Position numbers and translations under genes: made by a program
In this document: positions 1 through 38,248 of the stretch, one piece after another
How the letters are laid out: every line of letters starts with the position of its first letter
Position numbering within the stretch: position 1 is the first letter of the stretch
Source: Candidatus Nomurabacteria bacterium
GTDB taxonomy: Bacteria > Patescibacteriota > Minisyncoccia > Phycocordibacterales > UBA9973
Reading direction: 5' to 3'
Length of the DNA stretch: 38,248 nt
NCBI GenBank assembly: GCA_026396065.1
Contig: JAPLXO010000006.1
Location: 96,428 to 134,675 of the forward strand
The notes under the pieces: generated by a model
The model's database searches: none
Told to the model about the DNA's origin: nothing
What the model saw: only the letters and a program-made list of their open reading frames with translations

Positions 1-141
1 AAAAATGATGTGGTGTGCAGAAATGCAAATGCGGAACGCGAGCGAAATTTTGCGAAATACTGGGGGTTTGGGGGAAAGTATTTCGCAAAATTCGCTTCGC
101 GTGCTTCCTGATTTTTTGGCGGGATTTTGGCGGGGCGGGCA
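1..141 (+). repeat. Left copy of perfect inverted repeat (>=141 bp, open at window edge)
   Basis: Bases 1-141 are the exact reverse complement of 2558-2698; identity stops at 142/2557. The left copy may continue beyond the window. Confidence 0.97.
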
Positions 142-157
142 ACTGGAAAAAATACTC

Positions 158-180
158 ATAAAATGATAAAATCATTTTAT
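158..180. promoter_or_regulatory. 23-bp palindrome (ATAAAATGAT-AAA-ATCATTTTAT) abutting a start codon and overlapping an extended -10
   Basis: Perfect 10-bp inverted repeat with 3-bp spacer ending directly at ATG 181; contains TGATAAAAT (extended -10-like). Confidence 0.5.
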
Positions 181-930
181 ATGAAAAAGATTGTTGCAAT
201 CGGTGGAGGTGAAATTGGAAGACCTGGTTTTCCTATTGAAACTACAAAAATTGATAAGGAGATTATCAAACTTACAAACAAGAAAAATCCTATTTTGCTT
301 TTTATACCTACCGCATGCGGAGATTCAGAAGGATATTTTGCAACTGTTGAAAAATATTTTGGTAAAAAATTAGGATGCAAAACAGATGTTTTGTATCTTA
401 CGAAAGCGAAGCTTTCTAAAGAACAAATACGAAGTAAAATTTTGTCTGCTGATATTGTTTATGTTGGTGGCGGAAATACTTTCAAAATGATTAAAATTTG
501 GAAGAAATTTGGCGTAGACAAAATTTTACAAGAAGCCCACGAAAAAGGAATAGTGCTTTCTGGGTTAAGTGCGGGAGCAATTTGTTGGTTTAAGTATGGA
601 AACTCTGATTCTCGTAAAATGAAAAATCAAAAAGCTCCTTTGATAAAAGTTTCGGGGTTAAATTTTATTCCTGCTCTTTTGTGTCCACATTATGATTTTG
701 AAAAGGACAGAAAACCTGATTTGAAAAAAATGATGAGTAAAACTTCTGGCGTAGCGTTAGCACTTGATAATTGTTGTGCTATCGAAATTATAGATGAAAC
801 CTACAAAATCATTTTTTCAAAAGATTCTGCAAATGCTTATAAGGTTTTTTGGGCAAAAGGAAAGTATTACCAAACTTTGATTCCGAAAGAAAAAAAGTTT
901 TTACCATTATCTGATTTGCTGAAAAAATAA
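181..930 (+). CDS. Peptidase S51 family (dipeptidase E / type 1 glutamine amidotransferase-like)
   Basis: MKKIVAIGGGEIG..., YVGGGNTFKM, GLSAGAICW nucleophile elbow, CPHYD. The track ORF starts at TTG 127 inside the repeat; ATG 181 preferred. Confidence 0.85.
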   Translation: MKKIVAIGGGEIGRPGFPIETTKIDKEIIKLTNKKNPILLFIPTACGDSEGYFATVEKYFGKKLGCKTDVLYLTKAKLSKEQIRSKILSADIVYVGGGNTFKMIKIWKKFGVDKILQEAHEKGIVLSGLSAGAICWFKYGNSDSRKMKNQKAPLIKVSGLNFIPALLCPHYDFEKDRKPDLKKMMSKTSGVALALDNCCAIEIIDETYKIIFSKDSANAYKVFWAKGKYYQTLIPKEKKFLPLSDLLKK

Positions 931-934
931 TTTT

Positions 935-1435
935 ATGACACAAAAAGATGTTATTGATCTGTATAAAGAGCTAGAAAATGCTGGAATTAAAATTTGGATA
1001 GATGGTGGTTTTTGTGTTGATGCATTATTAGAAAAACAGTTGCGACCTCATAATGATTTAGATATTGCAATCCAGTGGAAAGATGTTTCAAAATTACGAG
1101 AAATTTTAGAAAAACAAAGATATAGGCAAATAAGAGAAGATAGTAAATGGAATTTTGTTTTGGGTGATGAAAATGGACATGAAATTGATGTTCACGCCTT
1201 TGTTTATAATGAAAATGGAAAAATCGTAGACGGAATTATGTATCCTGCCGAATCTCTTAGTGGTAATGGTGTTATAGAAGGTCAATCAGTAAATTGTATA
1301 TCGCCTAAATTTATGGTTGAATTTCTTGCTCCTTGGATTAGTAAATGGCCAGATAAATATTTGCCCGCAATATCTATGTTGTGTGAGAAATTCAAAATAG
1401 AATTACCAAAAGAATATATAGAATACAAAAAATAA
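935..1435 (+). CDS. Nucleotidyltransferase, lincosamide (LnuA/LinA)/aminoglycoside-type
   Basis: IWIDGGFCVDALLEKQLRPHNDLDIAI resembles the GGxxxD...H.D.D active-site region of this nucleotidyltransferase family; EIDVHAF. Confidence 0.8.
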   Translation: MTQKDVIDLYKELENAGIKIWIDGGFCVDALLEKQLRPHNDLDIAIQWKDVSKLREILEKQRYRQIREDSKWNFVLGDENGHEIDVHAFVYNENGKIVDGIMYPAESLSGNGVIEGQSVNCISPKFMVEFLAPWISKWPDKYLPAISMLCEKFKIELPKEYIEYKK

Positions 1436-1439
1436 TTTT

Positions 1440-2465
1440 ATGAAACTATTTCTCACATCATCAGGATTAAGTGACACAAACGAGAAAGATTTTCTCGACC
1501 TTTTAGGGCGAGAACCCAAAGGTCTTCGCGTGGCTTTCATCCCTACTGCAATGAATCAAGAACCCGAAGAAGTGAGACAAAAATATATCCCTGTGGATGT
1601 TGCGGATTTGGGAAATCTTGGAATGAAAGTTGATTTTATAGATCTTGAAAAATTAACTGAAGAAAATATACTTTCAACATTTATGCCTTATGATGTCATT
1701 TATGTTTATGGTGGAAATACTTTTTACCTAATGAAGTATGCAAATCAATCAGGTTTTACAAAGCATATTTTTGAAATCATAAAAGACAAAATATATTTTG
1801 GAGTTAGTGCCGGAAGTGTTATTGCTGGAGAAGATATTGAAATTGCGGGTTGGGAAAATGGAGACCCGAATAGTATTGGACTTTCAGATATGAAAGGATT
1901 ATCACTTTTTCCTTTTTCTGTTCTTCCACATTGGAATGGAGAAATTCCGAAAGAAGCAGAAGCATACAGACACAAAATCCGATATATCAAAGACGGCGAA
2001 GCCGTCATGATAAAACACGATAACTCTCTAGTGGAAGAATTGAAATCTATTTTGTCCCAAAATACAGACAAGCGAATTAGCGTTATTGGTACAACTTGTA
2101 CAGGCAAAAGCACCTTACTAAAAGAAATATCTGAGGGTGTCGAAATGAAAGAAATTTCACCAGTACTTACGGATGAAGAAAGAGCTTTTGTTAATCAATC
2201 ACCATGGACTCCAGATATTGGAGAAAAAATGATTGAGATTAAAGGAGAAAAAGCAAAACTCGAAATTGGAAAACCAGTTTTCGGCACAGTGATTGCTAAA
2301 AATACTGACTTGATAATTTATCTAAAAATAGAAGATGAAATTTTAAGAAAGAGAGTTAATTTTAGAAATGGAAATTTTGATGATGCAAAAGCAATGCAAG
2401 AATGGATTGAGAAAAAAGTTGTTGATTCAAAATTACCAACGGTAATTTTGAATATTAGGGAGTAG
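1440..2465 (+). CDS. Fusion: N-terminal peptidase S51-like domain plus C-terminal P-loop kinase-like domain
   Basis: N-terminal YVYGGNTFYLM, FGVSAGSVIAG, LPHWN; C-terminal ISVIGTTCTGKSTLLKEI (Walker A), 341 aa in one frame. Confidence 0.8.
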   Translation: MKLFLTSSGLSDTNEKDFLDLLGREPKGLRVAFIPTAMNQEPEEVRQKYIPVDVADLGNLGMKVDFIDLEKLTEENILSTFMPYDVIYVYGGNTFYLMKYANQSGFTKHIFEIIKDKIYFGVSAGSVIAGEDIEIAGWENGDPNSIGLSDMKGLSLFPFSVLPHWNGEIPKEAEAYRHKIRYIKDGEAVMIKHDNSLVEELKSILSQNTDKRISVIGTTCTGKSTLLKEISEGVEMKEISPVLTDEERAFVNQSPWTPDIGEKMIEIKGEKAKLEIGKPVFGTVIAKNTDLIIYLKIEDEILRKRVNFRNGNFDDAKAMQEWIEKKVVDSKLPTVILNIRE

Positions 2466-2498
2466 GGTTTTGTGCGCGAACGGGGGGGGTCAAGCACA

Positions 2499-2529
2499 AT
2501 ACAAATTTTGTATCTCGGCTTTGCCGAGA
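2499..2529. repeat. Two adjoining hairpins at the end of the cassette
   Basis: ATACAAA-T-TTTGTAT (2499-2513) and TCTCGGC-TTT-GCCGAGA (2513-2529). Confidence 0.6.
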
Positions 2530-2557
2530 ATTCAATATTATGTTTTTTCTTTTTTAA

Positions 2558-2698
2558 TGCCCGCCCCGCCAAAATCCCGCCAAAAAATCAGGAAGCACGC
2601 GAAGCGAATTTTGCGAAATACTTTCCCCCAAACCCCCAGTATTTCGCAAAATTTCGCTCGCGTTCCGCATTTGCATTTCTGCACACCACATCATTTTT
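2558..2698 (-). repeat. Right copy of perfect 141-bp inverted repeat, containing an internal long hairpin
   Basis: Exact reverse complement of 1-141; internal palindrome GCGAAATACT-N15-AGTATTTCGC extended by imperfect pairing. Confidence 0.97.
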
Positions 2699-2699
2699 C

Positions 2700-2765
2700 T
2701 TCCCCGCACTTCTGCTTCAGCAGAAGCTCTGTGCTTCGCACAGAGGCGCTTCAGCGCGCGGGGAA
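2700..2765. repeat. Cloverleaf-forming palindromic element (four-way junction)
   Basis: Outer stem TTCCCCGC/GCGGGGAA encloses three arms CTTCTGC-TTCA-GCAGAAG, CTCTGTGC-TTC-GCACAGAG and GCGC-TTCA-GCGC, with only A2708 unpaired at the junction. Confidence 0.8.
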
Positions 2766-2884
2766 CGCTTGTGGATATTCTCACGAATTTTTGATAAAGT
2801 AAGTTCGAGCGGAATCGTAAAACCACTCATTATAAAAAATATAGGTTATGTCAAAGCATAACTAAAGAGAGTCATTTGTTGAAA

Positions 2885-3580
2885 TTATTTTTTAACTTTA
2901 GTAGTATCTTTTGGTAAAAGCTTGATGATATTTGGATATAATTTTTCTATATTTTCTACTGTTTTAAAACCAGTAGATTTATTTTCATCTATTACAAGGG
3001 CTGGTAACTCAGTATCATTAATTTTATATATTCTCAAAAGTGCTCGAAGGGCTGAAAGATCAATATTATAATCAAAAGAGTAAACTCGTAAATCTGGATA
3101 TTTCTTACGAAGTTCAGTCAAAACAAAACCTTGTTTTGTACACTCTGTACAGTTTTCAGCTGTCGTATAAAAATACAATATAGGTATTCTCTTATTTCCA
3201 CAACGATTATTAATTTTTTTTGTTAAAATATAATCTTTGATTTCAAGAATTGTATAATATCTTTTCAATTCAGTTGCCGCCATATTATCTTTAAAATTAT
3301 TTTCACTATATTCTATCTTTGCTGCCATGTCTGAAAGTTCAGCAGAAAGGTTTTCGGAGCCATCATCTTGCTGACAAGAAAGCTCAGAAAGCAAAGAAAA
3401 TTGCGTTTCGGAAGAGAGAATATCTGTAGCTAATTTATCTTGTATGGCTCGCATCGTGTCTACTTTTTTGTTTGTAAAAAAACTAGATAGACCACCAGCC
3501 ACAGCAAAAAGACCAAGAGTAATTACAAATACTATTATATATTTAACCCAATCATTTTTTTTTATATTATTATTTTCCAT
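2885..3580 (-). CDS. Membrane-anchored thioredoxin-fold protein
   Basis: N-terminal TM segment, then PILYFYTTAENCTECTKQG (CxxC) and a downstream TELPALVID segment. Confidence 0.7.
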   Translation of the reverse strand: MENNNIKKNDWVKYIIVFVITLGLFAVAGGLSSFFTNKKVDTMRAIQDKLATDILSSETQFSLLSELSCQQDDGSENLSAELSDMAAKIEYSENNFKDNMAATELKRYYTILEIKDYILTKKINNRCGNKRIPILYFYTTAENCTECTKQGFVLTELRKKYPDLRVYSFDYNIDLSALRALLRIYKINDTELPALVIDENKSTGFKTVENIEKLYPNIIKLLPKDTTKVKK

Positions 3581-3583
3581 AAA

Positions 3584-4861
3584 TTAAATTTTTTTATTTA
3601 TTAAAAAATCACGTTCAACCGTCCAACTAGCCTCTCTTGAAGTTATAGCATTCCACACCGCTTTCATAAGCCATATTGGAGCAATAAACGTGTAGATAAT
3701 AATGAAAACTGGTATATCCCACCAAGTATACTTCTTTCTACCGTGTATCATGCTTCGTCCGTAAAGCAAACCTATTATTACTAAAATATACAATATAATA
3801 GATACAAACACAAAAGTTCTAGTATTTAAAGCAAAAAAACTGAAAGAAAAATGATCTCCAAAAATATGAAAACCAACGGCTTGGCTTTGTAAAACTTTAC
3901 GTGCTATATGTTGATACATTTGAGAAAAAGCAAAAAATAAAATAAAAATAGTTCCGACAACAGAAATAAAACCGGAAGGTAAAGTAAAAATCCCTATAGT
4001 TCCATATTTTGGTTTAAAAAATAACTCACGGTAATCTAGAGCATTTCTTATGAATCCATAAATCCAACGTACACGTTGACGATAAAGTTTTGGTACACTA
4101 TTGGGACTATTTGTATAAACATAAGCGTCAGGGGCATGATCAATCTTCAAACCATTTTTCTGCATACGAAGTGCTATTTCTTGATCTTCAGTATGATGAG
4201 CTTTTGTATAGACACCGATTTGCTCAAAAACTTCTTTACGAAAAATAGAAAAAGGTCCTGGGGTCACATGAATACCACCCAAAAAAGCTAGCATTTTCTT
4301 ATTATAATGAGCCATATCATATTCAGCACGTTGAGCATATTGAATAAGTTTTTTAGGATTATTTACCACAATACTAGGAGCTACAGCCATTGTGATAGGA
4401 TTGGAAAAATAAGTCATAATCCTTTTCAAAGCTTCTGGGTGGACAGTAGAATCAGCATCAAGGCAACCAACAAACTCTGTACTAATATTTTCAAGACCCT
4501 TATTTAGTGCATTATGCTTACCTATTTTTGTTTCTTGAAAAATTTTAATTTGAGGATTTTCTATATAATTTTGTAAAACATCCCAAGTACCGTCCTTAGA
4601 AGCATTATCTACAACAATAATATTTAGCTTATCTTTTGGATAATTTAATGCTGATAAAGAATTAATAGTACTACCTACTGTATTTTCCTCATTATAACAA
4701 GGGACAATAATAGTAACAGATGGATAATGATCTAATTCAATATCTTCCTTTCTAATAACTATCTTTTTTCTATTTTCAAAAAATGTTACAAGGAAAAAAA
4801 CCTGTACGTAAATCGCCAAAAAACTCAAAGTATAGAAGATAATATTTAAAATAGAATTCAT
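3584..4861 (-). CDS. Membrane glycosyltransferase family 2
   Basis: SVTIIVPCYNEENTVGSTINSL, DADSTV, RQRVRWIYG; C-terminal TM segments. Confidence 0.9.
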   Translation of the reverse strand: MNSILNIIFYTLSFLAIYVQVFFLVTFFENRKKIVIRKEDIELDHYPSVTIIVPCYNEENTVGSTINSLSALNYPKDKLNIIVVDNASKDGTWDVLQNYIENPQIKIFQETKIGKHNALNKGLENISTEFVGCLDADSTVHPEALKRIMTYFSNPITMAVAPSIVVNNPKKLIQYAQRAEYDMAHYNKKMLAFLGGIHVTPGPFSIFRKEVFEQIGVYTKAHHTEDQEIALRMQKNGLKIDHAPDAYVYTNSPNSVPKLYRQRVRWIYGFIRNALDYRELFFKPKYGTIGIFTLPSGFISVVGTIFILFFAFSQMYQHIARKVLQSQAVGFHIFGDHFSFSFFALNTRTFVFVSIILYILVIIGLLYGRSMIHGRKKYTWWDIPVFIIIYTFIAPIWLMKAVWNAITSREASWTVERDFLINKKI

Positions 4862-4892
4862 AAATAACCTTTATATTCTAACATAGAATAGG

Positions 4893-4937
4893 TTAAAAAG
4901 CAAAAAATCTCACAATGTGAGATTTTTTGCTTTTTAA
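4893..4937. terminator. Rho-independent terminator, bidirectional-looking
   Basis: 21-bp perfect stem TTAAAAAGCAAAAAATCTCAC-AAT-GTGAGATTTTTTGCTTTTTAA. Confidence 0.85.
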
Positions 4938-4953
4938 AAATTTCTTAATAAAA

Positions 4954-5232
4954 TTACATGTTTCCTTCCATTTTTTGAGGACCAGAACTACATGTAGCAC
5001 AAGCCTCTGTACACTTTTTACACTTACATCCAAAAATCATAATAACTGCTGAAACACCTACAAGAAGATATATTATAGCTTCTAAAGTTGGCATTGTACC
5101 TAAAATCATATTTACAATATTCCAACTAGTTTTACCCATAAGCATACCCAGACCTACAAGACCCCAATTAATTCCACCAATGATTACTAAAACTTTTGCT
5201 ATCATTGAAGGAGTACATTTTCCTTTACACAT
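4954..5232 (-). CDS. DUF378-like small membrane protein with Cys-rich tail
   Basis: GGINWGLVGL...LVGVSAVIMI hydrophobic core typical of DUF378; termini MCKGKC and CKCKKCTEACATC. Confidence 0.75.
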   Translation of the reverse strand: MCKGKCTPSMIAKVLVIIGGINWGLVGLGMLMGKTSWNIVNMILGTMPTLEAIIYLLVGVSAVIMIFGCKCKKCTEACATCSSGPQKMEGNM

Positions 5233-5346
5233 AAATTTATTCTTTTTATTAATTAATAATGACCTTTATAATAAGTTTATTATAACATGATAAAAAAATA
5301 TGCTATACTCGTAAGTGTATAACTTTAATATTTAACCAAAAATTAT

Positions 5347-6081
5347 ATGGATAATGATCAAGAAGTAACAGAAGTTAAAAATAATCTTAAAAACTATAAA
5401 AAAATAGATATTGGTATGGCAATAATAGTAGCTGGGGCTTTAATTGCTGGGTCTATTTTAATATCTCTTTCATGGTTTATACCAGAAAAAACTGAACCTA
5501 ATCTAGGTGACCCATCTTTAACGGCTATAAAAATGGCACCTGTAACAGAAAAAGATCACTTTTTTGGTAATTTAAAGTCATCAATAGCTATTGTTGAATA
5601 TTCTGATACAGAATGTCCTTTTTGTAAGGAATTTCATAAAACAATGCACAAAGTAATGGAAAAATATGGTGATGATGTTGTATGGATTTATAGAATATTT
5701 CCTCTTGATAATATTCATCCTAAATCTAGACACGAGGCACAAGCGGTACTTTGCGCAAATGAACTCAAAGGAAATATAGATGGTTTTTGGAAATATATAG
5801 ATAAATTATTTGAAATCACACCATCAAATAATGGTCTAGATGAAAATCTACTTCCTCAAATTGCAAAAGATTTAGGTTTTGATGAAATTGCATTTAATAC
5901 TTGCCTAGAGAGTGATAGATATCAAAAAGAAATAGAAAAAAGTTTTGAGGAAGGACAAAAAGTTGGTTTTGATGGTACACCATTTAGTGCAATCTTAAAA
6001 GACGGCAAAATAGTGGATGTAATTCGAGGGGCTGCTTCATCTGATGTAATATCTGCAAAAATAGATGTATTATTGAAATAA
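5347..6081 (+). CDS. DsbA-family thiol:disulfide oxidoreductase, membrane-anchored
   Basis: N-terminal TM; VEYSDTECPFCKEFHKTM; GFDGTPFSAIL cis-Pro region. Confidence 0.9.
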   Translation: MDNDQEVTEVKNNLKNYKKIDIGMAIIVAGALIAGSILISLSWFIPEKTEPNLGDPSLTAIKMAPVTEKDHFFGNLKSSIAIVEYSDTECPFCKEFHKTMHKVMEKYGDDVVWIYRIFPLDNIHPKSRHEAQAVLCANELKGNIDGFWKYIDKLFEITPSNNGLDENLLPQIAKDLGFDEIAFNTCLESDRYQKEIEKSFEEGQKVGFDGTPFSAILKDGKIVDVIRGAASSDVISAKIDVLLK

Positions 6082-6131
6082 AAAGATAAGATAAAAAATC
6101 CCCTTTATGGGGATTTTTTATCTTATCTTTT
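6081..6131. terminator. Bidirectional terminator between convergent dsbA-like and rpoD genes
   Basis: 23-bp perfect stem AAAAGATAAGATAAAAAATCCCC-TTTAT-GGGGATTTTTTATCTTATCTTTT. Confidence 0.95.
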
Positions 6132-6134
6132 TTC

Positions 6135-7382
6135 CTAATCAAAGTAATTCTTTAATCTTGAAATCTTGTCGTGTTGACGAAGTTTTTCATGTACTTTTGC
6201 TTCAATCTGACGAATACGTTCACGAGTGACGTTGAATTCCTCCCCTACTCTTTCTAAAGTATGTTGAATACCGTCGATAAGTCCGTAACGCATTTCGAGA
6301 ATTTTTCTTTCTTTCGGATTTAACTCATCAAGCACTTCACGAATTTGATCAGCAAGAATTCTGCGTGAAGATTCTTGATCTGGACGTAAAATCTTATCGT
6401 CAGCCACAAAATTTTCAAGTGTTGATTTATCATCATCGTCACCAACTGGCTGTTCAAGAGAAATAGTTTCTTGAGAAATATTTTCAATAGTGTGAACTTT
6501 TTCAACTTCAATACCCATCTCTGTAGCTATTTCCTCTGAAAGCGGTTCACGTCCAAGGTCTTGAGAAAGTCGACGGTGCACTTGTTTGTATTTTGAAATT
6601 GTTTCTACCATATGCACAGGAATACGAATAGTTCTACTTTGATCAGCTAGTGCACGAGTTATTGATTGACGAATCCACCAAGTAGCATATGTAGAAAATT
6701 TATAACCTTTTGTCCAATCAAACTTCTCTACAGCCTTAAAAAGACCAAGATTACCCTCTTGGATCAAGTCGAGTAATGTTAAATCAGCACTTCGTCCAAC
6801 GTATTTTTTAGCTATAGATACAACGAGACGTAGGTTTGCACGCGCAAGAAGATTTTTAGCTTCTTCGTCACCTTTTTCAATTCTCTTTGCTAGATCTTTT
6901 TCTTCAGCTGCATGAATAAGTGGATATTGACCTATTTCTTTTAAATACATTTGAATAGAGTCATGCATTGTTGATTTAGTAATATCTTTATCGTTTGCAA
7001 GACTATCAAGGTCCAACAAGTTACCACCTTCTAAAACATCAACTCCTGCTATGCTAAATTTTTCATATAAATCATCAAGGAATAAAATATTATTTTCAAC
7101 ATCTGGAAAAATTTTTAAAATTTCGTCATATGTTATAAATCCTCTTTTACGGCCCTTTTCTATTAAATCAAAAGCTTTTTTGTCTAAGTCTTCTACTTTT
7201 TTCTGAGCAACTGTTAATTTTTTTATTGGTTCTTTAGTAACAATCTTTTTTGCTACTTTTCCCACACTGACCCGAGCATGTTTTTTAACCTTCTTTAAAA
7301 CCTTAACTTTTTTAACAATTTTCTTAACTACTTTCTTTTTTGCTACTTTTTTATTAACTTTTTTTGTTTTTATTTTTTTCAT
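6135..7382 (-). CDS. rpoD: RNA polymerase primary sigma factor RpoD with Lys-rich N-terminal extension
   Basis: [52 protein letters not shown]-terminal [25 protein letters not shown]. Start refined from 7403. Confidence 0.97.
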
Positions 7383-7405
7383 AATATAATTATTTGTTAT
7401 CAAGA

Positions 7406-9136
7406 TTATTTTTGTCGACTGTTTTTAATATCTTCTTTCTTTTTATTTATATCATTTATTTGTTTTAAAATTTCTATTTCTTTGTCTTTATCTTTTATAT
7501 TTTGTAATTCATGCATCCTTTGTGATAATTCTTCATTTAAATATTCTTCTTCGATACTTGATAACATTTCTTTCGTATCTTTTTCTAAATCTTGATTATT
7601 GGAATAAAATGCTTCTGCTTCAAAGATTAAATCTTCTTTTACATCTTTATATAATTCTTTGGCTTTTTCTAATTTTTTAAAAATCAACTCTGGATCAATA
7701 CTTTTATCTTTTTTCTCTTCCTGCCAAAAAGCAATCCCTAAGAGTCTGCGTTCTATATGATCTTTTCTAAATATATTACTTTTATTCTCCGCAACATTAT
7801 ATTCTTTAACCAAATCAGGTTGATGAGTTTTATTTAAAATATCCCTTATATCTTCTTCTTTAATGCCAGACTTGCTGGATAAATAAGAGATAAAATGTGA
7901 CTTCTTTATTGGATTTTGAATAAGTTGAAGATAAGGTATTACTTTTTTTTGTATATTTAACTTAATTTGTAAAGAATCTTTTTGTTCAATAGTACTTATA
8001 TATCTGTCCACTAAAAATTCAATTATATGTTTCGAGCCTCGAATTACCTCACGCCAAGCATCTACGCCCTTTTTTGATATTAAATCAGCAGGATCTACTC
8101 CTAAAGGCATTGAGGCAGCCTTTACATTCATATCCTTAAACAAAGCAAAACCTATAGGTGTTGCACGTTCTGAAGCTGCAAGTCCAGCCTTATCTGAATC
8201 AAATACAAATACTATATTTTCAGATAAATGACTTATCATTCCCAAACTATTAATAGTATTATCTTCAGATTTTTCTGAATCTATTAAAGATGTTCCAGAA
8301 GTAGCTACTGTATTTTTAAATCCAGCCTGATGAGATAAAATCAAATCAAATTGACCTTCTACTACTATAGAAAAATCATTTTTTCTAATTGATTGTTTTG
8401 CTTTATCAACCCCATACAAAATAGAAGATTTATGAAATATTGGTGTCTCAGGACTATTTAAATACTTTGCAGATTTTTCATCGTCGACGAGAATTCTACC
8501 TGAGAAAGCAATCACCCGACCACTTGAATCTGATATCGGGAACATTACTCTCCCACGAAACCGATCATACATTCCTTTAGTTTTATCATCAGGATGTTTT
8601 GCGAGACCAGCGAGCTCTATTTCTCTGTCAGTAAAATTTTTATTTTTTAAGTAATCGTAGAGTGTACGCCAATCAAGCAAGGCAAAACCAATTCTAAAAT
8701 CTTTAATAGTTTTTTCTTCAAGACCACGAGATTTTAAATATTCTTCTACGTTTTTATTTTCTTTTAGATTTTTTTCAAAAAACTTTGTCGCTTCCTCCAT
8801 CACATCATAAAGTCTTTCTTTTTCACTTTGATTTTTTTGATCTTGTGGACTATAACTTTCAAGTGGTATCCCTGCTTTTTCAGAAAGTAATTTTAAGGCT
8901 CCTCTAAAATCTAATCCTTCAAATTCTTGAACAAAAGTAAAAATATCTCCTTTGGCTCCACAACCAAAACAATAATACCCTCCACGTTCAGGTGATATAA
9001 AAAACGAAGCGGACTTTTCACTATGAAAAGGACAACGCGCTTTTAAGTTTGCGCCAGCTCTTTCCAATTTTATATAAGAAGAGACTAAGTCTTCGATTGA
9101 AAGTCTCTCCTTGATTTTTTGAACGGGAGAGTTCAT
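7406..9136 (-). CDS. dnaG: DNA primase DnaG
   Basis: [30 protein letters not shown] zinc finger; VVEGQFDLI and VFDSDKAG Toprim motifs. Confidence 0.97.
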
Positions 9137-9143
9137 TGTTATG

Positions 9144-12100
9144 TTATTCTTCTGTTATAGGGTTAACTACTAGTTTTTTAAACCCTGTACCTGCTGGTAT
9201 AAGTCTACCGATAATTACATTTTCTTTCAAACCTCGTAGAGAATCTACTCCACCTTTTATAGCATTTTCAATCAACACACGATTTGTATTTTGGAATGAT
9301 GCAGCAGAAAGCCAACTCTTAGTACGTAGAGATACTTCGGTAATACCTAGGGCTATTATGTCAGCCTTGGCTGGAGATCCACCAGTTTTTTCAATTCTAA
9401 TATTTTCCTCCATTAATGCTGTATTTTCTACAACATCACCTGGAGAGAAATTAGTATCTCCTGCTTCTTTTATTCTTCGGCGAGAGAACATTTGACGAAT
9501 AATTATTTCTGTATGTTTTCTAGAAATAGAAGCACTTTGTAATTCATAAACTTTATTTATTTCTTGAATAATGTATTCTTCAGCTTGCTCTTTTGAACCA
9601 AATTTAAATATCTCAGCTATATCAGCAGAACCATCAGTAAGCAATTCACCTTTCTTTATTTTATCACCAACTTTCACAATTGGTAATCTTCTAAATGGTG
9701 CAAGATATTCTATTTCATTTGATTTTCCATCAGCTTTTGAATTTGAAAGAACTTTAATTAATTTTTCTTTTCCATCAACATCTTTTATTTCAATAACTTC
9801 TCCATCTGTTTGAGAAACAATCGCAGCATTTTTAGGAATTCTTCTTTCAAAAATTTCTTCAACACGAGGAAGACCGGCAGTAATATCAGTTTGTGCGACA
9901 CCTCCGGCATGGAATGTACGAAGAGTCAACTGTGTTCCTGGTTCACCAATGGCTTGTGCAGCGATAATACCAACAGCTTCACCAAGATCAACTAAGTGGT
10001 TACGTCCCAAATCAAGACCATAACATTGCTGACAAAGCCCATGAATAGTTTTACAAACAAGTGGTGAGCGGACAAAAACTTCTTTGACTCCCAACTTTTC
10101 AATAACTGTAGCTTCTTCTTTTGTTACCAAAAATCCTTTTTTGTATAGAACTTTTCCTTCATCATCTTTCAAATCACCAGCAAGTACACGTCCACGAATA
10201 TTTTTTGAAAGAGAAATTTCTATTCCACCAATATTTTCTTTTGAAACAATCTTACCTTCTTTTGTTCCACAATCTTCTTCAGTAATAACAACATCTTGTG
10301 CCACATCAACTAAACGACGTGTAAGGTATCCAGCTTTTGCAGTATTCAAGGCTGTGTCAGATGCTCCTTTACGAGCACCGTGAGTAGTAACGAAATATTC
10401 GATTGGTGAAAGACCTTCTTTGTAAGAAGGAATAATTGGGAAGTCTAAAGTCTTTCCTTGGTTATTTTGAATAAGACCTTTCATACCAGTCATCTGAATA
10501 AGAGAAGTGACTGTTCCTCTAGCTCCTGAAGTAAATAAATCATAAGTACTTCCATTTTTATCTAGAGTTCCTGGTAAAACTTTTTCAATTTCTTTTTTTA
10601 CATGTGTCCAGATTTCTATAATTTTTTGATATTTTTCTTCCTCAGAAAGCAAACCTTCGCTCCATTCTGAAACAACTTTTTCTTCTAATTTTCTTCCAGC
10701 TTCAACAATTTTTGATTTTTCGACTGGAGTTTGAACGTTGTCGATACCCCAAGTCGTACCAGAAATAGTTGCATATTTAAAACCGAAAGCTTTAATCTTA
10801 TCCAAAACTGGAGGAGTAGCATCTATTCCATAAGACATAATCAAATCATCAACAAGACCAGAAAGACGCTTTTGATTCATTTCTTCATTCACAAAAGCAA
10901 AATCACTTGGCAAAATACTATTGAAAAGAATTCTACCGACAGTAGTGTCGAAAAGATTTTCTCCAAATTTTGCATATCTTTTTGTATTTGTTCCTAATAC
11001 TTTTATTTTTGCACGGAGAGAAACTTCACCATACTCATATGCCATTACAGCACCATTTGGACTAGCAAAATGCTTACCTTCACCTTTTTCTCCGTCAACA
11101 TTTTTTGTCATCCAAAAAGCACCAAGAACCATATCTTTAGAAGGGTGCACGATAGGATCTCCGGTTTGTGGTTTCAATAAGTTTTTATTTGCAGCCATTA
11201 ATTCTTTTGCTTCCCATTGTGCTTCTTCAGAAAGTGGTACATATACAGCCATTTGGTCTCCATCGAAGTCAGCATTGAAAGCAGAACAAACAAGAGGATG
11301 AACTTGGAGGGCATTTCCTTCAATCAAAATAGGGTTGAAAGCTTGCATACCAAGACGGTGCAAAGTAGGAGCACGGTTCAAAAGAACATATTTACCTTGA
11401 ATAACTTCTTCAAGCATAGCCCAAACTTCTGGTACACCCTCTTCGATTAATTTATTTGCTCCACGAATGTTGAAAGCCATTTCAGCTTGTAATATTTTTG
11501 AAATAACGAATGGTCTAAATAATTCCAAAGCCATATGTTTTGGCAAACCACATTGGTTGAGTTTTAATTGAGGACCAACAACGATTACAGAACGTCCAGA
11601 ATAGTCAACACGCTTACCAAGAAGGTTTTGACGGAATAATCCTTGTTTTGATTTCAAGTTATCAGCTAAAGATTTTAATGCTCTTTTTTGTGACTGACTC
11701 ATAGCAGCGCTATCTCCTTGTTTTGCGATTGAGTTATCTATCAAAGCATCTACAGCTTCTTGAATAATTCTTTTTTCATTTCTAAGAATAACATCTGGAG
11801 CATTTATTTCTTTTAATTTCTTTAAACGATTGTTTCTGTTAATTACACGACGGTACAAATCGTTTAGGTCTGAAGTTGCGTGTCTTCCACCTTCAAGTGC
11901 AACCATTGGACGAAGAACAGGTGGAATCACAGGAATAACAGAAAGGAACATCCATTCAGGACGAGTATTTGAATAAAGCATTGCACGTATAAGAGAAAGT
12001 CTTTTTTGCAACTTTTCCTTTTCAGCGACACTTGCCTTTTCAATCATCTTTTCTGTATGCGCTTTTAATTTATTCAAATCAAGATTTTTGAAAATAGAAT

Positions 12101-12755
12101 AAATAGCTTCAGCACCAATATTCGCATCAAAACATGTTCCATATTTTAAAGAATAATGATGAAAAGAAATTTCATTTAAAACTTTTCCTTCATAAATTTC
12201 ACCAATTTCTTTTTTAGTTGTTGAAAGTAAATTCTTTAATTTTTCTTTTGTATCTTCATCTGCAGAATTTTTTACTTTTGCTTTATATTCTCTGTCCAAA
12301 CCTTCTAAAAGAGAAGTTTTTTCTTCTTCATGAACTTTTGTAATAATATAACCAGCAAAGTAAACAACTTTTTCTAAATCAGAAACAGTAACGTTTAAAA
12401 GAATACTCATTCTAGATGGAACACCACGTAGGAACCAAATGTGCGCTACTGGTGTAGCAAGTTCTATGTGACCCATACGTTCACGACGAACAATAGAACG
12501 AGTAACTTCGACTCCACATTTTTCACAGATAATATCTTTGTAACGAATTCGACGATATTTTCCACAGTAACATTCATAATCTTTTTCTGGACCGAAAATT
12601 CTCTCATCGAAAAGCCCACCTCTTTCAGAGCGACCAGTACGGTAGTTTATAGTTTCAGCTTTTGTTATTTCTCCATATGACCATTCTTTTATTTGCTCAG
12701 GAGAAGCAAGCTTTAGTGTAATGTAATCAAAATCTATTGTGTTTAATGTTTTCAT
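9144..12755 (-). CDS. rpoC: DNA-directed RNA polymerase subunit beta'
   Basis: [16 protein letters not shown] catalytic motif; [21 protein letters not shown] zinc site; [16 protein letters not shown]. Confidence 0.99.
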
Positions 12756-12806
12756 TTTATTATTTGATTTAGTAAAATCACGTCTTTGACGTAAAATTAA
12801 TTATTA

Positions 12807-15800
12807 TTAAGCAAGATCTCCGTCACTAGATTCTGAATATTTTTTCAAATTCACATCAAGAGCAAGTCCTCTTAGGTAATTCAACATGACATTGAATGAC
12901 GCTGGAGAATTTGGTTGCTTGATTGTTTCATTTTTAATAATAGAATCAAAAGTTGATGATCGACCAACTATATCGTCAGACTTAATCGTAAGCATTTCTC
13001 TAAGTGCATAAGCTGCACCGTAACCTTCCAAAGCCCAGACTTCCATTTCTCCGAATCTCTGACCTCCACCTTGAGCTTTACCTCCGAGTGGTTGCTGTGT
13101 AATGAGACTGTAGGGACCAATTGAACGCATATGAATCTTGTCTTCAACCATATGGTGAAGTTTCAACATATACATATAACCAACAGCGATATTTTGTTCA
13201 AAAGCTTCTCCTGTTCGTCCATCAAATAATTTCATCTTTCCATCTTCAGGTAATCCAGCTTTGACTAATTCTTCTTTTACTTCTTCATGTTTTGCTCCGA
13301 GAAAAGGAGGAACTACAGCTTGGTAACCTAGTGTATGAGCAGCCATACCCATATGCATTTCCAAAATCTGTCCCAAGTTCATACGAGAAGGAACACCAAG
13401 TGGTGTCAAAATTATATCTATAGGTGTTCCATCTGCCATATATGGCATATCTTCTTCTGGAAGAACAGTGGAAATAACACCTTTGTTTCCATGGCGTCCT
13501 GCGAGTTTATCTCCGACAGAAATATTTCTAATTTGTGCAACTTCAATAACTATTTTCTTAATGATTCCAGATTCCAAAGAGTGGCCTAAATCTCGTGAGA
13601 AAATTTTCACACCAATAATACGTCCACGCTTTCCGTGCTCCATACGAAGTGATGTATCTTTTACATCACGAGCTTTTTCAGCAAAGATAGAACGTAATAA
13701 TCTTTCTTCTGGTGTAAGTTCTGTTTCTCCTTTTGGAGTAATTTTACCAACCAAAATATCATTCTCTCTAACCTCTGCACCGATACGTACTATACCGTCT
13801 TCATCAAGATCTTTTAATTTCAATTCTCCTACGTTTGGAATATCACGTGTAGTAATCTCGGGTCCAAGTTTTGTATCACGAACAGTACAAATAAATTCTT
13901 CAACATAAACAGAAGTGAATACACTTTTCTTTACCAATCTTTCAGAAATAATAATCGCGTCTTCGTAATTTAATCCATTCCAAGACATGAAGGCCATTAA
14001 AATATTTTGCCCAAGAGCAATTTGTCCTCCAACTGTACTTGAAGTATCAGCCAACACATCATGTCTTTTTATTTTATCTCCTACATTTACAATTGGTCGC
14101 TGATGAAAAACGGAGAAATTGTTGTTTCTAAGGAAATTTACAAGAACATAAGTCTTATCTTTATCATCTTTATTTGTTATTGTAATTTTTTTAGCATCAA
14201 CATATTTTACAACTCCATCTTCTTCTGCAATTACAAGTCTTCCAGAATCACGTGCTGCATTTTCTTCCATACCAGTAGAAACCAAAGGTGCTTCTGGGGC
14301 AACACAAGGAACAGCTTGTTTCTGCATATTACTTCCCATGAGTGCACGGTTTGCATCATTGTGTTCTAGAAAAGGAATCATGGAAGTAGCAATAGAAAAA
14401 GCTTGGTTTGTAGCAACATCAATAAAATCTACTTCATTTTTACCAATCAAACCAGGTGAAGTTTTTACACGAGCTTCAACTTTTTCAGCTGTAATTTTTC
14501 CTTCTTCATCATAAGGAATACCAGCATGAGCAATGTTGTATTTTTCTTCTTCTAATGCATTTAAATATTTTACTTCACCGGTAATTTTTCCATTTTTTAC
14601 TTTGATATAAGGAGTTTCAATAATACCAAAATCATTTATTTTAGCATAAGTGGCCAAGTGTAAAATTAAACCAATGTTTGGACCTTCAGGTGTGTGAATA
14701 GGACAAACACGGCCATAGTGAGAAGGATGCACGTCACGAACTTCAAGACCTGCACGTTCACGAGTAAGACCGCCGGGCCCAAGAGCTGAAAGAGTACGTA
14801 AGTGTTCAACTTCATAAAGTACATTTTCTTGCGCCATAAATTGTGAAAGCTGGTTTGTAGTGAAAAATTCTTTAATACGAGCTTGGAGTGGGCGTTGGTT
14901 TATGATTTGAATTGGCATAGCCATATCTACATCTATAGTAGACATTCTATCTTGAATATTTCTCTTGATTTGCATTATACCTGTGCGGATTTTTTGTTGA
15001 AGCATTTCTCCAACGAAACGTACACGGCGTTGACCCAAATGATCTATATCATCGGCCTTTGCACCAAAAGTATTATTTAAATCAACAATATTTTCTAAAA
15101 TAGTTACTAAATCTTCTTTAGAAATTATTCGTCTTTTCATTTCTTCTTCACCCATATCTTTACCAAAACGATCATTGAAACGAAAACGTCCTACTGGGGA
15201 AAGATCGTAGCGTTCTGCTGTAAATATAGAAGTGATAAATTCTTTTGCATTGTCTGCAGTAGCCATATCACCATCACGAAGACGCTTATATATCTCAACA
15301 TAAGAATCTCCTAATGTTTTTGCTGTATCTTTTGCAAGGGATGCTTTGATAGCTTCTTCATGAATTCCAGTTTTTGAAAGAGCTTTTATTATTTCTTCGT
15401 CTGTATGATAACCCATCACACGTAAAAGAGTAGCGACAGAGAATTTTCGTTTTTTATCTATACGCACATAGATAGCTCCGTCAGCTTCTGATTCGATTTC
15501 AATCCATACTCCACGAGCAGGAATTATTTTTGCTCCAAAAAATCTTTTTCCTTTACTTTCAGATTCTGTAAAAAATACTCCGAAACTTCTTGCAAGCTGT
15601 GGAACTACGACACGCTCTACTCCATTGATTATAAAAGTTCCATGTGCAGTCATTAAAGGAAGTTCAGACATAAAAATTTCTTGCTCTTTAATAGTACCAA
15701 GAACTTTGTTTGTTAGTTTTACACGCGCCTTTAAGAGCCCTTCATATGAGAGCTTGTTTATCTTTGCTGTATGTTCATCGCACTTTGGCTCACCTAGAGA

Positions 15801-15998
15801 AAATGATGTAAACTCGAGTTGGAATTTTTTTCCAGAATAATCTAGAATTGGAGAAAATTCTTTAAAAACTTCTCCTATTCCTTTTTCGACTAACCATTTA
15901 AAACTTTTTACTTGGGTTTCTATCAAATTTGGAAACGGTATCAAAGGTTTTTTAAACCTTGAGAAATGCTTCTTTGGGAGCTTTGTTTGCGTGCGCAT
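12807..15998 (-). CDS. rpoB: DNA-directed RNA polymerase subunit beta
   Basis: HYGRVCPIHTPEGPNIGLI; GRHGNKGVIS; PLGGKAQGGGQRFGEMEVWALEGYGAA. Confidence 0.99.
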   Translation of the reverse strand: MRTQTKLPKKHFSRFKKPLIPFPNLIETQVKSFKWLVEKGIGEVFKEFSPILDYSGKKFQLEFTSFSLGEPKCDEHTAKINKLSYEGLLKARVKLTNKVLGTIKEQEIFMSELPLMTAHGTFIINGVERVVVPQLARSFGVFFTESESKGKRFFGAKIIPARGVWIEIESEADGAIYVRIDKKRKFSVATLLRVMGYHTDEEIIKALSKTGIHEEAIKASLAKDTAKTLGDSYVEIYKRLRDGDMATADNAKEFITSIFTAERYDLSPVGRFRFNDRFGKDMGEEEMKRRIISKEDLVTILENIVDLNNTFGAKADDIDHLGQRRVRFVGEMLQQKIRTGIMQIKRNIQDRMSTIDVDMAMPIQIINQRPLQARIKEFFTTNQLSQFMAQENVLYEVEHLRTLSALGPGGLTRERAGLEVRDVHPSHYGRVCPIHTPEGPNIGLILHLATYAKINDFGIIETPYIKVKNGKITGEVKYLNALEEEKYNIAHAGIPYDEEGKITAEKVEARVKTSPGLIGKNEVDFIDVATNQAFSIATSMIPFLEHNDANRALMGSNMQKQAVPCVAPEAPLVSTGMEENAARDSGRLVIAEEDGVVKYVDAKKITITNKDDKDKTYVLVNFLRNNNFSVFHQRPIVNVGDKIKRHDVLADTSSTVGGQIALGQNILMAFMSWNGLNYEDAIIISERLVKKSVFTSVYVEEFICTVRDTKLGPEITTRDIPNVGELKLKDLDEDGIVRIGAEVRENDILVGKITPKGETELTPEERLLRSIFAEKARDVKDTSLRMEHGKRGRIIGVKIFSRDLGHSLESGIIKKIVIEVAQIRNISVGDKLAGRHGNKGVISTVLPEEDMPYMADGTPIDIILTPLGVPSRMNLGQILEMHMGMAAHTLGYQAVVPPFLGAKHEEVKEELVKAGLPEDGKMKLFDGRTGEAFEQNIAVGYMYMLKLHHMVEDKIHMRSIGPYSLITQQPLGGKAQGGGQRFGEMEVWALEGYGAAYALREMLTIKSDDIVGRSSTFDSIIKNETIKQPNSPASFNVMLNYLRGLALDVNLKKYSESSDGDLA

Positions 15999-16194
15999 AT
16001 TTATAATGGCCCTAGCTAAACGTAAAAAAAGTAAGGGAAAGAGCAGAAAAGCTCTTTTGTAACCTTTAAACTATTTAATTCGGACGTATGGGTTAAATTA
16101 CTAAACTAATAATAAAAGAAAACCATTAGAATTCATCCGAAACTCAATCTATCTAATATGTACCCTATACTACTCAAATTCAGAAATAAGTCAA
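15999..16194 (-). promoter_or_regulatory. rpoB promoter and long structured-looking leader
   Basis: Minus strand TTGACT(16189-16194)-16 bp-TAGTAT(16167-16172), then about 160 nt non-coding with AAAGAGC-TTTTCT-GCTCTTT hairpin (16038-16057). Confidence 0.45.
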
Positions 16195-16213
16195 ATTTTA
16201 TTGGGGAAATCAA

Positions 16214-16867
16214 TTACTTCTTACTAGAATTTTTCCACTCTTCAATAAGTTTGTGGTTGCCTGAAAGTAGCACTTTTGGAACTTTGTAATTCTTATTCTT
16301 GTATTTTAAAATTTCTGGACGAGTGTAGACTATACTACTCGATACTCGTTCTTCTTCGAGTGATTCGTACTTGCCGAGGACTCCGGAAATTTGGCGAGAG
16401 ATAGAATCGAGCAATACCATCGCTGGTAATTCCCCTCCTGTGAGCACATAATCCCCGATTGAAATATCGTCCGCTTTAAATATTTTCTTCACGCGCGCAT
16501 CGATGCCTTCGTATCGTCCAGAAATTAAAATAATATCTGTATATTTTTTCGCAGAATTTTTTGCATACATTGTGTCGAACTTTTTTCCTGATGGAGAAAA
16601 ATTAATTATTTTTGTTTTAGCTTTTTTATTTTTTGAAATAACTTTCAAAGCTTTTTCAATACATTTTATAAATACTTCTGGTCGAAGCACCATCCCCGGC
16701 CCGCCACCATACGGCCGGCCATCTACGCGCTCTTTTGGTTTGCAATATGAGAGTGGATTATAGAAAAGCACTTTAATCTTCTTCGCCTCTATCGCCCGCC
16801 CAATAATAGACTCTTTTAGATAAGAATCAAAAGCCTCGGGAAAAATTGTAATTATATGAAAACGCAT
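16214..16867 (-). CDS. trmD: tRNA (guanine-N1)-methyltransferase TrmD
   Basis: MRFHIITIFPEAFDSYL; RPYGGGPGMVLRPE; ISGRYEGIDAR; SIGDYVLTGGELPAMV. Start refined from 16885 to ATG 16867. Confidence 0.97.
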   Translation of the reverse strand: MRFHIITIFPEAFDSYLKESIIGRAIEAKKIKVLFYNPLSYCKPKERVDGRPYGGGPGMVLRPEVFIKCIEKALKVISKNKKAKTKIINFSPSGKKFDTMYAKNSAKKYTDIILISGRYEGIDARVKKIFKADDISIGDYVLTGGELPAMVLLDSISRQISGVLGKYESLEEERVSSSIVYTRPEILKYKNKNYKVPKVLLSGNHKLIEEWKNSSKK

Positions 16868-16873
16868 AAGATT

Positions 16874-16902
16874 ACTATAGACCACTGTAGATTTAATTGC
16901 AA
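16874..16902 (-). promoter_or_regulatory. trmD promoter
   Basis: Minus strand TTGCAA-17 bp-TATAGT, then 6 nt, then ATG. Confidence 0.7.
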
Positions 16903-16927
16903 AAAAACCGCCATAAGCGGTTTTTTT
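16901..16927. terminator. Terminator between KH-protein gene and trmD
   Basis: AAAAAAACCGC-CATAA-GCGGTTTTTTT (11-bp stem). Confidence 0.8.
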
Positions 16928-16941
16928 GAATTATTTATTTT

Positions 16942-17268
16942 TTATATTCCTTTGAGGTCTTCCATTGCTTGGTCCACAGTCTTCATTGAAGGACTTGAAG
17001 ACATTGGCGCTGGACGAGTAGAACCTTCAGGTTCGTTAATTTTCAAATTTACGCGAGCGTTGTTTTTCATACCGATGACTCTCAATAGAGTTCTTAGAGC
17101 TTTCGCTGTATTTCCCATTCTTCCGATAAGTTTACCCATATCAGCTGGATTTACAGTTAAAGTTATTAATACACCCATTTCGTCTACGTTACGTTCGATT
17201 TTTACATCGTTCGGATTGTCGACTAAAGCCTTTACTACATATTCTAGAAATATCTTATCTGCGTCCAT
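16942..17268 (-). CDS. KH-domain RNA-binding protein (KhpA-like)
   Basis: DADKIFLEYVVKALVDNPNDVKIE... PADMGKLIGRMGNTAKALRTLLRVIG; encoded between rpsP and trmD. Confidence 0.9.
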   Translation of the reverse strand: MDADKIFLEYVVKALVDNPNDVKIERNVDEMGVLITLTVNPADMGKLIGRMGNTAKALRTLLRVIGMKNNARVNLKINEPEGSTRPAPMSSSPSMKTVDQAMEDLKGI

Positions 17269-17357
17269 AATTATTAATCAAAATTTTTAATGAAATAGCT
17301 CCCTCGACTAAAAGGAACCAATACAACAATTATATCTAAACTAGTTTTTATTGCAAA

Positions 17358-17666
17358 CTATTTCTTTGCTTTAAGCTCCTTTCTTTTTAGAGTAGGTTTT
17401 TTCTTAGGAAGAACGTTCTTTTTCTTGCCTTCTATAGCTTTATTATGAACCAAGAAATTGTGCATTGTATCTGATGCTTGAGCGCCTTTTGAAAGCCAGT
17501 GTTTAATACGGTCAACTTCGAAATTTACAAGTCCAGCTTTTGGATTGTAAGTACCGAGAATTTCCAAGAACTTTCCACTCTTTGTACTGTTCTTTGAATC
17601 AGTCAAAACTGCCCGAAATGCTGGGTCGTTCTTTCTTCCTATCCTTTGTAATCTTATTTTTAACAT
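17358..17666 (-). CDS. rpsP: 30S ribosomal protein S16
   Basis: MLKIRLQRIGRKNDPAFRAVLTDSKNSTKSGKFLEILGTYNP. Start refined from 17678. Confidence 0.97.
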   Translation of the reverse strand: MLKIRLQRIGRKNDPAFRAVLTDSKNSTKSGKFLEILGTYNPKAGLVNFEVDRIKHWLSKGAQASDTMHNFLVHNKAIEGKKKNVLPKKKPTLKRKELKAKK

Positions 17667-17706
17667 ATCAAAGAGCATAGCAGAGATTTAGAAAAAAGGC
17701 AAATTT

Positions 17707-17741
17707 AAAAGGGTAAAGTTTTTTAATGGCTTTACCCTTTT
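17707..17741 (-). terminator. Terminator downstream of ilvE-like gene
   Basis: AAAAGGGTAAAG-N11-CTTTACCCTTTT (12-bp stem). Confidence 0.75.
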
Positions 17742-17763
17742 TGTATTCGTACAAATTACAGAA

Positions 17764-18801
17764 CTACAATGACTCTGTAAATTTGTACGTAGTGTATTCA
17801 ATATGAGAACTACCCGCATAAATTGAATTGATGATGTCCAACAGTTTGTATAAAATACTGTCTTTTGAATACTTAGGCAAGTTATATTCCTTGCCTTTAT
17901 AACTGATTGCTGAAAAAGGAACTATGGTAGATGCAGTTCCAGTTCCAAACAATTCTGTAATGCTTCCATTGTTGATTCCGGAAATGAAATCGTCAATAGA
18001 AACATCGCATTCATTTACCTGATAGTTTGCCACCTCTAAAATGGTTTCTCGTGTAATACCACGAAGCACTGTGCCTCTGCCTAAATGTGGAGTACGGATC
18101 TCCTGATTTTTAACGAAAAACATATTCATTCCGTTAAACTCCTCAACATACTGATGAGAAATTCCATCGGTCCACAAAACATGTTTGTAACCTTTTTCTC
18201 TTGCATTTTTGGTTGCTAGTGCGCAAGCAGCATAATTACCTGATGTTTTAGCAGTAGCTACTCCTCCCATAGAAGCACGACTCATTTCTGTTTCAACTAT
18301 GCATTTAACATCCGCAAAAGGGTTTGTAGTTAAAGAGGCTGTAGTTATTATGAAGTAGCATTCGTTACATGCATAAGGACCAAAGCTATTTGTTGAATTA
18401 AAAATAACTGGGCGAATATACAACCCTTGTCCATTTTCTGAATCAACTTCATAACCACCCTTAATAATCAATTCTTCTAATGCATAAAAGAAAAGTTTGG
18501 CCGGAAGTGTTGGCAAACTCATTCTCTCTGCAGAAAGATTTAATCTTAAGAAATGATCCTCTGCACGAAATACTCGCATAAATCCTGCGCTATCTTCGTG
18601 AGCTTTCATTCCCTCAAAAACACTACCGCCATAGTGTATGGCATTCGCGTTTGAAAGTACTTTTGGTAAATCATCGATATTTACCACTCTTGGCTCTGAC
18701 CAGCCACTTTTGTCAGTCCATTTTGCAAACACTGCAAATGGAGTAAACAGTCCAAAACCTACTTTAACTTCAGTTGTTGGATTAAAAATTGGTTTATACA
18801 T
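17764..18801 (-). CDS. ilvE: Branched-chain amino acid aminotransferase (class IV)
   Basis: IHYGGSVFEGMKAHE; RPVIFNSTNSFG; KTSGNYAACALATKNAREKGYKHVLWTDG; EEFNGMNMFFV; ELFGTGTASTIVP. Confidence 0.93.
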   Translation of the reverse strand: MYKPIFNPTTEVKVGFGLFTPFAVFAKWTDKSGWSEPRVVNIDDLPKVLSNANAIHYGGSVFEGMKAHEDSAGFMRVFRAEDHFLRLNLSAERMSLPTLPAKLFFYALEELIIKGGYEVDSENGQGLYIRPVIFNSTNSFGPYACNECYFIITTASLTTNPFADVKCIVETEMSRASMGGVATAKTSGNYAACALATKNAREKGYKHVLWTDGISHQYVEEFNGMNMFFVKNQEIRTPHLGRGTVLRGITRETILEVANYQVNECDVSIDDFISGINNGSITELFGTGTASTIVPFSAISYKGKEYNLPKYSKDSILYKLLDIINSIYAGSSHIEYTTYKFTESL

Positions 18802-18851
18802 CTATTTATTTATAATTTTATTTTACCTACATTTTTAGGGCGTTCGGCATT

Positions 18852-18902
18852 TCCCTTATTTACTAAACTAACTAAAATTTAATGAGCTTAGTAAATAAGG
18901 GA
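18852..18902. repeat. 15-bp perfect inverted repeat in divergent intergenic region
   Basis: TCCCTTATTTACTAA (18852-18866) and TTAGTAAATAAGGGA (18888-18902), 21-nt spacer, no T tract. Confidence 0.85.
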
Positions 18903-19031
18903 CAAAAATAAAAATTTTTCAAGGAAAAAACTAAATTCAAGTTAACATATTAACTCAGGTTTGTCAAAAATAACGTATTTACTGAAATTTAATTATTTCG
19001 GTGCTTTTTGTTTTTATGCTATATTTTATAT

Positions 19032-21005
19032 ATGAAAAAAGAAACTAATAGACTGGAAGGAACTATATCCGTCACAGGCAAAGGCACAGGATATGTGCGT
19101 ATTGATGATGGTAAAAAGGTCGCAGGGACTAAAAACAAAAAAGACGATATTGAGATAGATCCGAGGTATTTAAACACAGCACTTCATGGTGATACAGTTC
19201 AAATCATTCTTCACCCAAAAAAGAAGGGTTCGAGGCAAACAGGTGAAGTTTCAAAAATTATTTTACGAGCAAAAAATGGCTTTGCTGGAGTATTAGAAAT
19301 TGAAGACGGAATATATTTCTTAAAACCTGATGATCAAAAAATGTATACTGACATACTAATTCCTCCTGAATCATTAAATAATGCTAAAGTTGGTGAAAAA
19401 ATTTTTGTTGAAATAATTTCTTGGAAACATCCAAAAAAAAGCCCTATTGGTAAGGTAACAAAAATTCTTGGTACACCTGGTGACAATAATGTAGAAATGC
19501 ACTCTATAGCTATCGAACGTGGTTTCGTTTCTGACTTCCCTATCGATGTTGAAAACGAAGCCAATGGAATAGAAAAAAAAGGTATTACAGAAAAAGATTT
19601 CGTTGATAGAAAAGATTTTAGAAAAACTTTGACATTTACTATCGATCCAGAAGATGCAAAAGATTTCGATGATGCAATTTCATTTAAAAAAATAACTGAT
19701 GGAAAATTTTCTGGTATGTATGAAATCGGTATTCATATTGCTGACGTTTCTTATTATGTAAAACCAAATAGCCAACTCGAAAAAGAAGCTTTGAAGCGTT
19801 GCACTTCTGTTTACCTAGTTGATCGCACTATTCCTATGCTTCCTGAAGCTCTTTCAAATGATTTATGTTCTCTTGTTCCAGATAAAGACCGCCTATGTAT
19901 GGCAGCTGTTTTTGTAGTAAATAAAAATGCGGAAGTACAAGACGAATGGTTTGGACGCACTATAATTCATTCACAAAAAAGATTTACTTATGCGGGTGCT
20001 GAAGAATCTATAAAAAATGACAAAAAAGAATTACATGAAGAACTTTCAATTTTAAATCAGTTAGCAAAAAAATTAACCAAACAAAGATTCGCAAAAGGAG
20101 CAATCTCTCTAGACCAAGAAGAAGTGAAATTTGTTTTAGATGAAAATTCTGTGCCAATAAAAGTCATTTTAAAAGAACGTGGAGATTCAAATAGATTGAT
20201 CGAGGAATTTATGTTACTAGCAAATAGAAAAGTAGCAGAAGTGATTTCAACTGATAAACACGGTAAAAGCATCGTACCACCACATGGTGGAGTTTTTGTT
20301 TATCGTATTCACGCATTACCAGATAAAGAAAAAATGGCTGACTTGGCGGCATTCCTAAAAACACTTGGATATAAACTAACTTTGCAAAAAGGTGTTATTC
20401 CTTCTGAAGAATTAAATAAAATTTTAAATAATTTAGAGGGTAAGGGTGAAAAAGAAACCATACAAAAAACTGTTATTCGTTCTATGGCAAAAGCAATTTA
20501 TTCTACAAAAAATATTGGTCATTATGGTCTCGCCTTTCAATATTACACACACTTCACTTCACCAATTCGTCGTTATCCAGATATTATGGTTCATAGACTT
20601 TTACAGTCTTACTTATTAGGACAAAAAATAGAAAGAGAAAAATGGGGTGAATATGAAAAAATTTCTATGAAGTGTTCTGATCAAGAAAAGAAGGCTGCTG
20701 AGGCAGAGCGTGCTTCTATTAAATACAAACAAGTTGAATATATGAGTTTGCGAGTTGGAGAAACTTTTGAAGGAATAATTAGTGGTATTACTGAATGGGG
20801 TTTATATGTAGAGGAAAAAGAAACAAAATGTGAAGGTCTTATTCGTATTCGCGATCTCGATGATGACTTTTATGTATTTGACGAAAAGAAAATGGAACTC
20901 GTTGGTCAAAAGAAAAAGAAGAGGTATGTATTAGGTGGTCATCTAAAAATAAAAGTAAAAGGAGTAGATTTACATAAAAAAACAATAGATTATATATTAG
21001 TATGA
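19032..21005 (+). CDS. rnr: Ribonuclease R (RNB family exoribonuclease)
   Basis: TFTIDPEDAKDFDDAISF; GIHIADVSYYV; HYGLAFQYYTHFTSPIRRYPDIMVHRLL; C-terminal S1 domain. Start refined from 19008. Confidence 0.96.
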   Translation: MKKETNRLEGTISVTGKGTGYVRIDDGKKVAGTKNKKDDIEIDPRYLNTALHGDTVQIILHPKKKGSRQTGEVSKIILRAKNGFAGVLEIEDGIYFLKPDDQKMYTDILIPPESLNNAKVGEKIFVEIISWKHPKKSPIGKVTKILGTPGDNNVEMHSIAIERGFVSDFPIDVENEANGIEKKGITEKDFVDRKDFRKTLTFTIDPEDAKDFDDAISFKKITDGKFSGMYEIGIHIADVSYYVKPNSQLEKEALKRCTSVYLVDRTIPMLPEALSNDLCSLVPDKDRLCMAAVFVVNKNAEVQDEWFGRTIIHSQKRFTYAGAEESIKNDKKELHEELSILNQLAKKLTKQRFAKGAISLDQEEVKFVLDENSVPIKVILKERGDSNRLIEEFMLLANRKVAEVISTDKHGKSIVPPHGGVFVYRIHALPDKEKMADLAAFLKTLGYKLTLQKGVIPSEELNKILNNLEGKGEKETIQKTVIRSMAKAIYSTKNIGHYGLAFQYYTHFTSPIRRYPDIMVHRLLQSYLLGQKIEREKWGEYEKISMKCSDQEKKAAEAERASIKYKQVEYMSLRVGETFEGIISGITEWGLYVEEKETKCEGLIRIRDLDDDFYVFDEKKMELVGQKKKKRYVLGGHLKIKVKGVDLHKKTIDYILV

Positions 21006-22912
21006 TAAATCAAACCTCGAAAATGAAATACACAATTTGGACTATATTCTCTATTTTTGTAGGTATTATTTGTGCTCTAGCGATCTATAAAGTAGCTGGT
21101 TATGAAAAAGTTCAAACAATAGTAGAACCAATAATAAGTGAGACGCAAACACAACAGAATACAACAGACCAAAATATAGTAGCAAAACCTACTTCTTTTT
21201 ATTTTATGAAAGATGTAAATGCTACTCCAAAAGTATCAGCTGGTGCTTATGTCGTAGGTGATCTTGATACTGGTGAAATAATTTTGAAAAAAAATGAAAA
21301 CCAAAAACTACCAATAGCTAGTGTGTCAAAACTAATGACTACATTGACTGCTAGTATGTTACCGGATCCAACAGGAGTTGCCATAGTTTCAAAAAATGCA
21401 TTAAATACTTATGGTAAAAATGGAAATTTACAACTTGGTGAAAAGATAAAAATGAGTGATATTTTTTATCCACTTTTAATGGAATCTAGTAATGATGCAG
21501 CAGAAGTAATCGCTGAACACTTTGGTAGGGAAAATTTTTTACAAAAGATGAATCAAGAAGCACAAAAGCTTTCTTTACTAAATACATCATTTGAAGATCC
21601 AAGTGGACTTTCTCCAAATAATAAATCTACAGCGCATGATCTTTTTTCCTTAGCTGGATATATAAAAATAAATAAACCAGAAATTTTTAATATTACTTTA
21701 AATAGAAGTTATAGTAACAAAAAACACTACTGGTTTAGCACAAATCAATTTATAAACAATACTGGCTATATTGGAGGTAAAAGTGGTTATACGGATGAAG
21801 CATTACAAACAGTGGTCTCTACTTTTTCACTACCATTAGCACAAACAGGTAATAGAAATATAGGTGTGGTGCTACTACATACTCCAGATCGTAAAAAAGA
21901 TGTAGAAAATATAATTAAATATATAAGAAAAAATATTTACTATGGTGGAGAATTTGATGCAAAAAGTGATTGGGTAAAAACCAAAGAAGGAATTCCTGAT
22001 ATTGCTGAACCAGATTATATCAACTTAGCATTTCTCGGTGATATTATGGTTGATCGTGGAGTAAAAAGTTCTGTTAGGAAAAATTTTAATGGAGACTATT
22101 CTTCCCTATTTAAAAATATGGGTGAATTAAATAAAAATGATATTGTTTTTGCAAATTTAGAAGGTCCTGCATCTGATAAAGGAATTGATAAGAAAAATCT
22201 TTATTCTTTTAATATGGATCCATCAGCAATACCAGCATTTAAAGGTGGTGGTATTGATATTGTGTCTGTAGCAAATAATCATGTCGGTGACTGGGGACGT
22301 GATGCATATATAGATACATTAGCTAACTTAAAAGAAAATGAAATTTTATACACTGGTGGTGGAAATAATAAAATGGAGGCAAATGAACCGACAATAATAG
22401 AAAAAAATGGTATGAAAATTGGCTACCTAGCTTTTTCTGACAAAGGACCAAGTTGGATGGTGGCCACCGAAACACAACCAGGATTACTACTAGCTAGTGA
22501 TCCAGAATTTGACAAAATAGTTCAAAACGCTTCAAAAAAAGTCGACTATCTAGTTGTATCTTTCCACTTTGGAGAAGAATATCAGTTAGCTCACAACGAA
22601 CGTCAAGCATTCTTGGCACACAAAGCTGTGGATGACGGAGCAAAATTTGTGATTGGTGCACATCCGCACGTAATAGAAGATTTTGAAGTATATAAAGAAA
22701 GCTTGATCGCCTACTCGCTGGGTAACTTTATTTTTGATCAAAAGTTTTCTGATAACACAATGCAAGGAATGTTGCTCGAAGTTAAATTACATAAAAATGG
22801 TCAAATAGAAACAACAAAAAATATTGTAAAATTAAATTCTGTTTTTCAGCCAGATAAAATTGTAAAAGGAAAAACCGAAAAAGTTAAATTTCAAATAGCT
22901 AAAATACAATAA
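21002..22912 (+). CDS. Fusion: D-alanyl-D-alanine carboxypeptidase-type domain plus CapA (PGA_cap) metallophosphoesterase-type domain
   Basis: N-terminal PIASVSKLMT (SxxK), SSNDAAE (SxN), GGKSGYTDEA (KSG); C-terminal LAFLGDIMVDRGV, FANLEGP, VSVANNHVGDWG, GAHPHVIEDFEVY, YSLGNFIFD. 4-bp overlap with rnr. Confidence 0.92.
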   Translation: MINQTSKMKYTIWTIFSIFVGIICALAIYKVAGYEKVQTIVEPIISETQTQQNTTDQNIVAKPTSFYFMKDVNATPKVSAGAYVVGDLDTGEIILKKNENQKLPIASVSKLMTTLTASMLPDPTGVAIVSKNALNTYGKNGNLQLGEKIKMSDIFYPLLMESSNDAAEVIAEHFGRENFLQKMNQEAQKLSLLNTSFEDPSGLSPNNKSTAHDLFSLAGYIKINKPEIFNITLNRSYSNKKHYWFSTNQFINNTGYIGGKSGYTDEALQTVVSTFSLPLAQTGNRNIGVVLLHTPDRKKDVENIIKYIRKNIYYGGEFDAKSDWVKTKEGIPDIAEPDYINLAFLGDIMVDRGVKSSVRKNFNGDYSSLFKNMGELNKNDIVFANLEGPASDKGIDKKNLYSFNMDPSAIPAFKGGGIDIVSVANNHVGDWGRDAYIDTLANLKENEILYTGGGNNKMEANEPTIIEKNGMKIGYLAFSDKGPSWMVATETQPGLLLASDPEFDKIVQNASKKVDYLVVSFHFGEEYQLAHNERQAFLAHKAVDDGAKFVIGAHPHVIEDFEVYKESLIAYSLGNFIFDQKFSDNTMQGMLLEVKLHKNGQIETTKNIVKLNSVFQPDKIVKGKTEKVKFQIAKIQ

Positions 22913-22914
22913 AT

Positions 22915-23652
22915 TTATATAGTTTCTAAAGATAATGCTAAATGGTCAGATATTTCATCTTCTAATACATTAAACTTTGATACTAAGATATCATTTGATA
23001 CAAACGCAAAATCAGCAAATGGTAATTCTTTATATAAAGAATAATGGTGATTTCTAGTAGTTTTAAAATTGCCTTCTTTAATCAAATTTCTCAGTACTTT
23101 CCCAATTTTATTTACAGATTCTGTATTTAAACCAAGATTAAAATCTCCAACTAAAATCTTTGAATTACTATCGTTATTTATTATTTCAAGTAAACGATTA
23201 GTTTGTAAATCTCTTTCTTTTGTATCTTGTTTTTTATTACCTGGTATTCCATGAAAATTGTAAATAGTTAATTTTGGATTTTGGATGGAAATTTTTTGCA
23301 TTATACGTGGGTAATAACTAGAACCATCTGGTCTTTTAATGTGACTTATATCTTCGGCAGATAAAACTTCAAAAGAATCTAAATTCTCTATTTTTATGTT
23401 ATTTTTTAAAAAAGTCGCAGTACCAACACCTTCTACTTGTTTTGAAAAATATCCGGTAAAATCTGGAAGTATTTCTTTGATTTTTGTAAAAAGTTCCCTT
23501 TCTTCTTTCTCACATTCTGATTGATTTAAAACTGTTCCATTTCGTATTTCCTGAAAACAAAATACGTCGGTATTTTTAGAATTATTTTCTATAAAATTTT
23601 TAAGTGGTTCATATATTGTTCCACCCCAAGTATTTAATGAAATTATTTTCAT
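22915..23652 (-). CDS. Endonuclease/exonuclease/phosphatase (EEP) family protein
   Basis: MKIISLNTWGGTIYEPLKNFI..DVFCFQEIRNG; ILVGDFNLG; ISDHLALSLE. Track start 23772 lies inside the smc frame region; ATG 23652 preferred. Confidence 0.85.
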   Translation of the reverse strand: MKIISLNTWGGTIYEPLKNFIENNSKNTDVFCFQEIRNGTVLNQSECEKEERELFTKIKEILPDFTGYFSKQVEGVGTATFLKNNIKIENLDSFEVLSAEDISHIKRPDGSSYYPRIMQKISIQNPKLTIYNFHGIPGNKKQDTKERDLQTNRLLEIINNDSNSKILVGDFNLGLNTESVNKIGKVLRNLIKEGNFKTTRNHHYSLYKELPFADFAFVSNDILVSKFNVLEDEISDHLALSLETI

Positions 23653-23662
23653 AAAATTAAAT

Positions 23663-25912
23663 TTATTTTGCAATTTGAGCAGCTTCTTCGAATTTGACAG
23701 AGAGGAGTTTTGAACCTCCGTCAGAACCGACGGTGACGCCATAGAGTACACCAGCGCGAGACATAGTCTCACGATTGTGAGTGACTACAATGAGCTGTGA
23801 GTGGTGTGAAAGTTTTTCTAGCATATCGCCATATTTTCTAGAATTTGATTCGTCTAGAGCTGCGTCAGTCTCGTCGAGCACTAGAAATGGTGGTGGATTT
23901 ACTTGTGACATGGCAAATAGAAGCGCGATGGATGTAAGAGATCTTTCTCCTCCAGAGAGTGCGTGAAGTTCTTTCACTTTTTTATGTGGAAGTGAAACAC
24001 TGATTTCAATACCATGCTCAAATACTATTCCATCTTCTTCAATATCATCTTCGCCTTCTAAATCCTCCTCTCCTCCTTTTCGTTTTCTTTTTTGTTCAGC
24101 AACGACAGAAAGAAAGGCCGAACCTCCACCGAACATTAATGAGAAAAATTCTTGGAATTCTTTATTTATTTTTCGTACGCCTTCTTTAAATTCAAGATCA
24201 ATTTTTTCTTTCAAATCTAGCATAAGTTTACGCAAAGATTGAATACTTGTTTCTAAATCAATCATTTCTTTTGTTAAAAAAGCGTCCCGATCACGAACTT
24301 CTTCAAATTCTTTTTGTAATTCTGCTCCACCACCGAGGCCGGCATCTTCTAGTTTAATTTTTATACGCTCTATTTTCTTTCGTCTTTCTTCTTGATTTTC
24401 ACGTGACTCTTCGCCATTTATTTCAAAATTCTTATAAGAAAGAATATCTGCACCTAAAAATATTGAGCCTTCTCGTATTTCATCTTCAAAAGAAGTTTGA
24501 GTTCTAGCCAGATTCTCTTCTCGCAGAGAAATCATATTAAGGTCTGAATTGAATTCTTGTCTTTTTACTACAAGAGCAAATTTTTCTTTCTCTTGTTCCC
24601 TGCCTGCCAACGACTCTTGCTCGATTTCTCTACGTAAATTGTTTGCCTCATTAATAAAAGACCTTTCTTCATCTTCTATTTTATGAACTTGTTCTAAAAT
24701 TTCATCTTTTGTTTTCTCTAAATCTTCTATTGAATTGATAGGCCTTTCTGGTTGTGTATTTTTATTTTTTGGTATAAAGTCTTGCACAATTAAACGAATA
24801 CGTTCTAGGACAAGACGAATTTCTAAAATATCATTTTTAGATAACGCAGAAGATACACATTCATCCATTTCATGAATAAACGTTTGTGCTTTTTCTGCAG
24901 AAATAAAAACGGCGTCACTTGTAGGCTCATCACCTTTATTCTTTCTTTCCTCTTCCATTTCAATAATACCTTCTACGCGTCCAAGTTTTCTAGAAAGCTC
25001 ATCTTTTACACGACGAATATCATTTATTTTTCTTTCAAAATTCCTAATATCTTCATTTTTACTATTTTCTTTTGTTTCATTTTGTGCACCATCATTAATC
25101 TTGCTTGAAATATCCTCAAGTTCTTTTGATATTTTATTTCTTTCACTAGAAAGAACATTTTTTTCTTTTTCTAAATAAACACTTTCTCTTTGTAAATATT
25201 CCTTATATAAACCAAGTAGTTCTATTTTTTGTTCTTTGGCTTTTTCTAATTTTTCAACTTGTTTACGTAAAAAATTCAAATGTGGAGCAATTTCTTTACG
25301 AAGAAGAGAAACATCTTTCATATTATTTGTTGTACGTTCGAGCTTTCTCTCACTTTCTTTTATTTTGTATTGATATATTTTAAGACCGAGTGCATCTTCA
25401 ATCATTTCTCGTCTTTCACGATTATTAGCATTAAGTATTCTATCAGCTTCACCCTGAGAAATGATGTGGTGTCCAGATGACCCAATATGCACTGAAGTTA
25501 ATAATGCTTGAATATCTTTCAAACGTACTTCAGTGCCATTAAGTGAATATTTATTCAGACCGTCTGTAAAAACCTCACGAGAAATTGTAATTGTATCGTA
25601 ATTCAAATTTACTTTTTCTCCACCCTCGTTTTCTAAATGAAAAATGTGATCACTATTATCAAAATAAATTGTAACGCTTGCACGTGAAGCCTTTGAAAGA
25701 TTTTTTGAACCTTTAAAAATAAGATCAACACCAGACTTTCCACGCATTGATTTAATAGATTGTTCACCAAGCACAAAACGTATAGCCTCGACTACATTGG
25801 ACTTCCCTGATCCATTTGGACCAACGACAGAAGTAATAGAACTTTGAAATTCCAAAGAGGTTTTTTTGGCAAAAGATTTGAAACCCGATAATTCTAAAGA
25901 TTTTAATCTCAT
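23663..25912 (-). CDS. smc: Shortened SMC-family ATPase (749 aa)
   Basis: LKSLELSGFKSFAKKTSLEF, VVGPNGSGKSNVVEAIRFVLGE Walker A; HALSGGERSLTSIALLFAM signature; PPPFLVLDETDAALDESN Walker B. Confidence 0.95.
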   Translation of the reverse strand: MRLKSLELSGFKSFAKKTSLEFQSSITSVVGPNGSGKSNVVEAIRFVLGEQSIKSMRGKSGVDLIFKGSKNLSKASRASVTIYFDNSDHIFHLENEGGEKVNLNYDTITISREVFTDGLNKYSLNGTEVRLKDIQALLTSVHIGSSGHHIISQGEADRILNANNRERREMIEDALGLKIYQYKIKESERKLERTTNNMKDVSLLRKEIAPHLNFLRKQVEKLEKAKEQKIELLGLYKEYLQRESVYLEKEKNVLSSERNKISKELEDISSKINDGAQNETKENSKNEDIRNFERKINDIRRVKDELSRKLGRVEGIIEMEEERKNKGDEPTSDAVFISAEKAQTFIHEMDECVSSALSKNDILEIRLVLERIRLIVQDFIPKNKNTQPERPINSIEDLEKTKDEILEQVHKIEDEERSFINEANNLRREIEQESLAGREQEKEKFALVVKRQEFNSDLNMISLREENLARTQTSFEDEIREGSIFLGADILSYKNFEINGEESRENQEERRKKIERIKIKLEDAGLGGGAELQKEFEEVRDRDAFLTKEMIDLETSIQSLRKLMLDLKEKIDLEFKEGVRKINKEFQEFFSLMFGGGSAFLSVVAEQKRKRKGGEEDLEGEDDIEEDGIVFEHGIEISVSLPHKKVKELHALSGGERSLTSIALLFAMSQVNPPPFLVLDETDAALDESNSRKYGDMLEKLSHHSQLIVVTHNRETMSRAGVLYGVTVGSDGGSKLLSVKFEEAAQIAK

Positions 25913-25913
25913 A

Positions 25914-26609
25914 TTAGTCTAACCAATTTTTTACTTTTAAGGCAGCGCCAGCGGCTGACTGTTCAGCTTCTTGTTTAGATTTACCACTTCCCTCAGCGAT
26001 AAGATCAGCTCCGAAGTATATACCAATAGTGAATTGTTTATCATGATCAGGGCCAAATTCATGAAGCACTTTGTATGCAGGAGTAACAGAAAAATATTCC
26101 TGTGCTTTTTCTTGAACCAAACTTTTTGAGTCACGCCAAAGTTTTTTGGAAACAATTTCTTCTGTTTTTGGCAAAAGAACTTCAGACACAAAATTTTCTG
26201 CAACAGAATAACCTTGATCTAAGAACACTGCTCCGGTGAAAGATTCAAAAGTATTCGCGAGAATGTATTGTCTTGCTTTACCCATATCCTTTGCTTCTCC
26301 TCGTGATAAAAGAAGATATTCATTCATACCAATATTGGAAGCAATTTCGGAAAGAATAATTGCATTTACTAAGGCGGAACGAAGAGCAGTAAGCTCACCT
26401 TCTGTATAAGTAGGATATTTTTTATATAAATAATCAGTAACGACAAGCTCAAGCACAGCATCACCTAAAAATTCCAAACGTTCATTATGTGAAAGTCCAG
26501 CTGAAGGATTTTCATTTATATATGAACGGTGTATGAAAGCTTGTTTTAACAAATTTTTGTCTTTAAAGATTATATTGATTTTTTTCTCGAAGTTTGAAAG
26601 TTCTATCAT
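25914..26609 (-). CDS. rnc: Ribonuclease III
   Basis: LSHNERLEFLGDAVLELVVTDYLY; ANTFESFTGAVFLDQG; C-terminal dsRBD. Confidence 0.97.
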   Translation of the reverse strand: MIELSNFEKKINIIFKDKNLLKQAFIHRSYINENPSAGLSHNERLEFLGDAVLELVVTDYLYKKYPTYTEGELTALRSALVNAIILSEIASNIGMNEYLLLSRGEAKDMGKARQYILANTFESFTGAVFLDQGYSVAENFVSEVLLPKTEEIVSKKLWRDSKSLVQEKAQEYFSVTPAYKVLHEFGPDHDKQFTIGIYFGADLIAEGSGKSKQEAEQSAAGAALKVKNWLD

Positions 26610-26627
26610 ATTAGTATGATTATTTAA

Positions 26628-27533
26628 TTATTTCTCTTTTGAAATTATTTCAACTGCTTTTGAAATAAGAGGAACAATATCGTTATAAATTTTTAATTCA
26701 GGAATTTCAGCTAAAGAAAACCACCTTGCACTATCGAGCCCACCTGAAGACTCAAGTATGAGCTCCCGATAGTCACTCTCTGCTAAGAAATAAGTAACTT
26801 TCTTTAAAATTTTTCCTTTTTCTGGATGATTTGCTACATATTCATTCTCGCCAAGTTTTGTTTTTATTTTTATATCCAAACCAATTTCTATTTTTATTTC
26901 TCTTATTGTAGCATCTTCATCAGTCTCTCCTTCTTCTACTCCACCTTTTGAAAGAGTCCAATAGCCAAAAACATCATGCACAAAAGCAAAATACAAGTCT
27001 TTTCCCTTTCTTGCGTAAACAAGTGCGCCACCCTTTTTCTCTACTGGTAATTTTGTAATGTCTAATGGCTCATCACTCTTAACTTTCTTTTTACTTTTTT
27101 CTTCTTTCCCAGGTTCACCGATTTCTTTATAAACAGCACCGAGAACTCCATTGATAAATTTACCAGAGTTTTCTCCGCCAAAAGTTTTTGCTAATTCGAT
27201 GGCTTCGTTGATAGCAACCTTAGGTGGAACTTGTGAACGATCACCAAAAAGAAGCTCGGATAAACCAATTCTTAAAATATTTCTATCAACAACAGAGATT
27301 TTGTCTATAGGCCATTCAGGAGCAGCTTTTGAAATAATTTCATCAATGACGGCTCTTTTTTCTAAAATTTGTTCGGTGAGAGAAATTACAAAATCATCAT
27401 CCTCAAGACCAGGCCCAAATTCATTTAAATTACGATTTAAAGCATCTTTTAAATTAGTTTCCTTAGCACCATTAAAATCCCACTCGAAAAGTGTTTGAAG
27501 GACTATTGATCTGGAAAGGTGCCTGTTTGCCAT
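26628..27533 (-). CDS. nusB: Fusion: NusB antitermination factor plus C-terminal NUDIX hydrolase domain
   Basis: N-terminal [17 protein letters not shown]...[45 protein letters not shown]-terminal [11 protein letters not shown]...[30 protein letters not shown]. Confidence 0.93.
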
Positions 27534-27579
27534 AAAATAAAACGAAATTTAAAAATAAAAACTCACAAACAAAGCAAGG

Positions 27580-27810
27580 TTATTTAGCTGCTTCTGCCTT
27601 TTTTGCCTTAGCTTTCTTCTGCTTCTTTTCAGTCTTTTTTACCATATCAAGTACATTTCGTCCACGATAAAAACCGCAAGATCCACAGACTGTGTGTTTA
27701 CGTTTTAATACAGCGCAATTTGAGCACTTTGAAAAACTCTTTGATTCTAATGCATGATGAGAGCGCCTGTTTTTCGTGTGCGATCTCGTATGTCTCATTC
27801 GTACTACCAT
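27580..27810 (-). CDS. rpmF: 50S ribosomal protein L32
   Basis: [17 protein letters not shown]...[28 protein letters not shown]. Confidence 0.93.
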
Positions 27811-27819
27811 AATGGGTTT

Positions 27820-27861
27820 AGTATACTCTTTTTGTTAAAAAATGCAAATATATGGTAATAT
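27820..27861. promoter_or_regulatory. Divergent rpmF/thrS promoters
   Basis: Minus: TTGCAT (27842-27847)-16 bp-TATACT (27820-27825). Plus: TTGTTA (27832-27837)-18 bp-TGGTAATAT (27853-27861). Confidence 0.65.
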
Positions 27862-27868
27862 TATAGCT

Positions 27869-29623
27869 ATGATAAACACAGAAAAATTACACAATATAAG
27901 ACACTCCTTGGCGCACCTTTTGGCGGCAGCTATATTAGAACTTTACCCAGATACAAAAAATACAATTGGTCCAGCCATAGATGATGGCTTTTATTATGAC
28001 TTTGAGTTTAAGTCTCCTATTTCCGACAAAGACTTACCAAAGATAGAGAAAAAAATGCGAGAAATTTTTAAAACTTGGAAAGGTTTTACTAGAGAAGAGA
28101 AAACTGGTTTTGAAGCAGATGAATATTTTAAAAATAACGAATATAAAAAAGAATTAATAAAAGATATTGTCGATAAAGGTGACCAAGTGACATTCTATAC
28201 AGCAGGAAAATTTACTGACCTTTGTCGAGGTGGACACGTAGAAGATGCTAAAGAAATAAATTCTGATGCATTTGTACTCGACCGTGTTGCAGGTGCATAT
28301 TGGCGTGGAGATGAGAAAAATAAAATGCTCACTCGTATTTATGGACTCGCTTTTGAAACAAAAGAAGAACTCGATGCACATATATCGCAACGTGAAGAAG
28401 CAAAAAAAAGAGATCATAAAAAAATAGGTAAGGAACAAGGTCTTTTTGTGTTCTCAGAACTCGTAGGTGCAGGACTTCCTCTTTGGACACCGAAAGGAAC
28501 AATTATTCGTGAGTTATTAAATGATTATGTTTGGAGTCTTCGTAAAGCAAAAGGTTATCAAAAGGTTTGCATTCCACATATCACAAAAAAAGATTTATAC
28601 GAAACATCTGGACACTGGGCAAAATATGCTGATGATTTATTTAAAATTCATACACGCGAAGATCATCTATATGCCATGAAGCCGATGAATTGCCCACATC
28701 ACACACAAATTTTCGACTCAGAACCACGAAGTTACCGTGATATGCCACAACGCTATGCAGAGACGACTATGGTGTATCGTGATGAACAGTCAGGTGAACT
28801 TTCAGGTCTCTCTCGTGTTTTATCTATTACACAAGACGATGCACACGTTTTTTGTCGTGAAGTTCAGATTGAAAAAGAAGCATTGGCAATATGGGATATA
28901 ATAGAAACTTTTTATAAAACTTTTGGTTTCGATTTACAGGTTCGTTTTTCTACACATGACCCAAAACAAAGAAAAAAATACTTAGGCTCTGACGAAACAT
29001 GGCTCAAAGCTGAAAATGCCTTGGAAGATTTAATGAAACAAAAAGGAGTCACTTGGATAGACGGTACAGGAGAAGCTGCATTTTATGGACCAAAAATTGA
29101 TTTCATCGCAAAAGATTCTATCGGACGTGTATTACAAGTCGCTACAATACAACTCGATTTTAACCAACCAAAAAATTTCGGTCTTGTTTGTACAAATGAA
29201 AAAGGAGAAAAAGAACAAGTGGTAATGATTCACGCAGCTATCATGGGCTCGATTGAAAGATTTATGTCGACACTCATAGAACACACAGCTGGCTCATATC
29301 CTCTATGGCTTTGCCCTACACAAATATCTGTTATTCCAATCTCAGCAGAAAAACATGAAAAATATGCAAAAGAAATTTTTGATATGTTAGAAAAAAATAA
29401 TATACGAGTAGAACTAGATTCCTCAAATGAAAGTCTCGGCAAAAGAATTCGTAATGCAAAAATGCAAAAAGTTCCTTATGTAATAGTCATTGGAGACAAA
29501 GAAATGGAAGCCAAAATATTAACCATCGAAAAAAGAGACGGAACAAAAATAGAAGGTATCTCAGCTGAAGATTTCTTGAATCAAACTTTAGAGAAAATAA
29601 ATTCAAAATCTTTGGAATTATAG
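27869..29623 (+). CDS. thrS: Threonyl-tRNA synthetase lacking an N-terminal TGS domain
   Basis: RHSLAHLLAAAI, LCRGGHV editing domain; MKPMNCPHHTQIF; GLSRVLSITQDDAHVFC; WIDGTGEAAFYGPKIDF. Start refined from 27842. Confidence 0.96.
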   Translation: MINTEKLHNIRHSLAHLLAAAILELYPDTKNTIGPAIDDGFYYDFEFKSPISDKDLPKIEKKMREIFKTWKGFTREEKTGFEADEYFKNNEYKKELIKDIVDKGDQVTFYTAGKFTDLCRGGHVEDAKEINSDAFVLDRVAGAYWRGDEKNKMLTRIYGLAFETKEELDAHISQREEAKKRDHKKIGKEQGLFVFSELVGAGLPLWTPKGTIIRELLNDYVWSLRKAKGYQKVCIPHITKKDLYETSGHWAKYADDLFKIHTREDHLYAMKPMNCPHHTQIFDSEPRSYRDMPQRYAETTMVYRDEQSGELSGLSRVLSITQDDAHVFCREVQIEKEALAIWDIIETFYKTFGFDLQVRFSTHDPKQRKKYLGSDETWLKAENALEDLMKQKGVTWIDGTGEAAFYGPKIDFIAKDSIGRVLQVATIQLDFNQPKNFGLVCTNEKGEKEQVVMIHAAIMGSIERFMSTLIEHTAGSYPLWLCPTQISVIPISAEKHEKYAKEIFDMLEKNNIRVELDSSNESLGKRIRNAKMQKVPYVIVIGDKEMEAKILTIEKRDGTKIEGISAEDFLNQTLEKINSKSLEL

Positions 29624-29630
29624 AAACTTC

Positions 29631-29664
29631 AAATAAAAAATCCCCGTATGGGGATTTTTTATTT
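29631..29664. terminator. Bidirectional terminator between convergent thrS and gyrB
   Basis: AAATAAAAAATCCCC-GTAT-GGGGATTTTTTATTT (15-bp perfect stem). Confidence 0.93.
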
Positions 29665-29670
29665 TGATTT

Positions 29671-31776
<2,106 letters not shown>

Positions 31777-31787
31777 TTAATTAAAAC

Positions 31788-31828
31788 AACACTAAAAAAT
31801 CCCCTATTTTAGGGGATTTTTTAGTGTT
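31788..31828. terminator. Terminator downstream of beta-propeller gene, near the gyrB promoter
   Basis: AACACTAAAAAATCCCCTA-TTT-TAGGGGATTTTTTAGTGTT (19-bp perfect stem). Confidence 0.9.
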
Positions 31829-31841
31829 TATAGTAAATTAT

Positions 31842-33293
31842 TTATTGAGATACATTTGTAACAGACAAGTCTTGTCTGTTTGATATTATATTACCTGTCA
31901 TTGTTTCTTGTATCCAAGTTGTACCATCTAGTGATGACCACAATGTATTACCAGGAATATTACTATTGAATTGAGTTGCAAGATATCCATAACCAACATA
32001 TATTCTGTTGTTAAAAACAAAAGAAGTAAAGTCTCCACGCATTGATTGATTGTTTGGAGGGCTTACGACAGTCCAAGGTGCGTGAGCAAGTGCTGTGGTC
32101 CATGTAATACCATCCAACGAAGAACATATATCATTTTGTGGAGGATTAGGGCTCGTATTACCACCTAGAAGCCAAAGTTTACTATTAAATACTATTGATG
32201 TATGTTTATTCCTAGTAACACAATCATGATTTTGTGTATTTGTATTATTTGTCCATGTTATACCATCTGGTGAAGACCAGATCCCAGCAGTAGCACCGAA
32301 AGTACCATCAACAAAAATTTTATTTTGAAAAACTGAAACACTCATCATGTGACTAGTACCAGCATAACCCCAAGGACCATCTTGTATACCAGCAGTATTG
32401 GGATCTGTATCAATATGTGTCCATGTAGTTCCATTCGAAGAAGAATAAATAGGATTAGTATACAAAACACCACTATTACCTCCATTTATTTCCCGAATAA
32501 GCCAAAGCTTATTATTAAAAACAAACAAATGATTTGTACCAGAACTTTCTTGATGAGGAAAAGCAATCGTTGTTGCAACTGTCCAATTAATACCATCTGG
32601 TGAAGACCAGATCTTACTATTCCAATTACCACCAACTAGCACAGCGTAGTCTTGTACTACCCACATCTTATTATTAAAATACGGTGTATTTGAATCCAAG
32701 TCATTACCACGAGTAGTCCATTTTGTTGTTAGATTTGGGTTTGTATCTTGTGCTGATACTAAAGACCAGTTTGTTGCATTAGTAGAAGAATATACATCGT
32801 TATAACCCATTCCACCAAACAAATACAGAGTATTCATAATTGAAAACATATTATCAGAATAATCACTAACACCTCCAGAATAATTATCGATAATTCTAAT
32901 CTTATAATGTAAACCGTAAGTTGTGATTCCACTAAAAGTAGGATTAGGAATAATTATTAATTTTGAACCATTATTTAATATTGGACCAGATACAACAGGA
33001 GAAATATTAATTCCCATTCCAGCCTGATTATATAATCTTATTTGCATTTGATCAGTTGTTGGGCATGTTGATGTCCATGTTATTGTTACATTTTGACCAA
33101 CAGAGTAGGATTGTCCTCCATTTGGAGATAGAACTGTTACAGTACAAGCTGGTAGTAAACTATTGCCCGATAATACGGCAGTTGCAGAATTATCTTCTGG
33201 TGGAATATTAAAACCAACTTTCAACACAAAAACGACTAATACAATTATTCCTAAAGATACTAGTCCAAGACCAATTTTTGAATATTTTTTCAT
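31842..33293 (-). CDS. Exported protein: Ig-like (Kre9/Knh1-type) domain plus beta-propeller with SSxDGxTW repeats
   Basis: N-terminal TM/signal; VLSPNGGQSYSVGQNVTITWTS; repeats VYSSTNATNW, IWSSPDGINW, IYSSSNGTTW, IWSSPDGITW, ICSSLDGITW, LWSSLDGTTW. Confidence 0.8.
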   Translation of the reverse strand: MKKYSKIGLGLVSLGIIVLVVFVLKVGFNIPPEDNSATAVLSGNSLLPACTVTVLSPNGGQSYSVGQNVTITWTSTCPTTDQMQIRLYNQAGMGINISPVVSGPILNNGSKLIIIPNPTFSGITTYGLHYKIRIIDNYSGGVSDYSDNMFSIMNTLYLFGGMGYNDVYSSTNATNWSLVSAQDTNPNLTTKWTTRGNDLDSNTPYFNNKMWVVQDYAVLVGGNWNSKIWSSPDGINWTVATTIAFPHQESSGTNHLFVFNNKLWLIREINGGNSGVLYTNPIYSSSNGTTWTHIDTDPNTAGIQDGPWGYAGTSHMMSVSVFQNKIFVDGTFGATAGIWSSPDGITWTNNTNTQNHDCVTRNKHTSIVFNSKLWLLGGNTSPNPPQNDICSSLDGITWTTALAHAPWTVVSPPNNQSMRGDFTSFVFNNRIYVGYGYLATQFNSNIPGNTLWSSLDGTTWIQETMTGNIISNRQDLSVTNVSQ

Positions 33294-33299
33294 ATTGGT

Positions 33300-33305
33300 A
33301 TTATA
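33300..33305 (-). promoter_or_regulatory. Consensus -10 box TATAAT of the beta-propeller gene
   Basis: Minus strand TATAAT-ACCAAT-ATG; 6-nt gap. Confidence 0.6.
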
Positions 33306-33327
33306 CCTTATATAAAACTAAAGTGTA

Positions 33328-34512
33328 CTAACGTATCACAAAGCCATTTGAGACTAATTTTTCAGTGATTTTAGCCATAGGAATAGAGACTTCTTCATCA
33401 GTCAAAGTTTTGTCTTTTGATTGGAAAACTAGCCTGAAACCGTATGATACCTTTCCTTCTTTTTTAAATGTATCAAAAAGTCTAGGTGGACGAGCAAGCA
33501 ATTCCCCTGCATTTTCTTTTATTATTTCTAGAACTTGTGAGCTTTCTACGCTTTCATCTGCCCACAAAGCAATATCGCGAGTTATGAATGGATAAAGACT
33601 CCACATTTGGAAATTATTTTCTAACAACAAAGTTCCAGCCTCTAGATTAAAATCTGATGGCATTTCTTTGCAGAATTCATCCAAAGTTACTTCCGTAATC
33701 TTTTTCTTATCACCATAAGCAACATGGATTTCTTCTTTGTCTTTAAAAAATACAGTCCCTACTTCAAAAATTTTTACAGTATCGAGTCCAAGTATTGGTG
33801 CGTTAAGAGTATTTAGTGTTACACTTTCTTTTATACCATCAGATAAATTTGTTCGTAAAAAGTTTTTATCAGAAGCTGAAGCAAGTACAGACACTTCCCC
33901 TTTATTACAGAAAGAATATGTCATCACTTCATTGTATACTTCATAGAGTAATTTATTTCTCGCATATTGAATCTTTGCATACACTTCATTTGCTTGAATT
34001 TTAAAATCTATTTCTGGTTTTTCAACTAATAAATTCTCATATCCATGAATGCGGATTATTTCATCAATCAAATCATGAGTACCGATAAGGTCTGGGCGAT
34101 ATGATGAAAGAGTGACAGTGAAAGTATTTCCTTCTTTTGTGTATGGATACCAAAATCGTTCAAAGATTTTTTCGATAGCATCTTCGGCAATAGTAATACC
34201 GAGCTTCTTTTGTATTTCGTCAGTAGAAATTACTATTGTGTGTTCTGTATCACCAAGCTTGTTTAAGGCTTCCGTTATTTTTTCTTTATCACAAGGTTCA
34301 CCTGTAATCACAGAAATTTCTTTTACCATTCCCTCTTCTGTCTTTGCATCAAAAGCTCTGTCCGGCAAAACTTTAATATCGAGCATATAATCATCACCTT
34401 GTTTTTCTATTTCTTCCACCTCAAAAGCATGGAAAATAATCTGCTGAGTTAGGTTATTTACTTCAGGTAAACTCGGTATATATGATTTTAATTTGTTATA
34501 AGATATTTTCAT
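33328..34512 (-). CDS. pheT: Short phenylalanyl-tRNA synthetase beta subunit (394 aa)
   Basis: MKISYNKLKSYIPSLP; LDIKVLPDRAFDAKTEEGMVKEISVITGEPC; LSSYRPDLIGTHDLIDEIIRIHGYENL; C-terminal FDX-ACB-like segment. No EMAP or B3/B4 domain evident. Confidence 0.88.
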   Translation of the reverse strand: MKISYNKLKSYIPSLPEVNNLTQQIIFHAFEVEEIEKQGDDYMLDIKVLPDRAFDAKTEEGMVKEISVITGEPCDKEKITEALNKLGDTEHTIVISTDEIQKKLGITIAEDAIEKIFERFWYPYTKEGNTFTVTLSSYRPDLIGTHDLIDEIIRIHGYENLLVEKPEIDFKIQANEVYAKIQYARNKLLYEVYNEVMTYSFCNKGEVSVLASASDKNFLRTNLSDGIKESVTLNTLNAPILGLDTVKIFEVGTVFFKDKEEIHVAYGDKKKITEVTLDEFCKEMPSDFNLEAGTLLLENNFQMWSLYPFITRDIALWADESVESSQVLEIIKENAGELLARPPRLFDTFKKEGKVSYGFRLVFQSKDKTLTDEEVSIPMAKITEKLVSNGFVIR

Positions 34513-34513
34513 A

Positions 34514-35431
34514 TTATTTCATTACTTCATCAAAAACTTTTTGTATTGTTTTAATATTTTGATTTTCATCATTTTTATCAAAAGGTATTCTTTCTCCATT
34601 ATCATCTGAAACAATTCTTTTTTGTTCCAAATAAGAAACATCGTAGTATTTGTTTCCTTGTTTAATAAATACAAGTAGAGACATAACCATACCATGTCGT
34701 AAAGATAATGATATACGGACACTTTCATCTTTGTTTTTAATATCAAAACCACCATCAGTTATGTTTCCACTAGCATTTTTATCAAAAACATCATTGCGCT
34801 CAAAAATATATTTATACTTAGAATTAAAAATGTGATTAAAAAAAATCTTTCCATCTAAATCAGGAATAGTTAAGTCACATGTTTTTTTAAAGGGAATAAT
34901 CATATCACCATTATCTTCCAATGAAAATGGAGACTTATCTTTATATATTTCTGTAAGAAGCATTCGATTTATTCTGGCTATTTCACTACTTAAAGTTGGT
35001 CCTTGAACCATAATGCCGTTAGTGTCTAAAACAGCCATTTTTTTAAGAATTACATCATTAAATAACAATTGTGCCTCTTCTGGAGAAAGGTGTTTGTCCG
35101 ACAACGCCATCAAATTTTCTTGATATTGCACCAAATCTTCTTGAGCATGGATAGAATCGAGGGCTTGCCCAACTGCCTTTATTTCGTAAGCGATTTTTTG
35201 TCTTTCTTGACTGTCTAAGATATTAAATGTCTTACTCTCTAAAGTATCTATTTTTTGTTGATTTTCTTTGAATTGAATGGTTGTCTCGGTCGGGGTTTTT
35301 ACAGTGTCGGCAGTAATCTGAGCCATTGTTTCACTAGCAACCCCAAGCCCAAGAGCGACACCAAATGCTAATTTTAGTTTTCTAAAAGAAGATTCTTTTT
35401 TATGATTTTTTTCAGGTGATTGTTCTTTCAT
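34514..35431 (-). CDS. Hypothetical exported protein between pheS and pheT
   Basis: 305-aa ORF, short gaps to both neighbours, signal-like FRKLKLAFGVALGLGVASETMAQ; no family recognised. Confidence 0.75.
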   Translation of the reverse strand: MKEQSPEKNHKKESSFRKLKLAFGVALGLGVASETMAQITADTVKTPTETTIQFKENQQKIDTLESKTFNILDSQERQKIAYEIKAVGQALDSIHAQEDLVQYQENLMALSDKHLSPEEAQLLFNDVILKKMAVLDTNGIMVQGPTLSSEIARINRMLLTEIYKDKSPFSLEDNGDMIIPFKKTCDLTIPDLDGKIFFNHIFNSKYKYIFERNDVFDKNASGNITDGGFDIKNKDESVRISLSLRHGMVMSLLVFIKQGNKYYDVSYLEQKRIVSDDNGERIPFDKNDENQNIKTIQKVFDEVMK

Positions 35432-35432
35432 A

Positions 35433-36152
35433 TTAAAACTGATTAAGTCTCAAATCTCCTTGATAAGAAAAACGTACATCAGGAATGCCGTATTTAGTTA
35501 CGAGCAAACGGTCAGCCCCGATACCGAAAGCAAAACCTTGATATTTTTTCGGATCAATACCAGCGTGTTCGAGCACGATAGGATGTATCATTCCCGCACC
35601 GAGCATTTCCATCCATTTTTCACCTACTTTAATATCGACTTCTACTCCTGGCTCCACGAATGGGAAAAATGACGGACGTAAACGAATTTCTACATTTTCA
35701 CCGAGTAATCTTTTGAAAAATTCTAAAAGCACGAATTTCAAATTTGCCATAGTTACATTTTCCCCTACCATAATTCCATCGATTTGATGAAATTGCATTT
35801 CATGTCCTGCATCGGTAGATTCATTTCTGAAAACTTTTCCGATAGATACAAAGGCGCAAGGAATTCTGTCTTCTTTATTTGCTTTTTCAATAGAGCGAAC
35901 CGATGTACCTGTCATATGTGTGCGAAGCACTTCACCTTTTCTATCTTTAATCCAAAATGTATCTTGCATTGTACGAGCAGGATGTCCGGCAGGTACATTG
36001 AGTGCATCGAAGTTATACCATTCACTCTCTAGCTCAGGACCTGTCGCCACTTCAAAACCAAGATCAGAAAAAATCTTCACTGAATCATTTATGATCATTG
36101 ATAAAGGATGCTCTGTTCCTTTTTGCTGTTCTTTTGTTTTGTCTTTTTCCAT
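35433..36152 (-). CDS. pheS: Short phenylalanyl-tRNA synthetase alpha subunit (239 aa)
   Basis: HPLSMIINDSVKIFSDLGFEVATGPELESEWYNFDALNVPAGHPARTMQDTFWI; GKVFRNESTDAGHEMQFHQIDG; GFAFGIGADRLLVTKYGIPDVR. Confidence 0.94.
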   Translation of the reverse strand: MEKDKTKEQQKGTEHPLSMIINDSVKIFSDLGFEVATGPELESEWYNFDALNVPAGHPARTMQDTFWIKDRKGEVLRTHMTGTSVRSIEKANKEDRIPCAFVSIGKVFRNESTDAGHEMQFHQIDGIMVGENVTMANLKFVLLEFFKRLLGENVEIRLRPSFFPFVEPGVEVDIKVGEKWMEMLGAGMIHPIVLEHAGIDPKKYQGFAFGIGADRLLVTKYGIPDVRFSYQGDLRLNQF

Positions 36153-36156
36153 TTAA

Positions 36157-36372
36157 TTAATAAGATTGACTACTTTTTCTTAAAACATAAGTACCTTCCT
36201 TTTTTTCAAAAACATCAGCTCCTATGTAGATTTTATTGTTTGGATCATTGTCGACAGCGTGACGCATTTCCCTAAAATCAGTCTCGTGATCTTCCCAACT
36301 TTTAACTAAATGCCTTATACTGTTATGTTCACTGTCTCTAACATCTACTTCAATTCCATGAATTTGTGCCAT
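36157..36372 (-). CDS. Small hypothetical protein (71 aa) upstream of pheS
   Basis: ATG ORF ending 4 nt before pheS; soluble, charged; no family recognised. Confidence 0.55.
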   Translation of the reverse strand: MAQIHGIEVDVRDSEHNSIRHLVKSWEDHETDFREMRHAVDNDPNNKIYIGADVFEKKEGTYVLRKSSQSY

Positions 36373-36404
36373 ATTATTATGTACGTTAACTGCTAATAAT
36401 CTTA

Positions 36405-37421
36405 TTATACTAAATTTTTCATCTTCTTGTAATTCTTCTTATATTGGTTTGAATGTTTTTGGTGATTTCGGTTTATAAAAAGTTGATTTACTTTTTTAGG
36501 AAATTTATCACAAATTTGGCAAATGTGACTACAATAACCGTCTAGGTTTTTCTCGCACTTTTTACAAGATATAAATAACATATGACAAGAAAGATTTTTA
36601 CAATGAATGTATTCATCAGACTTTTCTTTTTCACAAATCTGACAAAATGAAATTATTTCATCCCCAACCCTCTCCCCCATTCTCTCATCAAAGACAAAAT
36701 TCTTGCCTTTAAATTTATTTGGTAAACCTAATTCTTTAACTCTGTGAGCATAATCAATAATTCCACCCTTGATATGTTTTATATTTTTGAAACCATTATG
36801 CTTCATCCAAGCAGAAGCTTTTTCGCAACGAATTCCTCCAGTACAATAAAGTAACACTTCTTCATCTTTTTTATCTTTGAACATGTCTTGGACTTTTTGA
36901 AGTTGTTCTCGAAAAGTATCTACATTCATTATCTTTGCATTTTCAAAGTGACCAATAGCTGCTTCGTAAATATTACGCATATCTATCACTGTCGTTCCGC
37001 AATCTATCATTTCATTCACTTCTTCTGCGAGAGCATACTCGCCTGTGTTGGCTGGGTCGAAAGTATTATCATCGAGCCCATCAGCAACAATTTTATTTCT
37101 TACTTTTATAATTAATTTTAGGAAACTACTACTACCCTTTTCTTCAACTGCGAATTTGTATGGCACGCCTGTAAATTCTGGAATATTTTGTAAAAACGTA
37201 TTGAAAGCATCCCAATTGTGTTCTGGTACATTCATCTGAGCATTGATACCTTCATGTGCGACATAGATTCTACCAAGACATTTAAGTTCTGAAAGTTTAT
37301 CGAAAAGCATATCACGCATTTCTTTCGGATTTTCTATTTTGACATATTTGTAAAAAGAAAGAGTTCGGCGCTTAAAATTCTCCTTGGCCAAATCTGTCAA
37401 AAGCTCTTCTTTATTTTTCAT
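36405..37421 (-). CDS. trhO: Rhodanese-family tRNA uridine hydroxylase TrhO (UPF0176/YceA-like)
   Basis: GRIYVAHEGINAQMNVP; VIDMRNIYEAAIGHFENA; LLYCTGGIRCEKASAWMKHNGFKNIKHIKGGIIDYA; Cys-rich C-terminus. Start could be ATG 37439 or 37421. Confidence 0.9.
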   Translation of the reverse strand: MKNKEELLTDLAKENFKRRTLSFYKYVKIENPKEMRDMLFDKLSELKCLGRIYVAHEGINAQMNVPEHNWDAFNTFLQNIPEFTGVPYKFAVEEKGSSSFLKLIIKVRNKIVADGLDDNTFDPANTGEYALAEEVNEMIDCGTTVIDMRNIYEAAIGHFENAKIMNVDTFREQLQKVQDMFKDKKDEEVLLYCTGGIRCEKASAWMKHNGFKNIKHIKGGIIDYAHRVKELGLPNKFKGKNFVFDERMGERVGDEIISFCQICEKEKSDEYIHCKNLSCHMLFISCKKCEKNLDGYCSHICQICDKFPKKVNQLFINRNHQKHSNQYKKNYKKMKNLV

Positions 37422-37499
37422 ATTAGCCTTTTTATACATATATATGATATTAACGGCAAAGTGCTTTATTTGCAAGACTTTTAATGTATACTTAAAATA

Positions 37500-37598
37500 G
37501 TGAAAAAACATATTAATCTTTTGATAATACTCATCATAACTTTCGCCCTTTTAGGGCTTATTCTAGGCTGGATGGACAATGGTCCTAAGATTTTCTAG
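37500..37598 (+). CDS. Candidate 32-aa single-TM small protein (GTG start)
   Basis: MKKHINLLIILIITFALLGLILGWMDNGPKIF; TATACT (37487-37492) 7 nt upstream of GTG. Below the ORF-track length cutoff. Confidence 0.4.
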   Translation: MKKHINLLIILIITFALLGLILGWMDNGPKIF

Positions 37599-37627
37599 TT
37601 GATTTTTATTTTAAATAGTGGTACTTT

Positions 37628-38038
37628 GAAGATGTATTACTTTCAATGTGAACTGCGCTAAACTTGGTGACGATTGTATATATCGTCGGGAACCATACTA
37701 AAGCAAAGTCCGTCTGTAACTCTCTGAGAGCTCTACAATATTGAAACAATACGAGCACAGCATAAAAAAAATAAAGGTCCGAATTGGATCAAAGTTCTTT
37801 GACATCTTGGAAAATAAAAAAAACACATTGTATGGATTACTTTGTAAAAAGCTTAAAACCGTAATGTTCTTGCGGGGTTGTAGGATAAATTTTGTTGCGA
37901 AAGCGAGTCTCAATAGGGCGTTAATCAAAAATTTATTCCTTAGTACAAAAGAGCGAAAGCCATTGTATTTATTCACCTAAGTGTGTAAAAGCTGTTTTAA
38001 TTTTATTGCTCTGCGAAATTTATTTCGCAGAGTTTTTT
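37628..38038 (+). ncRNA. Candidate non-coding transcript/rRNA-derived relic with 23S-like segments
   Basis: GCGGGGTTGTAGGA (37872-37885) and GCGAAAGCGAGTCTCAATAGGGCGTTAA (37897-37924) resemble conserved 23S rRNA segments; GTTCTTTGA boxA-like motif (37794-37802); ends at a strong terminator; possible promoter TTGATT-17-TACTTT (37599-37627). Confidence 0.4.
38009..38038 (+). terminator. Rho-independent terminator
   Basis: CTCTGCGAAAT-TT-ATTTCGCAGAG followed by TTTTTT. Confidence 0.85.
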
Positions 38039-38086
38039 ATTTTTTAAGCTTTGCATAAAGAAAATATATTTCGCTTCCTTATTTTC

Positions 38087-38248
38087 CTAAATCTTAATAT
38101 CCAAATCCACCACCCCCTCCCTCACCTCAAACTCCCCTGATGTATATACAGGTGTATATGTATCATCTATATTGTGTTTTTCAATTTTTACATAGTAATG
38201 ACCATTTGCTATGAGACAATAATATTTACCTAAGGCATTTGTAGTCTT
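38087..38248 (-). CDS. C-terminal part of a CDS truncated by the window edge; possible carboxypeptidase-regulatory-like beta-sandwich
   Basis: Minus-strand open frame from the window end to a stop at 38087-38089: KTTNALGKYYCLIANGHYYVKIEKHNIDDTYTPVYTSGEFEVREGVVDLDIKI*. Confidence 0.6.
   Translation of the reverse strand, partial: KTTNALGKYYCLIANGHYYVKIEKHNIDDTYTPVYTSGEFEVREGVVDLDIKI

Follow-up and report, generated by a model that had tools for sequence, protein, structure and literature searches.

A stretch of DNA from Candidatus Nomurabacteria bacterium, 38,248 nt long and hereafter called the window, contains a compact cloverleaf-shaped segment directly beside an inverted repeat. This raises the question of whether the segment belongs to a recombination site, to a transcript or to a repeat with a life of its own. 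We favour, with a probability of roughly 0.6, the reading that the cloverleaf forms the inner structural block in the P half of an attachment site, and that this site belongs to a Patescibacteria integrative element residing at tRNA 3' ends.

Fold, conservation and distribution of the cloverleaf

Minimum free energy and centroid folding both reproduce the structure drawn in the original prediction, with the closing stem TTCCCCGC/GCGGGGAA, three arms with loops of TTCA, TTC and TTCA respectively, and a single unpaired A at the junction (Table 1). The fold is far beyond chance on RNA as well as DNA parameters: the region of 86 nt folds as RNA at -44.6 kcal/mol (z -5.96) and the 66 nt with DNA parameters at -27.3 (z -7.59), and 0/200 shuffles match either value. 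The cloverleaf does adjoin an inverted repeat, as had been proposed. The two repeat copies, 164 nt long and 94% identical, flank the cargo of the window. Nine N of a scaffold gap (L032 9992-10000) stand left of position 1, and a left cloverleaf mate of this locus would therefore be hidden in the assembly. Compared with its relatives, the window copy has a shortened closing stem (8 bp vs 12-14 bp, with AGCGTTTCCCCGC as the typical 5' strand) and is without half of the inner hairpin that begins CTGCACACCACATC; a true deletion and an assembly artefact at a long palindrome would look the same.

Table 1. Positions of the element's features and of its host flank in the window
Feature	Position	Strand	Evidence or remark
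Left copy of inner inverted repeat	1..164	-	its cloverleaf, P arm and core missing in N gap
Cargo, peptidase family S51	181..930	+	Pfam PF03575, E 1.8e-49 (query from codon 2)
Cargo, predicted nucleotidyltransferase, Aminoglyc_resit family	935..1435	+	Pfam PF10706, E 3.9e-22
Cargo, S51 peptidase domain	1440..2465	+	Pfam PF03575, E 3.8e-28
IRa, right copy of inner inverted repeat; includes hairpin 2597-2622/2638-2663	2535..2698	+	repeat search, relatives
Cloverleaf, closing stem 8 bp, arms 7/8/4 bp	2700..2765	+	fold, covariation, distribution
P arm, outward promoter-like, ends in core	2771..2828	+	arm common to 77/79 cloverleafs; tRNA-end match
Possible decayed remnant of older P arm outside present end	2829..2865	+	by-eye likeness to remnant after tRNA-Thr, G010 (L201)
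Host gene flanking insertion	2885..3580	-	G036 ortholog beside uninterrupted tRNA-Thr(tgt)

The compensatory changes on which the prediction had been made to depend are present in relatives. In an alignment of 15 sequences and 30 pairs, 95% of the cells are paired and 16 of the 30 pairs are altered on both sides, a count that 0 of 500 shuffles reach. The signal collapses when the alignment is slid by 1-3 columns; both the shuffling and the sliding control leave relatedness in. The closing stem is present in several unrelated sequences (AGCGTTTCCCCGC, TCGCACATTCCGT, TCGTGCTTCCGT and GAGGCATACCACAC), and in G008:C6 the whole fold stands at the equivalent position with a very different sequence (DNA z -6.85). 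The two ends of the G004 element (L064) differ by an entire arm, CTCTGTGC/GCACAGAG vs CACCACGC/GCGTGGTG, with unchanged flanks; these ends also show compensatory changes in the hairpin neighbouring the cloverleaf. As unrelated sequences make the same fold, the cloverleaf behaves as a replaceable structural module.

Further copies, likewise anticipated, were found in related genomes, and 79 cloverleafs were examined for the arm that follows them. The genome of the window itself (0.8 Mb in 11 contigs) holds two more copies, and the usual number is about 1-5 per genome. A DNA-level scan of the genus finds cloverleaf pairs facing outward, 2-6 kb apart. The inverted mate that had been foreseen falls in the N gap at the window locus and exists in relatives as 11 inverted pairs, all outward-facing. 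The cloverleaf occurs in 18/69 genomes of the genus, in 31/119 of the family (spanning 12 of 24 genera) and in 3/332 of a phylum sample, one of these three coming from a different family; all are draft MAG assemblies that break at these repeats. Its sequence family is nearly restricted to one family. The sequences and P arms compared are phylogenetically non-independent, and the model E-values are rough.

Within the second copy of the window's own genome, the region L033 8424-9100 contains many further GC hairpins; a second cloverleaf sought in that region was not found, and it is probably a decayed element. At L076 6132-6216 (G035) the third arm is replaced by an inverted hairpin of the first-arm type, as if two copies had been joined at the palindromic middle arm.

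Attachment arms, recombinase and cargo

Directly outside the cloverleaf, 77 of the 79 copies carry the same arm of about 55 bp (TTTTGAAAATAGGTTCGGACTTGGTACAATAAACAC and variants), which ends in a short core; the remaining two are cut by contig ends before it. A recombinase gene lies within 1.2 kb outward of 18 copies. The P arm of the window terminates with CCACTC at 2823-2828, its core matches the tRNA-Thr 3' end GGCTCC, and the attR junction with host DNA falls at about 2827-2828. Each readable P arm has a core that matches its target tRNA at the 3' end: CACC for Gly, Leu, Arg and Ala, CTCC for Thr, CCGC for Ser, CAGC for Gln and GAGC for Asn. The core shared between attB and attP measures 3-5 nt, without a long target duplication.

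The recombinase gene lies left of the window, at G000:C8:94508-96097 (the window begins at 96428). It encodes a large serine recombinase of 529 aa that combines Resolvase, Recombinase and Zn_ribbon domains in one protein. The catalytic domain starts with YARKST, the catalytic serine motif, and the nearest solved relative is the A118 serine integrase. Judged by its domains, its serine motif and the short shared core, the predicted protein fits the large serine recombinase class. A perfect inverted repeat of 134 nt (the P' arms) brackets the gene, and at this locus the recombinase region ends inside a convergent tRNA-Thr(tgt) gene. The same arrangement recurs widely: of the 101 recombinase genes for which enough sequence is available, 94 terminate at a convergent tRNA, covering about 16 isotypes. 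The recombinases are related to one another, and two collections share some of the loci, so that the 94 cases are fewer than 94 independent events; the range of isotypes shows that many of them are independent. No inversion of the recombinase module was seen among the 94 loci with a tRNA, in a search that covered convergent tRNAs (7 of the 101 had none). The recombinase is always convergent in these 94 cases, and inversion between the two joints is therefore rare or not tolerated. Most named records bearing the recombinase come from Candidatus Nomurabacteria and other Paceibacteria; distant ones belong to Saccharibacteria and Microgenomates. Viral contigs, searched by recombinase and by cloverleaf pattern, gave no match, and an excised circle was nowhere seen.

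An empty site is available in G036, where the ortholog of the flanking host gene (82% nucleotide identity) is followed by a terminator and then by the tRNA. Because this site is uninterrupted, the recombinase together with window positions 1 to about 2828 constitutes an insertion at the tRNA end. At the same place in G010, a 3' fragment of the tRNA is duplicated and a P-like remnant is present. With insertion at a tRNA 3' end and an empty site in relatives, the element fits the tRNA-integrated class.

The element runs from the tRNA through core, P' arm, recombinase, inverted P' arm and core to an inverted P arm with cloverleaf, the cargo, and a cloverleaf with P arm, core and host DNA. This order is the same in many independent loci. 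The cargo segment is thus flanked by inverted copies of hairpins, cloverleaf and P arm, and the idea that a conserved four-way junction marks the edge of a mobile cassette has held up. The outer ends are tRNA-core-P' (attL) and P-core-host (attR). Between recombinase and cargo, the inner joint accordingly consists of a complete P-core-P' site, inverted in orientation and otherwise the same as the joint expected in the circle, and an excised circle would therefore carry two inverted attachment joints.

Two of the three cargo genes of the window have S51 matches (Table 1). The product of 1440..2465 additionally has a weak AAA_28 match (PF13521, 26.1 bits, under the cut-off of 27), and the cargo of the window gives only weak partial matches to defence models. 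Another element, at L068 7180-11712, carries a cargo gene of 1510 aa that encodes a helicase with an MTES_1575 nuclease domain and matches the defence models PDC-S37, MkoC and Hhe. Elsewhere in the window, the gene at 31842-33293 has five imperfect repeats of 34 nt at a spacing of 153-186 nt and perhaps encodes a repeat protein of the beta-propeller kind.

The P arms resemble promoters. Their fit to the sigma-70 -35/-10 hexamers is 8.9/12 vs 7.5/12 in dinucleotide shuffles, and the -10 box mostly ends 6-10 nt ahead of the core. Arms of the Thr type, the window's included, have a weak match of 8/12; a promoter and terminator scan of the window did no better than shuffles and called no promoter in its P arm. 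In relatives, the next feature past the P arm is tRNA-Thr(cgt), tRNA-Arg(tct), prfB or glmS. This suggests that the right end restores downstream transcription. A solo cloverleaf with P arm lies upstream of tRNA-Thr(cgt) in G006 (L117 5181-5255); no close recombinase was found near it, and it is possibly a leftover end now working as a tRNA promoter. Among copies without a recombinase beside the tRNA, the stretch from tRNA end to P arm is a terminator palindrome, often reaching both cores (L069, L070, L314, L333, L334). In G010 a P-core-terminator half is also present at tRNA-Gly and tRNA-Pro.

Possible roles of the folded block

In the reading that we prefer, the recombinase would recombine the P-core-P' joint of the circle with a tRNA end, and the P arm would carry an outward promoter whose start lies close to the core, re-expressing downstream genes. 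The cloverleaf would act in a folded DNA form, either single-stranded or extruded, where cargo and attachment site border on each other, and this is the weakest step of the proposal. Folded DNA is the form in which the cloverleaf most likely acts, and we rate a DNA-level role at that border as slightly short of an even chance. At the cloverleaf position, several sister elements show a lone hairpin or nothing clearly structured, and in L180 identical flanks enclose a cloverleaf at one end and a different, unrelated block at the other. Many members of the recombinase family are without a recognisable cloverleaf, so that recombination cannot depend on it. As sister elements and L180 lack or swap it, the cloverleaf is a replaceable, accessory module that is not needed for integration. 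Mimicry of a tRNA was dropped because the cloverleaf is absent from many elements that share this type of target.

Besides a junction-processing enzyme, which may recognise the cloverleaf, the original prediction had offered a REP/MITE-like end and a structured RNA; neither a REP/MITE end nor a known RNA family is supported. A dispersed element moved by its own transposase could explain why genomes hold several copies, frequently at contig ends, but it is very improbable: the copies adjoin only the P arm and are tied to one att arm and a serine-recombinase element, and the empty site corresponds to insertion of the whole element at a tRNA end. An RNA-level role deserves more weight, although we consider it unlikely. 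The cloverleaf would then be a structured 3' region of cargo transcripts that blocks read-through to the P promoter and protects the mRNA end. At each end it does separate cargo from promoter, every outward transcript contains the modelled strand, all cargo genes of the window point at it, and RNA folds of the outward strand beat their reverse complements by 2 kcal/mol on average. Yet no terminator was called at the cloverleaf, and Rfam returned only sub-threshold chance matches, none of them on the cloverleaf. Moreover, G-T and A-C mismatches are similar in number (20 vs 26 of about 1900 cells, two positions left out); there is therefore no RNA wobble signature, and no consistent G-U bias for one strand.

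Equally doubtful is the notion that the fold is a functionless by-product of palindrome-rich ends kept perfect by template switching or inverted-repeat gene conversion. Both ends of a given element often share 150-320 identical bp that differ from one element to the next, the G035 chimera is joined at the palindromic middle arm, L180 combines unrelated end blocks with identical flanks, and template-switch correction can keep perfect palindromes without selection. Against this, the strands that pair across the three arms to close the stem have unrelated sequences in different elements, and the complete fold is found again with a very different sequence; quasi-palindrome correction mends single hairpins, not a cloverleaf arrangement. 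More speculatively still, the modules with inverted half-sites (P'-recombinase-P' and P-cargo-P) might exchange single-stranded or as hairpins in a foldback cassette system. Their inverted copies would anneal into a double-stranded attachment site, with the cloverleaf as a folded landmark. We regard such a system as improbable; if true, it would be a serine-recombinase counterpart of integron cassettes and could suit single-strand DNA uptake.

Relation to known elements and significance

The overall organisation of the element is reminiscent of the tRNA-gene genomic islands and integrative elements of the Islander/TIGER type (Williams 2002, cited in PMC12884075). Both have an integrase gene beside the tRNA, 3'-end insertion with the tRNA end restored, and cargo behind. 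The present element differs from those islands in its large serine recombinase, in an excised form that is implied to hold two inverted P-core-P' joints, and in ends that carry an outward promoter-like arm and a cloverleaf. At the protein level, the recombinase resembles A118, TP901-1, phiC31 and Bxb1 (Durrant et al. PMC10083194), sharing Resolvase, Recombinase and zinc ribbon domains and the YxRxS catalytic start (here YARKST). Unlike those large serine integrases, one clade here targets tRNA 3' ends of about 16 isotypes, and its cores match them. The plasmid collection contained distant recombinases only, and among the matches listed the best plasmid-borne relatives are less than 28% identical (at most 27.6%).

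Comparing the cloverleaf with integron attC sites reveals a folded, structure-conserved and sequence-variable element beside a recombination site in both. However, the associated enzyme is a serine recombinase and not an IntI-type tyrosine recombinase, for which reason identity with attC was rejected; the structure also lies outside the crossover region, and the cassettes are flanked by inverted copies. The yeast 2-micron circle and parvovirus terminal repeats offer another likeness, with inverted repeats splitting two unique regions and a terminal multi-arm hairpin.

A literature search returned no paper on this element architecture, and novelty is meant relative to that search, which ran outside subscription journals. 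Mobile elements of Patescibacteria are poorly described. A family of large serine recombinases that uses the tRNA 3' ends of many isotypes, each with a matching core, offers new integrases from a defined, testable source, and the inverted duplicate attachment joint together with the covarying cloverleaf raises the question of what role a folded DNA block plays at an att site.
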